Below are positions 1 to 64,000 of a DNA stretch of 64,000 nt, in pieces. A program made the translations under genes and the position numbers. The stretch lies in the NCBI GenBank assembly GCA_021815305.1, contig JAKAHC010000007.1, forward strand, positions 62,001 to 126,000. Reading direction: 5' to 3'. Source of the stretch: Deltaproteobacteria bacterium. Lineage in GTDB: Bacteria; Desulfobacterota; Deferrimicrobia; Deferrimicrobiales; Deferrimicrobiaceae. The notes beneath the pieces were generated by a model. The model was not told where the DNA came from and ran no database searches. It saw only the letters and a list, made by a program, of their open reading frames with translations. Position 1 is the first letter of the stretch, and each line of letters starts with the position of its first letter.

Positions 1-1145
1 AGGAGGTCAGGAAGGCGAATTTGCGCGGCCGCGGCGGCGCGGGGTTCCCCGCCGGCGTCAAGTGGGGGTTCCTCCCGAAGGACATGTCCCGCCCGCGGGT
101 TCTCGTCGTCAACGCCGACGAGGGGGAGCCCGGGACCTTCAAGGACCGCCGGATCATGAGCCGGGCGCCCCACCTTCTCGTCGAAGGGTTGGCGATCGCC
201 TGTTACGCCCTCACGATCCACAAGGCCTACATCTACATCCGCGGCGAGTTCGTCCGGGAAGCGGGGATCCTCGACGAAGCCGTTTCCGAAGCGTACGCCT
301 CCGGGTTCCTCGGGAAGGACATCCTCGGGTCGGGGTTCGATCTCGACGTGACGGTCCACCGGGGCGCGGGAGCCTACATCTGCGGGGAGGAAACCTCCAC
401 GCTCAACTCCCTTGAAGGGAAGCGCGGCTGGCCGAGGCTGAAACCCCCCTTCCCGGCGACCATCGGGGCCTTCGGCCTTCCCACGATCGTCAACAACGTG
501 GAAACCCTCTCCGACGTGCCGTGGATCATCACCCACGGGGGAGAGCGGTTCGCGGCCCTTGGCTGCGAAAAGAACGGGGGCACGCGGCTGGTCGGCGTCA
601 GCGGCCCCGTGCAGAGGCCCGGCATCTACGAACTGCCCGCGGACGTGAACCTGCGGCACGTCATCTACGACGTCGCCGGAGGCTTGCGGGACGGGAAGAA
701 GCTCAAAGCCGTCATCCCCGGGGGGTCGTCCACCCCGGTGCTGCGCGCGGACGAGATCGACGTGAACTTCGACATCGAGTCGATGGCGAAGCTCGGCACG
801 ATGGCGGGGACCAGCGGCGTGATCGTGATCCCGGAGGGGACCTGCATGGTGCGGGCGCTCCGGGTCCTCATGAACTTCTACGCGCACGAGTCGTGCGGCC
901 AGTGCACACCGTGCCGCGAGGGGACGGGATGGCTCAGGAAGGTCGTGGGGCGGATCGAGGCCGGCGAGGGGCGCCCGAGGGACATCGAGCTGATCCTCGA
1001 CCTGTGCGACAACATGATGGGGCGGACCATCTGCGCGTTGGCGGACGCCGCGGCGATGCCCGCGCAGTCGTTTCTCTGGAAGTTCCGGGAGGAGTTCGAC
1101 CGGCATATCCGCGACCGGAAATGCCCGTACGGAAACAGGTTCTGA
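1..1145 (+). CDS. nuoF: NADH-quinone oxidoreductase subunit F (5' end outside window)
   Basis: Complex I subunit that binds NADH and FMN at the tip of the peripheral arm and carries Fe-S cluster N3. The frame is already open at base 3 and the first recognisable block is the nucleotide-binding GRGGAGFPAG, so roughly the first 50-60 residues lie outside the window; the TTG at base 21 is internal, not a start. The N3 ligands are visible as CGQCTPC, with the fourth Cys in TICALADAAAMP near the C-terminus. The gene is followed after 10 bases by nuoG, the usual nuo order, so nuoA-E are expected just upstream. Identification is secure; only the start is missing. Confidence 0.97.
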   Translation, partial: EVRKANLRGRGGAGFPAGVKWGFLPKDMSRPRVLVVNADEGEPGTFKDRRIMSRAPHLLVEGLAIACYALTIHKAYIYIRGEFVREAGILDEAVSEAYASGFLGKDILGSGFDLDVTVHRGAGAYICGEETSTLNSLEGKRGWPRLKPPFPATIGAFGLPTIVNNVETLSDVPWIITHGGERFAALGCEKNGGTRLVGVSGPVQRPGIYELPADVNLRHVIYDVAGGLRDGKKLKAVIPGGSSTPVLRADEIDVNFDIESMAKLGTMAGTSGVIVIPEGTCMVRALRVLMNFYAHESCGQCTPCREGTGWLRKVVGRIEAGEGRPRDIELILDLCDNMMGRTICALADAAAMPAQSFLWKFREEFDRHIRDRKCPYGNRF

Positions 1146-1155
1146 AAGCGAGCCC

Positions 1156-2733
1156 ATGCCGAGCCTGACGATCGACGGAAAAGCGGTGGATGTCCCGGTC
1201 GGGACGACGATCATCAATGCCGCGGAGAAGATCGGCATCGAGATCCCGCGCTATTGCTACCACAAGCATCTCTCCGTCGCGGGGAACTGCCGGATGTGCC
1301 TCGTGGAGGTGGAGAAGTTCCCGAAGCTGCAGACCGCGTGCTCCACGGTGGTCACCGACGGGATGGTGGTGCGCACCGACACCGAGAAGGTGCGCAAGGC
1401 GGTCACGGGCGTGCTCGAGTTCCTCCTCATCAACCATCCCATCGACTGCCCCATCTGCGACCAGGCGGGGGAGTGCGAGCTGCAGAACTACTACATGAAG
1501 TTCGGGCTCCACAAGAGCCGCTTCGCCCTCGAGGACAAGGTCCGGAAGAAGAAGGTGCAGGACATCGGGGGCCAGATCGTCCTGGATGCGGAGCGGTGCA
1601 TCCTCTGCTCCCGCTGCGTGCGATTCCTCGAGGAGGTGACGGGGACCCGGGAGCTGCAGTTCTTCCGCCGCGGCGACCATTCCGAGATTTCCGTATTCCC
1701 GGGACGCCCCTTGAACAACAACTACACCGGGAATCTCGCCGACATCTGCCCGGTCGGGGCGCTCACCAGCAAGGATTTCCGGTTCAAGTGCCGCGTCTGG
1801 TTCCTCAAGGCCTTCCCCTCCGTCTGCACGGGGTGCGCCAGAGGGTGCAACGTCGAGGCGTTCTTCAAGGGCGACATCCTGTACCGGTACAAGCCGCGCG
1901 TGAACGAAGCGGTGAACCGCGCGTGGATGTGCGACTTCGGGAGGCTCGAGTACAAGAAGGCGAACAACGCCCGCCTGCTGGTACCCTTCGTCCGGGAGGA
2001 CGGCCGGGAGAAGATGATGTCCTGGGGGGGCCTCCTGCCGCAGGTGGCGTACCGGCTGAAGGATGCGGTGGAAAGGGAAGGGCCGGACGCGGCGGCGGTG
2101 ATCGCCTCGCCGCAATCCTCCAACGAGGAGCTCTACCTCGTCCGCAGGATCGCCTCCGACCTGCTCGGCACGAAGAACCTCGCCTTCACCAGCCGCGTTC
2201 CGGGCGACGGGTTCTCCGACGGTTTCCTGATCCGGGGGGACAAGAACCCCAACAGCAGGGGCGCGCAGCTCCTTCGCATTCCCGGCGGGCCCGCTTTCGA
2301 CGAGCTGGTGGTGAAGATCGCCGCGGGGAAGGTCCGCGCCCTCCTTCTGTTCGGCGACGTCCTGGGCGACCTCACGCAAGAGGAAACGGCCGGCCTGCTG
2401 TCCATGGTGCCGTTCGTCGCACAGGCGGGCACGAACGAGGGGCCCGTCTCCGCCGTCGCGACCGCCGTGCTGCCGATCGCATCCGTCGCGGAGCGCGGGG
2501 GGACGTTCACCAACCACGCCGGGCGGGTGCAGCGCTTCCATGCGGGGTTCCCCCCGCGGGGGAAGGCGAAGGACACGATCGGGTTCCTCACGTCCCTCGC
2601 GAACCGCCTGGGGGCCGGCTGGGCGTTCGACGGCGAGGCGTCCGTGTTTCGGGCCCTGGCCGCGACCGAGGGACCCTTCGCCGGGATGAGCTACGAATCG
2701 ATCGGCAGCCTGGGACAGGAGGCCAAGGGGTGA
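1156..2733 (+). CDS. nuoG: NADH-quinone oxidoreductase subunit G, compact form
   Basis: Peripheral-arm Fe-S subunit of complex I that passes electrons from NuoF towards NuoI/NuoB. The N-terminal 2Fe-2S ferredoxin domain shows Cys34, Cys45 and Cys48 (YCYHKHLSVAGNCRMC). It is followed by the His-Cys3 4Fe-4S stretch (HPIDCPICDQAGECELQ) and a 4Fe-4S set around CILCSRCVRF and DICPVGAL. A further C-x2-C-x3-C-x27-C set (CTGCARGC...C) matches the extra N7 cluster found in some bacterial NuoG. At 525 residues it is much shorter than E. coli NuoG (about 900), because the molybdopterin-oxidoreductase-like C-terminal part is cut down to about 250 residues. The start ATG is 10 bases after nuoF, and the stop overlaps the nuoH start. 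Confidence 0.96.
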   Translation: MPSLTIDGKAVDVPVGTTIINAAEKIGIEIPRYCYHKHLSVAGNCRMCLVEVEKFPKLQTACSTVVTDGMVVRTDTEKVRKAVTGVLEFLLINHPIDCPICDQAGECELQNYYMKFGLHKSRFALEDKVRKKKVQDIGGQIVLDAERCILCSRCVRFLEEVTGTRELQFFRRGDHSEISVFPGRPLNNNYTGNLADICPVGALTSKDFRFKCRVWFLKAFPSVCTGCARGCNVEAFFKGDILYRYKPRVNEAVNRAWMCDFGRLEYKKANNARLLVPFVREDGREKMMSWGGLLPQVAYRLKDAVEREGPDAAAVIASPQSSNEELYLVRRIASDLLGTKNLAFTSRVPGDGFSDGFLIRGDKNPNSRGAQLLRIPGGPAFDELVVKIAAGKVRALLLFGDVLGDLTQEETAGLLSMVPFVAQAGTNEGPVSAVATAVLPIASVAERGGTFTNHAGRVQRFHAGFPPRGKAKDTIGFLTSLANRLGAGWAFDGEASVFRALAATEGPFAGMSYESIGSLGQEAKG

Positions 2734-3827
2734 ACCCCGCGCTCTTCGACCTTGTGGTGGCGGTCGCCCGCATCGCGGTGATGCTCGCCTTCTGCCTGAC
2801 CCTGGTGGTGGTGTTCACCTGGGTGGAGAGGAAGGGCGCGGCCTACATCCAGGACCGCCGCGGCCCCAACCGGGCCGCCATCTTCGGCATTCGGGCGTGG
2901 GGACTGTTCCACCCGATGGCGGACGCGCTGAAGTTCCTCTTCAAGGAGGATTTCATCCCGGACCGCGCCCACCGCCTCTTCTACCAGATCGCGCCGATGT
3001 TCGCCCTTGCGCCCGTCATCATGACGATCGCCGTCATCCCGTTCGGCCCGGACGTGACGCTCTTCGGCCGGAGGATCGCGCTGCAGATCGCGGATCTCAA
3101 CGTGGGGATCCTCTACATCTTCGCCGTCTCGGGGATGACCGTCTACGGGGTGGTGCTCGCGGGCTGGTCCAGCGGAAGCAAGTACCCGCTCCTCGGGGGG
3201 TTGCGCTCCTCGGCCCAGATGCTCTCCTACGAGGTTTCGATGGGGCTGTCGCTCATGGGGATCTTCATGGTCTTCCAGTCCGTGCGACTGTCGCAGATCG
3301 TGGCGGCGCAGGGGGGGCTGCTGTTCGGCGTGCTGCCGAAATGGGGCGTCTTCGTCCAGCCGCTGGGGTTCGTTCTTTTCCTGGTGGCCCAGTACGCCGA
3401 GGCCAACCGGACCCCCTTCGACCTGCCGGAAGGGGAGTCGGAACTCGTGGCCGGGTACCACACGGAGTACGGTTCCTTCAAGTTCTCCATGTTCATGATG
3501 GCGGAATACTTCCACATGGTGGTCGGCGCGGCGATCCTTTCGACCCTGTTCTTCGGAGGCTGGCAGTTCCCGTACCTCGGGGACACGGGGTTCCTGTTTC
3601 CGGGGGGCGCCGGGTTCGCGCTGCCGCCGGCGCTGGTTTTCCTGCTCCGGATCGGATCGTTCGTCGGGAAGGTGGTATTCTTCGCGTGGCTCTACGTCTG
3701 GGTCCGGTGGACGATCCCCCGTTTCCGGTACGACCAGGTGATGCGGCTCGGCTGGAAGATGATGCTGCCCCTTTCGCTCGCGAACCTCTTCGCGACGGGG
3801 CTGATCCTGCTCCTTCCCGGAAGGTAG
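2730..3827 (+). CDS. nuoH: NADH-quinone oxidoreductase subunit H
   Basis: Membrane subunit of complex I at the junction of the peripheral and membrane arms; it forms much of the quinone-access chamber. The protein is 365 residues with about eight hydrophobic segments and the family signature WVERKGAAYIQDRRGPN near residue 30; the acidic stretch NRTPFDLPEGESELVAGY is the conserved quinone-site loop. The start is the GTG that overlaps the nuoG stop (GTGA), which gives a normal N-terminus. Translation is probably coupled to nuoG. No anomalies seen. Confidence 0.97.
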   Translation: MNPALFDLVVAVARIAVMLAFCLTLVVVFTWVERKGAAYIQDRRGPNRAAIFGIRAWGLFHPMADALKFLFKEDFIPDRAHRLFYQIAPMFALAPVIMTIAVIPFGPDVTLFGRRIALQIADLNVGILYIFAVSGMTVYGVVLAGWSSGSKYPLLGGLRSSAQMLSYEVSMGLSLMGIFMVFQSVRLSQIVAAQGGLLFGVLPKWGVFVQPLGFVLFLVAQYAEANRTPFDLPEGESELVAGYHTEYGSFKFSMFMMAEYFHMVVGAAILSTLFFGGWQFPYLGDTGFLFPGGAGFALPPALVFLLRIGSFVGKVVFFAWLYVWVRWTIPRFRYDQVMRLGWKMMLPLSLANLFATGLILLLPGR

Positions 3828-3845
3828 AGGCGGAGTCTTGGGAAC

Positions 3846-4331
3846 ATGACGATCGGGATAAGGAAAGTGGCGCGGCCCCGGGAGATGACCTTCCCGGAGT
3901 CGCTGTATCTGGTCGAGATCGTCAAGGGCCTGGGCGTGACGATGGGGCACATGCTGCGCAACATCGTCCGCCAGGAAGGGATCATGACGATGGAGTACCC
4001 GGAGGTGCGCCGCCGGATGCCCCCCCGCTTCCGCGGCCGGCACCGGCTGATGAGGCGTCCCGACGGCTCTCCGCGGTGCGTTGCGTGCTACTGCTGCGCC
4101 ACCGCTTGCCCGGCCAAGTGCATCACGATCGTGGCGGGCGAGTCGCCCGACCCCGCGGTGGAGAAGTACCCGGTCCGCTTCGACATCGACATGCTGCGGT
4201 GCGTCTTCTGCGGCCTTTGCGTGGAGGCGTGCCCGTGCGACGCCATCCGGATGGACACCGGGTGGTTCACCCCCCCGGACGACAGCCGGGAAAAGCTCAT
4301 CTTCACGATCGACGTGCTTCTGGAGAAGTAG
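3846..4331 (+). CDS. nuoI: NADH-quinone oxidoreductase subunit I (2 x 4Fe-4S)
   Basis: Ferredoxin-like subunit of complex I carrying clusters N6a and N6b, which relay electrons to the terminal cluster in NuoB. Two complete motifs are visible, CVACYCCATACP and CVFCGLCVEACP, each followed by the expected downstream residues. At 161 residues it has the usual family length. It lies 18 bases after nuoH. The N-terminal amphipathic segment, which docks it against the membrane arm, is present. Ordinary member of the family. Confidence 0.97.
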   Translation: MTIGIRKVARPREMTFPESLYLVEIVKGLGVTMGHMLRNIVRQEGIMTMEYPEVRRRMPPRFRGRHRLMRRPDGSPRCVACYCCATACPAKCITIVAGESPDPAVEKYPVRFDIDMLRCVFCGLCVEACPCDAIRMDTGWFTPPDDSREKLIFTIDVLLEK

Positions 4332-4338
4332 GGAGGGG

Positions 4339-4827
4339 ATGGAAGCGCTCTTCTTCATACTGTTCGGGGCGATCGCGGTGGGCGGCGCGGTCATGGTGGT
4401 GACGCGCAGGCACCCGATGGTGTCCGCGCTCTACCTGATCCTGACGCTGTTCGCCGTGGCGGCGCTGTTCGTGCTGCGCCATGCGCATTTCCTCGCCGCG
4501 ATCCAGGTGATCATCTACGCGGGGGCGGTGGTGGTTCTCTTCATCTTCGTCATCATGCTGATCAACGTCCCCGAGAGCCGCCTCCCCGTGGAGCGGGCCA
4601 CGATTGTGCGCGTCGCGGGCGTGATCGCGGCGGGGCTGCTGATCCTCGAATCCGCGGTTCTCGCCCGCAGGTTCGCGATGCCGAAGGCTCCCGTCTCCGG
4701 CGTGGGGACGGTGGAGGCCGTGGGACGGGCGCTTTTCACCGACTACCTGCTGGCGTTCGAAGTCACTTCGGTGCTGCTGCTGGCGGCGGTGATCGGGGCG
4801 ATCGCGCTGTCGAACAAGAAGCTATAG
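4339..4827 (+). CDS. nuoJ: NADH-quinone oxidoreductase subunit J
   Basis: Small membrane subunit of complex I (162 residues, five predicted membrane helices) in the central E-channel region. The start is ATG at 4339, directly preceded by the ribosome-binding sequence GGGAGGGG; a longer open frame upstream only overlaps nuoI and is not used. The conserved glycine-rich helix 3 is visible as IYAGAVVVLFIFVIMLIN. It sits between nuoI and nuoK in the standard order. Confidence 0.95.
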   Translation: MEALFFILFGAIAVGGAVMVVTRRHPMVSALYLILTLFAVAALFVLRHAHFLAAIQVIIYAGAVVVLFIFVIMLINVPESRLPVERATIVRVAGVIAAGLLILESAVLARRFAMPKAPVSGVGTVEAVGRALFTDYLLAFEVTSVLLLAAVIGAIALSNKKL

Positions 4828-4848
4828 AGAGAAGGGCGGGACACGCAG

Positions 4849-5151
4849 ATGATCGAGCCGCCGGCATACCTGCTCCTCTCCGCGATCCTGTTCGGCATCG
4901 GGGTCGTCGGGGTCGTGGCCCGCAGGAACATCCTCATCATCCTCATGAGCGTCGAGGTGATGCTCAACGGCGTGAACGTGGCGTTCGTCGCCGTGGGCTC
5001 CTACCTGGGCGACGCCACGGGGGGGATCTTCGCCTTCATGGTGATGACCGTCGCGGCGGCCGAGGCGGCGGTGGGCCTCGCCCTCCTGATCGCCCTGTAC
5101 CGGATCAGGGAGACGATCGACATCACCGAGCTCAAGGTCCTCAAATGGTGA
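4849..5151 (+). CDS. nuoK: NADH-quinone oxidoreductase subunit K
   Basis: MrpC-like membrane subunit of complex I, 100 residues with three membrane helices, as is normal for the family. The conserved membrane glutamate is visible in ILMSVEVMLNGVNV, and the second acidic position lies in VAAAEAAVGLALL. The start ATG follows a purine-rich stretch about 20 bases after nuoJ. The last seven bases overlap the start of nuoL, so the two are probably translationally coupled. Confidence 0.97.
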   Translation: MIEPPAYLLLSAILFGIGVVGVVARRNILIILMSVEVMLNGVNVAFVAVGSYLGDATGGIFAFMVMTVAAAEAAVGLALLIALYRIRETIDITELKVLKW

Positions 5152-7256
5152 GCGGCGTCCTCGACTACCTGTGGCTGGTCCCGGCGTTCCCGCTGCTGGG
5201 GGTGATCCTCAACGGCGTGCTGGCCCTGATCGCCGAGCGTCCGTTCCTGCTGAAAGAGGCGGGGCTTCCGCCGCCCGGCGGGTCCCACGGACATCCGTCC
5301 CGGGGGAACTCGCACGCGACGGAGGCTCCCGGATCCCATGGATCCGGGGCTTCGGGTCCCCATTCGGCTCCTGTCTACCGGAACGTGGTCGCCTTCCTCG
5401 CCCCGGGGGCGGTCGGCGCCTCCTTCGTGGTGGCCCTCCTGTGCGTCCTTTCGCTCGCCGCCCGGCCGCCGGAAGGCCGCACGTTCGTGCAGATCCTCTT
5501 CCCCTGGATCCAGTCGGGCTCCTTCCTCGCCCCGGTGGGCTTCCAGCTCGACCCGCTCTCCTCCGTGATGGCCCTGGTGGTCACCGGAGTGGGGTTCCTC
5601 ATCCACGTCTACTCCGTGGGGTACATGTCCCACGAGCGCGCGTTCGCCCGTTACTTCGTCTACCTCAACCTCTTCATGTTCGCCATGCTCATGCTGGTGC
5701 TGGCGAACAACTACCTTCTGATGTTCGTGGGGTGGGAGGGGGTGGGGCTGTGCTCGTACCTTCTCATCGGCTACTGGTACGAGAAGCAGAGCGCCTCCGA
5801 CGCGGGGAAGAAGGCGTTCATCGTCAACCGGATCGGAGACTTCGGCTTCCTCCTGGGAGTGTTCCTCATCTTCTGGACCTTCGGTTCGGTCTCCTTCACG
5901 GACGTGTTCGCCCGGATCCCGCTGCTGCGGGACAGCGGCGTCCTGACGGCCGGAATGGCCACCGCGATCACCCTGCTCCTGTTCCTCGGCGCCACGGGCA
6001 AGTCCGCCCAGATCCCGCTGTACGTCTGGCTCCCCGACGCGATGGAGGGACCGACCCCGGTTTCGGCGCTGATCCACGCGGCCACGATGGTGACCGCGGG
6101 TGTCTACATGGTCGCCCGCTCCAGCGCCCTGTTCCTGCTTTCGCCCGATGCGATGTCGGTGGTGGCGGTCATCGGGGCGGCCACGGCGATCTTCTCCGCC
6201 ACCATCGGCATCTGCCAGACCGACATCAAGCGGGTCCTGGCCTACTCCACGGTGTCGCAGCTCGGGTACATGTTCCTGGCCTGCGGGGTCGGGGCGTTCG
6301 CCGCGGGGATCTTCCACCTCATGACGCACGCCTTCTTCAAGGCGCTCCTGTTCCTGGGATCCGGTTCCGTGATCCACGCCCTCTCCGGGGAGCAGGACAT
6401 GCGGAAGATGGGGGGCGTAAGGAGATACCTCCCCGTCACCTTCGTCACGATGTTCGCCGCCACCCTTGCGATCTCCGGGATCCCGGGACTGTCGGGGTTC
6501 TTCTCCAAGGACGAAATCCTGTGGCAGTCCTTCTCGTCGCCCCACGGAAGCCCCGCCCTCTGGTTCGTCGGTGCGCTGGCCGCCGGAATCACGGCGTTCT
6601 ACATGTTCCGCCTGGTGTTCCTCACCTTCTACGGCGGCTCCCGGATGGACCCCGAGGTGGAGAAACACGTCCACGAATCGCCCTGGACGATGACGGTGCC
6701 CCTCTCGATCCTCGCCGTCCTGTCGGTGGCCGGCGGCTGGGTCGGAATCCCGGCGTCGCTGGGAGGGGACAACCGTTTCGAGGAGTGGCTGGCGCCGGTC
6801 TTCCGCTCCGTCGCCGCTGCCGGGGCGCATGGGGCGGCCACCGGCGCGCATCCTTCCGTTTCGCTTGAATTCGGCCTGATGGGGATTTCGGTGGGCGTTG
6901 CCCTGGCCGGCATCGGGATCGCGTATTTCCTGTACCGCTTGCGCACGTCGAAGCCGGCCGAGATCGCGCGGAGGGTGCCCGCCCTCTACGACCTCGTGTA
7001 CCACAAGTATTACGTGGACGAGATCTACGAGTGGGCGGTCGTCCGGAGGGTCGTCGACGGTTCCGTCTGGCTGTGGCAGATGTTCGACGCCCTGTTCATC
7101 GACGGGATCGTGAACGGAATCGCCGACGGCGTGCGGTCTGCGGGAGACAGGGTGCGGCGTCTCCAGGCCGGCATCGTCGGAGGGTACGCCTTTTCCCTGC
7201 TGGCGGGAGCCGTCCTCCTTGTCGGGTACATCCTTTACCGGAGCATGGTCCCATGA
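5145..7256 (+). CDS. nuoL: NADH-quinone oxidoreductase subunit L with His-rich loop
   Basis: Antiporter-like proton-pumping subunit at the distal end of the complex I membrane arm, with the long lateral helix that braces NuoM and NuoN. It has 703 residues and the family blocks GWEGVGLCSYLLIG, SAQIPLYVWLPDAMEGPTP and IHAATMVTAGVY with the functional Lys/Glu/His positions. Residues about 40-76 form an inserted Gly/Ser/Pro/His loop between the first two membrane helices (His48, 50, 57, 65, 73). I do not know this insert from typical NuoL. A second short His/Ala stretch occurs near residue 570. Overlaps nuoK and nuoM. Confidence 0.97.
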   Translation: MVSGVLDYLWLVPAFPLLGVILNGVLALIAERPFLLKEAGLPPPGGSHGHPSRGNSHATEAPGSHGSGASGPHSAPVYRNVVAFLAPGAVGASFVVALLCVLSLAARPPEGRTFVQILFPWIQSGSFLAPVGFQLDPLSSVMALVVTGVGFLIHVYSVGYMSHERAFARYFVYLNLFMFAMLMLVLANNYLLMFVGWEGVGLCSYLLIGYWYEKQSASDAGKKAFIVNRIGDFGFLLGVFLIFWTFGSVSFTDVFARIPLLRDSGVLTAGMATAITLLLFLGATGKSAQIPLYVWLPDAMEGPTPVSALIHAATMVTAGVYMVARSSALFLLSPDAMSVVAVIGAATAIFSATIGICQTDIKRVLAYSTVSQLGYMFLACGVGAFAAGIFHLMTHAFFKALLFLGSGSVIHALSGEQDMRKMGGVRRYLPVTFVTMFAATLAISGIPGLSGFFSKDEILWQSFSSPHGSPALWFVGALAAGITAFYMFRLVFLTFYGGSRMDPEVEKHVHESPWTMTVPLSILAVLSVAGGWVGIPASLGGDNRFEEWLAPVFRSVAAAGAHGAATGAHPSVSLEFGLMGISVGVALAGIGIAYFLYRLRTSKPAEIARRVPALYDLVYHKYYVDEIYEWAVVRRVVDGSVWLWQMFDALFIDGIVNGIADGVRSAGDRVRRLQAGIVGGYAFSLLAGAVLLVGYILYRSMVP

Positions 7257-8824
7257 CGGGCGTGCCGCTTCTCGACCAGCACCTGCTCTCCGTCCTCATC
7301 GGACTTCCGCTCGTGGGGGCGGCGGCGCTCCTCTTCCTCCCCCGCGAGGGACACAGGACGATCCGCAACGTCACCTTCCTGTTCACGCTGGCGGAGTTCC
7401 TTCTCTCCCTGCTGGTGGTGGCGCGGTTCGAATCCGGAACGGCGGCGATGCAGCTCGTCGAGAGCGTGCCGTGGATCCCCCGGTACGGCATCGGGTACAT
7501 CGTCGGTGTGGACGGGATCTCCCTGTGGCTCCTGATGCTCACCACGTTCATCATGCCGATCACGATCCTGTCCGCCTACTCCTCGGTACAAAAGCACGTG
7601 AAAGAGTTCATGGTCTTCATGTTGATCCTCGCGACCGCGATGGTGGGGGTGTTCGTCGCCACCGACCTGTTCCTCTTCTACGTCTTCTGGGAGATGGTCC
7701 TCATCCCGATGTACTTTCTCATCGGCGTCTGGGGCGGCGAGCGCCGGATCTACGCCGCGATCAAGTTCTTCCTCTACACCTTCGTCGGCTCGGTCCTGAT
7801 GCTGGTCGCGATCCTGGCCCTCTACTTCCACCACTACGCGGTCACGGGGACCTACACCACCGACCTGGTGAAGCTCTACTCGCTCACGATTCCCGTGAAG
7901 ATGCAGTTCTGGCTCTTCGCCGCGTTCTTCCTCGCCTTCGCCTTCAAGGTGCCCATGTTCCCGTTCCACACGTGGCTCCCGGACGCCCACACGGAGGCGC
8001 CGACCGCGGGATCCGTGATCCTGGCGGCCGTGCTCCTGAAGATGGGGACCTACGGTTTCCTCCGGTTCGCGATGGCCCTGTTCCCCGTGGCCGCCTCCGA
8101 CTTCACGCCGCTGATCGTTACCCTGGCGGTGATCGGGATTCTCTACGGCGCCCTGGTGGCGATGGTCCAGAAGGACGTCAAGAGGCTCGTGGCCTACTCC
8201 TCGGTCGCGCACCTGGGCTTCGTCATGCTCGGGCTGTTCGCCCTCAACCTCCAGGGGATCGAGGGCGGCATCCTCCAGATGATCAACCACGGGGTCTCCA
8301 CCGGGGCGCTGTTTCTCGTCGTCGGCATCATCTACGAGAGGAGGCACACGCGCCTGATCTCCGAGTTCGGCGGGTTGTCCAGGGTGTTGCCGGTCTTCGC
8401 TTTCTGCTTCATGGTGATCACCCTCTCCTCCATCGGCCTGCCCGGGACCAACGGGTTCGTGGGCGAGTTCCTCATCATGCTGGGAGCCTTCAGGACCCAC
8501 ATGTGGCACACGGCGGTCGCCGCGACGGGGGTCATCTTCGCCGCCGTCTACATGCTGTGGATGTTCCAGCGGGTGATGTACGGCAAGGTCACCCAAGAGG
8601 AGAACCTGCGCCTCGAGGACATGAACGGACGGGAGGTCGCCTACATGCTCCCGCTGCTCCTGTTGGTCTTCTGGATCGGGGTCTACCCGCAGCCGTTCCT
8701 GCGGAGGATGGACGCCTCCGTCGCCGCGTTCGTCACGCGATTCGAGGCGCAGAAACAGGCGGCCCTTCGCGGATCTCCCGCCGGGGAGACGATGCTCGTC
8801 CGCTATTTCGATTCGGGGAAGTGA
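7253..8824 (+). CDS. nuoM: NADH-quinone oxidoreductase subunit M
   Basis: Second antiporter-like proton-pumping subunit of complex I. It has 523 residues and about 14 membrane helices; the family blocks WEMVLIPMYFLIG (functional Glu in helix 5) and AFKVPMFPFHTWLPDAHTEAPT are intact, as is SSVAHLGFVMLG. The start is the ATG that overlaps the nuoL stop (ATGA). Position and length are standard, and nothing suggests it belongs to an Mrp antiporter or a hydrogenase instead. Confidence 0.97.
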   Translation: MTGVPLLDQHLLSVLIGLPLVGAAALLFLPREGHRTIRNVTFLFTLAEFLLSLLVVARFESGTAAMQLVESVPWIPRYGIGYIVGVDGISLWLLMLTTFIMPITILSAYSSVQKHVKEFMVFMLILATAMVGVFVATDLFLFYVFWEMVLIPMYFLIGVWGGERRIYAAIKFFLYTFVGSVLMLVAILALYFHHYAVTGTYTTDLVKLYSLTIPVKMQFWLFAAFFLAFAFKVPMFPFHTWLPDAHTEAPTAGSVILAAVLLKMGTYGFLRFAMALFPVAASDFTPLIVTLAVIGILYGALVAMVQKDVKRLVAYSSVAHLGFVMLGLFALNLQGIEGGILQMINHGVSTGALFLVVGIIYERRHTRLISEFGGLSRVLPVFAFCFMVITLSSIGLPGTNGFVGEFLIMLGAFRTHMWHTAVAATGVIFAAVYMLWMFQRVMYGKVTQEENLRLEDMNGREVAYMLPLLLLVFWIGVYPQPFLRRMDASVAAFVTRFEAQKQAALRGSPAGETMLVRYFDSGK

Positions 8825-8831
8825 GGCAGGC

Positions 8832-10307
8832 ATGACGCCGATCGCCATGGACACCGGTGCGCTGGTCCGGGGGCTCTACTGCATCCTCCCCGAGATGGTC
8901 GTGATCGGCACGGCGATCCTGGTCCTCCTGGCCGACCTCCTCCTGCCCGAGGAAGGCAAAAAGCGCCTGTGCCACCTGAGCGTCGCGGGCGTGGCGGCGG
9001 CGATCCTCTCCGCCCTCTGGCTGGGGCCCGGGAAGATCGAGGGGTTCTCCGGGATGATCGTCCACGACGGGATGGGGCTCTTCTTCACCCTGACGATCCT
9101 CGCGGCCGCCCTGCTCACCCTGATGATGGCCACCGGCTATTCCGAATGGGAGGGGACGCAGAAAGGGGAGTTCTACGCCCTGATCCTCCTGTCCACTTCC
9201 GGGATGCTTTTCATGGCCGAAGGGACCGACCTCATGACCGTCTTCCTGGGCCTGGAGACGCTGTCGATCCCCATCTACTGCCTGGTCGGCTTCCACCGGG
9301 GGCGGATGCGGTCGCTGGAGGGGGCGATGAAGTATTTCCTCCTCGGGGCGTTCTCCTCGGGGTTCTTCCTCTACGGCATCGCCCTCATGTACGCGGCGGC
9401 CGGGACCACCAGGATCCCCGTGATCGCGTCGATGATGCGCGACGCGCGTCTCTACGGGAATCCCGTCTTCCTTGCGGGGATCGGCCTGCTGCTGGTCGGT
9501 TTCGCCTTCAAGGTGTCCCTGGTTCCCTTCCACATGTGGACGCCGGACGCGTACGAGGGAGCGCCCACGCTGGTGACGGCGTTCATGGGCGCCGCGGTGA
9601 AGGCCGCCGCGTTCGCCGCGCTCCTGCGCGTGGTGCTGCTCACCTTCCCCGCGATCCTGCCGGCGATGTCGGGCGTCTTGTGGGTCCTGGCGGCGCTGAC
9701 CATGACGGTCGGGAACTTCTCCGCGCTGCTCCAGAACAACATGAAACGGATGCTGGCGTACTCCTCCATCGCCCACGCGGGGTACATCCTCGTGGGTCTC
9801 ACGGCGGGAGGGGTCGCCGGCGGACAGGCGGTCCTCTTCTACGTGCTGGTGTACGCCTTCATGAACCTGGGCGCGTTCGGCGTGATCATGCTGGTGGCCC
9901 AGCGGGAGGACGACGGGTACGACATCGACAACTTCGCGGGGATCGGTTTCCGCTACCCCGTTCTCGGCGGCCTGCTCTCCCTGTTCCTCGTCTCCCTGGC
10001 CGGCATCCCTCCCACCGCGGGGTTCGTCGGGAAATTCTACCTGTTCGGCGCCGCGGTCAGGAGCGGCTACGTGGGGCTTGCCGTCCTCGGCGTGCTGAAC
10101 AGCGCCGTCTCGGTCTACTACTACCTTCGCCCCGTCGTCTCCATGTACATGGCGCCTGCGCCGGAGGGGATCCCCGTTCCCCGACCGCCCCGCTCCGCCT
10201 TCTCGTTCGCCCTGTGCGCCTCGGCGGCGGCGGTGCTGCTGCTGGGCGTGATGCCCGCCTCCGCGCTGGAGTTCGCCGAGCGTTCCGTCCTCTCCCTGTT
10301 GATGTGA
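8832..10307 (+). CDS. nuoN: NADH-quinone oxidoreductase subunit N
   Basis: Third antiporter-like subunit of complex I and the last gene of the nuo operon. It has 491 residues, multi-spanning, with LGLETLSIPIYCLVG (functional Glu), AFKVSLVPFHMWTPDAYEGAPT and SSIAHAGYILVG. The start ATG lies 8 bases after the nuoM stop. The gene ends just before a convergent gene, and a hairpin lies between them, so the operon probably stops here. Confidence 0.96.
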   Translation: MTPIAMDTGALVRGLYCILPEMVVIGTAILVLLADLLLPEEGKKRLCHLSVAGVAAAILSALWLGPGKIEGFSGMIVHDGMGLFFTLTILAAALLTLMMATGYSEWEGTQKGEFYALILLSTSGMLFMAEGTDLMTVFLGLETLSIPIYCLVGFHRGRMRSLEGAMKYFLLGAFSSGFFLYGIALMYAAAGTTRIPVIASMMRDARLYGNPVFLAGIGLLLVGFAFKVSLVPFHMWTPDAYEGAPTLVTAFMGAAVKAAAFAALLRVVLLTFPAILPAMSGVLWVLAALTMTVGNFSALLQNNMKRMLAYSSIAHAGYILVGLTAGGVAGGQAVLFYVLVYAFMNLGAFGVIMLVAQREDDGYDIDNFAGIGFRYPVLGGLLSLFLVSLAGIPPTAGFVGKFYLFGAAVRSGYVGLAVLGVLNSAVSVYYYLRPVVSMYMAPAPEGIPVPRPPRSAFSFALCASAAAVLLLGVMPASALEFAERSVLSLLM

Positions 10308-10308
10308 T

Positions 10309-10330
10309 TTCCGCCCCTACGGGCGCGGAA
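10309..10330 (+). terminator. Hairpin at end of nuo operon
   Basis: TTCCGCCCC pairs with GGGCGCGGAA around a three-base TAC loop, with one bulged C; the nine-pair stem starts 1 base after the nuoN stop. It also overlaps the 3' end of the convergent gene, so it could act in both directions. A U-tract is weak on the plus strand. Confidence 0.45.
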
Positions 10331-10922
10331 GGGGGAAGAACCTCGGGACGCGTTTCCGGTACTCCTCGTACTCCCTTCCGTACGTGTGCAGAAGGCGCCG
10401 CTCCTCGTGGAACGTGCCGATGTAGAAGTACGCCACGATGGCGGCTGCGGATGCCGCGCCGTTCCACGTTTGCACGGGGCGGAACGCAAGGATCAGGGAG
10501 CATCCCAGGTAAAGCGGATGGCGAACCAGCCCGTACCCGGCGCCCGTGAAGAGCCGGTCGTTGCGTCCGCCCGCCGCGTCCCTCCCCATGCGGTACCGTT
10601 CCCACTGGCGCAGCCCCACGAACTCCTTCAGGTCCCACGGCGTCCAGAAGAGGAGGCCTATGCCCAGGGCCTGCACGCCGTGGAAGAGCCACCGAGGCCA
10701 CCCGGTGATCCGGTAGAGCGGTGCGTCGGGGAGGGAATGGACGTACAGGAGCACCGCCGCAGTCGCCGTCGCGGAGTAGACCGTGAACAGCGTCCGGTGG
10801 TACGCGAGGAACCGGTGCTCGCCCAAGATCCCCCGGGCCCACCGGTCGTACCGTTCCGACACGGTCACGCTGTGGAAGAGGGCGAACGCCGCCCATGCCA
10901 GGAACGCCTTCCAAGGGTCCAT
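10317..10922 (-). CDS. ICMT/NnrU-like integral membrane methyltransferase
   Basis: Predicted membrane methyltransferase of the isoprenylcysteine carboxyl methyltransferase / NnrU / MddA fold. The 201 residues contain about five hydrophobic helices. The C-terminal S-adenosylmethionine-binding signature of this fold is visible: GYGLVRHPLYLG, then EERRLLHTYGREYEEY with the conserved Glu and Arg. The substrate cannot be read from sequence; relatives methylate isoprenylated cysteines, phospholipids or small thiols. It is convergent with nuoN and divergent from the zinc-ribbon/rhomboid gene, 37 bases away, and does not look like part of the nuo operon. Confidence 0.75.
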   Translation of the reverse strand: MDPWKAFLAWAAFALFHSVTVSERYDRWARGILGEHRFLAYHRTLFTVYSATATAAVLLYVHSLPDAPLYRITGWPRWLFHGVQALGIGLLFWTPWDLKEFVGLRQWERYRMGRDAAGGRNDRLFTGAGYGLVRHPLYLGCSLILAFRPVQTWNGAASAAAIVAYFYIGTFHEERRLLHTYGREYEEYRKRVPRFFPLPRP

Positions 10923-10946
10923 AAAACCATGTTACCTCGTTGCGGG

Positions 10947-10952
10947 TATACT
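10947..10952 (+). promoter_or_regulatory. Putative -10 element, near-leaderless start
   Basis: TATACT lies 7 bases upstream of the GTG start at 10960, with no Shine-Dalgarno sequence between them. This spacing would place the transcript start at or next to the start codon, i.e. a leaderless mRNA. No good -35 box is seen, so the call is tentative. Confidence 0.35.
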
Positions 10953-10959
10953 GTTCTCC

Positions 10960-12120
10960 GTGAACTGCCCGTACTGCAGGATCCCCTCGATGGACACCGT
11001 GACGTCGGGAGAGGTCGCGATCGACCGGTGCCGAACCTGCGGCGTTGCCTGGTTCGACTTCGGCGAGATCCGGGAGTTGACCGAGGGGCGGCTCGACGCG
11101 GATGGCGAGGAGGATGCCGCGGGGGCCGCGCCGTCCCCGCCGGATCCCGGGAAGACCGCCGCGCGCCTCGCGCAGGCGCGAAAAGAGGCCGCGGGCCTTT
11201 CCTGCCCGCGGTGCTCCCGCGCGCTGCAGGCGATCGATTTCCAGCTGACGGGCACCCCGGTCCTTCTCTGCCGGTCGTGCGGGGGGATGCTCGTGCCCCG
11301 GCCTTCCGTCGCCGACCTGTCGGCCCGTTACCGGTTCCAGCGCGACCACGCCGCCCTCTACGCTTCCCTCGGCGCCTCGATGGCGGAGGAGATCCGCGGG
11401 CGTCTCGACCGGAAATACGGTCCCGACGCCACGGCCGCGGCCGGGCGCGGGGAGGTGGTCCCTCTGCCGCTCCCGCTGGTGGTCCCGCTCGGGGATGCCG
11501 CGCCGGCGGCGCGCCGGCTCCCTCTCGTGACGTACGGGATCCTCGGGCTGATGCTGGCGCTCCATTTCCTCGTTTCGGCGGGGGCGAACGGGATGGGCGC
11601 GCTGCCGGGACGGCTCGCCCTCCCCGCGGGGACGGGGTTTTCGAGCGTGCCCAGGTTCGCCCTCCTGCTGTCCCCCTTCTTCCACGCCGGGTGGATCCCG
11701 CTGGCGGTGGGGTGCCTGTTCCTCTACGTCCTCGGGGACAACGTGGAGGACCGGATGGGACGGTCCCCGTTCCTGCTCTTTTTCCTCTTCTGCGGAGCGG
11801 TCGCCGGGGCGGCGCACGTCCTGTGGGGGGCCTCGGGGGCGCCCTCGGCGCTGGGATCGGCGGGCGCCGTGGCTGCGGTGCTCGGTGCGTACCTGGTTTT
11901 CTTCCCCGACGTTCCGATCGAGATGTACGGGATGGGGCGTGTCGTCACGGTCCCCGCCTACCTGTTCGCCTGCGCCTGGGCGGTCGCGGTGTTCCTCTGG
12001 GGGTGGGGTCCGGGCCCGTTGTCGGATCTTCTGAACCCCGCGCCGTACACCCTTCCGGGCCATCTCGCCGGATTCGCCGCCGGGGCGGGAGCGGCGGTTC
12101 TCTGTCGGTCCTTCGAATAA
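10960..12120 (+). CDS. Double zinc-ribbon protein fused to an inactive rhomboid domain
   Basis: Membrane protein of 386 residues. The N-terminus carries two zinc-ribbon pairs, CPYC(3-6)/CRTC(24-27) and CPRC(82-85)/CRSC(104-107), of the zf-TFIIB type. A proline-rich linker leads to a six-helix rhomboid-like domain (about 185-380) with recognisable text such as LGDNVEDRMG and LGAYLVFFP. The protease site is broken: the GxSG serine motif reads GSAG, so Ala301 occupies the nucleophile position, and the oxyanion His-x3-Asn reads Pro247-x3-Gly251. Only His368 remains. It is therefore probably a pseudoprotease that binds rather than cuts membrane clients. The start is GTG 10960, immediately before the first ribbon; the longer upstream frame overlaps the divergent gene. 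Confidence 0.8.
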   Translation: MNCPYCRIPSMDTVTSGEVAIDRCRTCGVAWFDFGEIRELTEGRLDADGEEDAAGAAPSPPDPGKTAARLAQARKEAAGLSCPRCSRALQAIDFQLTGTPVLLCRSCGGMLVPRPSVADLSARYRFQRDHAALYASLGASMAEEIRGRLDRKYGPDATAAAGRGEVVPLPLPLVVPLGDAAPAARRLPLVTYGILGLMLALHFLVSAGANGMGALPGRLALPAGTGFSSVPRFALLLSPFFHAGWIPLAVGCLFLYVLGDNVEDRMGRSPFLLFFLFCGAVAGAAHVLWGASGAPSALGSAGAVAAVLGAYLVFFPDVPIEMYGMGRVVTVPAYLFACAWAVAVFLWGWGPGPLSDLLNPAPYTLPGHLAGFAAGAGAAVLCRSFE

Positions 12121-12137
12121 TTATATTTTCGGCATGA

Positions 12138-12902
12138 GTGGAGGCGGCGGGAGGGGTCGAGGTCGACCTGGAGGCCCGTGTGACCTCCGTCATGGTCAAC
12201 GGAACGGCCGCGAACCTTCTCACGTACAACGGCGGCTATCCGGGGCCGACCATCCTGGTGAAAAATACCGACTTGCTGAAGATCAACCTCACGAACTCCC
12301 TGTCCATGCTCGGGACGAACATCCTCGGCCACGACCGCGACATCACCAATCTCCACACGCACGGCTTGCACGTGTCCCCCGAAGGGAATTCGGACAACGT
12401 GATGCAGATGCTCATGTCGGGCGATTCGTTCGCCTACGAGTACGACCTGTCGAAACAGGCGGCGGGGACGCTCAATTTCTACCATCCCCACATCCACGGC
12501 TCGGTGGCCGAGCAGTACTGGGGCGGGCTCGCCGGCGCGCTGATCGTGGAAGACGACCTGCCCGTGCTGTCCGGCTATGAGACGCACCTGATGATCCTCA
12601 AGGACATCGCCCTGTCCGGCGCCGACCCGGAGCCGTACGCCTCGACGATGGATTTCATGCACGGCAAGGAAGGGAACACCGTCATGGTGAACGGCCAGGT
12701 CAACCCGGTCCTGTCCATCCGGCCCGGGCAGGTCCAGCGATGGAGGATCCTGAACGCGAGCAACGCCCGGTTCTACATGCTGTCGCTCGAGGGGCACACG
12801 CTGTCCGTGGTCGGGACCGAGGGCGGCCTGCTCGACAAGCCGTATCCCGTCCCGCTGCCGCTTCCTTTCTGCAGCCTTCCCTGCAAATCGAAGATTTTCT
12901 AA
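12138..12902 (+). pseudogene. Truncated multicopper oxidase (domains 1-2 only)
   Basis: Remnant of a three-domain multicopper oxidase. Cupredoxin domain 1 has both type 2/3 copper motifs (LHTHGLHV and FYHPHIHGS) and domain 2 is recognisable up to LNASNARFYMLSLEGHTL. The third domain, with the type 1 copper site and the second half of the trinuclear site, is absent. The frame leaves homology after GTEGGLLDKP and stops within about 18 residues in lower-GC DNA. No signal peptide precedes it: only 17 bases separate it from the rhomboid gene. Loss at both ends suggests a dead copy. It is not a tandem duplicate of the intact oxidase that follows, since the motif spacing differs. A working two-domain oxidase is unlikely without a type 1 site. 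Confidence 0.75.
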
Positions 12903-13021
12903 CTCGGGTAGCGCAATCTCTCTATATTTCCTCGCCCCCTGCTGTTCCAGGAATTCCAGGTTCGTCGGGAAACAATCGGATTCATTGATGTAAACCGCCT
13001 CTTGGAGAGTAGGCGTCCGCT

Positions 13022-13036
13022 TGGCATATCTATTGC
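13022..13036 (+). promoter_or_regulatory. Putative sigma54 (-24/-12) promoter
   Basis: TGGCATATCTATTGC has the invariant GG and GC separated by exactly 10 bases and matches TGGCAC-N5-TTGC at 9 of 10 defined positions. Transcription would begin near 13048, giving a leader of about 240 bases before the multicopper oxidase start. No enhancer-binding protein gene is in the window. Confidence 0.55.
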
Positions 13037-13150
13037 CTCCACATTGAATAAACATTACCGTTCATGGCCTGCAACTGGCGAAAACGAAAGGATAATCCGT
13101 AGGAAAATGTGGGAAAAATTTTTCAATATTTGTGCGTTTCTCCCACAACT

Positions 13151-13166
13151 ACCGATTCCAATCGGT
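13151..13166. promoter_or_regulatory. Operator-like dyad ACCGATT-CC-AATCGGT
   Basis: Perfect inverted repeat with 7-base arms and a 2-base centre, lying in the leader about 100 bases downstream of the predicted sigma54 start and 124 bases before the oxidase start codon. The tight centre favours a protein-binding site over an RNA hairpin. The binding protein is unknown. Confidence 0.4.
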
Positions 13167-13289
13167 GGACCAAGTCGAATTTCCATAACGGTTCTGAAGG
13201 AAAGGAGGGAATTTGCACGTGTGAAGGAACGCGAAGGGGTTAATCAGCCAAGGCAACGGAGTGAACAGAAGGACAGGAGGGGGAACAAC

Positions 13290-15179
13290 ATGAAAAAGAC
13301 GATGATCGTCTGTATCGCCGTGATGCTGGGCGCCGGCATCATGGGGATGGGGAATTCGGCCTACGGAAGCCCGCCAATGGAGCCTTGGGTCGACCCGTTG
13401 CCCGTTCCACCGGTGGCGACGACGACATACAAACCGTTGATCTCGCCCTGGGCTGACTTCTACGAAATCAACATGACCGCCAGCCAGCACAAATTCCACC
13501 GCGATCTTGGCCCGGCCACCGTATGGACGTACGGACAGCCCGGGAAGGCCCCGGTCCTGATGGGCCCGACGATCGTCGCGAAGAGCGGCAGGCCCGTGGT
13601 GATCAAGTACATCAACGACCTTCCCGCCGCCCTCGACGACTTCCCGCTGAAGAACGCGATCGACCTGACCATTCCCGGATCGCCGGGATTCGGATTGGAC
13701 CAGGTGCCGCCGGGCGCGGCGATCCCGCACCTCCATGGCGGGAAGACCGCGGCGCGGTTCGACGGGACACCGATGCAGTGGTGGACGACCGACGGTCTGC
13801 GAGGCGAGAACTACAAGACCGACACCTTCATTTACGTGAACAACCAGCCGGCTACCCTGCTCTGGTATCACGACCACACGATGGGGGCCACCCGGTTCAA
13901 GCCGTATCTCGGTCTGGCCGCGGCCTATGTGCTGTATGACGACGTCGACAACATCGTCGACGGCACCATCACGGTCAAGGGCCCGGACAGGGACCGCAGG
14001 GGAAAGTTGATCCGGCACGTTCAGAAGGTTCCGGCCGGTTACGGCCAATACCATCTGCCGCTGGTGATCCAGGACAAGCAGTTCAACGCCGACGGCACCC
14101 TGTTCTACCCGACGACAGGCATCAGCGATGTTCACCCGGTGTGGGTGCCCGAGTTCTTCGGCGACACGCCGGTGATCAACGGCAAGGCGTATCCTTATCT
14201 CAATGCCGAGCCGAGAAGATATCGGTTCCGGCTCCTGAACGGCTCGCAGGCCCGCTTCTACAACCTGCATTTCCGCCCGGCGGGCGGGAGTGACCTCCCC
14301 TTCCACGTCATCGGGTCCGAACAGGGGCTTCTCCCCGCTCCGGCGCCGATGTCCGGCCTGGTGATCGCCCCCGGCGAGCGCTTCGACGTCATCGTGGACT
14401 TCACGGGATTATTTGGAAGCACCGTCATGATGACCAACGATGCCCCGGAACCTTATCCGGATGGCGACCCCGCCATCGTGACCGATCTCATGAAGATCCA
14501 TGTCAATCAGCCGTTGGCCGGTGCCGACGATACCGTGGCGGCCGCGGATCTGAAACTGCCGGCGGTCGATCGGCTTGTCGCAACGCCGGGCCTTCCTCCG
14601 CGGGACGTCGTGGCCAGGGAGAATTTTGGCGATCCCGGCTTCCCGGACAGTCCGACCGAGGTGCTGCTCAACGGGTACCACTTCATGGATCCGACGACGG
14701 ACAAGGTGAAGGTCGGCACCACCGAAACCTGGCAGTGGATCAACCTGACGGTGGACGCTCACCCGATGCACCCGCACCTGGTGGCATCCCAGGTCGTGAA
14801 CCGGCAAGCGTTCCGGGACGACCCGGCAACCATATATGTGATCGAAGGGGTCGAAGACTACAAAACCGATTGGGCTGCCTATCTGGCTTCCGGACGGACT
14901 TTGCCGAAGCCGGACGTCAACGGAATATCCGGTTCATCCGGGCTCCCCTACCTGGCGGGTCCGCCGATTCCGCCGACTCCCGAGGAGTTGGGCTTCAAGG
15001 ATACCGTGAAGGCCCCTCCGGGATATGTGACGAGGACGAGATCCAAGTTCGCGCTCCCCTGGACGTCCTTCCTGGATTACGACTGGCGTACCGGGAGTTT
15101 CGGCAGCTGGGTCTACCACTGTCACATTCTCGAGCACGAGGAAAACGAAATGATGCGGCCGTTTGAGGTCGTGCGATAA
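13290..15179 (+). CDS. CotA-like periplasmic multicopper oxidase
   Basis: Exported laccase-type oxidase of 629 residues. The signal peptide is MKKTMIVCIAVMLGAG... with a likely cut after AYG (about residue 26). The four copper-binding blocks are complete: HLHGG, WYHDH, HPMHPHL and the C-terminal HCHILEHEENEM that supplies the type 1 Cys, His and Met. Spacing and length fit the CotA/bilirubin-oxidase group, which oxidises phenolics, metals such as Mn(II) or Cu(I), or bilins. The start ATG follows GGACAGGAGGGGG; upstream in-frame codons are ignored because of the signal peptide. It is a single-gene transcript with a sigma54-type promoter in front and a bidirectional hairpin behind. The physiological substrate is not decidable from sequence. 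Confidence 0.88.
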   Translation: MKKTMIVCIAVMLGAGIMGMGNSAYGSPPMEPWVDPLPVPPVATTTYKPLISPWADFYEINMTASQHKFHRDLGPATVWTYGQPGKAPVLMGPTIVAKSGRPVVIKYINDLPAALDDFPLKNAIDLTIPGSPGFGLDQVPPGAAIPHLHGGKTAARFDGTPMQWWTTDGLRGENYKTDTFIYVNNQPATLLWYHDHTMGATRFKPYLGLAAAYVLYDDVDNIVDGTITVKGPDRDRRGKLIRHVQKVPAGYGQYHLPLVIQDKQFNADGTLFYPTTGISDVHPVWVPEFFGDTPVINGKAYPYLNAEPRRYRFRLLNGSQARFYNLHFRPAGGSDLPFHVIGSEQGLLPAPAPMSGLVIAPGERFDVIVDFTGLFGSTVMMTNDAPEPYPDGDPAIVTDLMKIHVNQPLAGADDTVAAADLKLPAVDRLVATPGLPPRDVVARENFGDPGFPDSPTEVLLNGYHFMDPTTDKVKVGTTETWQWINLTVDAHPMHPHLVASQVVNRQAFRDDPATIYVIEGVEDYKTDWAAYLASGRTLPKPDVNGISGSSGLPYLAGPPIPPTPEELGFKDTVKAPPGYVTRTRSKFALPWTSFLDYDWRTGSFGSWVYHCHILEHEENEMMRPFEVVR

Positions 15180-15199
15180 AGCGAACGTTTCGGGTCGAC

Positions 15200-15225
15200 G
15201 AGAGGGCCGCTTCGGCGGCCCTCTC
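15200..15225. terminator. Bidirectional terminator hairpin with UUCG loop
   Basis: GAGAGGGCCGC and GCGGCCCTCTC form a perfect 11-pair stem closed by a TTCG tetraloop. It lies between the convergent multicopper oxidase gene and selB and can serve both. The trailing U-run is short (CATTTCC). Confidence 0.65.
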
Positions 15226-15235
15226 CATTTCCGGG

Positions 15236-17161
15236 CTACTTCGCTTTCCGCAGCACCCGCTTGTCGCCCACGCGCAGCGTGACTTTCTGCTCGTCGAAAT
15301 GCTCCAGCAGCGGGATGACGTATTTGCGGGACATCCCCGCCGCGAGTTCCTTGAACTCGGGCACGGCGATCTCCCCGCGCTTTGCGAGAAACCCCGTGAG
15401 CTTCTCCCGCAGCCCCTTCAAAACCTCGGTGTCGAAGAGGAGATCCTTGACGCGCACGACGGCGCCGGACCGGGCGAGTCCCTCCACCGCCTTGTCCACG
15501 GCGCGGGGATCGGCCGTGAGATCCCGTACGGCAGCCAGAAGTTCGGCCCGGGTCGGCGCGGCCACGCCCGCTTTCCGGACGATCTCCGCGATCCGGACCG
15601 CGAGAGGGGAGGAGAGGTCCACGGCCTTGGGGCGGCGCCCGGAAAGGAGGTAGAGCTCCCCCTGCCGGATTACGGAGGGGTTCCCTTCCAGAGCGATGGC
15701 AAGGAGTCCCGGGACGGGCGCAAAGGGGAACTGGGCGGCCACCTCCTCGCGGGGGAACCCTTCCCGGTCGGGGGAGCGGTCGTGCAGGCGGGAGAGCGCC
15801 TGAACGGACAGCGACGCGGTTTCCTCGACCGTCTTCCGGTGCCAGAACGTCCCGCCCCCGGAGTCCTGCGCCACCGTTCCTTCCTCCGCGAGGGCCGTGA
15901 GCGCGGCCCGCGCCGCATCCGTGCCCGTTCCCGAGACCACGGCCGCCGAAAGCGGCGTCAGGCCCGCACCGCCTGCGTCCTCCACCGCGGCGAGGAAGCG
16001 CACCGCGGGGTCGTCCGAGAGCAACCGCCGAAGCGTCTCCGGGACGATTTTTCCCGCGGTTTTGCGGCCGGGCGGCTTCGGGTGGAGAATCGACCCGCCG
16101 CCGACGGTGTAGCCGAAGTTCGCCAGGGGGGAGAATCCCCGAAAAATGAACCGGTCCCCGCCGGAGAGGACCGTCTCCCCGGAGAGGAGCACGCGGCCGT
16201 ACCCCGAACCTCCCGGCGGGATCGCCGCCTGCCCGTAGAGGAGGATCCTGCCGACGCAGGAGAAGGTCCCGGCATGGAAGGAGACCTGGGCGCGGTGCTG
16301 GAGCGGCTTCTGGACCAGCGGGAGGTATTCGACGAAAACCTCGGCGGATTTCGTGGGGAAGAACGTGCCGGGACGGCACAGGACCGACCCGCGCGGGGCG
16401 CTCTCCTTCTCCACTCCCTGCAGGTTGACGGCGGTGCGGGTCCCGGCCGCGGCGCTCTCCACCGGCCCACCGTGCACCTGCAGCCCGCGGATCTTCGCCG
16501 CCGTACCGCCGGGGAGGACGGCGACCTCCTCGCCGACCGCCACCGTTCCCCCGATCAGCGTTCCCGTGACCACCGTTCCGAACCCCTTCATCGTGAAGGA
16601 GCGGTCCACGGGGAGCCGGAACAGGTGCGAAGGATCCTTTCCCGGGATTCCGGAGGCGAGGCGGTCGACGGCGTCCACCAGCGCGGGGAGCCCCTCTCCG
16701 GTGACCGCGGAGACCCGGACGACGGGCGCTCCTTCGAGAAAGGTCCCCTTCACGAGGGAGCGGACCTCCTCCTCCTGGAGTTCCATCCCGTCGGATGTCG
16801 CCTTGTCGCTCTTGTTCAGGACGACGATCCCGTGCCGCACCCGGAGGAGCCGGCAGATGTCCAGGTGCTCCCGCGTCTGGGGCATCACCCCCTCGTCCGC
16901 GGCGATCACGAGGAGGACGATGTCGATCCCCGCGGCGCCGGCCACCATCGTCCTCACGAACCGCTCGTGGCCGGGAACGTCGACGATCCCCGCGAGGGTC
17001 CCGGAGGGAAGTTCGAGGTGGGCGAACCCCAGCTCGATCGTGATGCCGCGCTCCTTTTCCTCCTTGAGCCGGTCGGGGTCCGTGCCGGTCAGGGCGCGCA
17101 CGAGCGCGCTCTTCCCGTGGTCGATATGACCCGCCGTGCCGATGATCACGGTTTTGGGCAT
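15236..17161 (-). CDS. selB: Selenocysteine-specific elongation factor SelB
   Basis: Translation factor that brings Sec-tRNA to UGA codons followed by a SECIS hairpin. It has 641 residues, with an N-terminal EF-Tu-like GTPase showing G1 GHIDHGKS, G2 RGITIELGF, G3 DVPGHERF and G4 NKSD. Beta-barrel domains 2-3 and winged-helix repeats in the last about 250 residues (SECIS binding) follow. The length fits SelB and excludes EF-Tu. No selA, selD, tRNA-Sec or obvious selenoprotein is in the window. The start ATG is 36 bases from the divergent HD-GYP gene; a TAAGAT box just upstream would give a very short or absent leader. Confidence 0.95.
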   Translation of the reverse strand: MPKTVIIGTAGHIDHGKSALVRALTGTDPDRLKEEKERGITIELGFAHLELPSGTLAGIVDVPGHERFVRTMVAGAAGIDIVLLVIAADEGVMPQTREHLDICRLLRVRHGIVVLNKSDKATSDGMELQEEEVRSLVKGTFLEGAPVVRVSAVTGEGLPALVDAVDRLASGIPGKDPSHLFRLPVDRSFTMKGFGTVVTGTLIGGTVAVGEEVAVLPGGTAAKIRGLQVHGGPVESAAAGTRTAVNLQGVEKESAPRGSVLCRPGTFFPTKSAEVFVEYLPLVQKPLQHRAQVSFHAGTFSCVGRILLYGQAAIPPGGSGYGRVLLSGETVLSGGDRFIFRGFSPLANFGYTVGGGSILHPKPPGRKTAGKIVPETLRRLLSDDPAVRFLAAVEDAGGAGLTPLSAAVVSGTGTDAARAALTALAEEGTVAQDSGGGTFWHRKTVEETASLSVQALSRLHDRSPDREGFPREEVAAQFPFAPVPGLLAIALEGNPSVIRQGELYLLSGRRPKAVDLSSPLAVRIAEIVRKAGVAAPTRAELLAAVRDLTADPRAVDKAVEGLARSGAVVRVKDLLFDTEVLKGLREKLTGFLAKRGEIAVPEFKELAAGMSRKYVIPLLEHFDEQKVTLRVGDKRVLRKAK

Positions 17162-17197
17162 GAAGGTATCTTACCGTAATCTGGCGAATGCGATAAT

Positions 17198-18247
17198 ATG
17201 GCGGCCATGGGCGAGTTCGAGCGGCACGAGCCGATCTTCGGATTCACCGGACCGGTGGCGCGGGGGGTGGCGGCATGCATCCTGATCGCGGCGATCACCG
17301 CGGCGCTGGTCTCCCTTCCCGAGCAATCCGCGGAGTGGCTCCGATCCCGGGAAATGATCCGGAAGCTCTACCTCCTCCCCATCCTGCTTTGCGCGGCCTG
17401 GTTCGGCGCCCGGGGGGCCGCGGCCAGCACGGTGGTGGCTACGCTGGTTTGCGTGGGGGTTCCGGGGAGCTTCTGGCCGGCGGATGTCCCGACCCGGGTG
17501 GAACGCGTCGGGGAGATCGCGGTCCTGTGGCTGGTGGGAGCGCTCGCGGCAAGCTTCTTCGAGCAGCAAAAGAAATATTTCCAGGACATCGAGGCGGCCA
17601 ACGACAACACCCTGCTGGCCCTTGCGTCCTCCCTCGACGTGCGGGAGCACAACACCGGAGTGCATTCCCAGCGGGTGGCGGACTACACGTTGCGGCTGGC
17701 GAAGGAGTTGGGGATCACCTGCCGGGAAGAGCTCGACGTCACCTGGCGCGGGGCGCTGCTCCACGATGTGGGGAAGATCGGCATCCCCGACGGGGTGCTC
17801 CTGAAACCCGGACCGTTGACCGAGGAGGAATGGAAGGTGATGCGGACCCACCCGGAGGTCGGGGACCGCATCCTCCGGAAGATCGAGTTTCTCCGTGCGC
17901 CGGCCGAGATCGTTCTCGCCCACCACGAACGGTACGACGGGTCGGGCTACCCGCGGGGGATTTCGGGCGATTCCATCCTTCTCGGGGCGCGCATGTTCGC
18001 CGTGATCGACGTCTACGACGCCCTGACCACGGACCGCTCGTATCACACGGCCCGTTCCCACGCCGAGGCGTTGCAGTCCCTCCGGAAGGGAGCGGGGACC
18101 CTTTTCGACCCGGCGATCGTATCGGCGTTCGGAAAGATTCCGTTCGAGGAACTCCGGGGGATCGCACGGAACAACCAGACGTCGCTGGTACTCGCGGTCG
18201 AGCCGGTTCCGTCGCTGCAGGGGGCGCCGGCAGTCTCCCCGCAATGA
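17198..18247 (+). CDS. Membrane HD-GYP domain protein (putative c-di-GMP phosphodiesterase)
   Basis: 349 residues. The N-terminal third carries three to four hydrophobic segments (about 22-120), an undefined membrane sensor. The C-terminal HD-GYP domain follows from about residue 140. Metal and catalytic motifs are intact: LLHDVGKIGIPD and HHERYDGSGYPRG, where the GYP triplet is present. This predicts hydrolysis of cyclic di-GMP at the inner membrane face. Two starts are possible, ATG 17198 or ATG 17207; neither has a Shine-Dalgarno sequence, and GATAAT directly precedes the first. It overlaps the Smr gene by ATGA, so the two are coupled. Confidence 0.88.
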   Translation: MAAMGEFERHEPIFGFTGPVARGVAACILIAAITAALVSLPEQSAEWLRSREMIRKLYLLPILLCAAWFGARGAAASTVVATLVCVGVPGSFWPADVPTRVERVGEIAVLWLVGALAASFFEQQKKYFQDIEAANDNTLLALASSLDVREHNTGVHSQRVADYTLRLAKELGITCREELDVTWRGALLHDVGKIGIPDGVLLKPGPLTEEEWKVMRTHPEVGDRILRKIEFLRAPAEIVLAHHERYDGSGYPRGISGDSILLGARMFAVIDVYDALTTDRSYHTARSHAEALQSLRKGAGTLFDPAIVSAFGKIPFEELRGIARNNQTSLVLAVEPVPSLQGAPAVSPQ

Positions 18248-18555
18248 TAGGGAAACCCTCTCCGGAGGGGGACGCGCCGCACCGCGTGCCTGTGGAGGAG
18301 AGCATCGATCTCCATGCCTTCTCCCCGCGCGACGTTGTGTCCGTGGTGGAGGAGTACCTCGCGGCGGCGGCATCGAAGGGGTTCTTGGAGGTCCGGCTCA
18401 TCCATGGGAAGGGGACGGGCGCGCAACGGGCCGCCGTCCGGCGCCTCCTTGCAAGGCATCCGCTGGTAGCGGGGTTTTCCGATGCCGCGCCCGGCGCCGG
18501 CGGTTGGGGGGCCACGAGAGTGGTCCTAGGACCCCCGCGGGACGTCACTTCTTGA
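18244..18555 (+). CDS. Smr domain protein
   Basis: Small 103-residue protein that is essentially one Smr (MutS2-type) domain. It shows the domain's DLHAFSPRDV block, the RLIHGKGTGAQRAAVRRLL block with the HGKG signature, and the closing GWGATRVVL. Smr domains are nucleases or RNA/DNA-structure binders; stand-alone versions act in RNA or ribosome quality control, but the role here is not known. The start ATG overlaps the HD-GYP stop by 4 bases. Its last 11 bases overlap the convergent arsR-type gene. Confidence 0.8.
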   Translation: MIGKPSPEGDAPHRVPVEESIDLHAFSPRDVVSVVEEYLAAAASKGFLEVRLIHGKGTGAQRAAVRRLLARHPLVAGFSDAAPGAGGWGATRVVLGPPRDVTS

Positions 18556-18892
18556 GGGAGATGTCCACCCGGTTGACGTTCTTGACGACCGCGCGGTCTT
18601 TCTTCACCCGTTCGTCGTTTTTCAGCGATTTCCGCAGCAGGGCCAGCCCCGACGCGTGCAGTTCGGTTTCGGGCTTCTCGGTGATCCTGTAGGCGATCCA
18701 CAGACCGTCCCGTTTCGATTCGACCAACCCCGCCTCGTAGAGGGTTTTCAGGTGGTGGGAGACGTTGGGCTGGGAACCCTTCAGCACGTACTGGATTTCG
18801 CATACGCATAGGGGCCGGGTTTCCAGCATCTTGAGGATCCGTATCCGGGTTTCGTCGGAAAGCGCCTTGAACAGCTTCGTGGTTTTCTTCAA
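18545..18892 (-). CDS. ArsR-family metal-type transcriptional repressor
   Basis: Winged-helix regulator of 115 residues. The helix-turn-helix is seen in GSQPNVSHHLKTLYEAGLVE. Ahead of it, LCVCEIQ has the Cys-x-Cys pair used by ArsR/SmtB proteins to sense As(III), Cd or Pb. The C-terminal about 35 residues are basic and extend beyond the usual core. The start is TTG, backed by AAGGAGGT 9 bases upstream; no ATG fits. An 8-base palindrome ATTCGAAT lies between that site and the start codon and could be an autoregulatory operator. No arsenic or metal-resistance gene adjoins it, so the target is unknown. Confidence 0.85.
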   Translation of the reverse strand: MKKTTKLFKALSDETRIRILKMLETRPLCVCEIQYVLKGSQPNVSHHLKTLYEAGLVESKRDGLWIAYRITEKPETELHASGLALLRKSLKNDERVKKDRAVVKNVNRVDISLKK

Positions 18893-18915
18893 TTCGAATA
18901 TACCTCCTTGCGTTC

Positions 18916-18945
18916 AGCCTACTCTCCCGGTCTCCTTACGGTCAA
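18916..18945 (-). promoter_or_regulatory. Putative promoter of the ArsR-type gene
   Basis: On the minus strand TTGACC is followed after 18 bases by TAGGCT, about 25 bases ahead of the AAGGAGGT ribosome-binding site. The -35 match is good, the -10 match only partial. Confidence 0.35.
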
Positions 18946-19020
18946 GAGCAGGATTCGGGAAATGCGGACGGGGTTTTTCTCCGGGGGGAAGCAACGGCGG
19001 GCCGGCGATGTCGGCGCCGA

Positions 19021-19029
19021 TGGTATGAT
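19021..19029 (+). promoter_or_regulatory. Putative extended -10 promoter for ubiD operon
   Basis: TGGTATGAT is an extended -10 element (TG, one base, TATGAT). It would start transcription near 19036, just ahead of the GAGGAGGGGGGGAGG ribosome-binding stretch of ubiD. No clear -35 box accompanies it. Confidence 0.4.
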
Positions 19030-19068
19030 GGTCCCATCCCGGCATCCTGAAGAGGAGGGGGGGGAGGC

Positions 19069-20511
19069 ATGGCGTTTCGCGACCTGCGGGAGTATCTCGC
19101 CGCGCTCGAGGCGCGGGGGGAGCTGCGAAGGATCAGGGCGCAGGTGTCGCCCGAGCTCGAGGCGGCGGAGATCGCCGACCGTGCGGTGAAGTCCGGCGGG
19201 CCGGCCCTGCTGTTCGAGAACGTTGCGGGGACCTCCGTCCCTCTGGCGATGAACCTCTTCGGAACGTTGGAACGGATGTGCCTCGCCCTGGGCGTGGAAC
19301 GGCTGGACGATATCGCGGCGCGGGTCCGGGAAGTGATCGAGCCGGAGATCCCCACGAACTTCCTCGAGAAGCTCAGGATGCTCCCCAAGCTGGCGCGGCT
19401 GGCCGATTTCGTTCCCCGCACCGTGTCCTCCGCCCCGTGCCAGGAGGTGGTGGAGAAGGAGAAACCTTCCCTTTCCGTCCTCCCGGTCGTCAAGACGTGG
19501 CCGGGGGACGGGGGCCCGTTCCTCACGTTGCCCATGGTGTTCACGAAGGACGTCCGCACCGGGCGCCGCAACGTCGGGATGTACCGGATGCACGTCTACG
19601 ACGAAACGACCACGGGGATGCACTGGCACGTCCACAAGGGGGGGGCGCAGCATTACCGCGGGTTCCGGAAACTGGGGGAGCGGATGCCCGTGGCGGTGGC
19701 TCTGGGTGGCGACCCCGCGACGATCTTCGCGGCGTCGGCGCCGCTGCCCGAGGACGTCGACGAGATGATGTTCTCCGGATTCCTGCGGAAGGAACCGGTG
19801 GAGCTCGTTCGGTGCGCGACCGTGGACCTCGAGGTGCCTGCCCACGCCGAGGTGATCCTGGAAGGATACGTCGATCCGGACGATCTTCGCACGGAGGGGC
19901 CCTTCGGCGACCACACCGGCTACTATTCCCTCGCCGACGAGTATCCCGTGTTCCACATGACGTGCATGACGCGGCGCCGGAAGCCGATCTACCCCGCGAC
20001 GATCGTCGGGAAGCCGCCGATGGAGGACGTCTACCTCGGGAAGGCGACGGAGCGGATCTTCCTCCCGCTGCTCCGGAAGATCGTCCCCGAAGTGACGGAC
20101 ATGAACCTCCCGATCGAGGGGATCTTCCACAATTTCGCCTTTTTTTCCATCGACAAACGGTACCCGGGGCACGCCCGGAAAGTGATGAGCGCCGTGTGGG
20201 GGCTGGGGCTGCTCATGTTCTCCAAGTTCGTCGTCGTGTTCGATTCGGATGTGAACATCCAGGACCTCTCCGAGGTGCTTTGGCGGATCGGGAACAACGT
20301 GGACCCGCGCCGCGACACGATGATCGTGGAAGGACCGGTGGACGCCCTCGAGCACGCCTCGCCGATCCCTCGCTACGGTTCGAAGATGGGGATCGACGCC
20401 ACGCGGAAGTGGCCCTCCGAGGGGTTCGCACGCGAGTGGCCCGAGGACATCGCGATGCCGAAGGAAGTCGTCGACCTCGTCACCCGCCGATGGAAGGAGT
20501 ACGGCCTCTGA
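19069..20511 (+). CDS. ubiD: UbiD-family prenylated-FMN decarboxylase
   Basis: Decarboxylase that removes the ring carboxylate from a prenylated aromatic intermediate during quinone synthesis, using prenylated FMN supplied by UbiX. It has 480 residues, the family's normal size. The conserved cofactor-loop text is seen in IPLEGPFGDHTGYYS-like LRTEGPFGDHTGYYSL (Glu-Gly-Pro-Phe-Gly) and in the C-terminal GSKMGIDATRKW. It heads ubiD-ubiA-ubiX, so the pathway is quinone synthesis: in a strict menaquinone producer this trio would be the late futalosine-pathway set (MqnL/MqnP/MqnM). Which quinone is made cannot be told here. The start ATG follows a very strong purine stretch. Confidence 0.92.
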   Translation: MAFRDLREYLAALEARGELRRIRAQVSPELEAAEIADRAVKSGGPALLFENVAGTSVPLAMNLFGTLERMCLALGVERLDDIAARVREVIEPEIPTNFLEKLRMLPKLARLADFVPRTVSSAPCQEVVEKEKPSLSVLPVVKTWPGDGGPFLTLPMVFTKDVRTGRRNVGMYRMHVYDETTTGMHWHVHKGGAQHYRGFRKLGERMPVAVALGGDPATIFAASAPLPEDVDEMMFSGFLRKEPVELVRCATVDLEVPAHAEVILEGYVDPDDLRTEGPFGDHTGYYSLADEYPVFHMTCMTRRRKPIYPATIVGKPPMEDVYLGKATERIFLPLLRKIVPEVTDMNLPIEGIFHNFAFFSIDKRYPGHARKVMSAVWGLGLLMFSKFVVVFDSDVNIQDLSEVLWRIGNNVDPRRDTMIVEGPVDALEHASPIPRYGSKMGIDATRKWPSEGFAREWPEDIAMPKEVVDLVTRRWKEYGL

Positions 20512-20513
20512 TC

Positions 20514-21395
20514 ATGTTCCGGCGCATCGCCGTCTACCTCGAGATGGTCAAGGTGGCGCATACGGTCTTCGCGCTGCCGTTCGCCCTGACCGGGATGTTC
20601 CTCGCGGCCGGGGAGACGGGGAACGCGTACGCCATCCCCGCCCGCCGGACCGTCTTCTACATCGTGCTGGCGATGGTGGGGGCGCGAAGCGCCGCGATGG
20701 GGTTCAACCGGCTGGTGGACGCCGACATCGACGCGAGGAACCCACGGACGAAGGCGCGGGCGATCCCCTCCGGGCAGGTGAGCCGCCCGATGGCAAGCGT
20801 GTTCATCCTCATGTCCGTCGTACTGCTCGAGCTGTCGGCGGCCAAGCTCAACCCCCTGTGCCTCAAGCTCTCTCCGGTCCTCCTGTTCCTGCTCTTCTCC
20901 TATTCGTACATGAAGCGGTTCACCTGGGCGTCCCACGTCGTTCTCGGGGCGTGCCTCGGGGCGGCCCCGGCGGCGGCCTGGATCGCGGTGACGGGGGAGT
21001 TCGACGCCCGGATCCTGCCGATCTGTTTCGCCGTCCTGTTCTGGGTCGCCGGATTCGATGTCCTGTACGCCCTGCAGGACATCGAATTCGACCGGGACGC
21101 GGGGCTCCACTCCATTCCGCGCCGCCTGGGCGTGGGGCCGTCCCTGTGGATCGCGCGGGCGTTCCACTTGGTCATGGCGGGCCTCCTGCTCGTGGGGTAT
21201 CATGAGTTCGGACTGGGTGGTTGGTACCTGGCGGGAATCGCCCTGTGCTTCGGGGTGCTGGCGTACGAACACGCGATCGTCCGGGAGGACGATCTTTCGC
21301 GGCTGAACATGGCGTTCTTCAACCTCAACGGGGTGGTGAGCATCGCTTTCTGCCTGTTCACCTACCTCGACCTGGTGTTGCGGGGCGTCCGATGA
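20514..21395 (+). CDS. ubiA: UbiA-family prenyltransferase
   Basis: Integral membrane aromatic prenyltransferase (293 residues, eight to nine helices) that attaches the polyprenyl tail to the quinone ring precursor. Both Mg-diphosphate motifs are present: NRLVDADIDARN (N-x3-D-x3-D) and DIEFDRDAG (D-x3-D). The start ATG lies 2 bases after the ubiD stop, and the end overlaps ubiX by ATGA. Together with ubiD and ubiX it forms a compact set for late quinone assembly, which fits the complex I operon in the same window. The futalosine-type MqnP is an equally good name. Confidence 0.92.
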   Translation: MFRRIAVYLEMVKVAHTVFALPFALTGMFLAAGETGNAYAIPARRTVFYIVLAMVGARSAAMGFNRLVDADIDARNPRTKARAIPSGQVSRPMASVFILMSVVLLELSAAKLNPLCLKLSPVLLFLLFSYSYMKRFTWASHVVLGACLGAAPAAAWIAVTGEFDARILPICFAVLFWVAGFDVLYALQDIEFDRDAGLHSIPRRLGVGPSLWIARAFHLVMAGLLLVGYHEFGLGGWYLAGIALCFGVLAYEHAIVREDDLSRLNMAFFNLNGVVSIAFCLFTYLDLVLRGVR

Positions 21396-22057
21396 AGGTT
21401 CTCCTCGGCATATCGGGCGCCAGCGGAGCGGCGTACGGCGTGCGCACCGCCGCCCTCCTGCTGGCCCAGGGCGTCGACCTGCACGTCCTGGCGACGAAGA
21501 CGGGATGGGAGATCCTCGCGGCCGAGGTGGGGGGCGGCAGGCTCCCCGCCGCACTCGAGGCCAGGAGGAGGTGGCTTTCCCGCCTGGTTTCCGCGTCGCG
21601 GCCGTTCCGCCTCTACGCGGAGGACGACTTCGGCATCCCCTTCGCTTCCGGCTCCAACTCCCTCGATGCCATGATCGTCGCCCCCTGCTCCATGGGCACC
21701 ATCGGCCGGATCGCCCACGGCGTCTCCTCGTCGGCGCTGACCCGCTGCGCCGACGTCGTGCTCAAGGAGCGGAAGCCCCTGGTCCTCGTCGCCCGGGAGA
21801 CGCCTCTTTCGGTCATCCATCTGGAAAACATGCTGGCCGTCGCCCGCGCGGGGGCGTGCGTCCTCCCCGCGTGCCCGGGGTTCTACCACCGGCCCGAAAC
21901 GGTTTCCTCGCTGGTGGACTTCGTGGCGTCCCGGGCTCTCTCCTGCATCGCGATCGACGCCGGGGCGCACCCCCGGTGGGGAACGACGCGGGACGAAGAT
22001 CGGCGTGCGGCAGCGCGGCGGAGCCGCGCCGCCAGGCAAGGAGGGGTGCGACGATGA
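21392..22057 (+). CDS. ubiX: UbiX flavin prenyltransferase
   Basis: Makes prenylated FMN, the cofactor of UbiD. It has 221 residues, with the N-terminal flavin-binding GISGASGAAYGVR, the APCSMGTIGRIAHG loop and the C-terminal block ETPLSVIHLENM followed by PGFYHRPET, all typical. The last about 25 residues are Arg/Ala-rich and not part of the usual core. The ATGA overlaps at both ends couple it to ubiA upstream and to the receiver protein downstream. Confidence 0.94.
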   Translation: MKVLLGISGASGAAYGVRTAALLLAQGVDLHVLATKTGWEILAAEVGGGRLPAALEARRRWLSRLVSASRPFRLYAEDDFGIPFASGSNSLDAMIVAPCSMGTIGRIAHGVSSSALTRCADVVLKERKPLVLVARETPLSVIHLENMLAVARAGACVLPACPGFYHRPETVSSLVDFVASRALSCIAIDAGAHPRWGTTRDEDRRAAARRSRAARQGGVRR

Positions 22058-22410
22058 AAAGGGTTCTGGTGGTGGACGACGAGGAGAGCATCCGCGAGCT
22101 GTACCGCGCCGACCTCGCCGACGACGGGTACGAGGTGGGGCTTGCCGCGGACGGCGGGCAGGCGATCCGCCTCCTGGAAACGTTCCGGCCGGACCTGGTG
22201 ACGCTCGACATCAAGCTCCCCGATTTCGACGGCATCGAGGTGCTCCGACGCATCCGCGAGAGGAATTCCACGATCCCCGTCATCCTGGTGACCGCCTTCG
22301 GAGAGTTCAAGCAGGACTTCAACACGTGGGCCTCGGACGCCTACATCGTCAAGTCCCACGACACCACGGAGCTCAAGGAAGCGGTCCGGAAGCTGCTGGG
22401 GGACGGATGA
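22054..22410 (+). CDS. Single-domain response regulator
   Basis: 118-residue stand-alone receiver domain. The acidic pair Asp8/Asp9, phospho-acceptor Asp52 (TLDIKLPD), the switch Thr in LVTAFGE and the Lys in AYIVKS are present, so it should be phosphorylated. There is no output domain; such proteins work by protein contact or as phosphorelay shuttles. It begins inside the ubiX stop and ends inside the start of the GAF protein, so all three are coupled. The cognate kinase is not adjacent. Confidence 0.85.
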   Translation: MKRVLVVDDEESIRELYRADLADDGYEVGLAADGGQAIRLLETFRPDLVTLDIKLPDFDGIEVLRRIRERNSTIPVILVTAFGEFKQDFNTWASDAYIVKSHDTTELKEAVRKLLGDG

Positions 22411-23501
22411 AGACCCTGTCGGTTCTCCTCTCGGCGATGCGGGGCGACCGCCGGCCCAAGGACGGCCCGCGAGAAGTCTCGCTGGCCGCGGCATTGACCT
22501 CCGGCCTCTACGAGGTGTCCCAGGCCATGAGCTCCCCGGGAGGGGATGTCCAGCGGAGCCTCGACCTCATCACTTCGGCAGCCGCCAGCATCCTGCGCGT
22601 GGAACGCTGCGTACTGCTCCTGTCGGAGCCGGGAGTGGATCACATGGTCGTCCGGTCCACGGCCGGAATTCCCCGCGGGAGGCAGTTCGACAAGTATCGC
22701 CAGGAGATCTACCGCATGGTCCTGGGGCCGATCCTCTCTTCGGGGGAGGGAATGATCGTCACCGAGAGGAGGCCGGAGACGGACCGCAACCTCCTGCGGC
22801 TGATGCGGCGTCTGGACATCAAGGGATTTCTCGCGGCGCCCGTGGGCATGGGAGCCAACACGATCGGGTTGATGGCGGCGGCGACCCCGCTGGACGGGAG
22901 GGACCTGCTGGACGCGGACCTGAAGCTGCTGTCGGTCCTGGCGAACTTCGCGGCGATCGCGCTCGAGAACGCGGCGCTCGTCGCCCGGCTCGACAAGAAG
23001 GCGAGGAAGCTCACGGCGATCTTCGAGATCAGCCAGGCGCTCAACGACGAGACCGATCCCGCCGTCCTGTTCCAGCTCATCGTCGACCGGGCCGTGGATC
23101 TGATGGGCGCATCTTCGGGATCGGTCATCCGTGTGGACCACGCCACGGGGATGCTCTACATCGAGGCGGAGCGGGGGCTGGGGCAGACGGTGAAAAGCGC
23201 CATCCGTCTCCGTCTCGGGGAGGGGGTCACCGGGTGGGTCGCCCGGGAAGGGACGCCGCTCCTGGTCCCCGACGTTCGGTCCGATCCCCGCTACGTGGAG
23301 GCGAACCCGAAGGTGTTGTCCGAGATGGCCGTGCCGGTGAAATGGGGGAAAGAGGTGATCGGTGTGGTCAACCTCGACCACCACCGGGTGGGCGGTTTCA
23401 ACGAAGAGGACCTGGAGCTTCTGACCGCCTTCGGAAACGTTGCGGCGGTTGCGCTGCGCCATGCCGACTTCCCCGGCGACTGGACGCGGAATCCCGAGTA
23501 G
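22407..23501 (+). CDS. Tandem GAF domain protein
   Basis: 364-residue soluble protein with two GAF sensor domains (about 45-190 and 215-355) joined by a helical linker (ENAALVARLDKKARKLTAIF). The second domain has the clear GAF signature VTGWVAREGTPLLVPDV and ends with ELLTAFGNVAAVALRHA. No kinase, cyclase or DNA-binding output is fused, so it presumably partners with the receiver protein it overlaps (ATGA) or with the GGDEF protein downstream. The ligand is unknown. Confidence 0.8.
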   Translation: MKTLSVLLSAMRGDRRPKDGPREVSLAAALTSGLYEVSQAMSSPGGDVQRSLDLITSAAASILRVERCVLLLSEPGVDHMVVRSTAGIPRGRQFDKYRQEIYRMVLGPILSSGEGMIVTERRPETDRNLLRLMRRLDIKGFLAAPVGMGANTIGLMAAATPLDGRDLLDADLKLLSVLANFAAIALENAALVARLDKKARKLTAIFEISQALNDETDPAVLFQLIVDRAVDLMGASSGSVIRVDHATGMLYIEAERGLGQTVKSAIRLRLGEGVTGWVAREGTPLLVPDVRSDPRYVEANPKVLSEMAVPVKWGKEVIGVVNLDHHRVGGFNEEDLELLTAFGNVAAVALRHADFPGDWTRNPE

Positions 23502-23547
23502 GAAATAATAGGCCGGGAAGCGGCATGTCCGCCGGAGCGGGAGCGCC

Positions 23548-24486
23548 TTGTCGAAGTCCGTTCTCATCGCACGCCCATTGTGGCCCGTCCTGCGCCGGCT
23601 CGGCGAGGATCTCTCCTCGCGGGGGTATTCGGTAAGATGCTGCGGTTCATGGGGCGAACTCCTGGAAAACCGGGTGGAGTGCGCGGAGTTGGGGGGGCTT
23701 TTCCTTGGGGAGTACGGCGCCGCGGTCGAGGAAGAGGAGATCCTCCGGCGGTTCCGGAAACGCAACGGGGGACGCGGGGTTCCGGTCCTTCTCGTGGGAG
23801 GAAGGAACGCCCTCGGGAAGGCGCGGCGGTTCCGGGAAGCCGGGGCGGACCTGGTTTTTCCGGCGGACCTTTCCGCCTCGGAGCTCCTGGAGCAGGCGCA
23901 GCCGATCCTTGCATACCGGGAGATGTACCGGGACCTCGTTGAGGCAAACCGGGAGCTCACGGACCTCGCGATGGTGGACGGCCTGACGGGATTGCCCAAC
24001 CGCCGTCGCTTCTCCCTCGACCTGGGTCGCATCATCGAGATGTCGAGGCGAATCGGGCGTCCCCTGTCGTGCATCGTTACGGATATAGATGATTTCCGGC
24101 GGGTCAACGAGGCATACGGCCCGCCGGTGGGGGACAGCGTGATCCGGCAGTTCGGCAGCGTGTTGAACAGGGCGAAAAGAAGCTACGACACCGTTGCCCG
24201 CCTGGGGGGGGACGAGTTCGTGTGGCTTCTGGTGAACGCGGATGCGGGGCAGGCGGCCCGGGCCGCGGCCCGGGCGCACCGGATGGTCACGGAGAGCGCG
24301 TTCAACGGGAACCATGTCCCGGTCCGGGTGACCGCCACGTGGGGCGTGGCGTCCCTCGCTCCCGGGGGCGAGTGGGGCGCGCAGACCCTCGTGGAGAACG
24401 CCGACCGCGCCCTGTACTGGGGCAAGGAAAGCGGGAAGAACGTGGTGCGGTGCTATCCTCCGCGGAAGGAGGGAGGCGATGCGTAG
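23548..24486 (+). CDS. Diguanylate cyclase with degenerate receiver domain
   Basis: 312 residues. The first about 120 have a receiver-like pattern but lack the acidic pocket and phospho-Asp (the expected strand reads GGLFLGEYG), so this is a pseudo-receiver. The rest is a GGDEF domain, with DGLTGLPNRRRF, the intact active site LGGDEF and an upstream RSYD (R-x2-D) that matches the product-inhibition site. It is predicted to make cyclic di-GMP with feedback control. The start is TTG preceded by GGAGCGGGAG; no ATG is in frame. It overlaps def by 8 bases. Confidence 0.85.
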   Translation: MSKSVLIARPLWPVLRRLGEDLSSRGYSVRCCGSWGELLENRVECAELGGLFLGEYGAAVEEEEILRRFRKRNGGRGVPVLLVGGRNALGKARRFREAGADLVFPADLSASELLEQAQPILAYREMYRDLVEANRELTDLAMVDGLTGLPNRRRFSLDLGRIIEMSRRIGRPLSCIVTDIDDFRRVNEAYGPPVGDSVIRQFGSVLNRAKRSYDTVARLGGDEFVWLLVNADAGQAARAAARAHRMVTESAFNGNHVPVRVTATWGVASLAPGGEWGAQTLVENADRALYWGKESGKNVVRCYPPRKEGGDA

Positions 24487-24949
24487 GAACATTCTCGTCT
24501 ACCCCGACCCGTTCCTCTCCCGGAAGGCTTCTCCGGTGGCCGCCGTGGACGAGAAAGTCCGGACGCTGATCCGGGACCTGTTCGAGACGATGTACGACGC
24601 CGACGGCATCGGCCTCGCGGCGCCCCAGGTGGGCGTCGGGAAGCGGGTCATCGTCGTCGACGTATCCCCCGTCGACGAGACGGCCGCTCCGGTGGCGCTC
24701 GTGAACCCCGAGATCGTGGCGCGGGAAGGTCTGTGCGTCGGCATGGAAGGGTGCCTGAGCATCCCCGGCGTCCAGGGAGAGGTCCTCCGCGCGGAAACCG
24801 TCGTCGTGCGCGGCCTGGACGGGGGGGGGGATCCGGTGCGGCTCGAGGCCGGCGGGATCCTGTCCCGTGCGCTGCAGCACGAGATCGACCACCTGGACGG
24901 GGTGCTGTTCATCGACCGGATCCCCTCCGAAGCAGCCACCGCGAAGTGA
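24479..24949 (+). CDS. def: Peptide deformylase
   Basis: Removes the N-terminal formyl group from new proteins. It has 156 residues and all three metal-site motifs: GIGLAAPQ, EGCLSIPG (Cys ligand) and QHEIDHLDG (two His ligands and the catalytic Glu). It stands in the classic order def-fmt-rsmB. The start overlaps the end of the GGDEF gene by 8 bases, so expression may be tied to it. Confidence 0.96.
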   Translation: MRRNILVYPDPFLSRKASPVAAVDEKVRTLIRDLFETMYDADGIGLAAPQVGVGKRVIVVDVSPVDETAAPVALVNPEIVAREGLCVGMEGCLSIPGVQGEVLRAETVVVRGLDGGGDPVRLEAGGILSRALQHEIDHLDGVLFIDRIPSEAATAK

Positions 24950-24981
24950 GTCCGCCGCAGCCCGGAGCCCGCGCCGGACCG

Positions 24982-25911
24982 ATGCGTGCGGTGTTCATGG
25001 GGACGCCGCGTTTTGCCGTCCCTTCCCTTTCCGCGCTGGCGGCGGTGGCGAACGTCACCCTGGCGATGTGCAACCCCGACCGGCCCTCGGGCCGCGGCCA
25101 GGCCGTGGTTCCCCCTCCCGTGAAGGAAGAGGCGCACAGGCTCGGGATCCCGGTGTTCCAGCCGGAGAAGGCCCGCCATCCCGAAGCCGTAGCCCGCATC
25201 GCGGCCGAGTCGCCCGACCTGATCGTGGTCGTGGCGTACGGACACATCCTTCCCAAGTCGATCCTCGACATTCCCCGCCGGATGTGCGTCAACGTACACG
25301 CCTCTCTCCTCCCCCGGTACCGGGGCGCCGCCCCGATAAACTGGGCTGTGGCGCGCGGGGAGACGACCACGGGCGTGACGATCATGAAGATGGACGAGGG
25401 GATGGACACGGGCCCGATGCTCCATGTGCGCGAGATCCCGATCGGGGAGGAAGACACCGCGGAGACGATGTACGGCAGGCTGTCGCTCCTCGGGGCGGAA
25501 GCGCTCCTCGATGCACTCGGGAAACTCCACGAGGGCACACTCCGCGAAATTCCGCAGGACCCTTTCCTGGCCACGTACGCTCCCATGCTGAAAAAGGAGC
25601 ACGGCCGGATCGACTGGACGTGTCCCGCGCGGGAGGTGCGGAACCTCGTCCGGGGGATGACGCCGTGGCCGTCCGCCACCACGGGCCACCGAGGGAAGTC
25701 GCTCAAGATCCTCTCCTCCGTCGCGGAGGCTTGCTCCGGCAGGGGGGGGGAGCCCGGCGAGGTGGTCGGCGTGGAGCGCGCGGGGATCTTGGTGGCTTGC
25801 GGCGAAGGGATCCTCCGGCTGCTCACCGTGCAGCCCGAGGGCAGGAAGGGAATGGACGCCTGGGCGTACGCGCAGGGACGCCGCGTGGCGAGGGGGGAAC
25901 GGCTATCGTAA
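24982..25911 (+). CDS. fmt: Methionyl-tRNA formyltransferase
   Basis: Formylates initiator Met-tRNA using 10-formyl-tetrahydrofolate. It has 309 residues; the N-terminal Rossmann domain shows MGTPRFAVPSL and the folate/catalytic block NVHASLLPRYRGAAPINWA with the SLLP motif. The C-terminal tRNA-binding domain follows from about residue 205. The start ATG lies 32 bases after def. The gene ends within the presumed start region of rsmB. Confidence 0.96.
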   Translation: MRAVFMGTPRFAVPSLSALAAVANVTLAMCNPDRPSGRGQAVVPPPVKEEAHRLGIPVFQPEKARHPEAVARIAAESPDLIVVVAYGHILPKSILDIPRRMCVNVHASLLPRYRGAAPINWAVARGETTTGVTIMKMDEGMDTGPMLHVREIPIGEEDTAETMYGRLSLLGAEALLDALGKLHEGTLREIPQDPFLATYAPMLKKEHGRIDWTCPAREVRNLVRGMTPWPSATTGHRGKSLKILSSVAEACSGRGGEPGEVVGVERAGILVACGEGILRLLTVQPEGRKGMDAWAYAQGRRVARGERLS

Positions 25912-27242
25912 GGGACGCGGCGATCTCGGTCCTTGCCCGGGTGGACCGGGACGAGGCTTTCGCCGACATCGTGCTGGACCGCACCTTGCGGGAGAGCCCC
26001 TTCCCGGATCCCAGGGACGCGGGACTTTTGACCGAACTCGTGATGGGGACCCTCCGCCGCCGGGGGACGATCGATTTCGCCCTCCTCCCGTTCCTCTCCC
26101 GGTCTCTCGAAAAGACCGACGTCTACGTGCGCAACGCGCTACGCGTCGGGGCGTACCAGCTGTTTCACACTCGTATCCCCGAACGCGCGGCGGTGAACGA
26201 GACCGTGGCGGCGGTCAAGGCCGCCCGCGGAGGGGGCGCCGCCGGGTTCGTGAACGCGGTGTTGCGCGGCATCGTCCGGGCGGGGTGCGTGCCAGAGCTT
26301 CCCCCGGATGGAGACCCCCGGAGGAAACCGGCGGAGCGGTCCGCTCCCGGCGCTCTCGTCGGCGCGCTGGAACGGACGATGGGGGAGGACGGGGCGGGCG
26401 CGTTTCTTTCCTCCTGTATCGAGAAACCCCCCTTCACGGTGCGCGCGAACCGTTTCCGGGGGAACCCGGGCGCGTTGTTCGAACGCTTCGCCGCGGAGGG
26501 GAGGGAACCATCCGGCTGCCGTTTCGCACCCGACGGGATCGTCCTCGAGAAACCCGTCCCCGTCCATTCCGACGCGGTGTTCCACGGAGGGATGTACCTC
26601 GTGATGGACGAGGGGGCGCAGCTCATCTCCCCGCTCCTGGCGCCCGCTCCCGGGGAACGCATCCTGGACGCCTGCGCCGCGCCGGGAGGAAAGACGAGCC
26701 ATCTTGCATCGCTCTCCGGGGGGAAGGCCGGGATCGTGGCTGCGGACGTCTCATCCGCGCGTTTGCGGATGCTCCGCGAAACGTTGGCGAGGACCGGGAC
26801 CCCGGAGGTCGGAACGGTCCTGCACGATTTCCTGCGGTCCCCCCTGCCGTCCTCTTCCGGAGAGGCCTTCGACAAGGTCCTGGTGGACGCCCCTTGCAGC
26901 GGGATGGGGGTAATCCGCAGAAACCCGGATGCCAAGTGGCGGTTCCGGGAGGAGGTCCTGACCGGGACGGCCCGTACCCAGGCGGCGATCTTGCGCAATG
27001 CGTGGAAAGCCGTGCGTGGGGGCGGCCTGCTCGTGTACTGCACCTGCTCGCCCCTGCGGGAGGAGGACGAGGATGTGGTGCGGCGGTTCCTCGCGGACCA
27101 TCCGGAAGCGGCTGTCGAGACGCCGCCCGGTGGTTGGCCCGGCCCGGCGGATGCCTGGACCGCGGACGGGTTCCTGCGCCTCTGCCCCCACCTGCACGGG
27201 ACCGACGCCTTCTTCGCCGCCCTCTTGCGGAAAGCGACATAA
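25905..27242 (+). CDS. rsmB: 16S rRNA m5C967 methyltransferase RsmB (start uncertain)
   Basis: Methylates C967 of 16S rRNA. An N-terminal NusB-like RNA-binding domain (RDAAISVLARVDRDEAFAD...) precedes a C-terminal SAM domain with DACAAPGGKTSHLA, the catalytic VDAPCSGMGVIRRNPD and YCTCSPLREEDEDVV. Both active-site cysteines are present. The start is odd: the conserved N-terminus begins before any ATG, GTG or TTG. The upstream purine tract AGGGGGGAAC is spaced for an ATC codon at 25905, overlapping the fmt stop. The first standard codon, GTG 25941, would cut into the conserved first helix. I give the ATC as the likely start with low certainty; the 445-residue product fits the family. Confidence 0.88.
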   Translation: MVRDAAISVLARVDRDEAFADIVLDRTLRESPFPDPRDAGLLTELVMGTLRRRGTIDFALLPFLSRSLEKTDVYVRNALRVGAYQLFHTRIPERAAVNETVAAVKAARGGGAAGFVNAVLRGIVRAGCVPELPPDGDPRRKPAERSAPGALVGALERTMGEDGAGAFLSSCIEKPPFTVRANRFRGNPGALFERFAAEGREPSGCRFAPDGIVLEKPVPVHSDAVFHGGMYLVMDEGAQLISPLLAPAPGERILDACAAPGGKTSHLASLSGGKAGIVAADVSSARLRMLRETLARTGTPEVGTVLHDFLRSPLPSSSGEAFDKVLVDAPCSGMGVIRRNPDAKWRFREEVLTGTARTQAAILRNAWKAVRGGGLLVYCTCSPLREEDEDVVRRFLADHPEAAVETPPGGWPGPADAWTADGFLRLCPHLHGTDAFFAALLRKAT

Positions 27243-27362
27243 GGGGACCAACAAAAGGGGACGTAGCTACAAATCTCCCAGAGAGAATGATTTCACGTAA
27301 CCGGAGATTTGTAGCTACGTCCCCTTTTGTTGGTCCCCCTTTTGTTGGTCCGTCCCCTTTTG
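27243..27362. repeat. Palindromic REP/MITE-like element
   Basis: Two perfect 36-base inverted arms (27243-27278 and 27303-27338) surround a 24-base loop. The arms contain GGGGACCAACAAAAGGGGAC and GTAGCTACAAATCTCC. After the right arm the 15-base unit CCTTTTGTTGGTCC is repeated in tandem (27338-27351) and followed by a GTCCCCTTTT end. The element abuts the rsmB stop and ends just before the rpe promoter. It encodes nothing. Such GGGGAC-ended palindromes resemble the short intergenic elements mobilised by Y1/REP-associated transposases; no transposase is in the window. Confidence 0.8.
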
Positions 27363-27370
27363 AAGGCGCG

Positions 27371-27379
27371 TGGTAAAAT
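27371..27379 (+). promoter_or_regulatory. Putative extended -10 promoter of rpe
   Basis: TGGTAAAAT is a TG-n-TAAAAT extended -10 element placed directly after the palindromic repeat and 33 bases before the rpe start. No -35 box is obvious. Confidence 0.4.
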
Positions 27380-27411
27380 CGATGCCGCATGATGTCGGGA
27401 AGGGGGTGTTC

Positions 27412-28089
27412 ATGGAGCATTACATCGCGCCATCGCTTCTGTCTGCGGACTTCGGCCGTCTGGCCGAGGAGGTCGCCGCTTCGGAGAAGGCGGGCGCCGA
27501 CATGCACCACCTCGACGTGATGGACGGCAGGTTCGTCCCCAACATCACGATCGGACCTCCCGTGGTCGCCGCGGTGAAGAGATGCGCCGGCATCCCGCTG
27601 GACGTGCACCTGATGATCGTGGAACCGGAGCGGTACATCGAGGCCTTCGCGGAAGCGGGCGCCGACGTCATCACGGTCCATGCGGAGGCGACGCCCCACC
27701 TCCAGCGCGCCGTGGCGCGGATCCGGGAACTGGGGAAAAAACCGGGTGTCTCGCTCAACCCTTCCACGTCGCTGTCCGCCGTCGAATGGGTACTCCAGGA
27801 CGTGGACATGGTCCTCATCATGAGCGTCAACCCGGGGTTCGGAGGCCAGGCGTTTCTCCCTTCCTCCCTGGCGAAGATCGAACTCCTCCGGTCGCAACTC
27901 AACCGCGCGAAGCTGGACGTGGATATCGAGGTGGATGGAGGAATCAAGGTGGACAACGTCGGGGAGGCGATCTCCGCCGGGGCGAACGTGATCGTCTCCG
28001 GATCCGGGATCTTCGGGACCCCGGACTACGGGAAGACGATCGAACAGATGCGAAGGAACATCCGCAGGGCCGCAAGCACCAAGACCTGA
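27412..28089 (+). CDS. rpe: Ribulose-phosphate 3-epimerase
   Basis: Interconverts ribulose 5-phosphate and xylulose 5-phosphate in the pentose phosphate pathway. It is a 225-residue TIM barrel with APSLLSADFGRL, the metal ligands in HLDVMDGRFVPN and DVHLMI, SVNPGFGGQ and the catalytic Asp in EVDGGIK; the phosphate loop GSGIFG is intact. The start ATG 27412 is preceded by GGGAAGGGGG; an in-frame codon 42 bases earlier would add residues not in the family. Confidence 0.96.
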   Translation: MEHYIAPSLLSADFGRLAEEVAASEKAGADMHHLDVMDGRFVPNITIGPPVVAAVKRCAGIPLDVHLMIVEPERYIEAFAEAGADVITVHAEATPHLQRAVARIRELGKKPGVSLNPSTSLSAVEWVLQDVDMVLIMSVNPGFGGQAFLPSSLAKIELLRSQLNRAKLDVDIEVDGGIKVDNVGEAISAGANVIVSGSGIFGTPDYGKTIEQMRRNIRRAASTKT

Positions 28090-28112
28090 CGTGCGGCGGT
28101 TCGGGGAACGCG

Positions 28113-28268
28113 ATGCGCCGGAAGCTCTCCACGCCCTGCGCGGCCACCGGCTTCTGCGGGGAGTGCAGCTCCCCCCGGCGCATCTGCCGCGTGTATTCGA
28201 TCATCGAACGGAAACCCGTGAACTCGGACATCACCGTGATCCTTTGCGGCGAGCCGATGGGATTTTGA
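28113..28268 (+). pseudogene. C-terminal remnant of a LUD (lactate-utilisation-type) protein
   Basis: A 51-residue frame whose product, with TPCAATGFCGECSSPRRIC followed by IIERKPVNSDITVILCGE, reads like the cysteine-rich tail of LUD/DUF162-family proteins (pattern C-x4-G-x-C-x2-C-x-SP-x-RIC, then a kp-x-sDITVxLxGE end). The roughly 150-170 residues expected upstream are absent; instead rpe ends 23 bases before. It is therefore most likely the stump of a deleted gene. A genuine small Cys-rich protein cannot be excluded, but there is no good ribosome-binding site. Confidence 0.55.
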
Positions 28269-28285
28269 AGATGGGGATTCTGCTA

Positions 28286-28315
28286 TTGACGGGGCGTCGA
28301 CACCGTTGATAGCAT
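28286..28315 (+). promoter_or_regulatory. Putative promoter of tRNA-Pro
   Basis: TTGACG, an 18-base spacer and TAGCAT preceded by an extended TG. The transcript would start near 28322, about 9 bases before the mature tRNA. Confidence 0.5.
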
Positions 28316-28330
28316 AATCACCTTTCGCGT

Positions 28331-28407
28331 CGGGATGTGGCTCAGCCTGGTAGAGCACCTGGTTCGGGACCAGGGGGTCGCTGGTTCAAATCCAGTCATC
28401 CCGACCA
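28331..28407 (+). tRNA. tRNA-Pro (anticodon CGG)
   Basis: 77 bases including an encoded CCA end. The acceptor stem CGGGATG pairs with CATCCCG; the D arm is CTCAGCCTGGTAGAG, and the anticodon stem CCTGG/CCAGG closes the loop TTCGGGA, giving anticodon CGG at 28365-28367 (codon CCG). The T arm is CTGG-TTCAAAT-CCAG. All stems pair, so it should be functional. Confidence 0.97.
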
Positions 28408-28418
28408 TGACAGCCCGG

Positions 28419-28449
28419 GGGGCGCGGGGGAAACCTCGTGCCCCTTTTT
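28419..28449 (+). terminator. Intrinsic terminator after tRNA-Pro
   Basis: GGGGCGCGGGG pairs with CCTCGTGCCCC (two G-U pairs) around a GAAA tetraloop and is followed by five T. A textbook rho-independent terminator 12 bases after the tRNA. Confidence 0.8.
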
Positions 28450-28505
28450 CCCATGCGCGGGGATTTCCCGCGGACGGTTGCGGGAGAGAATGCTTTTTTT
28501 TGCGC

Positions 28506-28538
28506 TTGACACGACGGGGGCCGCGCGCCGAATAATAT
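28506..28538 (+). promoter_or_regulatory. Putative promoter of the stress-protein gene
   Basis: TTGACA is followed by an A/T-rich AATAATAT in otherwise GC-rich DNA. TAATAT (28533) would give a 21-base spacer and GAATAA (28530) an 18-base spacer, so the exact -10 is unclear. It lies about 75 bases before the universal-stress gene. Confidence 0.4.
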
Positions 28539-28612
28539 GGGCGCGGAATGCACCGGTGTGATGGGCCATCATTTTCCCTGGAGACCGCCCGGGAGAAAAA
28601 AGGGGGAAGGGC

Positions 28613-29104
28613 ATGTATACAAACATCCTGCTGCCGACCGACGGGTTGGGGAAGTGCCAGTACGGTACCTGCCACGGAGTCCTGCTCGCCAAAGACCTTG
28701 GCGCCAAAGTGACTGCGGTTTGCGTGACGGAGAAGCTTTCTTCCCAGGAAATCCTGAAGATCTACAATCCCGAGATGCTGTTCGGGACTTCCGCGGGGAA
28801 AACCGCACAGGAGTCCATGAAGCGCGCGGAGGATCTGCACAAGGAACTGGCGGGGAAGGCGCTTGCCGTCGCGGAGAAGATGTGCGTCGACAACGGTGTG
28901 AAGTGCGACAAGGTGTACCTTGCCGGGGAATCCCCCACGGACGGCATTCTGAAGGTGGCGAAGGAAAAGAACTGCGACCTCATCTTCATCTCGACCCACG
29001 GCAATCCGGGATTGATGGGAACGCTGTTCGGGACCATGGCGACGAAGATCCTCTCGCATTCGAAGATCCCCGTCCTCGTGCATCACTGCGGCGGACCGAG
29101 CTGA
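28613..29104 (+). CDS. Universal stress protein (UspA family)
   Basis: 163-residue single Usp domain. The N-terminal strand MYTNILLPTDG holds the usual Asp, and the C-terminal nucleotide-loop region reads STHGNPGLMGTLFGTMATKIL then SKIPVLVHH, close to the ATP-binding G-rich pattern. The protein contains several Cys (a CQYGTCHG pair near the N-terminus) that are not usual for the family. It is monocistronic, with a promoter-like region before it. The precise role is unknown; such proteins respond to starvation, oxidative or energy stress. Confidence 0.85.
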   Translation: MYTNILLPTDGLGKCQYGTCHGVLLAKDLGAKVTAVCVTEKLSSQEILKIYNPEMLFGTSAGKTAQESMKRAEDLHKELAGKALAVAEKMCVDNGVKCDKVYLAGESPTDGILKVAKEKNCDLIFISTHGNPGLMGTLFGTMATKILSHSKIPVLVHHCGGPS

Positions 29105-29286
29105 GGGGTCCGGCGTTCTCCGTGAATCCCTGAGCCCGGCCCTTCCGGTTCCGGGTTCGCGGGAAATCGTGATCGGCGGCGGGGCGGCGCTTCCCGTTCC
29201 GGGTCACGGATCTTCCGGAGCTTCCCCCTGGGCTCCGTGCGGTTTCGTTGCGCCTTTCTCCGGATGCTCCCTCACATGGAGGCCGC

Positions 29287-31077
29287 ATGAACTCCGGTGA
29301 CGCCAGGGACGTGCTCGCCATCCTCGCCGGCCCCGGCCCGGAGGTGTTCACCACCCGCCCCGTCATCATGGGCACCCACGGGATGGTCACTTCCGGGCAT
29401 TACCTCGCCAGCAGGATCGGGCTGCACATCCTCGAGGAAGGGGGGAACGCCGTGGATGCCGGGGTGGCGATGGGTTTCGCCCTGGCCGTGCTGGAACCGT
29501 ACATCTACGGCATCGGCGGCGAAGTGCCCATCCTTGTCTACCTCTCGGACGAGAGACGGGTCGTGAGCCTCTCCGGACAGGGGCCGGCCCCGCAGAGGGC
29601 GACCCTCGAGTGGTTCGGAAAGAACGGGATCGACGCCATTCCCGGGGACGGTTTGCTGGCCGCCGTCGTCCCCGACGCCGTCTCGACCTGGATCTGTGCG
29701 CTGTCCCGCTTCGGGAGCATGACCCTCTCCCAGGTCCTTGCCCCCTCCGTGGAACTCGCGGGGCGGGGGTTCCCCATGTTCGAGAGGCTCCGGTCCGCGC
29801 TCCAGAGGAGTTTCCCGCAGTTCCTGGAGGTGTGGCCCTCCTCGGCGCACGCCTATCTCCCCGGCGGGCGGATTCCGGATGTGGGCGAGATCTACGCGCA
29901 GCGGGACCTTGCGGGGATGTTTTCCCGGCTCATGGACGCGGAATGCCGGGAGAGGCGGTGGGGGCGCCGGGAGGCGCTCCAGGCGGCGCACGACGCCTTC
30001 TATAAGGGGGAAATCGCGGAACGGATCGTGAAATTCTCGCAGGAGAGCCGACTCCCCGACTCGACGGGGAAAAGAAACCACGGGCTGATCTCGATGGAAG
30101 ACCTGCAACGCTACGCGAGCCGGGTCGAGGAACCCGTGACGGCGAACTATCGGGGGTACGATGTCTTCAAGTGCGGCCCCTGGTCCCAGGGGCCGGTCTT
30201 TCTCCAGCAGATCAACCTCCTGGAAGGGTACGACCTGGCGGCGATGGGGCACAACTCCCCGGAGTACATCCACCTTCTGATCGAGGTCGCAAAGCTTGCG
30301 TTCGCGGACCGGGAGACCTATTACGGCGACCCGGAATTTTCCGAGGTTCCCCTGGGCGCCCTGCTTTCCAAGGGGTACGCCGCGATGCGCCGGAAGCTCG
30401 TCGACCCGGACCGCGCCTCCATGGAACTTCGCCCCGGCAACGCGCGGGCGTATCGGCCGGAAGAGAAAAAGGGCGGATCGGAAATCCACAAGGGAGATAC
30501 CACGCATCTGGACGCCGCGGACCGGTGGGGGAACATGCTGTCCGCGACGCCCTCCGGCGGCTGGTTCCGCAGCTCCCCCGTCATCGAAGGGCTGGGCTTT
30601 CCCCTCGGAACCCGCCTGCAGATGTTTTCCCTGGATCCCGGCCATCCCAATTCCCTCCGGCCGGGGAAGCGCCCCCGCACGACTCTCACCCCTTCCCTGG
30701 CGCTGAAGGACGGCAGGCCGTGCATGGCGTTCGGCACCCCGGGCGCGGACCAGCAAGACCAGTGGTCGCTCCAGTTCTTCCTGAACTGCGTGGATTTCGG
30801 AATGAACCTGCAGGCCGCGGTCGACGCCCCGACGTTCCACACGGGCCACTTCCCGTCTTCCTTCCACCCGCACGGCGCGGAGCCCGGGACGCTCCACCTG
30901 GAGGGACGCATCCCCGAAACCACGATCGCCGCCCTCCGGGACAAGGGCCACACGGTACGGGTGGGGGGGGATTGGAGCCATGGCCGGGTTCTCGGCATCC
31001 GGTTCCATGCCGACAGCGGCGCGATCTTCGGCGCGGCGACGGCGCGGATGGAGACCGGCTACGCTATAGGCTGGTAA
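29287..31077 (+). CDS. Gamma-glutamyltransferase-family Ntn hydrolase
   Basis: 596 residues. The precursor should cleave itself before the catalytic Thr in GDTTHLDAADRWGNMLSATP, leaving a large and a small subunit. The substrate-end blocks GKRPRTTLTPSLALKDG and AFGTPGADQQDQWSLQFFLN are present. There is no signal peptide, so it is cytoplasmic, unlike periplasmic GGT. The family also includes HpxW-type oxamate amidohydrolases and cephalosporin acylases, so the substrate is open; its position before a probable oxalate operon makes oxamate one candidate. The start ATG 29287 follows GGAGG; longer frames lack a ribosome-binding site. Confidence 0.82.
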   Translation: MNSGDARDVLAILAGPGPEVFTTRPVIMGTHGMVTSGHYLASRIGLHILEEGGNAVDAGVAMGFALAVLEPYIYGIGGEVPILVYLSDERRVVSLSGQGPAPQRATLEWFGKNGIDAIPGDGLLAAVVPDAVSTWICALSRFGSMTLSQVLAPSVELAGRGFPMFERLRSALQRSFPQFLEVWPSSAHAYLPGGRIPDVGEIYAQRDLAGMFSRLMDAECRERRWGRREALQAAHDAFYKGEIAERIVKFSQESRLPDSTGKRNHGLISMEDLQRYASRVEEPVTANYRGYDVFKCGPWSQGPVFLQQINLLEGYDLAAMGHNSPEYIHLLIEVAKLAFADRETYYGDPEFSEVPLGALLSKGYAAMRRKLVDPDRASMELRPGNARAYRPEEKKGGSEIHKGDTTHLDAADRWGNMLSATPSGGWFRSSPVIEGLGFPLGTRLQMFSLDPGHPNSLRPGKRPRTTLTPSLALKDGRPCMAFGTPGADQQDQWSLQFFLNCVDFGMNLQAAVDAPTFHTGHFPSSFHPHGAEPGTLHLEGRIPETTIAALRDKGHTVRVGGDWSHGRVLGIRFHADSGAIFGAATARMETGYAIGW

Positions 31078-31108
31078 TTCCAGGGGATTTCTCCTACCAT
31101 CTTTCCTC

Positions 31109-31137
31109 TTGACAGTGCCGCCCCCGTCCACTATTAT
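31109..31137 (+). promoter_or_regulatory. Strong sigma70 promoter of the Cdc48/2-oxoacid oxidoreductase operon
   Basis: TTGACA (31109-31114), a 17-base spacer and TATTAT (31132-31137) make a near-perfect housekeeping promoter. The start would be near 31144, inside the first of two operator-like dyads, so it looks built to be strong and repressible. The leader before the AAA gene is about 67 bases. Confidence 0.75.
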
Positions 31138-31148
31138 TGGTCCGACAA
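31138..31148. promoter_or_regulatory. Putative GntR operator 1 (TGGTCCGACAA)
   Basis: Contains the dyad GTC-C-GAC and overlaps the -10 box and predicted transcript start. FadR-type GntR regulators commonly bind TGGTCnGACCA-like sites. An FCD-GntR gene is the second gene of this operon. Binding here would block RNA polymerase. Confidence 0.55.
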
Positions 31149-31168
31149 TCAGCCCGTATACAGTATTC

Positions 31169-31177
31169 GGTCAGACC
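31169..31177. promoter_or_regulatory. Putative GntR operator 2 (GGTC-A-GACC)
   Basis: Perfect 9-base dyad flanked to give CGGTCAGACCA. Its centre is 30 bases, about three helical turns, downstream of the centre of operator 1. The same face of the helix would allow cooperative binding of two dimers. Confidence 0.6.
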
Positions 31178-31210
31178 ACCCATCTGACATCAGATACAGC
31201 GGTGAGCCAA

Positions 31211-33379
31211 ATGAAGACACCGGTCACACGAACAGAAGAGCTCTCGCTTCGGGTCGCCAAAGCCTTCATCGAGGATGAAGGCAAGGGGTTGGCCCGCGTG
31301 GATGCCGATCAGCTGCAGTCCCTGGGGGCGGTGCCCGGAGATTGCCTGCTGATCACCGGCCGCCGGTCCACGGTGGCCCGCGCCGGCCATCTCACCCAGC
31401 ATTACGAGGGCCAGGGGCTGCTGCAGATCGACAGCATCACCCGGGACAACGCCCAGGTCTCCCTGGACGAGATCTGCACCCTCCAGAAGGTCCCATACAA
31501 GCTGGCCGACAACATCATCCTCTCTCCCGTGGACGCGCGGAGCCAGGCCCCCAGGGAACAGGAAATCCCCCACATCCTCCAGCTGCTGTCCGGACTCCAC
31601 GTGGTCATCGGCGACCGCGTCCAGGTCGTCATGTTCGGCACCCGGCCGCAGTTCTTCATGGTCGAGGGGGCAAGCCCGAGGGGAGCCCTGCGGATCACCG
31701 CCCACACGGCCCTCACCTTCCGGAGCGCCGATTTCGCCCACGAGAAGGCCGTCAGGACCTCCTACGAAGACATCGGCGGCCTGGAACAGGAGCTGAGCCA
31801 CGTCCGGGAGATGATCGAGCTTCCCCTGAAATTCCCCGATCTGTTCACCGAGCTCGGGATCGATCCGCCCAAGGGAGTCCTTCTCTCCGGCCCGCCGGGA
31901 ACGGGGAAGACCCTCATCGCGCGCGCCATATCCAACGAGGTCCGGGCCCATTTCATCCACGTCAACGGCCCCGAGCTCATCCACAAGTTCTACGGGGAGA
32001 GCGAAGCCAAGCTGCGGCAGGTCTTCGACGAGGCCCGGAAGAACTCTCCCAGCATCATCTTCTTCGACGAGATGGACGCCCTCGCCCCGAAAAGGGCCAA
32101 TGTCGTCGGAGACGTGGAAAAGCGCGTCGTGGCGCAGCTCCTGGCGCTGATGGACGGTCTCGTCTCCCGGGGGGAGGTCGTGATCATCGGCGCGACGAAC
32201 ATGCCGGAACTGGTCGATCCGGCACTGCGCCGCCCGGGGCGTTTCGACCGCGAAATCACCATCGGCGTGCCGAAGCGGGCGGACCGCCTGCAGATCCTGA
32301 AGATCCATTCCCGCAAGATGCCGCTCGCGGGAGATGTCGACCTGGAGCATCTGGCGGAGATCACCCACGGGTATGTCGGCGCGGACATCTCCGCCCTCTG
32401 CACCGAGGCGGGCATGGCGGCGCTGCGGCGCATCCTGCCAAAGGTCAAGTTCGAGGTGGATGCCAAGCCCGCACTGGAAAACGGGGCGAAGATCCGGGTC
32501 ACCGCCGACGATTTCGTGTCCGCCTTCAAGGGGGTCGAGCCCACCTCGACGCGGGAGTTCATGAGCGAGCGGCCGAACATCTCCTTCAAGGACGTCGGGG
32601 GGCTGCGCAGGATCAAGGAGAACCTCCTCTCCATGATGCGGCTCCCCCTGCAGGGCTTCCCCCTCTTCGCCAATTCCCGCCTGAGCCCCCCCAGAGGCGT
32701 TCTCTTCTCCGGTCCGTCCGGAACGGGGAAAACCCTGATGGCCAAGGCGCTCGCGGGGGAGATGGGGATGACCCTTTTCCTCGTCGACCCTCCCACCCTC
32801 CTCTCGAAGTGGGTCGGAGAGTCGGAAAAGGGCCTGAGGGAAGTCTTCAAACGGGCGAAGCAGGCCTCTCCGTGCATCCTGTTCTTCGACGAGATCGAGG
32901 CCATGGCGCCGGCGCGGACCGCGGAAGATTCCGGCCAGGTCTCCCAGCGGATCGTCAGCCAGCTGTTCCGGGAGCTCGACGGGCTGCAGAGTTCGCTGGG
33001 GATCGCGGTCGTCGCCGCAACCAACCGGATCGACCTGATGGAGCCGGCGTTGCTTCGCGCGGGCCGCTTCGACTCCATCGTCGAATTCCCCCTCCCCGAC
33101 AGGGAGGAGAGGGCCGAGATCCTTCGGATGTACCTGGAATCGCTGCCGTTCCGATCCGGGGTCGACATCGAACGCTTTGCCGCCATGAGCGAAGGATGGA
33201 CCGGGGCCGAGCTCGAGGCCCTATGCAAAAAGGCGGTCGTTCTGGTTCTGGAAGAGCGCGTCGGCAGGGGGGAGAAGCCCGATTTCTCGCTCCTCACGAT
33301 CACGACCGGGCATTTCGAGCAGGCGATCGAGAAGAACGGCGCCTCTTCGGCGATCCGGCCTCGCGAAATGAAACACTGA
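31211..33379 (+). CDS. Cdc48/VAT-like double AAA+ ATPase
   Basis: 722-residue unfoldase of the Cdc48/p97 type. The N-terminal about 170 residues resemble the Cdc48 N-domain (LARVDADQLQSLGAVPGDCLLITG, then IDSITRDNAQVSLDE). D1 follows with Walker A GPPGTGKT (about 227-234), Walker B IIFFDEMDA and RRPGRFDRE. D2 has Walker A GPSGTGKT (about 501-508), Walker B ILFFDEIEA and RAGRFD. Both ATP sites look competent. It is the first gene of the operon with a GntR regulator and a 2-oxoacid oxidoreductase; its client is unknown. The start is ATG 31211, with GGTGAG in front; GTG 31202 is possible, and the codon at 31109 is in the promoter. Confidence 0.9.
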   Translation: MKTPVTRTEELSLRVAKAFIEDEGKGLARVDADQLQSLGAVPGDCLLITGRRSTVARAGHLTQHYEGQGLLQIDSITRDNAQVSLDEICTLQKVPYKLADNIILSPVDARSQAPREQEIPHILQLLSGLHVVIGDRVQVVMFGTRPQFFMVEGASPRGALRITAHTALTFRSADFAHEKAVRTSYEDIGGLEQELSHVREMIELPLKFPDLFTELGIDPPKGVLLSGPPGTGKTLIARAISNEVRAHFIHVNGPELIHKFYGESEAKLRQVFDEARKNSPSIIFFDEMDALAPKRANVVGDVEKRVVAQLLALMDGLVSRGEVVIIGATNMPELVDPALRRPGRFDREITIGVPKRADRLQILKIHSRKMPLAGDVDLEHLAEITHGYVGADISALCTEAGMAALRRILPKVKFEVDAKPALENGAKIRVTADDFVSAFKGVEPTSTREFMSERPNISFKDVGGLRRIKENLLSMMRLPLQGFPLFANSRLSPPRGVLFSGPSGTGKTLMAKALAGEMGMTLFLVDPPTLLSKWVGESEKGLREVFKRAKQASPCILFFDEIEAMAPARTAEDSGQVSQRIVSQLFRELDGLQSSLGIAVVAATNRIDLMEPALLRAGRFDSIVEFPLPDREERAEILRMYLESLPFRSGVDIERFAAMSEGWTGAELEALCKKAVVLVLEERVGRGEKPDFSLLTITTGHFEQAIEKNGASSAIRPREMKH

Positions 33380-33405
33380 CCCGTTTCCCGCCCGGAGGAG
33401 CCAGA

Positions 33406-34164
33406 GTGAAGCAGCATTCGAAATTGTTCAAGCCGATCAAGAAAACCAAGGTATACGAGGAAATCGTCGCCAAGATCAAGGACATGATCGAGAAGGGCCG
33501 GTTCAAGTCGGGAGACCAGCTTCCCGTGGAAAGGGAACTGGCCGAGGTCTTCCGCGTGAGCCGCTCCTCCGTCCGGGAAGCCCTCCGTTCCCTGGAGAGC
33601 CAGGGACTGCTCGAGAGCCGGCAGGGGAACGGAACGTACATCGCCAGCCAGCCCGTCGAGTCCCTGGTCAACCCCCTGGCCTCCGTCATCTTCACCGAGA
33701 AGGACGATCAGATGGAGCTTTTCGAAATGCGCCGGATGATCGAGCCGCAGCTTGCCTACCTTGCGGCGGAACGGGCCACCGAGGAAGAGATCTCCATGCT
33801 GGAGAAGGCCCTGGCCCTTCAGGAAGAGGAGATCGGCAGAGGGGAATCCGGAACGGACGTGGACAAGAATTTCCATTACATCATGGCGAGGGCGACGAAG
33901 AACAAGGCCCTCCTGCGCATCACCGACAACATCATGGACCTCCTCGCGGAGAGCCGCGAACAGTATCTCCAGGTGGAAGGCAGACCCCAGAAATCCATAT
34001 TGCGGCACAGGGAAGTGCTCGACGCGATCCGGGCCGGGGACCGGGACCGGGCGGAGGAAGTCATGCGCGAGCACCTGATGGATATCGAGGCCAGTCTTTT
34101 CGGGGGAACCGAGAGACGGAGGCCAAAGGGGGGAATCGACAACAGTCTCAAGGAAAGGAGGTGA
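33406..34164 (+). CDS. FadR-subfamily GntR regulator with FCD ligand domain
   Basis: 252-residue repressor-type protein. The winged helix-turn-helix is at about 18-80 (DQLPVERELAEVFRVSRSSV, then GLLESRQGNGTYI). The C-terminal all-helical FCD domain shows the metal-site residues (Asp and His in DKNFHYIMA, His in RHREVLDA and MREHLMDIE) that bind a metal plus a carboxylic-acid ligand in relatives. The start GTG follows GGAGGAG by 5 bases. It lies between the AAA gene and the oxidoreductase genes, and the operon promoter carries two GGTCnGAC dyads, so it probably autoregulates the operon in response to its organic-acid substrate. Confidence 0.9.
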   Translation: MKQHSKLFKPIKKTKVYEEIVAKIKDMIEKGRFKSGDQLPVERELAEVFRVSRSSVREALRSLESQGLLESRQGNGTYIASQPVESLVNPLASVIFTEKDDQMELFEMRRMIEPQLAYLAAERATEEEISMLEKALALQEEEIGRGESGTDVDKNFHYIMARATKNKALLRITDNIMDLLAESREQYLQVEGRPQKSILRHREVLDAIRAGDRDRAEEVMREHLMDIEASLFGGTERRRPKGGIDNSLKERR

Positions 34165-34228
34165 ACCGGTATTCGCCGGTAAGTTCGTACCATTCCGTAT
34201 CGTAGACAAAAGAAGGAGGAAGGACAAA

Positions 34229-34843
34229 ATGGCAGATGTATTTGAAGTAACGATCTGGGCCCGCGGTGTGACCCAGGACATGGAAGGAAGGCACCTGTCG
34301 CTTGTCATCGCAAACGCCGCGGCAAAAGGCGGCAAGTTCACGCAGGCGTGGGACAACTACGCGGATCTTCCGGACCGCGTCCAGGTTCCGCTTCGCAAGT
34401 ATGCGCGCATCAGCGACGAAGAGATCGAAATGCGCTACCTGTACGAGAACAACAACCCCGAGCTCGTCTTCGTCATGGACGACACGATCATCAAGGGGAT
34501 CGACATCCTCCGCGGGATGAAGAAGGGCGGAGCGCTGGTCGTCAACACCAAACGCTCCGCGGAGGAACTTCTCGCGCTGATCCCCAACAAGGATCTGCTG
34601 AAGTCCTTCGTCACCGTGGACGCCACCGGGATCATCGGCGGCAGCGGCCTGGACAGCGTCGACTTCATGGGATCGGAAGGCGGCACGGAAGCCGTCTCCG
34701 TGGCCGTCGGCCTGGCGGCGCCGCTGGTCGGCGCGGCGACCAAGGTTTGCGACAAGTTCTCCCTGGAAAACGTCGTTGCGTCCGCCGGGAACAAGGCGGG
34801 AGTGAAAGAAGGGGCCAAGACCGCTGTAGTGAAATCCTTATAA
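34229..34843 (+). CDS. 2-oxoacid (probably oxalate) oxidoreductase, gamma subunit
   Basis: 204-residue subunit of the PorC/KorC gamma type. The middle and end fit (IKGIDILRGMKKGGALVVNT, VTVDATGIIGGS). The glycine-rich GRGGQG motif found near the N-terminus of pyruvate- and 2-oxoglutarate-type gamma chains is replaced by ARGVTQDMEG. An enzyme that does not use coenzyme A, such as oxalate oxidoreductase, would fit that loss. The start ATG follows AGAAGGAGGAAGGAC. With the next gene (115 residues) it totals 319 residues, close to the fused gamma-delta chain I recall for Moorella oxalate oxidoreductase. First of the four catalytic genes. Confidence 0.85.
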   Translation: MADVFEVTIWARGVTQDMEGRHLSLVIANAAAKGGKFTQAWDNYADLPDRVQVPLRKYARISDEEIEMRYLYENNNPELVFVMDDTIIKGIDILRGMKKGGALVVNTKRSAEELLALIPNKDLLKSFVTVDATGIIGGSGLDSVDFMGSEGGTEAVSVAVGLAAPLVGAATKVCDKFSLENVVASAGNKAGVKEGAKTAVVKSL

Positions 34844-34864
34844 GGCACGGAAGGAGAAGAAAAA

Positions 34865-35212
34865 ATGAGTCCAATGTACTGCGAGAAGTTCCGGATTCCC
34901 AAGCACCTCGAAATCGCCGACGGCGCCGTGGTTCCGGCCCCCGTGGGCGAGCAGCCGATGATGAAGACCGGGAACTGGCGTACAGAGCGCCCGGTCATCG
35001 ATCACGAGAAGTGCACGACCTGCCTGAACTGCTTCGCCTATTGCCCGGACTCCTCCTGGCACTTCGATGAAAAGTCCGAAAAGATGGTCTGGAACCCGAT
35101 CTACTGCAAAGGTTGCAGGGTCTGCGTCGAGGTGTGCCCGGTGGGTGCGCTCCAGCTCGAGAACGAACTGAATTTCAAAGGCGGCGTCGCCCGTCTTGAC
35201 AAGCCTTACTAG
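34865..35212 (+). CDS. 2-oxoacid (probably oxalate) oxidoreductase, delta subunit (2 x 4Fe-4S)
   Basis: 115-residue ferredoxin-like chain that carries electrons from the thiamine site to external ferredoxin. Two full cluster motifs are present: CTTCLNCFAYCP and CKGCRVCVEVCPVG. About 45 residues precede the first motif, as in PorD-type chains. It starts 21 bases after the gamma gene with AGGAGAAG in front, and is followed after 20 bases by the alpha gene. Standard partner in the four-gene arrangement. Confidence 0.92.
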   Translation: MSPMYCEKFRIPKHLEIADGAVVPAPVGEQPMMKTGNWRTERPVIDHEKCTTCLNCFAYCPDSSWHFDEKSEKMVWNPIYCKGCRVCVEVCPVGALQLENELNFKGGVARLDKPY

Positions 35213-35232
35213 ATTCCAAGGAGGAGAATCAC

Positions 35233-36426
35233 ATGCCGAGAGAAACTGTCATGGCGGGTTGTTCCGCCGCTGCGAATGGCGCCAAACTGGCAAGAGTCGA
35301 GGTCATCAGCTCGTACCCGATCCGCCCGTACACCGGCATCATGATGGAGCTTTCCAGGATGGTGGCGGAAGGGGAGCTCGACGCGGAATTCGTCCACGGT
35401 GAAGGCGAGCATGCCCAGGTCTCCATCGCCCAGGGCGCGTCCGCGTCCGGCGCAAGGGCCTACACGGGAAGCTCGGGAGTCGGCGTCGCCTACGCGATGG
35501 AAGTCTACTCCCCCATCTCGGGCGGCCGTTACCCGGTCCAGATGACCATCGCCGACCGGGCCTACGATCCCCCCGGCGACTTCGGTTCCGAGCACACGGA
35601 CGTCATGAGCTGCTCCGACCAGGGGTGGATCCTGGGCTGGGCCGAGACGCCGCAGGAAATCCTCGACAACACCATCATGTACTACCGGATCGGCGAGGAC
35701 CCGAAGGTCATGCTGCCCCAGTGGGCGGTGCAGGACGGCTACTTCGTCTCCCACATCCCCGGCAAGGTCAGCATCCCGGACCAGGCGGCGGTCGACGAAT
35801 ACCTTCCGCCGTACCACTGCCCGCACGCCCTGAATCCGCAGAATCCGACGAACCACGGTCCCCAGATCTTCCCGGACCAGGGCCCGGCGATCGACCTGCA
35901 GAGGGCGCAGGCGTTCCTGAACACCCCGAAAGTGATCGAGAAGGCCGTTGCCGACTACAACAAGCAGTTCGGCCGCAACTACCCGGCGTTCCTCGAGGAG
36001 TACAAGACCGACGGCGCCGACTACGTCTTCTTCCTCCAGGGAGCGCATTGCCGCACGGCCCGGTTCGCGGTGGACCACCTCCGGAAACAGGGGGCCAAAG
36101 TCGGCATGGTGAAGCTGCGCTTCGTCCGTCCCTGGCCGACCGAGAAGGTGCTCGAAGTCCTTTCCAAGTTCAAGGCCGTCGGTGTCGTCGAGTCCAGCAC
36201 TTCTTACGGCGCCGCCATGAAGGGCGGGAAGCTCCAGCACGAAGTCCGCGCCTCCCTGTACGATTCGCCGAAGCAGCCCGCCGTCACGTCGTTCATGGCG
36301 GGCCTTGGCGGCGAGGTCATCACCCTCGACGAGTTCTACAACATGGCGAAGATCCTCGACACGGCCGCGAAGAAGGGCAAGGTCGACCAGTACGTCTACT
36401 GGGTCGGCTTCGACAACGGCATCTAG
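35233..36426 (+). CDS. 2-oxoacid oxidoreductase alpha subunit with oxalate-type active site
   Basis: 397 residues. It supplies domain I of the thiamine-diphosphate site, including the catalytic Glu59 in HGEGEHAQ. Where pyruvate enzymes have YPITP with a substrate-binding Thr, this protein has SYPIRPYTG with Arg31. Arg109 and Asp112 fall in ADRAYDPPGDFG. As I recall, Arg31, Arg109 and the swap-loop Asp112 are the residues that hold oxalate in the Moorella thermoacetica oxalate oxidoreductase, and the numbering matches exactly. The predicted reaction is oxalate to two CO2 with two low-potential electrons to ferredoxin, without coenzyme A. An oxidoreductase for another short dicarboxylic or 2-oxo acid is the alternative. 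Confidence 0.85.
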   Translation: MPRETVMAGCSAAANGAKLARVEVISSYPIRPYTGIMMELSRMVAEGELDAEFVHGEGEHAQVSIAQGASASGARAYTGSSGVGVAYAMEVYSPISGGRYPVQMTIADRAYDPPGDFGSEHTDVMSCSDQGWILGWAETPQEILDNTIMYYRIGEDPKVMLPQWAVQDGYFVSHIPGKVSIPDQAAVDEYLPPYHCPHALNPQNPTNHGPQIFPDQGPAIDLQRAQAFLNTPKVIEKAVADYNKQFGRNYPAFLEEYKTDGADYVFFLQGAHCRTARFAVDHLRKQGAKVGMVKLRFVRPWPTEKVLEVLSKFKAVGVVESSTSYGAAMKGGKLQHEVRASLYDSPKQPAVTSFMAGLGGEVITLDEFYNMAKILDTAAKKGKVDQYVYWVGFDNGI

Positions 36427-36458
36427 TAAATAAACGCTGATAAGCATAAAAGGAGTGA

Positions 36459-37442
<984 letters not shown>

Positions 37443-37511
37443 CAGGGGGAAAAAACTGTTTTGCAACGGGTTCGGATCTGTCCGATACTTGTTGCTGAAC
37501 AGTCCGGCATT

Positions 37512-37547
37512 GCGGCGCTCCCGGAGGTTTTGCCCCGGGAGCGCCGC
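37512..37547 (+). promoter_or_regulatory. Stable hairpin between oxidoreductase and transporter genes
   Basis: GCGGCGCTCCCGG pairs perfectly with CCGGGAGCGCCGC around a 10-base loop. No U-tract follows, so it is more likely an mRNA-stability or processing stem than a full terminator. The rest of the 258-base gap holds a smaller dyad (TCGGA/TCCGA at 37472-37485) and a three-codon reading frame at 37657 but no gene. Confidence 0.5.
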
Positions 37548-37700
37548 CGTGCCCGACATCGACGAGTACCGGCCTGATCGGGCGGCGGAGGAACGGGACC
37601 TCATGGGGAAAGGCCGGATAACTTCTATTGAGGAAAGGAGGGGGCAGTCGGAGGTGATGTTGAAGTAGCCGCAAAAATTTCCTTTTGGGAGGCCTTGCTC

Positions 37701-38693
37701 ATGCGAAAGGGATTTTCCGGGCTGAAGGTTGCTGCAATCGTGGTCTGCTCCTTGGCGCTGGTGTTCTCTTCAATCGGCACGGCGAAAGCCTGGGTGCCGG
37801 ACAGGCCGGTGGAGTTCGTCATCCCGGCGGGTACCGGCGGCGGCGCGGACGTCATGGCCAGGTTCATCTCCCCTCTCGTCACCAAGTACAAACTTTCTCC
37901 GAAACCGTGGATCGTCATCAACAAGTCCGCCGGCGCGGGGGCGGAAGGGTTCATGTACGTCAAGGGCCAGAAGGGCAACCCCAACGTCATCATCATCACC
38001 CTCGACAACCTGTTCACCACCCCGCTGGCCACCGGCGTTCCCTTCAACTGGAGGGACCTGACCCCGGTCGCCCGGCTGGCGCTGGACGAGTTCGTTCTCT
38101 GGGTGAACGCCGGCAGTCCCTACAAAACCGCCATGGAATACATCGACGCGGTGAAGAAGGCGCCCGGCAAGTTCGTCATGGGCGGCACCGGCGCGAAGCA
38201 GGAAGACCAGATCATCACGGTCATGCTGGAGCAGACGTTCGGCCTGAAGTTCAACTACGTTCCGTTCAAGGGCGGCGGCGAGGTGGCGGTGGAGCTCGTC
38301 GGCAACCACATCAACTCGTCGGTGAACAACCCGGCCGAGGCGGTCAGCCAGTGGAAAGCCGGCAAGCTGCGCCCGCTGGGGTTGTTCGACCATCAGCGGC
38401 TCGAGCTGCCGGACTGGAAGGGCATCCCCACGATGAAAGAGGCCACCGGCAAGGATCTCGCCTACCTCATGCTACGCGGCATCTTCATGGCCCCCGGCGT
38501 CACGAAGGAGCAAACCGAATATTACGTCCAGACGCTGAAGAAGGTGACGGAAACTCCGGAATGGAAGAAGTACATCAGCGACAACGGGCTGAAGGCCGCC
38601 TTCCTGACCGGCCCGGATTTCGTGAAGTGGCTCGGAGAGAAGGAAACCATGACGAAGGACTTCATGGCGAAAGGCGGTCTGCTGAAGAAGTAG
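37701..38693 (+). CDS. tctC: TctC-type periplasmic solute-binding protein
   Basis: Extracytoplasmic receptor (Bug family) of a tripartite tricarboxylate transporter. It has 330 residues; the signal peptide ends after about residue 28-30 (GTAKA-W). The family's ligand-loop block PVEFVIPAGTGGGADVMAR and the second loop VMGGTGAKQEDQI are present. Such receptors bind carboxylates through main-chain contacts, so the ligand cannot be read directly; the operon suggests oxalate or a similar small diacid. The start is ATG 37701, 8 bases after GGGAGG; the in-frame TTG 6 bases earlier is too close to it. Confidence 0.9.
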   Translation: MRKGFSGLKVAAIVVCSLALVFSSIGTAKAWVPDRPVEFVIPAGTGGGADVMARFISPLVTKYKLSPKPWIVINKSAGAGAEGFMYVKGQKGNPNVIIITLDNLFTTPLATGVPFNWRDLTPVARLALDEFVLWVNAGSPYKTAMEYIDAVKKAPGKFVMGGTGAKQEDQIITVMLEQTFGLKFNYVPFKGGGEVAVELVGNHINSSVNNPAEAVSQWKAGKLRPLGLFDHQRLELPDWKGIPTMKEATGKDLAYLMLRGIFMAPGVTKEQTEYYVQTLKKVTETPEWKKYISDNGLKAAFLTGPDFVKWLGEKETMTKDFMAKGGLLKK

Positions 38694-38709
38694 ACGGAAC
38701 ACCGGCAGG

Positions 38710-38749
38710 AAAGAGAGGAAGCAGGGTCACTCCCCTGCTTCCTCTCTTT
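38710..38749 (+). terminator. Attenuator-type terminator between tctC and tctB
   Basis: A perfect 17-pair stem (AAAGAGAGGAAGCAGGG with its complement) and 6-base loop, ending in TTT. It lies 16 bases after tctC. Its likely effect is partial termination plus protection of the tctC message, giving more binding protein than membrane subunits. Confidence 0.65.
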
Positions 38750-38787
38750 GTGTCCTATTTCGACAACGGATGGGATGGGGAGGAAAG

Positions 38788-39273
38788 ATGCGAAAGGCCA
38801 ATCTTGGGGTGGCCATTTTCCTGTTCTTGATCGGCGCGATCGTCATGTTCGACGCGGTACGCCTCGGATGGCGATGGGATCCGGGGTTCGGCCCCGGGGC
38901 CGGGTATCTGCCGTTTTATCTTGCCCTGGGTATCCTCATCGGCACGTCGGTGATCATCATAAAGCAGGTCAGGCAACTGGTGAAGGAAGGGGCCGGAGAC
39001 AAGCCGCTGATCGAGGAGGGGGGGCTGAAGCCGATCCTCTGGGTGCTTGTCCCGTCCGCGGTCATGGTGGTTCTCGTTTCCGTCGTCGGGTTGCACTTCG
39101 CGGCCTTTCTTTTCCTCCTGTTCTACATGCGGGTGGTGGGGAAGATCGGCTGGCTCGAATGCATCCTGGTTTCGGTCCTGATCCCCGTGGCCATGTACAT
39201 CACCTTCGACAGGTTGTTCCTGATTCCGTTGCCGGACGGAATGATCGGTCCTTACCTTAAGCTTCCATTCTGA
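38788..39273 (+). CDS. tctB: TctB-type small membrane subunit
   Basis: Small four-helix membrane subunit of the tripartite tricarboxylate transporter, 161 residues. The pattern is typical: an N-terminal helix (LGVAIFLFLIGAIVMFDAV), a glycine-rich loop (DPGFGPGAGYLPFYLALG) and three further helices. TctB sequences are poorly conserved, so the call rests on topology and position between tctC and tctA. The start ATG 38788 follows GGGGAGG; the in-frame ATG at 38770 lies upstream of that site and is not used. Confidence 0.85.
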   Translation: MRKANLGVAIFLFLIGAIVMFDAVRLGWRWDPGFGPGAGYLPFYLALGILIGTSVIIIKQVRQLVKEGAGDKPLIEEGGLKPILWVLVPSAVMVVLVSVVGLHFAAFLFLLFYMRVVGKIGWLECILVSVLIPVAMYITFDRLFLIPLPDGMIGPYLKLPF

Positions 39274-39291
39274 TATCGGAGGGAGAGCAAC

Positions 39292-40803
39292 GTGGAGTCA
39301 AATTTCCACAACCTGGTGATGGGCATCAGCGTTTCGATGCAGCCATACCATTTTCTGATGGCAATGGTCGGGCTGGTGCTCGGGGTCATCGTGGGCGTCC
39401 TCCCCGGGCTGGGAGGCGCCAACGGCGTCGCCATCCTCATCCCCCTCACGGTGGCGATGGAACCCATTTCCGGCATCATCCTGCTGGCGAGCATTTACTG
39501 GGGGGCGCTGTACGGGGGAAGCATCACGTCCATCCTGTTCAACATTCCCGGCGAACCGTGGTCCGTCGCGACCACCTTCGACGGCTACCCGTTGGCGAAG
39601 AAGGGCAAAGCCGGGAAGGCCCTGGTGCTTTCGTTCTTCTCGCACTTCGTCGGCGCGGTGCTCGGGGTCATCATGCTCAGCTTCTTCGCTCCGATCATCG
39701 CGGAGTTCGCGCTGAAGTTCGGCCCCGCCGAGATCTTCTCCGTGATGGTGCTCACCTTCAGCGCCTTCGTCGGACTGGGCGGGAAGGATCCGGTGAAGAC
39801 GCTGATCTCCATCTTCTTCGGGTTCATCCTGGCCGCGGTCGGGATGGACATCGTGACCGGGCAGTTGCGGATGACGTTCGGCTCCATCAACCTGATGGGC
39901 GGGTTCAACTTCATCGTGGCGGTCATCGGTCTGTTCGGTCTGGGGGAAATCTTCCTCACCGTCGAGGAAGGCCTCAAGCTCGAATCGACGGCGGGCGGAA
40001 GGGTCACGTTCAAGGATATGGCGTGGGGAATCAAGGAAATAGCCCATGAATGGAAGTCGCTCCTGTTGGGCGCCGTCATCGGGTGCTGGATGGGCCTCAA
40101 GCCCGGCGGCGCGACCCCGGCCTCCTTCATGGCGTACGGTTTCGCGAAACAGGGCCACAAGAAAAGCGCGGAATTCGGGAACGGGGCCTCCGCGGGGATC
40201 ATCGCGCCCGAAGCGGCCGCACACGGCGCGGGAACGTCCGCGGCGCTCCCCATGGTCACCCTGGGAATTCCGGGTTCGCCGACCATGGCGGTCATCATGG
40301 GCGGCCTGATGATCTTCGGCCTGCTGCCCGGGCCGATGCTTTTCAAGGAGCACGCCAATTTCGTCTGGGGCTTCATCGGCAGCTGCTGGATCGGAAATAT
40401 CCTCGGCCTGTTCGTCGTGCTTGCGTTCGCGCCGCTGTTCGCCGCGATCCTCAAGATCCGGTTCGCCATCATCATGCCGATCATCGTGTACGTGTGCGCC
40501 ATCGGCGCGTACGCGGTGAACAACCGGATGATCGACGTGTACTACATGATCATCTTCGGAGTCCTCGGGTACCTCTTCAAGAAACTCGACTATCCTCTCG
40601 CGCCGATGGTCCTGGCCCTGGTGCTGGGAGACATGGCGGAGTCCGCCCTGCGCCAGGCGCTGCTCATTTCCTCGGGGAATCCGATCGTTCTGTTCCGGCC
40701 CCCGATCGCGCTGCCGATCATGATCGTGGCGATTATCATCTTCTTCTGGCCGACCATCTCGGGTATAATCCGTAAAAGACGCACCAGCGTCGGACCTGGC
40801 TAG
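39292..40803 (+). CDS. tctA: TctA-type large membrane subunit
   Basis: Main permease of the tripartite tricarboxylate transporter (DUF112 family), 503 residues with about 12 helices. The family signature GVLPGLGGANGVAILIPLT near the N-terminus and its second copy around PEAAAHGAGTSAALPMVTLGIPG are both present. The start is GTG with GGAGGGA in front, 18 bases after tctB. Uptake is expected to be driven by an ion gradient. As the last gene before a strong hairpin, it closes the operon that begins at 31109. Confidence 0.93.
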   Translation: MESNFHNLVMGISVSMQPYHFLMAMVGLVLGVIVGVLPGLGGANGVAILIPLTVAMEPISGIILLASIYWGALYGGSITSILFNIPGEPWSVATTFDGYPLAKKGKAGKALVLSFFSHFVGAVLGVIMLSFFAPIIAEFALKFGPAEIFSVMVLTFSAFVGLGGKDPVKTLISIFFGFILAAVGMDIVTGQLRMTFGSINLMGGFNFIVAVIGLFGLGEIFLTVEEGLKLESTAGGRVTFKDMAWGIKEIAHEWKSLLLGAVIGCWMGLKPGGATPASFMAYGFAKQGHKKSAEFGNGASAGIIAPEAAAHGAGTSAALPMVTLGIPGSPTMAVIMGGLMIFGLLPGPMLFKEHANFVWGFIGSCWIGNILGLFVVLAFAPLFAAILKIRFAIIMPIIVYVCAIGAYAVNNRMIDVYYMIIFGVLGYLFKKLDYPLAPMVLALVLGDMAESALRQALLISSGNPIVLFRPPIALPIMIVAIIIFFWPTISGIIRKRRTSVGPG

Positions 40804-40891
40804 AGAAAGCGTACCGCAACCATGTTGTGCCGGAACTTGGCGGATATGCTACGGGAATGCAGCTGTGACCGTCCGTCCGGTAATTGCTGGA

Positions 40892-40941
40892 AAGAAGCGG
40901 CCTGGGGAAACGCCCCTGCGGGATGCCCCCGGCCGCTTCTT
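40892..40941 (+). terminator. Terminator at end of the tct genes
   Basis: AAGAAGCGGCC pairs perfectly with GGCCGCTTCTT; the enclosed loop contains a second small stem (GGGG/CCCC). It is followed by a pyrimidine-rich CTGTTTCC. It lies 88 bases after tctA and 21 bases before the next gene. Confidence 0.6.
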
Positions 40942-40961
40942 CTGTTTCCGGTGACCGCGGC

Positions 40962-41912
40962 ATGACGCCGGGGACGAAACTCCTCATCACGGGCGGGGCG
41001 GGGTCGTGCGGCAGGTACCTGACCGCCTCGTTCCTCCGCCAGGGGTGTGAAGTCCGGGTCATCGACAAGGACGTGGAGTCCCTCCGGTCCGTCGGGGACG
41101 GGCGGCTTACGCTTTTCCGGGCGGGCATCGAGGACAGGGACGCGCTGAAGTCCGCGGTGGACGGGGTGGATGCCGTCCTCCACCTCGCCTGGTCCTTCTC
41201 CGACGATCCCCTGGAAGTGCTGGAGCGGGATCTGCGGGGCCACATCTATCTGTTGGAGGAGACGGCCGCCCGGAACGTACGGCACCTGATCTACGCGAGC
41301 ACCGCGGTGGTGTACGGGAAGCCCCGGTATTCCCCCATCGACGAAGGGCACCCCCTGCTGGTGGAAGAGGCGCGAAAGCCCCTGTACGGGATCGCCAAGG
41401 CCGCCGCCGAGAAGCTGTGCCTCATGTACGGGAAGGCCAGGGGACCGCAGGCCACCGTCGTCCGGTTCTGGTGGGCGTACGGGGACGATATCGGCGGAAA
41501 GCATCTGCGGGAGATGCTCAAAACCGCCTCCGCGGGAAACCCCCTCGAGGTTCCCGCGGATTCCGGGGGAAGTTTTCTCCACATGGCGGACCTGGCGCAG
41601 GGGATGGAGCGGTGCCTTTTCAACCCCGGGGCGTACGGGCGGACATGGAATTTCTCCACGGTCTACGTCACATGGGAAGAGGTCGCGGAGATGGTCCGCG
41701 ACGTGACCGGTTCGCATTCCGGGATCCGGTGCATCCCGAGGGAAACGTGGACGGGAAGCGCGTTCCTCGCCGATCCGTGGGAGTTGTCCTGCACCGCGGC
41801 AGGGGAAGTTCTGGGGTACCGTCCCATGGAGGCCGGCGGCGCGAAGGCGTCCCTGAAAGGGGCGATCGGGAAATGCTGGGAGGGCATGCGCGGGAGAACG
41901 GAGTCCTCCTGA
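40962..41912 (+). CDS. Extended-SDR NAD-dependent epimerase/dehydratase
   Basis: 316-residue Rossmann enzyme of the extended short-chain dehydrogenase type. The NAD-binding loop reads TGGAGSCGRYL (G-x2-G-x2-G), followed by the Asp in VIDKD that selects NAD(H). The catalytic residues are Ser in YASTAVVYG and Tyr/Lys in YGIAKAAAEK. The substrate is probably a nucleotide sugar, but no sugar cluster surrounds it and the exact reaction cannot be named. The start ATG lies just behind the tct terminator; no Shine-Dalgarno sequence is obvious. Confidence 0.85.
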   Translation: MTPGTKLLITGGAGSCGRYLTASFLRQGCEVRVIDKDVESLRSVGDGRLTLFRAGIEDRDALKSAVDGVDAVLHLAWSFSDDPLEVLERDLRGHIYLLEETAARNVRHLIYASTAVVYGKPRYSPIDEGHPLLVEEARKPLYGIAKAAAEKLCLMYGKARGPQATVVRFWWAYGDDIGGKHLREMLKTASAGNPLEVPADSGGSFLHMADLAQGMERCLFNPGAYGRTWNFSTVYVTWEEVAEMVRDVTGSHSGIRCIPRETWTGSAFLADPWELSCTAAGEVLGYRPMEAGGAKASLKGAIGKCWEGMRGRTESS

Positions 41913-41968
41913 AGAAACGGGACAAGTCGCAACCAACAATCGGTCGTTAAGACCCAGGGAGGCGTCGC

Positions 41969-42757
41969 ATGCACTTCGATCTCGGCTCTTTCGGGCACAT
42001 CGCGTTCACAACCGAATTTTTCTCCGCGCTGTTCAGCATCATCCTCATCAACCTGATCCTGTCGGGCGACAATGCGGTCGTCATCGCCCTTGCGGTCCGG
42101 TCGCTCCAGAAAGGCCAGCGGTTGTGGGGGATCATCCTCGGCTCGGGCCTCGCCGTCGTGCTGAGGATCGGGCTCACCTTCTTCGCGGCGCAACTTCTGC
42201 TGATCTCCTTCCTGAAACTCGCCGGAGGGGCGCTGATCGCCTGGATCGCGGTGAAGCTGTTCACGGAAGGGCACGAAGAGGAAAAGGTCGAGGCGGCGGC
42301 GAACCTGTGGCAGGCGGTGCGGATCATCCTCGTCGCCGACCTGATCATGAGCATCGACAACGTGCTGGCGGTCGCCGGGGCGTCGAAGGGGAACATGTTC
42401 CTCCTGCTCTTCGGCCTGGGCACCAGCATCCCCCTCGTCGTGGGAACGAGCACCCTCCTGTCCATGCTGATGGACAAATACCCGGTCATCGTCACGATCG
42501 GTTCCGCCATCCTGGGCAAGGTCGCGGGCGAGATGATCATCACGGATCCCTGGATCCACGCGAAATTCCTTCCCTCGCACGCAACGGAAATCGCCGTGGA
42601 AGCCGTCTTCGCCGTGGGCGTCGTCGTGGTCGGAAAGCTCCTCGTGCGGAGGAAGCGCGCGGAGGGAGGTAGCGCGGCGCCTGCGGACGTGCACGTCCTG
42701 CGCACCGAAACGGCGGGTGCGGCGGCCGAGCCGGAACGTGAGAAGGAAACCGTGTAA
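41969..42757 (+). CDS. TerC-family integral membrane protein
   Basis: 262 residues, seven predicted helices. The two family signatures with membrane-embedded acidic residues are LILSGDNAVVIALA and LIMSIDNVLAVAGAS, both intact. TerC-family proteins (Alx, MntX and YjbE/YkoY relatives) export or insert-site load Mn(II) during protein secretion; which applies here is not clear. The start ATG follows CAGGGAGG. Only 56 bases lie upstream, so there is no room for the yybP-ykoY Mn riboswitch often found in front of such genes. Confidence 0.87.
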   Translation: MHFDLGSFGHIAFTTEFFSALFSIILINLILSGDNAVVIALAVRSLQKGQRLWGIILGSGLAVVLRIGLTFFAAQLLLISFLKLAGGALIAWIAVKLFTEGHEEEKVEAAANLWQAVRIILVADLIMSIDNVLAVAGASKGNMFLLLFGLGTSIPLVVGTSTLLSMLMDKYPVIVTIGSAILGKVAGEMIITDPWIHAKFLPSHATEIAVEAVFAVGVVVVGKLLVRRKRAEGGSAAPADVHVLRTETAGAAAEPEREKETV

Positions 42758-42891
42758 CCCGGACGGATCCGCGTCGATTCGGGGAAAGCGGCCCGGGACA
42801 CCGTCCGCACGCGTCGGAGCCGCGGGGGGTTCGGTGGCGGCGTGCGCGTCCATGGGTACGTGGTCGTTCCGCCCCGCGGTGGGGCCGTCCG

Positions 42892-42921
42892 TTGAAATCC
42901 GAACGGCTGTTTCACTATAAT
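42892..42921 (+). promoter_or_regulatory. Sigma70 promoter of ppdK
   Basis: TTGAAA, an 18-base spacer and a perfect TATAAT, ending 39 bases before the ppdK start. This is one of the best promoter matches in the window and suggests high constitutive expression. Confidence 0.7.
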
Positions 42922-42960
42922 GGCGGGACCGACTGAAACCATGCCTTGTGGAGGGCGCTG

Positions 42961-45618
42961 ATGGCCAGGGCGAAAAAGTACGTATATTTCTTCGGGAACG
43001 GCAAGGCGGAAGGAAACGGCAGGATGCGGGACCTCCTCGGCGGAAAAGGGGCGGGACTGGCGAACATGACCAACCTGAAGATCCCCGTTCCCGCCGGCTT
43101 CACCATCACCACGGAGGCGTGCAACGCCTATTTCGACAACAGGAAGAAGTATCCCCCCGGCATGTGGGAGCAGGTGCAGGCCAACCTGAAGAAGGTGGAG
43201 AAGGCGATGGGGATGGCGTTCGGGGACGCGAAAGCCCCTCTCCTCGTTTCCGTGCGGTCCGGCTCGAAATTTTCCATGCCCGGGATGATGGACACGATCC
43301 TCAACCTGGGGCTCAACGACACGACCCTGAAAGCCCTGGCCGACCGTGCCGGCGAGCGTTTCGCCCTCGACACCTACCGAAGGCTGATCACCATGTTCGG
43401 CGCCACCGTCATGGGGATCGAACGCCAGTTGTTCGAAAAGGCCCTGGAACGGATGAAGGAGAGCAGGCGCGCCCGGCTCGACACGGACCTTTCCGCGTCG
43501 GACCTGAAGGAGCTTGTCGGCGTTTTCAAGGAGATCTACGGGAAAGAGACCGGGGAAAGCTTCCCGGCGGATCCCCTGCAGCAGCTGAAACTCGCCATCA
43601 ACGCCGTGTTCGGATCCTGGTTCTCGGACAGGGCGGTCACTTACAGGAAGCTCAACCAGATCCCGGGCGATCTCGGTACGGCGTGCAACGTCCAGGCGAT
43701 GGTCTTCGGGAACATGGGGGAAAACTCCGGAACCGGCGTCGGTTTCACCCGGGACCCCTCCACCGGCCGGAAACGGTTCTTCGCCGAGTACCTCACCAAC
43801 GCGCAGGGCGAGGACGTCGTGGCGGGGATCCGGACGCCTCTTCACATCGATGAACTGAAAAAGAGATTGCCCGCCGCGTACGACGAGCTGGAGAAGACGT
43901 ACCGGAAGCTCGAAAACCATTACAAGGACATGCTGGACATCGAGTTCACCGTCCAGGACGGCAAGCTTTACATGCTCCAGACCCGGGTCGGCAAGCGGAC
44001 CGCCGCCGCTTCCCTCAAGATCGCCATCGACATGGTCGGGGAGAAGCTGATCGACAGGGAAACGGCCATCCTGAGGATCGATCCCGACCAGATCGAAAAG
44101 CTCATGCACCCGTCCTTCGACCCGAAGGCGTCCGTCAAGGTCATCGGGAAGGGGCTTCCCGCCTCGCCCGGCGCCGCGGTCGGCAAGATCGTGTTCTCGG
44201 CGGAAGACGCCGAGGCGTGGGCCGCCCGGGGAGAGAAGGTGGTGCTCGTTCGGACCGAGACTTCCCCCGAGGATATCGGGGGAATGCACGCGGCCCAGGG
44301 GATCCTCACGGCCAGGGGGGGGATGACCTCCCACGCGGCCGTGGTGGCGAGGGGCATGGGAAAATGCTGCGTCGCCGGGTGCAACGCGCTCCACATCGAC
44401 GAGGGCGCGAAGACCCTCACCCTGGAGCCGCATGTCCTCAGGGAGGGCGATTTCCTCACCCTGAACGGCACGACGGGGGAAGTCATCCTCGGGCAGGTTC
44501 CCCTCGTCGCTCCCGATCTGTCCGGCGATTTCTACACCATCATGAAATGGGCGGACGAGATCCGGGAGCTCGGCGTACGGGCCAACGCCGATACCCCCGC
44601 GGATGCCCGCATGGCGCTGAAATTCGGGGCGGACGGCATCGGGCTCGTCCGGACCGAGCACATGTTCTTCGAGGGCGACCGTGTGAAGGCGGTCCGCGAG
44701 ATGATCCTGGCCGACGACACGGAAGGAAGGAAGAAGGCCCTCGCGAAGATCCTCCCCATGCAGCGGGAGGATTTCATCGGGATCTTCCAGGTGATGAACG
44801 GGCGGCCGGTGACCATCCGGCTTCTCGACCCGCCCCTGCACGAGTTCCTCCCGAAGACCCGGGAGGAGCTCGAGGAGATCGCCCGGGACATGGGCGTGTC
44901 CTTCCAGAAACTCCAGGCCAGGAACAAGGCGCTGCACGAGTTCAACCCCATGCTGGGCCACAGGGGATGCCGGCTGGGGATCACCTACCCGGAAATCTTC
45001 GAGATGCAGGTCCAGGCCATCATGGAAGCCGCCTGTCACGTGGTGAAACGGAAGGTGAAGGCCGTCCCCGAGATCATGATCCCGCTCATCGCCGACGTGA
45101 AGGAGTTGAGCGTGATGCGCGAAATGACGGTCCGGATCGCCGAAGAGGTCCAGAAACGCACCGGTGTCCGCGTCCGGTACGAGGTGGGGACCATGATCGA
45201 GATCGCGCGCGCGGCCCTGCTGGCCTCCGAGATCGCGCCGGAGGCCGATTTCTACTCCTTCGGCACCAACGACCTGACCCAGACGACCTTCGGCCTCTCT
45301 CGCGACGACGCGGGCAGGTTCCTGCCCTACTACGTGGAGCACGGGATCTTCGAGCACGACCCCTTCATCACCCTCGACCGCAAGGGGGTCGGTCTGCTCA
45401 TGAGGATGTGCATCGACAACAGCAGGAAGGTGAAGAAGGGGATGAAGATGGGGATCTGCGGGGAGCAGGTGGATCCCTCCTCGGTGGAGTACTGCTACGA
45501 GATCGGCCTCACCTACGTGAGCGGCTCGCCGTTCCGGTTGCCGGTCGCGCGCCTTGCGGCGGCCCAGGCGACGCTCAAGCGGAAGATGAAAAAGGGCCTC
45601 TCCAGGGCATCGGTGTAA
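42961..45618 (+). CDS. ppdK: Pyruvate, phosphate dikinase
   Basis: Interconverts pyruvate + ATP + Pi and phosphoenolpyruvate + AMP + PPi. It has 885 residues, the family length. The N-terminal ATP-grasp half is present (GGKGAGLANM, SVRSGSKFSMPGMMDT). The phospho-carrier His is in GGMTSHAAVVARGMGKCCVAGC, split here as GGMTSHAAVVARG. The C-terminal TIM-barrel PEP/pyruvate half has GIGLVRTEHMFF, IMIPLIADVKE and the catalytic Cys in MGICGEQ. The start ATG follows GGAGG by 6 bases; the TTG at 42946 is upstream of that site. It probably serves gluconeogenesis from pyruvate or acetyl-CoA. Oxalate is a known inhibitor of this enzyme. Confidence 0.97.
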   Translation: MARAKKYVYFFGNGKAEGNGRMRDLLGGKGAGLANMTNLKIPVPAGFTITTEACNAYFDNRKKYPPGMWEQVQANLKKVEKAMGMAFGDAKAPLLVSVRSGSKFSMPGMMDTILNLGLNDTTLKALADRAGERFALDTYRRLITMFGATVMGIERQLFEKALERMKESRRARLDTDLSASDLKELVGVFKEIYGKETGESFPADPLQQLKLAINAVFGSWFSDRAVTYRKLNQIPGDLGTACNVQAMVFGNMGENSGTGVGFTRDPSTGRKRFFAEYLTNAQGEDVVAGIRTPLHIDELKKRLPAAYDELEKTYRKLENHYKDMLDIEFTVQDGKLYMLQTRVGKRTAAASLKIAIDMVGEKLIDRETAILRIDPDQIEKLMHPSFDPKASVKVIGKGLPASPGAAVGKIVFSAEDAEAWAARGEKVVLVRTETSPEDIGGMHAAQGILTARGGMTSHAAVVARGMGKCCVAGCNALHIDEGAKTLTLEPHVLREGDFLTLNGTTGEVILGQVPLVAPDLSGDFYTIMKWADEIRELGVRANADTPADARMALKFGADGIGLVRTEHMFFEGDRVKAVREMILADDTEGRKKALAKILPMQREDFIGIFQVMNGRPVTIRLLDPPLHEFLPKTREELEEIARDMGVSFQKLQARNKALHEFNPMLGHRGCRLGITYPEIFEMQVQAIMEAACHVVKRKVKAVPEIMIPLIADVKELSVMREMTVRIAEEVQKRTGVRVRYEVGTMIEIARAALLASEIAPEADFYSFGTNDLTQTTFGLSRDDAGRFLPYYVEHGIFEHDPFITLDRKGVGLLMRMCIDNSRKVKKGMKMGICGEQVDPSSVEYCYEIGLTYVSGSPFRLPVARLAAAQATLKRKMKKGLSRASV

Positions 45619-45630
45619 CGGTTTCCCTAA

Positions 45631-45662
45631 GGGGGCTCCCTCCGATATCGGAGGGAGCCCCC
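45631..45662. terminator. 32-base perfect palindrome, ppdK terminator
   Basis: GGGGGCTCCCTCCGAT and its exact complement meet without a loop, 13 bases after the ppdK stop, and are followed by a T/C-rich tract (CGTTCCGTTCCTTCGTTTT). As RNA it would fold with a small loop at GATATC. Confidence 0.65.
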
Positions 45663-45749
45663 CGTTCCGTTCCTTCGTTTTCCGGTCTCCATCCGCGGAT
45701 CATCGCATCTCCAGGCACCGGCTTCCTCCCGCCGCTCATCTAATGCGAC

Positions 45750-46634
45750 ATGGGGACTCGATCGCACGGATGCCTGATCGCCGGGATCCTCGGCGGACTT
45801 GCCGTTTCCGCCGTGGCGGTTCCGGCGGCGCACGCCGGCCCGATCCGGATCGTCGCCGCCGAGAATTTCTACGGCGACATCGCCCGGCAGATCGGCGGCG
45901 CGGACGTCGCCGTGACGAGCATCCTGTCCAACCCGGACCAGGACCCCCACGAATTCGAGGCGAGCGCTTCGACCGCCCGGGAAATCGCCGACGCGCGGAT
46001 CGTCATCCGCAACGGCGCCGGGTACGACCCGTGGGCGCTGCGGCTGCTGTCCGCCTCCCGCTCTCCCGCGCGCGAGGCCATCGATGTGGCGAAGCTCCTT
46101 CACAGGAAGGACGGGGACAATCCGCACCTATGGTACGATCCCTCGGCCATGCCTGCGCTTGCCGCGGCCCTTGCGGACACGCTCGCAAAGCTCGATCCGG
46201 CGCACCAGGCCGGCTACGACCGCCGTCTCTACGCATTCCGGGAATCCATGGAGCCGCTCGAAGGAAGGATCGCCGCTCTCCGCCGGAAATACGCGGGGAC
46301 ATCCGTCACCGCGACGGAGCCGGTCTTCGGCTACATGGCGGATGCGCTGGACCTCGCGATGCGGAACGGCCGCTTCCAGCTCGCGGCCATGAACGACACC
46401 GAACCGGCTGCCGCGGACATCGCGGGCTTCGAAAAGGACCTGAGAACGCGGAGGGTGAAGGTTCTCCTCTATAACCGCCAGGCCGGCGGGGCCTTGGCCG
46501 GGCGGATGCGGAAGATCGCGAAGGAAGCCGGCGTGCCGGTCGTCGGCGTGACGGAAACCGAGCCCGCGGGAAGGGACTACCAGGAGTGGATGGTTTCGCA
46601 GCTCGATGCGCTCGACCGGGCGCTCTCGCGGTAG
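45750..46634 (+). CDS. ZnuA-like metal ABC transporter substrate-binding protein
   Basis: Periplasmic binding protein of the cluster A-I (Zn/Mn) family, 294 residues. A signal peptide is likely cut after AHA (about residue 29). Metal-ligand positions are visible in DPHEFEAS and NPHLWYDP, with further acidic residues in NDTEPA. The His-rich loop of classical ZnuA is missing, so the choice between Zn and Mn is open. It is followed by an ATPase and a permease. The start ATG lacks a strong ribosome-binding site. Confidence 0.87.
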   Translation: MGTRSHGCLIAGILGGLAVSAVAVPAAHAGPIRIVAAENFYGDIARQIGGADVAVTSILSNPDQDPHEFEASASTAREIADARIVIRNGAGYDPWALRLLSASRSPAREAIDVAKLLHRKDGDNPHLWYDPSAMPALAAALADTLAKLDPAHQAGYDRRLYAFRESMEPLEGRIAALRRKYAGTSVTATEPVFGYMADALDLAMRNGRFQLAAMNDTEPAAADIAGFEKDLRTRRVKVLLYNRQAGGALAGRMRKIAKEAGVPVVGVTETEPAGRDYQEWMVSQLDALDRALSR

Positions 46635-46636
46635 AC

Positions 46637-47431
46637 GTGGACGCGATCGCGTTCGACCGGGTCACGCTCGCGCGGGCGGGCCGTATCGTCCTCACGGATG
46701 TGAGCGCGGCGATCCGGCCCGGGGAGTTCATCGGGGTCTTCGGACCCAACGGCGCGGGCAAAACGACCCTTCTGCACGCGGTCCTTGGTCTTCTGCAACC
46801 CGTCTCCGGCGCGCTCCGGGTCTTCGGGGCGACCCCCATGCGCGGGAACGACGAGGCCGGATACCTTCCGCAGACGCGCACCCCCTCCCCGGACCTCCGG
46901 TTGCGGGGTCGGGATTTTGTGGCGAGCGCGTTTCGCGGGGAACGTTTCGGGCTTCCCCGCCTCGGTCGCGACGGCAGGCGGGAAGTGGACTGGGCGATCG
47001 AAACGGTCGAGGCGAAAGCGCTTGCCTACCGGGTGCTGCGCGAACTCTCCGGGGGGGAACTCCAGCGGCTGCATCTCGCCCAGGCCCTGCTCGGCAAGCC
47101 GAAGCTGCTCCTCCTGGACGAGCCGCTCACCGGACTGGACCCCCATTTCCAGGAAGCCGCCGTCGCGCTGGTGAAACGGATCCAGCGGAGCCGGGGGATC
47201 ACGGTGCTCTTCACGGCCCACGAGCTCAACCCACTGCTCGGGGCCATGGATCGCGTGCTGTACCTGGGCCAGGGGCGGGCGGCCCTGGGCACGGTGGACG
47301 AGGTGATCACCGGCGAGGTGCTGTCGCGCCTCTACGGGGCGCGCATCGAGGTGTTGCGCGGGAACGGCCGCATCCTGGTCGCCTCGGGTCGCGGCCCGGT
47401 CGAGTCCGATGTCCATCGCCACGATGTTTGA
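46637..47431 (+). CDS. Metal ABC transporter ATP-binding protein (ZnuC-like)
   Basis: 264-residue ATPase of the Zn/Mn importer. Walker A GPNGAGKTT, ABC signature LSGGELQR, Walker B LLLLDEP and the switch His in TAHELN are all present. The start is the GTG 2 bases after the binding-protein stop; longer frames lie inside that gene. The C-terminal 23 bases overlap the permease gene. ABC membership is certain and the substrate follows from the neighbours. Confidence 0.9.
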   Translation: MDAIAFDRVTLARAGRIVLTDVSAAIRPGEFIGVFGPNGAGKTTLLHAVLGLLQPVSGALRVFGATPMRGNDEAGYLPQTRTPSPDLRLRGRDFVASAFRGERFGLPRLGRDGRREVDWAIETVEAKALAYRVLRELSGGELQRLHLAQALLGKPKLLLLDEPLTGLDPHFQEAAVALVKRIQRSRGITVLFTAHELNPLLGAMDRVLYLGQGRAALGTVDEVITGEVLSRLYGARIEVLRGNGRILVASGRGPVESDVHRHDV

Positions 47432-48206
47432 GTACGGTTTCATGCGCACCGCCTTCCTGGCGGGCGGGGTCGTGGCGGTAGTCGCCGGGGCCGTCGGTTT
47501 CTTCCTGGTGCTGCGGCAGCTGACCTTTGCCGGCCACGCGCTCTCGCACGTGGGTTTCGCGGGCGCCACCGGCGCGATTCTCGTCGGCATCAGCCCGTTG
47601 TGGGGCCTCCTCGCCTTCACGCTGGCGGCGGGGGCCGCCATGGGGCTGCTCGGCGACCGCCTGCGCGGCCGCGACGTTGCGGTCGGCATCATCCTGTCGT
47701 TGTCGCTGGGCCTCGGAGTCCTCTTCCTTTCCTTCTACACGGCCCACGCGACCCAGGCGACCGCCATCCTGTTCGGCAACGTGCTCGCCGTAAGCCCGGA
47801 CACGCTTTGGAGCCTGCTGGGGCTGAGCGTCCTCAGCCTGTCCGCCCTCGCCGCGATCTCGCGGCCCCTCCTGTTCGCCACGCTGGAACCCGATCTCGCG
47901 GAGGCGAAGGGCGTCTCTCTCCGGCTCCTGTCCGTCCTGTTCCTTTCGATCGTCGCCGTCGCGGTCGCCGAGGCGTCGCAGATCGTCGGCGTGCTCCTGG
48001 TGTTCGCCCTCATGGTCGGGCCGGGGGCCGCATCCCTCCGTCTGACTTCCCGCATCGGCCGGGGGGTCGCCCTTTCGATCCTTCTCGCGCTGCTGGAGAC
48101 ATGGGCCGGCATCGCGTTGGCCTATGTCACGGATTGGCCGACGAGCTTCTGGATCGTGTCGCTCGGCTGCCTGGTGTATTTCCTCTCCGCTTTAAGTCCC
48201 GCTTAA
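47409..48206 (+). CDS. Metal ABC transporter permease (ZnuB-like)
   Basis: 265-residue inner-membrane permease of the ABC-3 family with about eight helices. The conserved block ALSHVGFAGATGAILVGI and the helix VGVLLVFALMVGPGAASL, with the pro/gly-rich end, are typical. The start ATG overlaps the ATPase gene by 23 bases, with ATG 47424 as an alternative. It completes a three-gene importer for Zn(II) or Mn(II). Confidence 0.9.
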   Translation: MSIATMFEYGFMRTAFLAGGVVAVVAGAVGFFLVLRQLTFAGHALSHVGFAGATGAILVGISPLWGLLAFTLAAGAAMGLLGDRLRGRDVAVGIILSLSLGLGVLFLSFYTAHATQATAILFGNVLAVSPDTLWSLLGLSVLSLSALAAISRPLLFATLEPDLAEAKGVSLRLLSVLFLSIVAVAVAEASQIVGVLLVFALMVGPGAASLRLTSRIGRGVALSILLALLETWAGIALAYVTDWPTSFWIVSLGCLVYFLSALSPA

Positions 48207-48287
48207 GGATCGACCCCGTAGAATCGGCTCCATGGCGGGACGATCCGGCCCGAACCATCGGAAGGGAAAAAAATCAGGAGGCGCAAC

Positions 48288-48644
48288 ATGAAACGGAATC
48301 GGTTGACGCTGTTCGTCACGGCGGCCGCGATTTTCCTCGCCGGCTCCCTGGCGTACGCGGGAAGGGGAAACGGCGGGGAACGGAACGAGGCGATGGCGCT
48401 CGCCAAGACCAAAATCGGCTTGGTCCAGGCGATCGCGGCCGCCGAACAACATCTCCAGGGGAAGGCGGTCCGGGCCGAGCTGGAAGATGAAAACGGGACC
48501 TTCGTCTACGGAGTGGAAGTCGCCGGCAACGGCACCGTGAAGGATGTCAAGGTCGATTCCCTCGACGGGAAGATCCTGAGTGTCCAGGCCGACCGCGAGG
48601 GCGGATCCGGAGAACGGGAAAGGGAGCCGGAAAGCGAGGAGTGA
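48288..48644 (+). CDS. Periplasmic PepSY-domain protein
   Basis: 118-residue secreted protein. The signal peptide ends near AYA (residue 24). A single PepSY domain follows (LVQAIAAAEQHLQGKAVRAE ... FVYGVEVAGNGTVKDVKVDS). The tail is very acidic (Glu/Asp-rich). PepSY proteins in such settings are often metal- or stress-related accessory sensors next to two-component systems; one lies 2.2 kb downstream. The start ATG follows CAGGAGG. Confidence 0.85.
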   Translation: MKRNRLTLFVTAAAIFLAGSLAYAGRGNGGERNEAMALAKTKIGLVQAIAAAEQHLQGKAVRAELEDENGTFVYGVEVAGNGTVKDVKVDSLDGKILSVQADREGGSGEREREPESEE

Positions 48645-48724
48645 CGGGACATCGATATCGTTCCGGGGTTACACGGAGCGCAGATCGCCAGGATGGGCCG
48701 GATCGCCCGCCGAAGGAGGTTTCC

Positions 48725-49447
48725 ATGAGCATCGAGATCGCGGATTTGAAGCTGGTCCTTCACGGCCGGCCGATCCTGAACGGGATCCGCATGAGCATGC
48801 GGGAAGGCGAAATCTACGGGCTGCTGGGGGAAAACGGCGCGGGCAAGAGCACGACGTTGTCGGTGGCGACCGGGCTGCGCGCCGCGACGTCCGGAAAGGT
48901 CGCCGTGCTCGGGATGGACCCGGTGCGGCGGCGCGCCGATCTGCACCGGGCGATCGGAGTGCTGTCGGAGCAGGGAGGATTTTACGGTTGGATGACCGCG
49001 CACGATTCTCTCCGGTGGTTCGCGCAGCTCTACGGAATCCGGTTGTCGCGGGGAGCGGCGGCCGATCTCCTCGTCCGGGTCGGGCTCGATCCCGGGAACC
49101 GGGGGCCGGTCCGGGTCTTTTCGCACGGCATGAAGCAGCGCCTGGGATTGGCGCGGGCCATTCTTCACCGCCCCAGGCTGCTGATTCTCGACGAGCCGAC
49201 CAACGGGCTGGATCCGCGGGGACGCAAGGACATCCACGACCTGCTGACGGACCTGAACCGGCGGGAAGGCGTCGGCATCCTGCTGTGCACCCATCTCCTG
49301 GAGGATGTGGAGCAGTTGTGCGGCCGGATCGGCGTCATCCGCCGGGGGGAGACGCTGGTCGAGGGCGGCCTGGCCGAACTGGCGGTGCCGCGCGGCGGGT
49401 TGCAGGACTACTATCTGAACCTCGTGGGAACGGAGAACGCGTCATGA
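48725..49447 (+). CDS. ABC-2-type exporter ATP-binding protein
   Basis: 240-residue ATPase: Walker A GENGAGKST, Q-loop SEQGGFYG, signature FSHGMKQRL (a variant of the usual LSGGQ), Walker B LLILDEP and switch His in CTHLLED. The pattern fits the CcmA/NosF/drug-export group. AAGGAGGT precedes the ATG at 48725, so the longer upstream frame is not used. It overlaps the permease gene by ATGA and forms an exporter with it and the next membrane-anchored protein. The substrate is unknown. Confidence 0.9.
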   Translation: MSIEIADLKLVLHGRPILNGIRMSMREGEIYGLLGENGAGKSTTLSVATGLRAATSGKVAVLGMDPVRRRADLHRAIGVLSEQGGFYGWMTAHDSLRWFAQLYGIRLSRGAAADLLVRVGLDPGNRGPVRVFSHGMKQRLGLARAILHRPRLLILDEPTNGLDPRGRKDIHDLLTDLNRREGVGILLCTHLLEDVEQLCGRIGVIRRGETLVEGGLAELAVPRGGLQDYYLNLVGTENAS

Positions 49448-50196
49448 ATCCGATCTTGTCCCTTACCCGCAAGGAAAGCGGGGAGCTTCTTTCGAGCGGG
49501 CGGGGCCTGGCCTGGCTCACGGCCCTGACCGTGGTCCTTTCGGTTCTGAGCCTTCTTCTCGTCAGCGACACCGAGCTGAGCCTCCTGGACAACGCCCAGG
49601 TCGTCTACATGGTGATGGGCACGATCGCCGCATTGGGAGCGCTACTGGCGGTCGTGTCCGGCAGCGACTCCCTGGCGGGAGAACGGGAGCGCGGCAGCCT
49701 CATCCCCCTGCTGCTGACCCCGCTTCGAACCGACGAGATCGTCCTGGGGAAGATGAGCGGGCAGGTCGTCGCCTGGTGCGTGACCTATCTCCTGAGCCTC
49801 CCCTATTTGTGGGCGGTCGGCGGCGGCGGGCAGAACCTTCCGCAGGCGATCCTCGCCCTGGCGCTGTTCGGGACTCCGCTGGTCCTCGGGTTCGGTTTTT
49901 TCTCCCTGGGCCTGTCGGCGCGTTTCGGCAACGTCCGGACGGCGCTTTCGACCTCCCTGGTCGCCCTGGCGCTGCTGGCCAGCCCCGTGCTGCTCGGTCC
50001 GGGCCTGCGTCAAAGCGCGGTCGGCAGGATGTTCGACGCCGTGAACCCGTTTTCCGCGGCGCTGAACGCTTTCGACAGCGTCGTGATCGACTCGCAACCT
50101 TTCCTCGCGCAGGCGACCCGGTTCGCCGTCGTGCTCGTCTGGCTCCTCCTGGCGATGGCGTTCGCCGGCCGCAGCGCGCGGGACATGGAAATATAG
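49444..50196 (+). CDS. ABC-2-type exporter permease
   Basis: 250-residue membrane protein with six hydrophobic segments and the ABC-2 coupling-loop signature SLAGERERGSLIPLLLTPLR, then TDEIVLGK. This arrangement is typical of NosY/GldF-type permeases. It overlaps the ATPase start/stop (ATGA) and is followed within 10 bases by a secreted accessory gene. The substrate is not apparent. Confidence 0.87.
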   Translation: MNPILSLTRKESGELLSSGRGLAWLTALTVVLSVLSLLLVSDTELSLLDNAQVVYMVMGTIAALGALLAVVSGSDSLAGERERGSLIPLLLTPLRTDEIVLGKMSGQVVAWCVTYLLSLPYLWAVGGGGQNLPQAILALALFGTPLVLGFGFFSLGLSARFGNVRTALSTSLVALALLASPVLLGPGLRQSAVGRMFDAVNPFSAALNAFDSVVIDSQPFLAQATRFAVVLVWLLLAMAFAGRSARDMEI

Positions 50197-50205
50197 GAGG
50201 CCCGT

Positions 50206-50736
50206 ATGAACGCAGGATCCCTTGCACGATGGTTCGTCGTGTTCGCCTTCCTGGTTTTCCCCGGAGCGGCGTTCGCCGCCGCCCCGCTGGACATCGCCCT
50301 TTCCGCGGATGGGCGGAACCCGCCGTCGCCGCAGATGGGCGACCGGTTGACGTTCCACAGCGTCATCCGCAATACCGGAAGCGCTCCGGCCCAGGGGCTG
50401 GTCGCCTGGATCAGCCTGGTCCGGGTCGACGCCGGCCATGAGCGGCCGGTGGACCTCGAGGACTGGAGCGCGCTCAAGGCCTTGACGCGGTCCGCCGTCG
50501 CGCCGGGGGAACGGATCGAGGCGGAATGGCCGATGCGGCTGATCCAGGCCGGGGATTACCGGGTGGTGATCAGCGCCGTGGATCGGGGCGCCGTCCGGGT
50601 CGTCACCAGCCCGTTCGCGGACTTCCACGTGCGGCGCAAACCGGTCGTCGAATCCCGCAGGATCCTTCCGGTCGCCTTCGGCATGCCGTTTCTGCTGGGC
50701 GGTATCGTTCTCGTCCGGTGGGCAAGAAAGCGATAG
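50206..50736 (+). CDS. Membrane-anchored CARDB-like accessory protein of the ABC exporter
   Basis: 176 residues: an N-terminal signal peptide (cut near AFA, residue 24), then a beta-rich extracytoplasmic domain, and a C-terminal membrane helix (FGMPFLLGGIVLVRWARKR). The middle (GDRLTFHSVIRNTGSAPAQG, then GDYRVVISAVDRG) reads like an Ig-like/CARDB fold. The function is not known; the close spacing to the permease (9 bases) suggests a periplasmic partner of the exporter. Confidence 0.65.
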   Translation: MNAGSLARWFVVFAFLVFPGAAFAAAPLDIALSADGRNPPSPQMGDRLTFHSVIRNTGSAPAQGLVAWISLVRVDAGHERPVDLEDWSALKALTRSAVAPGERIEAEWPMRLIQAGDYRVVISAVDRGAVRVVTSPFADFHVRRKPVVESRRILPVAFGMPFLLGGIVLVRWARKR

Positions 50737-50829
50737 AATCAACGGGGAAGAATGTTTCGCGGCAAACCTTATTGGGACTACGCCGTATCGCAGGGAAGGC
50801 GGGCATGACCGTGGGGCGGGGGAACCCAT

Positions 50830-51492
50830 ATGCGCCTGTTGCTCGTTGAAGACGATCCGATGATCGGAGAGAGCGTCCGCCAGGGGCTGCGCCAGGACGG
50901 TTTTACCGTGGACTGGACACGGGACGGCACGGAAGCGGAGCTGGCCCTCGGCTCCGAGCCCTACGCGCTTTTGCTGCTGGACCTTGGGCTGCCGGGGAAA
51001 TCCGGCCTGGACCTGCTCGCCGGGTTGCGCCGGCGGGGCAACGGGATCCCCGTCCTGGTGCTGACGGCGCGCGACACCGTATCGGATCGGGTCCGGGGCC
51101 TGGATGCGGGCGCGGACGATTACCTCGTGAAGCCGTTCGACCTGAAGGAGTTGTCGGCGCGGATCCGCGCCCTCTTGAGACGCCGGGCGGGGCGTTCCCG
51201 GCCGCAGATCGTGTTCGGGGCGTTGACGATGGACCCGGTCACCCATGAGGCCGCGTACCGGGGGAGACCGCTGGTCCTGTCGGCCCGCGAGTTCATGCTG
51301 CTGCGGGCGCTCCTGGAGAAACCCGGGTCGGTCCTTTCGCGCGCCCAGCTCGAAGAGCGGATGTACGGATGGGACGAGGAGGTGGAAAGCAACGCCGTCG
51401 AGGTGCACATCCACAACCTGCGGAAGAAACTGGACGCCGGGTTCATCCGGAACGTGAGGGGAGTCGGATACATGGTGGTGAACGTCCCGTGA
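50830..51492 (+). CDS. OmpR/PhoB-family response regulator
   Basis: 220 residues. The receiver domain has the acidic pair Asp8/Asp9, phospho-acceptor Asp51 (LLLLDLGLPG), Thr in VLTARD and Lys in YLVKPFDL. The C-terminal winged helix has REFMLLRALLEKPGSVLSR and VEVHIHNLRKKL. It is close to the QseB/PmrA/CzcR group. It overlaps the kinase gene (GTGA), which in turn overlaps a TolC-type gene, so it very likely controls the following RND efflux genes. Confidence 0.93.
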   Translation: MRLLLVEDDPMIGESVRQGLRQDGFTVDWTRDGTEAELALGSEPYALLLLDLGLPGKSGLDLLAGLRRRGNGIPVLVLTARDTVSDRVRGLDAGADDYLVKPFDLKELSARIRALLRRRAGRSRPQIVFGALTMDPVTHEAAYRGRPLVLSAREFMLLRALLEKPGSVLSRAQLEERMYGWDEEVESNAVEVHIHNLRKKLDAGFIRNVRGVGYMVVNVP

Positions 51493-52796
51493 TCTCCATC
51501 CGCCGCCGCCTCCTGGTCTGGCTGCTTTCGGTGTTGCTCTTCGCCTGTGCGCTGGTCGGCGCCATGACCTATTTCGAGGCAAGGGATGAAGTGAACGAGC
51601 TCTCCGACCGCCAGCTTCGCCAGGTGGCCCTTTCCCTGCGGCATCAGGAGGTTTTCCTTCCCGCGGCGTCCGGCGGCGGGCTCGGAGGGGAGGAGGAAGA
51701 CGACCTGGTCGTCCAGGTATGGGACCGCGCCGGAACGCTGGTCTATGCTTCGCGTCCGGGCATCCCGCTGCCCCGCGACATCCGCCCGGGGTTGCGCACG
51801 GTTTCCGGGAAGGAGGGCCGCTTTCGCCTTTTTGTCCTGACGGAACCGGTCCGGACCATCCAGGTGGCGCAACCGTTGAGCGCGAGGAGGGAAATCAGCG
51901 CCGGGATCGCTTTTCGCCTCCTTGCGCCGTCGCTTGCGCTGATCCCGGTCCTGGGGATTCTGATCTGGATCGCGGTGGGCCGGGGCCTGCGGCCGCTGGC
52001 GCAGGTAGCGTCGGCCATCGAGCAGCGGTCCCCGTCGGCCATGGAGCCGTTGCCCGAGCGGGATCTGCCGGGGGAAATCGTCCCGCTCGTGAAGGAATTG
52101 AACGATCTTCTGGCGCGCCTCTCGCATGCCATGGAGGCGCAACGCAGATTCATCGCGGATGCGGCGCACGAGCTTCGGACGCCCCTGTCCGCCGTCGACC
52201 TTCAGTCGCAGATCGTCGAGCGATCGGAGACGGAAGGGGAGAAGGCCGAGGCGTTCGCCCGGCTCAAGGGCGGAATTTGCCGTGCGAACCGGCTGGTCCA
52301 GCAGTTGCTGACGATGGCAAGGCTGGAACCCGGCGCGGCTCCTTATCGGCCGGTCCGGATCGACCTTGCGGATCTTCTGCGCAACATGGTTGCGGAATGG
52401 TCCCCCGCGGCGGCGGAGAAGGGAATCGACCTGGGGCTGACCCGGGCGGATCCCGCGGAGATCGAGGGGGACGAGGAATACCTGCGGGTCCTGGTGGGAA
52501 ACCTGATCGACAACGCCATCCGCTACACGCCGGAGGGCGGGCGCGTCGATGTCGGAATGAAGGGAGACGAAACGGGCGTGCGGATCGTCGTCGAGGATAA
52601 CGGTCCGGGCATCCCGGGGCCGGAGAGGGCGCGCGTGTTCGAGCGTTTTCACCGTTGCGAGGGAACCGTCGTTCCCGGAAGCGGGTTGGGCCTTTCCATC
52701 GTGAAAACGGTCGCGGAACGCACCGGAGGCCGCGTTTCGCTCGAGGCGGGCCGGGACGGCAAGGGGCTCCGGGCGACCGTGAGGTTTTCGGCATGA
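51489..52796 (+). CDS. Sensor histidine kinase
   Basis: 435-residue inner-membrane kinase with two membrane helices (about 10-30 and 140-165) flanking a periplasmic sensor of about 110 residues. A HAMP-like segment, H-box AHELRTPLS, N-box NLIDNAIRYTP, G1 DNGPGIPG and G2 GSGLGLSIVK follow. The start is the GTG overlapping the regulator stop; the end overlaps the TolC-type gene by ATGA. The architecture is that of QseC/CusS-like kinases, and metal or envelope stress is a reasonable but unproven signal. Confidence 0.93.
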   Translation: MISIRRRLLVWLLSVLLFACALVGAMTYFEARDEVNELSDRQLRQVALSLRHQEVFLPAASGGGLGGEEEDDLVVQVWDRAGTLVYASRPGIPLPRDIRPGLRTVSGKEGRFRLFVLTEPVRTIQVAQPLSARREISAGIAFRLLAPSLALIPVLGILIWIAVGRGLRPLAQVASAIEQRSPSAMEPLPERDLPGEIVPLVKELNDLLARLSHAMEAQRRFIADAAHELRTPLSAVDLQSQIVERSETEGEKAEAFARLKGGICRANRLVQQLLTMARLEPGAAPYRPVRIDLADLLRNMVAEWSPAAAEKGIDLGLTRADPAEIEGDEEYLRVLVGNLIDNAIRYTPEGGRVDVGMKGDETGVRIVVEDNGPGIPGPERARVFERFHRCEGTVVPGSGLGLSIVKTVAERTGGRVSLEAGRDGKGLRATVRFSA

Positions 52797-54181
52797 TGCG
52801 CCTTGGCGTCGGGACCGGCTTTCGGGGGATCTCCGGGATTGCCGCCGCCGCGGTCCTCTTCGCATTCGTGGCGGGCTGCGCCGCCTATCACCCGGATCCC
52901 CTCGACCGGAATCGGCAGGACGCCGCCCTGGCGGCGCCGGATCCGGTGATGCTGGCCCAGGAGGCGGCCAGGCTCCGTCACCCGCGGATCCCCCCCATGG
53001 CGCTGGATTTCACGAAGCCTTTGACCGGCAAGGAGCTCGCCGTAATCGCCGTGCTGGCGAACCCGGAACTGAAGGCGCTGCGGGCGGGAGAAGGCGTCGC
53101 GGATGCGCAGGTTTTCCGCGCCGGGCTGTTGCCCGATCCCCGGTTCTCCTTCGGCCTGGATCACCCCCTCAACGGAACGCCGGATCTTGTGAACGCCTAC
53201 AATTTCGGCCTCGACTGGGACGTCACCGGAGCGATTCTCCGGGGGACGGAGCGCAGGATCGCGGAAAGGGAGCGGGAGAAGATCCGCTACGACGTGGCGT
53301 GGCGGGAATGGCTCGAAGCGAACCGGGTGCGGCTGCTCGCCACGCGGCTGGCCTACCTGGGGAAACGGGAGGGGGTGGCCCGCAAGGCCGCCGAGGCCGC
53401 TTCGCGCATCCTGCAGATCACCCGGCGCAACCTGGAGCGGGGAGATGCGAAGATCGACGAGTTCGGCATTCGGCAGGTCGCCTACCTGGATACCGAAGAC
53501 CGCGCCCTTTCCCTGGCCAGGGAGCTGGAAAGAGCGCGGCAGGAGCTGAACCGGCGATTGGGGTTCCCGCCGGACCGGAGGATCCGCGTCGTCGCCGCCG
53601 CACGCACTCCCGCCGATTTTCCGCCGATCGATGCCGGATCGCTTTTCGAGGAGGCCCGGGGGGGGCGGCTGGATCTCATCGCTTTGCGGGCGGGGTACGC
53701 CGCCCAGGAAGAGCGGCTGTACGGGCAGGTTCTTCGCCAGTACCCCGCCTTCACCCTGGGGGTGAGCCGCGGGCGGGATACGAGCGACATCCGTACCGCC
53801 GGCTTCACGGTCGGCCTGGACCTCCCGCTCTGGAATCGGAACCGGGGGGGGATCGCCGTCGCCCGGGCCACGCGCGGGAAGCTTTCCGCGGAATACGCAT
53901 CACGGTTGCATATCGTTCGCGCCGACATCTCCATGCTTGCCGCCGACCTGGAACGTATCGGCCGGGAATGCGCCGTGCTCACCAAGGAGTTGCCCGAGCT
54001 GGAAAGGGCGGAAGGGACGATGCGCGACGCGGTAGCCAACGGGGACGTGACCCTGTTGGCCTACGAGGCGGTGCGGTCCTCTCTTCTGGACAAGAGGCTT
54101 TCCCTGCTGGGTTTGGAGCAGGCGGCCGCGGAACAGCGGGTGGCCCTGGAGCTCGCGGTCGGGACACCGTGGAATCGTTGA
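52793..54181 (+). CDS. TolC-family outer-membrane lipoprotein (first of two)
   Basis: 462-residue outer-membrane efflux channel. A lipobox (FVAGC, Cys about 26) indicates a lipid-anchored N-terminus. Long helical stretches (ERAREK..., LERARQELNRRLGF) and two efflux repeats (PELKALRAGEGVADAQVFRA; QYPAFTLGVSRGRDTSD) follow. It is translationally coupled to the kinase, so signalling and efflux are one transcript. The repeat signature GFTVGLDLPLWNRNRG is typical of heavy-metal-type channels. A second channel gene of the same length follows the pump, which is unusual. Confidence 0.85.
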   Translation: MMRLGVGTGFRGISGIAAAAVLFAFVAGCAAYHPDPLDRNRQDAALAAPDPVMLAQEAARLRHPRIPPMALDFTKPLTGKELAVIAVLANPELKALRAGEGVADAQVFRAGLLPDPRFSFGLDHPLNGTPDLVNAYNFGLDWDVTGAILRGTERRIAEREREKIRYDVAWREWLEANRVRLLATRLAYLGKREGVARKAAEAASRILQITRRNLERGDAKIDEFGIRQVAYLDTEDRALSLARELERARQELNRRLGFPPDRRIRVVAAARTPADFPPIDAGSLFEEARGGRLDLIALRAGYAAQEERLYGQVLRQYPAFTLGVSRGRDTSDIRTAGFTVGLDLPLWNRNRGGIAVARATRGKLSAEYASRLHIVRADISMLAADLERIGRECAVLTKELPELERAEGTMRDAVANGDVTLLAYEAVRSSLLDKRLSLLGLEQAAAEQRVALELAVGTPWNR

Positions 54182-54192
54182 GGGGGAATCCG

Positions 54193-55257
54193 ATGCATAC
54201 GCAGGGAAAAGCCGCGGCCGGTCTGCTGATCGCGCTGCTCGGAGCCGTTTTCTTCCCCGCCGCCGCGACGGCGGAAGGGAAGAAAAACGTCGAGGCGCCG
54301 TCCGTCCTCGTGCAGAGCGCGGTGGTGCGCCTCGTGTCCATGAAGGGAAGCCTTACGGCCTACGGCACCGTGGAATACGCCCCGGAGCATTCCCGGGTGG
54401 AGGATCTCCAGGGAGAGGGCGTGGTGAAAGAGGTGCTGGTCTCCGTCGGGCAGCCGGTTCGCAAGGGGGACCCGCTTCTGCGCCTGCTCCCCACGGCCAA
54501 CGCCAGCATGGAAATCGAGAGGGCCAGGCTCGACCTCGTGTTCGCCCGCAAGACCCTGGATCGCCTTTCGGAACTCCGGGGACGCCGGCTCGCGACCAAT
54601 GCGGAAGTGCAGGCCGCCGAGGAAACGCTTTCCAAGTCGCAGGCCGTGCTCGCGGAGCTCAGGAAACGGTATCTCGGCGAAGAGGGGCTGCTCCTGCGCG
54701 CCGGAAGGAACGGCGTCGTGGAAGCCGTCCTTGTCCGGGAGGGACAGATCGCCGTTCCCGGCGCGCCCCTCCTGCGCCTGGCCGACGGCAACCGGTTACG
54801 GATCCGGCTGGGCGTGGAGCCGGAAGACATGCAGCGAGTCCGGATCGGCCAGGCGGTGAGGATTCGACCGATGTATCCCGGGGCGAAGCCGGTGACCGGA
54901 CGGATCGGCGAAGTATTCCGGCAGGTGAACCCGCAGACCCGCCTGGCGGAGATCGTCGTGCCGCTCCCCGCCGTCGACGGGATTCTCCCGGGGGTCATGG
55001 TTCGCGGAGAGATTTTCACCCGGGCCGAATCCCGCGTCCCGGCCGTTCCGCGCCCCGCGGTTCTTTACGAGGGGGACAAGGGGTATGTTTTCGTCGTTGA
55101 AGGCGGGCTGGCGCGGCGGAGATTCGTGGACGTGGGCCAGGACGACGGCCGTTTCGTGGAGATCCGCAAGGGGCTCAACCCCGGCGAGACGGTGGTGACG
55201 CTCGGGAATTACGAACTTGCGGACGGAACGGCCGTGCGCTTCCGGGGATCGCGTTGA
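54193..55257 (+). CDS. RND efflux periplasmic adaptor (first)
   Basis: 354-residue membrane-fusion protein. The signal peptide ends near ATA (residue 27). The lipoyl/barrel-sandwich halves read VKEVLVSVGQPVRKGDPLLRL and GVVEAVLVREGQIAVPGAPLLRL, on either side of a helical hairpin; beta-barrel and membrane-proximal domains follow. It connects the RND pump downstream with the TolC-type channels. The start ATG follows AGGGGGAA; the stop overlaps the pump start by one base. Confidence 0.9.
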   Translation: MHTQGKAAAGLLIALLGAVFFPAAATAEGKKNVEAPSVLVQSAVVRLVSMKGSLTAYGTVEYAPEHSRVEDLQGEGVVKEVLVSVGQPVRKGDPLLRLLPTANASMEIERARLDLVFARKTLDRLSELRGRRLATNAEVQAAEETLSKSQAVLAELRKRYLGEEGLLLRAGRNGVVEAVLVREGQIAVPGAPLLRLADGNRLRIRLGVEPEDMQRVRIGQAVRIRPMYPGAKPVTGRIGEVFRQVNPQTRLAEIVVPLPAVDGILPGVMVRGEIFTRAESRVPAVPRPAVLYEGDKGYVFVVEGGLARRRFVDVGQDDGRFVEIRKGLNPGETVVTLGNYELADGTAVRFRGSR

Positions 55258-58200
55258 TGGGCGCTTGGCTCCAGCGGCACAGCCGCTCCCTTCTCCTCCT
55301 CATGGTCCTGCTCGCCCTCGGAGGGGCGGCCGCCGCGCTCCGCATGCCCGTGGCGATTTTCCCCCAGGTCCAGTTTCCCCGCATCGTCGTCAACGTGGAT
55401 TCCGGGGACCGGCCGGTGGACCGGATGGTGGTGGAAGTGACCCAGCCTCTGGAGCAGGCCCTTCGGGGAGTTCCCGGGGTGCGGGGGATGCGCTCGGCGA
55501 GCAGCCGGGGCTCCGCCGACCTCTCGGTCAATTTCGAGTGGGGGAGCGACATGGTCACGGCGCTCCTCGAGGTGGAATCCGCGGTGAACCGGACGCTGCC
55601 CCGGTTGCCGCACGGCACCTCCTTTACCGCCCGGCGGATGGATCCGACCGTCTTCCCCGTGCTGGGCCTTGCGCTCACCTCGGACCGCCCCGACCTCGTT
55701 CGCCTGCGCGACTTCGCCTATTACCGGCTGCGCCCCGTGGTTTCCACCGTGCCCGGCGTCGCCCGCGTGGAGGTGCTGGGAGGCGGGCAGGCGGAGTACC
55801 AGGTCCTCGCGGACCCGGCGAGGCTCCTGGAAGCGGGGCTCTCGCTCCAGGACGTCGCTTCCGCGCTGTCGGCCAGCAACGTCGTGACGGCGGTGGGCCG
55901 GCTGGAAGACCGGTACCGGCTCTATCTCGCTCTCTCCGACACGCGCCTCCAGGGGATCGAGGATATCCGCCACACCGTGCTGCGCAGCGGATCGGACGGC
56001 GTCATCGAGCTGGGCGACGTCGCCGAGGTGAGGGAAGGGGAGGTCCCCGAGTGGTTCCGGGTGACGGCCAACGGCAGGGACGCCGTGCTGATGAACGTCA
56101 TACAGCAGCCGGGGGCCAACACGGTTTCCCTGGTCCGGGAAATCCACCGGCGGATCGGCGCCTTCCGGGAACAGATCCCCGCCGACGTCCGGATCAAGCC
56201 GTATTACGACCAGTCCGAGCTGGTGGTCGCCTCCGCCGTCAGCGTCCGGGACTCGATCTTCATCGGGGCCGTCCTGGCGGCGGTGATCCTCCTGCTGTTC
56301 CTGCGCAGCCTGCGCATCACCGTGATCATCGCCATCGTCCTGCCCAGCGTGCTCGCCGCGACGGTCCTTCTTCTCGACGTGCTCCACATGAGTTTCAACA
56401 TCATGACGCTGGGCGGGATGGCGGCGGCCGTGGGGCTGATCGTCGACGACGGCGTGGTCATGCTCGAATTCATCATGCGCCGCATGAGCGAGGGGAAACA
56501 GAACGAGGACGCTCAGGAGGGACCGATCCTCTCCGCCGCCATCGAGATGACGCGGCCGCTCTCGGGTTCGTCCCTCGCCACGATCCTCGTATTCCTGCCC
56601 CTGGCTTTTCTCGGGGGGGTCACGGGAGGATTCTTCAAGGCGCTCGCCCTGACCATCTCCGCGAGCCTCGTGATCTCGTTTTTCGCCGCGTACCTGGCCA
56701 TCCCCCTCCTCGGGCATCTTTTCCTGAAACGGAAGGATGCCGAACGTCTCGAGTCCGTGGGAAAGGTGATGGGGTGGATGCACCGCGCGTACGAACGGCG
56801 GATGGCGGGGTTCCTCAAGAGGCCATGGCTGATCCTTCCCATCCTCCTCGGGCTCGCCGCCGTCGGGGCCGTTTCGTACACCCGGGTCGGCTCCGGGTTC
56901 ATGCCGCACATGGACGAGGGCGGGTTCATCCTCGACTACAAGGCCGCGCCGGGGACCTCGGTCGCCGAAACCGACCGGCTCCTGCGCCAGGTCGAGGCGA
57001 TCGTCACCTCCATCCCCGAGGTGGACAGCTACTCGCGGCGGACCGGCCTGCAACTGGGCGGAGGGGTAACGGAATCCAACGAGGGGGATTTCTTCATCCA
57101 CCTCAAGCCTCCCCCGCGCAGGGGCATCGACGCGATCATGGCCGAACTGCGCCGGCGGGTGGAGAACCGGGTGCCGGGGCTGCGGATCGAGACCGCCCAG
57201 CTCATGGAGGACCTGATCGGGGATCTTACGGCCGTCCCGCAGCCCGTCGAGATCAAGCTTTTCGGCGACAACGGGGCGCTTCTCCGGAAAACGGCGCCGG
57301 AGGTGGCCGCGGAGATCCGCCGCGTTCCCGGCGTCGTCGAGGTTTTCGACGGCGTCACCGTCGTAGGGGACGCCGTGGACATCCGGGTCGACCGGGTGAA
57401 GGCGGCCCTGGAGGGGCTCGATCCGGATGCGGTCACCCGCCAGGTGCGGGAACAGCTGGAAGGCGGCGTGGCGAGCCAAGTCCAGTCGGGGGAAAAGATG
57501 ATCGGCGTGCGGGTCTGGACGCCGTCCGGGCTTCGCGATCGGATCTCCCTGATCCGGCACCTTCTCCTTCGCGCGCCCGACGGCCATTACCTGCCCCTGA
57601 AACGGGTGGCGGAGATCGGCATCACAGTGGGGCAGGCGCAGGTCACGCGCGAGGATCTGCGGCAGATGGTCGCGGTGACCGGGCGCATCGAGGGCCGGGA
57701 CCTCGGCTCCACGATGCGGGAGATCCGTTCGGTTTTGGGCAAATTTCCCCTGCCGGCGGGGGTGTACGTGGAGTACGGCGGCCTTTACCGGGAACAGCGG
57801 AAATCGCTGCGCGACCTCCTCGCGGTTTTTCTGAGCGCCATCCTGATCGTCTCGTTGCTCCTGCTGTTCCTCTACGAGCGATTCGCGACGGTGTTCAGCA
57901 TCCTCGTGACGACACTCCTGTCGCTGAGCGGGGTGTTCCTGGGGTTGTGGCTTACCGGAACCGAGCTCAACATCTCCGCGATGATGGGGATGACGATGAT
58001 CGTCGGAATCGTCACCGAAATCGCCATCTTCTACTTCGCGGAGCTCGGGCCGTCGGGGACCCGGGATCCCAGGGAGCTGATCGAGGCCGGCCGGATGCGG
58101 ATGCGCCCGATCATCATGACTTCCGTGATCGCCGTCCTCGCCCTCCTGCCGCTGGCCCTGGGCATCGGCACGGGGGCGGCCATGCAGACCCCGCTGGCCA

Positions 58201-58313
58201 TCGCCATCATCTCGGGGCTGCTGATCGCCCTGCCCCTCGTCCTGATCTTCCTGCCGGCGCTGTACCTGGTGTTGCAGAGGGTTTTCCGCGGGAGGAAACC
58301 GGAGGGCGCGTGA
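55257..58313 (+). CDS. RND efflux pump, inner-membrane permease (first)
   Basis: 1018-residue proton-driven pump of the AcrB/CusA superfamily: 12 helices and two large periplasmic loops. The helix 4 block GGMAAAVGLIVDDGVVMLEF carries the paired acidic residues of the proton relay. The methionine/heavy-metal clusters of CusA cannot be judged by eye. The start is ATG 55257, sharing one base with the adaptor stop; TTG 55254 is the alternative. Context (two-component system, adaptor, two channels) points to an inducible exporter of metals or small hydrophobic compounds. Confidence 0.92.
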   Translation: MGAWLQRHSRSLLLLMVLLALGGAAAALRMPVAIFPQVQFPRIVVNVDSGDRPVDRMVVEVTQPLEQALRGVPGVRGMRSASSRGSADLSVNFEWGSDMVTALLEVESAVNRTLPRLPHGTSFTARRMDPTVFPVLGLALTSDRPDLVRLRDFAYYRLRPVVSTVPGVARVEVLGGGQAEYQVLADPARLLEAGLSLQDVASALSASNVVTAVGRLEDRYRLYLALSDTRLQGIEDIRHTVLRSGSDGVIELGDVAEVREGEVPEWFRVTANGRDAVLMNVIQQPGANTVSLVREIHRRIGAFREQIPADVRIKPYYDQSELVVASAVSVRDSIFIGAVLAAVILLLFLRSLRITVIIAIVLPSVLAATVLLLDVLHMSFNIMTLGGMAAAVGLIVDDGVVMLEFIMRRMSEGKQNEDAQEGPILSAAIEMTRPLSGSSLATILVFLPLAFLGGVTGGFFKALALTISASLVISFFAAYLAIPLLGHLFLKRKDAERLESVGKVMGWMHRAYERRMAGFLKRPWLILPILLGLAAVGAVSYTRVGSGFMPHMDEGGFILDYKAAPGTSVAETDRLLRQVEAIVTSIPEVDSYSRRTGLQLGGGVTESNEGDFFIHLKPPPRRGIDAIMAELRRRVENRVPGLRIETAQLMEDLIGDLTAVPQPVEIKLFGDNGALLRKTAPEVAAEIRRVPGVVEVFDGVTVVGDAVDIRVDRVKAALEGLDPDAVTRQVREQLEGGVASQVQSGEKMIGVRVWTPSGLRDRISLIRHLLLRAPDGHYLPLKRVAEIGITVGQAQVTREDLRQMVAVTGRIEGRDLGSTMREIRSVLGKFPLPAGVYVEYGGLYREQRKSLRDLLAVFLSAILIVSLLLLFLYERFATVFSILVTTLLSLSGVFLGLWLTGTELNISAMMGMTMIVGIVTEIAIFYFAELGPSGTRDPRELIEAGRMRMRPIIMTSVIAVLALLPLALGIGTGAAMQTPLAIAIISGLLIALPLVLIFLPALYLVLQRVFRGRKPEGA

Positions 58314-59698
58314 AAAACGTTCGGGTGAAGCCGGCATTCGTCCTTCTTGTCCTCTCCCTGTCGGCCGGGTGCGCCTCCTACCGGCCGGCGCCCATCCATC
58401 CCGGCGAGAATCTCTCCCGCTTCGAATCCAGGACGCTTGGCAACCCCGCCCTGGAGGAGTTTGTTCGGCGGAACAGCCCCGGGGCAATCCCCCGGTGGCC
58501 GCCCCGGAAGTGGGATCTCGCCCTGTTGACGGCGTCTGCGTTCTACTACCACCCGGACCTGGACGTGGCGCGTGCCCGGTGGGGAGTGGCCAAGGCGGCC
58601 GTGATCACGGCGGGGCAGCGGCCCAACCCCGGGGTCGGTGTCGTTCCGGAATACAACGCGAATTCGGCAAGCGGGATTTCCCCATGGATCCTCGGGTTTT
58701 CGTTGGACATCCCGCTGGAAACCGCGGGCAGGCGGGGGTACCGCATCGCGCGGGCCGGGGATCTCTCCCGGGCGGCGCGCTTCCACGTCGCCGCCGCGGC
58801 CTGGCGGGTGCGAAGCCGCCTGAGAAAACGCCTGCTCGACCTCTTCGCGGCGGTGCGGACCGAAACCATCCTGGAGAGGCGGCAAACCGTACAGGGAGAG
58901 ATCGTCGAGGCAACGGAGAAACGCCTGGCGGCAGGCGAAATCTCCCGGCTGGAGGTCACCCGGGCCCGAATCTCCCGGGACCGGACGGTTCTTCTTCTGC
59001 GGGAAGCGCGGAAACGGATCGCCGAGGCGCGCGTGGCGGTTGCCGACGCCGTCGGTGTGCCGGCTGCCGCTCTCGAAGGGATCGACATCTCCTTCCCTTT
59101 TCCGGACGGGTTCCCCGCGAATCCCCCATCGGGAGAGGTGCGGCGGGAGGCCTTGCTGAATCGCCCCGACATTCTCGCATCCCTTGCGGAATACGAGGCG
59201 TCCCAGTCTTCCCTCCGGCTGGAAATCTCCCGGCAGTACCCGGACCTCCGCCTTGGTCCCGGGTACAAGTGGGACCAGGGGGACAACAAGTGGTCCCTGG
59301 GGTTCTCCGTCTCCTTGCCGGTTTTTCATCATAACCAGGGGCCGATCGCCGAAGCCGAGGCGCGCCGGACGGAGTCCGCGGCCCGCTTCACCGCCTTGCA
59401 GGCCCGGGTGATCGGCGAATCGGACCGGGCCCTTGCGGGGTACCGGGAGAGCCTCGGGAAACTCGATGCGGCGGATACGTTGCTCGCGTCCCAACGGGCC
59501 CGCCGGAAATCGGAGGAAGCCCTGTTCAACGCCGGAGAGGCGGACCGACTGGCATTCCTCGGCGCCCGGTTGGAAATGGAAGCGGGGGAACTGGCCCGCC
59601 TGGAATCCCTCGTGGAGGCGCAAAAAGCCCTGGGGCTTCTGGAAGACGCGGTGGAGCGCCCGCTGGTTCCGGCGGAGGAATTCCCGTCGACGCCGTAG
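58310..59698 (+). CDS. TolC-family outer-membrane lipoprotein (second)
   Basis: 462-residue efflux channel with a lipobox (LSAGC, Cys about 21). The helix-rich repeats end in QSSLRLEISRQYPDLRLGPG and WSLGFSVSLPVFHHNQGPIA, as in CzcC/CusC-like proteins. The start GTG overlaps the pump stop (GTGA). It is clearly different in sequence from the first channel gene of this operon, not a recent copy. It may serve this pump, the convergent CzcA-like pump, or both. Confidence 0.87.
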   Translation: MKNVRVKPAFVLLVLSLSAGCASYRPAPIHPGENLSRFESRTLGNPALEEFVRRNSPGAIPRWPPRKWDLALLTASAFYYHPDLDVARARWGVAKAAVITAGQRPNPGVGVVPEYNANSASGISPWILGFSLDIPLETAGRRGYRIARAGDLSRAARFHVAAAAWRVRSRLRKRLLDLFAAVRTETILERRQTVQGEIVEATEKRLAAGEISRLEVTRARISRDRTVLLLREARKRIAEARVAVADAVGVPAAALEGIDISFPFPDGFPANPPSGEVRREALLNRPDILASLAEYEASQSSLRLEISRQYPDLRLGPGYKWDQGDNKWSLGFSVSLPVFHHNQGPIAEAEARRTESAARFTALQARVIGESDRALAGYRESLGKLDAADTLLASQRARRKSEEALFNAGEADRLAFLGARLEMEAGELARLESLVEAQKALGLLEDAVERPLVPAEEFPSTP

Positions 59699-59725
59699 GA
59701 GGCCGCGGCCGGGGCGCGTGGCGGT

Positions 59726-62700
59726 TCAGATTTCTTCCTGCCTTGCGAAACGGCCGAACCGGAGCGCCAGGGTCGGCAGAACCAGAAGGTTCAGCAGGGT
59801 GGATGTGACGAGGCCGCCGAGAATGATCTGGGCCATCGGGCCCTCGATCTCGCGCCCCGGCGCCCCGCTGCCGAGCGCAAGGGGCAGCAGCCCCAGCGCC
59901 GTGACCGCCGCCGTCATCAGGATGGGGGCCAGCCGTTCCGAGGCGCCGCGCACCGCCGCTTCCAGGCCCCATCCCACCCCCTCGACCGTGACCAGGTGCT
60001 CGTAACGGGAGATGAGCATCACGGAATTGCGCACCGTGATCCCGAAAAGCGTCACGAATCCCACGATGGAGCCCATGGACAGGATGCCCCCCGTGAGGAA
60101 GGCGATGAACACGCCTCCGGCGAGGGCGAACGGCAGGTTCAGGAGCACCAGCAGAAGGTTCCGGTAGTTGCCCATCACGATCGAAAGGAAAACGAGGATC
60201 CCCAGGCCGGCGATGGCCGAGTGGATCCACAGGTCCTGACGGGTTCGGGCCTGCTCCCCCGCCGCCCCGGCAAACGCCATGTACGTCCCCCCCGGGAAGG
60301 ATACCCTCCGAAGGATCCTTTCCTTCGCCCGCGCCGCGAATGCGCTTACGTTGCCCGTGACGTCGCAGGTTACGGTCTGGACGCGCCGTGCCCCCTCGTG
60401 CAGGACGATGAAGCGGGCCGGGGATTCGCGGAGATCGGCAAGCCGGCCCAGCCTCACGTAACTTCCCGGCGGATTCCGTAAAGGCAGCATGCCCGCATCG
60501 GTGATGCTTTTCCTGTAATCCGGCGCCAGGATCACCGATACGTCGAAGACCCTGTCGCCCCCGTACACCTGTCCCACGGTCTTGCCCTCGAAAGCAGTGT
60601 GCATGGCATCGAGGACGTGGACGGAATCGAACCCCCAGCGCGCAAGTTCCGGCTTCCGCAGAGAGGCCAGAAGCTCCGGCGCGCTCGGCGGGGATTGCAG
60701 CCTGACATCCGCCGCGCCGGGCATGTTGCCCAGCACCCCCGCGATCTCACCGGCCTTTGCGTCCAGCACGTCGAGGTCATTGCCGTAGACGTTGACGACG
60801 ACCGGGGCGGTGTAGCCGGAGATCGTCTCGTTGATCCTTTCGGTAAGGAATGTGTTGATGGAGAAATCGATCCCGGGGAACTTGCTCATGATCCGGCGGA
60901 TCTCATTTCTGGCGTGCCCGAACTGTTTTGCGTCGAGAGGCTTGAGCGTCAGGTCGAACTCGCTTGCGTTCGTCCCCCTGGCCTCCTCCCCTTTTTCCGC
61001 CCTCCCGGCCCGTTGCGAGACGGAGCGCACGTAGGGCAGTTTCATGAGATCTCCGGATATCCGCCCGCCCATGCGCAAGGTCTCCTCGAGGGAGGTGCCG
61101 GGGACGGTGGACACGTGGACGATGAAATTCCCCTCGATGAGTTCCGGCAGGAAGCTGCCGCGAAGGAACGGGATCGCGGCAAGGGTCGCGGCGACAAGGG
61201 CCGCGGCAATGCCGACCGCCGCCTTCGGATGCTTTTCGACCCCGTGGAGGAGCCTTTCGTAGCGCTCTTTCGTCCAACGGATGACGGGGGCCTCCGTTTC
61301 GGGCAAATCCCGTCCGCCGAGCATCACCATGCAGAGGGCGGGCGTTACGGTGAGGGCCACGAGCAGGGAGGACAAGATGGCCAGGATGTAGGCCGCGCCC
61401 AGGGGCGAGAAGAGACGCCCGGCCACGCCGGACATCGTAAGCACGGGGAGGAAGACGAGCACCACGGCGAAGGTGGCGTAGACCACGGCGCTCCTCACCT
61501 CCATCGAAGCGTCAAGCACGACGCGGAGGGCGGGGCGCGGGTTCTCGAGATGGCGGTTCTCCCTGAGGCGCCTGAAGATGTTCTCCACGTCGATGACGGC
61601 ATCGTCCACGACCTCGCCGATGGCGATGGCAAGCCCTCCCATGGTCATCGTGTTGAGGCTGAGCCCCATCCGCTCGAGTATCGTTACGGCGGAGAGCAGG
61701 GAAAGGGGGATGGCCGCGCACGAGATCGCCGCCGTCCGCAGGTTGAACAGAAACAGGAAAAGCACGATGACGACAAGGGCAACCCCGATGAGCAATGACG
61801 ACTTGACGTTGCCAAGCGCGGTCTCGATGAAATCGGCGGGCCGGAAGAGGTCGGGGTAGATCGTGACGCCTTGCCTTTGAAGGGCCGGGCGGAGCTCGTC
61901 GATCGCTTTTCCGAGTCTTCGGGTCACCTCCAGGGTATTGGTCCCGTATTGCGCCGAGACCACCATGAGAATGCCCGGCCCGCCGTTGATCGCGCCGCCG
62001 CCGATCCGCGGGGCGGGGGCATCGACCACGCGGGCCACGTCGCCAAGCATCACGTTCGCCTCGTTTTCATGCACGAGGACGGTGTCGGCCAGCTCCGCGG
62101 GCGTCAGCGACTGCCCTTCCGTGTGGAGGGGTATGCGCTGGTTCCCGTTCTCGATGAAGCCCGCCCCTTTCATGCCGGTGGCCTGTTTCGCGGCCCGGAG
62201 CACGTCCTCCATCGAAAGGCCGTACTTGATGAGGCGATCGGGCAGGACCTGCACCTGAAGTTGTCTCACCTCGCCCCCGAAGACGGCGATCTTCGAGACG
62301 CCCGGCACCGCGAGGAAGCGCGGCCTTACCGTCCAGTCCGCGACCGTCCGGAGTTCCATCGCCGTGAGTCTGTCCGACGCGAGCCCGGCCACGAGCACGC
62401 TGCCCGTGGAGGAAGTGAGCGGCGTCATGATGGGTGTGGTCCCGCCTGGGAGCTGCCCGGAGAGCGCCGAAAGGCGCTCCGCGACCTTCTGCCTCGCAAG
62501 GTAGATGTCGATGCCCGTCCTGAATTTCACGGTGATGACCGAAAGGCCCTGTATGGATTTCGAGCGGAGCGACGCGATCCCCCCCACGCCGTTCACGGCG
62601 TTTTCCAGCGGGCGGGTAATCAGGGCCTCGACCTGCCCTGGAGAAAACCCCGGCACCTCGGCATGGATGACCACCTGGGGGGGCGCGAATTCCGGAAACA

Positions 62701-62833
62701 CGTCGTACCTTGCCCGGGAGAACGTGTAGATGCCGTATCCGAGGGAAATCGCCGCCAGCGCGATGACGACCCCCCTGCGGCGCAGGGAAAACCGGACGAT
62801 GGAACCGAGGATTCCGCCGTGGCCCGGATTCAC
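59726..62833 (-). CDS. CzcA/CusA-like RND efflux pump
   Basis: 1035-residue RND permease of the heavy-metal-efflux branch. The helix 4 block reads GGLAIAIGEVVDDAVIDVEN with the acidic relay residues, and the N-terminus has VFPEFAPPQVVIHAEVPGFS and RSKSIQGLSVITVKF, typical for CzcA/CusA. The start is the GTG one base after the adaptor stop; a longer frame would overlap the adaptor by about 100 bases. A helical N-terminus (IVRFSLRRRGVVIALAAI) follows the start directly. It is convergent with the first RND operon; only 27 bases separate the stops. The metal is not determinable by eye. Confidence 0.9.
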   Translation of the reverse strand: MNPGHGGILGSIVRFSLRRRGVVIALAAISLGYGIYTFSRARYDVFPEFAPPQVVIHAEVPGFSPGQVEALITRPLENAVNGVGGIASLRSKSIQGLSVITVKFRTGIDIYLARQKVAERLSALSGQLPGGTTPIMTPLTSSTGSVLVAGLASDRLTAMELRTVADWTVRPRFLAVPGVSKIAVFGGEVRQLQVQVLPDRLIKYGLSMEDVLRAAKQATGMKGAGFIENGNQRIPLHTEGQSLTPAELADTVLVHENEANVMLGDVARVVDAPAPRIGGGAINGGPGILMVVSAQYGTNTLEVTRRLGKAIDELRPALQRQGVTIYPDLFRPADFIETALGNVKSSLLIGVALVVIVLFLFLFNLRTAAISCAAIPLSLLSAVTILERMGLSLNTMTMGGLAIAIGEVVDDAVIDVENIFRRLRENRHLENPRPALRVVLDASMEVRSAVVYATFAVVLVFLPVLTMSGVAGRLFSPLGAAYILAILSSLLVALTVTPALCMVMLGGRDLPETEAPVIRWTKERYERLLHGVEKHPKAAVGIAAALVAATLAAIPFLRGSFLPELIEGNFIVHVSTVPGTSLEETLRMGGRISGDLMKLPYVRSVSQRAGRAEKGEEARGTNASEFDLTLKPLDAKQFGHARNEIRRIMSKFPGIDFSINTFLTERINETISGYTAPVVVNVYGNDLDVLDAKAGEIAGVLGNMPGAADVRLQSPPSAPELLASLRKPELARWGFDSVHVLDAMHTAFEGKTVGQVYGGDRVFDVSVILAPDYRKSITDAGMLPLRNPPGSYVRLGRLADLRESPARFIVLHEGARRVQTVTCDVTGNVSAFAARAKERILRRVSFPGGTYMAFAGAAGEQARTRQDLWIHSAIAGLGILVFLSIVMGNYRNLLLVLLNLPFALAGGVFIAFLTGGILSMGSIVGFVTLFGITVRNSVMLISRYEHLVTVEGVGWGLEAAVRGASERLAPILMTAAVTALGLLPLALGSGAPGREIEGPMAQIILGGLVTSTLLNLLVLPTLALRFGRFARQEEI

Positions 62834-62834
62834 G

Positions 62835-63887
62835 CTAATCCCCTTCGTCTCCTCCACCTCCGCCCTTTCGCTGCGAACGGGATTCCTCCGACAAAAGGGC
62901 CTGTGCCCCCCGGACCGCGATCCGGGCCCCATCGGGGAGATGCCCCTTCGCCACGAAATAACCTCCCGAGACGGGCCGCGAGACCGGTACTTCCACCCTT
63001 TCGAACTCCGTCTCGTTCCTGCGGACGTACGCCCAGGCTTTCCCCTGGGACCAGACCACGGCCGAAAGCGGGAGGACCGCTCCCTTCCTGCCGGGGCCGG
63101 AGGGCAAACCGGCCGCCACGTTCATCCCGGGGAGCAGGCGGTTTGCGCGGGCCGGGGCCAGGTATACGAAACTCATCCCCTGGATCCGGGGGTCCGTGCC
63201 CGGCGCGCGCGCGATGAACCTTGCGCGGACCGGTTTGCCTTCCGCATCCTCGATGCGGATTTCCCCCGGGATGGGCTTTACGCTCTCCCCCGGCGGGACG
63301 GTGACCTGCACCAAAACGTCCTGGAGGTTGATGAGCCTGCGGAAGCCTGCCGAAGCATCGAATATCCACCCGGCGAGTTCCCCGCCCCACCGCAGCGCGA
63401 CGGCTTGCCTGGCCGACCGCACCCCCTGGCGCGCCTGGAGCGCCGCCGCCCGGTCGGCCCCCAGAACGGCCTGTGCGGTCTGGAGCCTCCTGTCGGAGAC
63501 GTTCTTGTCGTCATCGTTGAGGGCTTTCAGGCGCTCGTATTCGCTGCTTGAGGCCGCAAGGGCGGCATCTGCCCTGTCCAGAGCGGCCATGGCCGAAACG
63601 TAATCGTTGCGGGCCGCGAGGAGGGCGTCGGGCCGAAGGACGACCCCGTAGGCCTTCACGTTCTCTCTGTAGATAACCGTCTTGAGCGTTGCGGTGGCGA
63701 TGCCGCTCGCCGCCTGGGCGGCGCTGCCGACGGCCACCGCGTTGCCGCTTTCCCCGGTCGCCGGTTCCGACTTCGGGCCGGGGGCCTTTCCATTCTGCGC
63801 GCCCTCCGTTTCATGCCGTGGGAAAACCCAGGCGACCCAAAGGATGACCGCAAGAACGGCCGCTGCCGCAAGGACATTCTTCTTCAT
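62835..63887 (-). CDS. RND efflux periplasmic adaptor (second, CzcB/CusB-like)
   Basis: 350-residue membrane-fusion protein with an uncleaved-looking N-terminal anchor (MKKNVLAAAAVLAVILWVAW). The helical hairpin is in the first third (ARNDYVSAMAALDRADAALA), and a beta-barrel and membrane-proximal domain follow, ending GAQALLSEES. The tail is Gly-rich. The start ATG at 63887 gives a clean hydrophobic N-terminus; the codon 48 bases upstream adds a charged stretch and is rejected. Coupled to the pump gene (stop, one base, GTG). A kinase gene ends 48 bases upstream on the same strand. Confidence 0.85.
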   Translation of the reverse strand: MKKNVLAAAAVLAVILWVAWVFPRHETEGAQNGKAPGPKSEPATGESGNAVAVGSAAQAASGIATATLKTVIYRENVKAYGVVLRPDALLAARNDYVSAMAALDRADAALAASSSEYERLKALNDDDKNVSDRRLQTAQAVLGADRAAALQARQGVRSARQAVALRWGGELAGWIFDASAGFRRLINLQDVLVQVTVPPGESVKPIPGEIRIEDAEGKPVRARFIARAPGTDPRIQGMSFVYLAPARANRLLPGMNVAAGLPSGPGRKGAVLPLSAVVWSQGKAWAYVRRNETEFERVEVPVSRPVSGGYFVAKGHLPDGARIAVRGAQALLSEESRSQRKGGGGGDEGD

Positions 63888-63935
63888 CTCATACCGATCC
63901 TGTCGAAAAAGGGAATGGAACCGGCGGGATGGCAT

Positions 63936-64000
63936 TCATCGGCATACCTCTTCCCTCTCCACCGGCAGGACGACCCGGAATTCGGCGCCTCCGAGGCGGC
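63936..64000 (-). CDS. C-terminus of a sensor histidine kinase (5' part outside window)
   Basis: The last 21 codons before a TGA at 63936-63938 read RLGGAEFRVVLPVEREEVCR. This is the closing strand of a GHKL ATPase domain (the G-G-A-x-F-x-V-x-L-P pattern at the end of histidine kinases). The rest lies beyond the window. It stands directly upstream of the CzcB/CzcA-like genes on the same strand, so it is probably the sensor of that efflux system. Confidence 0.6.
   Translation of the reverse strand, partial: RLGGAEFRVVLPVEREEVCR

Follow-up and report, generated by a model that had tools for sequence, protein, structure and literature searches.

The 64,000-nucleotide stretch of DNA analysed here (hereafter the window) carries a promoter with several dyads in front of genes for a CDC48-type ATPase, a GntR regulator of the FCD class and an oxalate oxidoreductase (OOR). 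Which regulators act at this promoter, and on which of the dyads? A preliminary description proposed a pair of phased operators for the GntR protein, which would repress its own operon until a carboxylate releases it. The features discussed are collected in Table 1; G, C and L numbers denote genomes, contigs and loci, and G000 is the window's own genome.

Table 1. Features of the promoter region and the gene cluster (window positions), and places of the O2 motif in the same genome (contig:position).
Feature	Position	Strand	Remarks
Sigma-70-type promoter	31109..31137	+	TTGACA-17-TATTAT
O1 TGGTCCGACAA, predicted GntR/FCD operator	31138..31148		overlaps predicted start (~31144); conserved in relatives
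O2 CCGTATACAGTATTCGG, core 31156-31168	31154..31170		19 bp from O1; belongs to the TTGTATAC-N-GTATACAA motif
O3 GGTCAGACC, perfect dyad, probably an accessory site for GntR	31169..31177		particular to this genome
Leader dyad ATCTGAcaTCAGAT	31182..31195		not conserved
CDC48/p97-type AAA+ ATPase, first gene	31211..33379	+	CDC48_N, two AAA domains
GntR/FCD regulator (FadR type), P0001, predicted repressor at O1 (and O3)	33406..34164	+	domains, HTH residues
Oxalate oxidoreductase (OOR) gamma and delta parts, alpha, beta	34229..37442	+	NCBIfam profiles, PDB match
Tripartite tricarboxylate transporter tctC, tctB, tctA	37695..40803	+	linkage kept in relatives
O2-motif places, G000	C5:302843, C2:47537, C2:120627, C5:257008, C10:6476		relatives' loci L090-L101, L117-L136

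The promoter and the gene cluster behind it

The promoter proposed in the preliminary description was found again when the letters were re-read: TTGACA (31109-31114) and TATTAT (31132-31137) are separated by a 17-nt spacer and score 11 of 12 matches, the sole match in 500 bases (0.1 in shuffles). The TTGACA box is kept at an equal relative position in all five readable family orthologs. The two dyads also lie where they had been placed, i.e. GTCCGAC at 31140-31146 (centre 31143), overlapping the predicted transcript start (about 31144), and the perfect dyad GGTCAGACC with its centre at 31173. Their centres are exactly 30 bp apart as claimed, but the 'three turns' are approximate only because 30 bp corresponds to 2.9 turns at 10.5 bp per turn. 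Of 20,000 single-base shuffles of the 111-nt stretch, 34 contain GGTCnGACC and 6 contain a pair of GTCnGAC. The reported dyads are thus real and rarer than chance. The suggested motif search of the genome gave 40 places for GGTCNGACC in 2.77 Mb (about 1 per 69 kb) versus 24 for the reversed control. The stretch contains two more dyads that are absent from the preliminary description, CCGTATACAGTATTCGG (O2) and ATCTGAcaTCAGAT; the latter has no counterpart in relatives and was dropped.

The first gene scores 762 bits with the CDC48 model TIGR01243, just below the cut-off of 803. OOR alpha and beta exceed the equivalog cut-offs of NF045791 and NF045792 (596/500 and 604/590 bits), and the delta model NF045790 is split over two genes, its halves scoring 206 and 87 bits where the cut-off of 230 is set for one whole protein. 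The best PDB match of OOR alpha is the oxalate oxidoreductase 5c4i (388 residues aligned, E 2.8e-154), which we take to be that of Moorella. Unlike the Moorella enzyme, the gamma and delta parts are encoded here by separate genes, and the cluster carries CDC48 and gntR. The tctCBA genes possibly form a separate transcript since they lie 250 bp behind the OOR genes. Upstream, a gamma-glutamyltransferase-like gene (29248-31077 of the window, recognised by eye) lies between a Usp gene and CDC48; in G021, G023, G007 and G013, the first recognised gene upstream of CDC48 is that of Usp.

The placing of the FCD-GntR gene second in the operon was borne out, and this linkage is kept in relatives. The regulator was found in 5 of the 23 same-family genomes searched (69-75% identity). 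CDC48, gntR and OOR follow in the same order in G021, G007, G018, G012 and the separate record UBA6124, while the G023 contig ends after OOR delta. In other families, the order is the same in G233, G254, G240 and G171, gntR comes first in G187, and in G217 it precedes a more distant OOR-like set that lacks CDC48. The regulator is linked to neither CDC48 nor OOR in G390 and G381, and in G059 it is alone on a 4.2-kb contig. A CDC48/p97-type ATPase gene is seen tied to gntR and OOR across several families of the phylum (window 31211-37442; L013, L019, L020, L021, L029, L031, L033, L034 and L035). Literature text searches did not find 'oxalate oxidoreductase' together with 'CDC48', nor together with 'GntR' and 'operator'.

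The gene-2 regulator contains both expected domains with scores above the cut-offs (PF00392, 84 bits; PF07729, 104 bits). In its FCD domain, D153, H157, H201 and H223 are invariant in 15 aligned regulators (those of G390, G381 and G059 were used in this protein alignment only) and are presumably the metal ligands of an Asp/His3 site. Its closest solved relative by sequence is NanR, although the score with the NanR subfamily model NF003011 (155 bits) stays below the cut-off of 260; the scores with the LldR, PdhR and GlcC equivalog models are likewise below theirs (138/311, 136/330 and 82/301 bits). An AlphaFold model (mean pLDDT 78.8, pTM 0.56) adds little: the 50 structure matches listed are FCD/GntR proteins only, with modest TM values of 0.40-0.52. 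The regulator of the window and its six relatives of at least 66% identity all have R/S/S/G at HTH positions 28/39/40/59, and section 10 of PMC4494728 links R28, S40 and G59 to the G-C preference in TGGT/ACCA.

O1 and O3 in relatives

Section 10 of the same source gives TKGT-N3-ACMA as the operator consensus of the FadR subfamily. O1 of the window fits it at 8 of 8 positions and is slightly degraded, with one symmetric base lost compared to relatives. In all five readable same-family CDC48 promoters (G021, G007, G018, G013 and G023), TGGTCNGACCA stands directly 3' of the -10 box; the sixth, G012, has N at the operator position and is unreadable. Outside the family, G217 has CTGGTCTGACCAG in front of gntR, and distant families have a site after the promoter that reads TGGTCTGATC (G233 and G254), TGGTATAACC (G240) or TGGTATGACA (G187). 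In G233, G254 and G240, an ACCAA box lies some 11 nt away from the centre of O1 and resembles the extra half-sites that PMC4494728 (section 17) places 7-12 nt from FadR-type sites. The 33-bp block of O1 and O2 is 88-97% identical among G021, G007, G018 and G013; in these four relatives, identity is 29-59% in the -35/-10 spacer and 14-77% in the leader 3' of the block. Over the same block, the window is 70-73% identical to the four and 52% identical to G023.

O1 is thus shown by comparison to be a conserved site of the predicted FCD-type GntR class on the transcript start. A GntR/FCD operator at this place, as first proposed, agrees with its conservation, with the gene linkage and with the HTH residues expected for TGGT/ACCA.

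The pairing with O3 fared differently. O3 fits the consensus at 7 of 8 positions, has no counterpart in the promoters of G021, G007, G018 and G013, and is replaced in G023 by a degenerate TGGTCAGACAA located 24 bp from O1. The combination of O1 and O3 at 30 bp is therefore a property of this genome. As a design, the 'two phased operators' are not supported: the dyad conserved alongside O1 is another one, O2, at 19 bp.

The preliminary description named conservation of the dyads in genomes lacking the regulator as an observation that would speak against its model. Of the 24 family genomes, six have the regulator, and four of these carry the 15-nt operator TTTGGTCNGACCATC; it also appears in one of the other 18, where no regulator was detected (Fisher p 0.006). 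The two regulator-bearing genomes without an exact copy are that of the window (a changed base in the dyad and another in its flank) and G012 (N). The exception among the 18, G013, is no refutation, because its contig ends inside CDC48 (residue 715) and neither the regulator nor OOR gamma was found in the assembly. Genome-wide, TTGGTCNGACCAT with 2 mismatches occurs 26 times per strand versus 20-23 for the control, so that only exact sites carry weight; a near-exact site at C6:617878 was dropped as it lies in a stretch without a clear upstream position. No common second target emerged from further exact copies of TTGGTCNGACCA in relatives (G018:C30, G013:C200, G007:C188 and G010:C77). At G013:C200:4949 (L076 1501), tandem TTGGTCTGACCAT and GGTCTGACCAT, 16 bp apart, lie at the contig end behind a gene that by eye resembles tartronate semialdehyde reductase.

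O2 and its family-wide motif

Seven of the eight pairs of the O2 dyad are formed in the window and in G021, G018 and G013; G007 has fewer. The dyad lies at the same place in G021, G018, G013 and G007, and this fixed place is what counts, because 62 of 2000 shuffles contain some such 17-mer. In the window, GTATACNGTATAC has a single match at up to 2 mismatches, i.e. O2 (0.04 expected). With up to 1 mismatch, TTGTATTCNGTATACA occurs in 20 of 24 family genomes and its reversed control in one (G016); the motif mostly takes the form TTGTATAC-N-GTATACA. After strand doubles were merged, 39 distinct places were obtained: four are OOR promoters, 32 were read, and G020:C24, G016:C77 and G018:C8 were left out of the reading.

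Of the 32 places, twelve lie at a citrate synthase/metH divergon (one place, L101, shows metH alone before the contig end), three about 720-730 bp before sdhA with room left for sdhC, and two upstream of isocitrate dehydrogenase (idh), one assigned by Pfam and one by the same N-terminal sequence. One place each was found at ATP synthase b, at a histidine kinase and at the small subunit of a NiFe hydrogenase. A further one (G006) precedes, by 41 bp, the gene of an FCD regulator with 83% identity to a protein on contig C2 of the window's genome. At least four places (L095, L117, L124 and L131) have no assigned target; L095 was not counted for mdh because mdh lies upstream of its site. G000 itself has 29 places that match TGTATACNGTATACA at up to 3 mismatches, versus 9 for the control. 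Nine places stay within 2 mismatches, including those at citrate synthase, mdh, aconitase, a nuoEF-like gene, a histidine kinase and the C2 FCD gene. O2 of the window differs from the 13-nt core at 1 position, but from TGTATACNGTATACA at 3. At the OOR operon, O2 is absent in G023 and in more distant families. It lies near +19 here, and the motif covers the -10 box by eye in several other loci.

The aconitase gene of G000 has an exact O1-type TTGGTCTGACCAT upstream (C5:256883; L060 3384), 125 bp from an O2-type site of the TGTATAC type. With both motif types, it is a possible second target.

These comparisons show O2 to be a conserved dyad belonging to a second, putatively regulatory motif that is found family-wide at TCA-cycle and energy genes. 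O2 looks like the site of a regulator other than the gene-2 GntR. A literature search did not find a described regulon with the TTGTATAC-N-GTATACAA motif.

The genome encodes four further FCD proteins. One of them, on contig C2 (G000:C2:~47590), contains PF00392 and PF07729 domains; it is called VanR-like here because of its SRTPIREA recognition helix and its short length. GGTATACTGTATACA at C2:47537 precedes its gene, and a site also precedes the G006 ortholog. The VanR-type FCD regulator Atu1419 binds ATGTATACAT (PMC7797058). That type is alike in its palindromes with a GTATAC core; unlike it, the motif here joins two overlapping GTATAC units (TTGTATAC-N-GTATACAA) and serves TCA-cycle genes. 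From the two autoregulatory places and general family traits, we infer that the C2 VanR-like regulator is the owner of O2.

A two-regulator model and its alternatives

We consider it probable, though far from certain, that the promoter at 31109-31177 is the composite-operator promoter of a CDC48-gntR-OOR operon, with the gene-2 GntR acting on O1 (here also O3) and a second FCD regulator on O2. The GntR dimer would bind O1 and O3, cover the transcript start and block RNA polymerase. It would thereby limit its own synthesis, and the second place of its gene in the operon may keep its level low. A carboxylate in the FCD metal pocket would release it from the operator; given the enzyme, oxalate is the natural guess. 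The weakening of the right half of O1 may be offset by O3, which would have been gained recently and in this lineage alone. The C2 VanR-like regulator would bind O2 and tie the operon to central carbon metabolism. Since the site of its own repressor adjoins one common to citric-acid-cycle genes, the operon probably senses both substrate and central metabolism.

The gene-2 GntR could instead cover O1, O2 and O3 alone as cooperating dimers, with O2 as its accessory box. NanR, its closest solved relative, places three dimers on (GGTATA)3 (PMC8012715), and the extra half-sites near FadR-type sites (PMC4494728, section 17), like the ACCAA box in G233, G254 and G240, fit such an arrangement. Escherichia coli NanR is also alike in having several sites close together, but it uses direct GGTATA repeats as the operator and an N-terminal extension for cooperativity (PMC8012715), whereas the sites here are palindromes. 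The O2 motif stands before TCA-cycle genes family-wide and also in front of another FCD gene. We regard the single-regulator reading as unlikely, because O2 is widespread without O1, even in genomes without a detected gntR ortholog.

Could O1 and O3 belong mainly to another FCD regulator of the genome? Only the protein at C11:136719 has similar recognition residues (R/T/S/G). Two TTGGTnnGACCA sites lie 169 bp apart upstream of its gene (G000:C11:136221 and 136390; L062 2722 and ~2890), which is near a LutA/GlcF-like gene with cysteine-rich CCG domains. A regulator of the lactate or glycolate type is thus conceivable, and the similar residues together with these sites make cross-binding between the gene-2 and C11 proteins possible. 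Its upstream sites TTGGTTAGACCAC and TTGGTATGACCAG carry T or A where O1 sites carry C, and the operator co-occurs with the gene-2 regulator, which is linked to it; C11 as the main owner of O1 and O3 therefore appears quite improbable. Even less credible is that the dyads form an RNA leader structure (attenuator or riboswitch) instead of protein sites. O2, O3 and the 31182-31195 dyad all lie within the transcribed leader, but O1 spans the start of transcription, no Rfam match was found up to E 1, the fold is unremarkable (z -1.0), and no terminator-like site was found. The leader RNA was rejected on the Rfam and folding results.

The two-regulator model can be narrowed to named protein types: a FadR-type repressor on the transcript start and, 19 bp downstream, a VanR-type master regulator of TCA-cycle and energy genes would converge on one promoter. 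For this narrower form, we see the case as evenly balanced. The TTGTATAC-N-GTATACAA regulon would then comprise citrate synthase, aconitase, idh, sdh, mdh, nuo, ATP synthase and hydrogenase. The gene-2 side resembles the PdhR, LldR and GlcC type as described in PMC4494728, i.e. in its TKGT-N3-ACMA palindrome, an autoregulated gene in the operon, R28/S40/G59 and carboxylate metabolism downstream. Unlike that type, the target here is a CDC48-oxalate oxidoreductase cluster, and the site is paired with the motif of another regulon.

In brief, the FCD operator is of a known kind, and what appears new is that two FCD-type motifs meet at an OOR operon. From the comparison come a specific model with two inputs for operons of this sort and, in a lineage represented here mainly by assemblies, a putative TCA-cycle regulon whose candidate regulator can be named. 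If the model is true, oxalate oxidation with its CDC48 partner would join an undescribed central-metabolism regulon.
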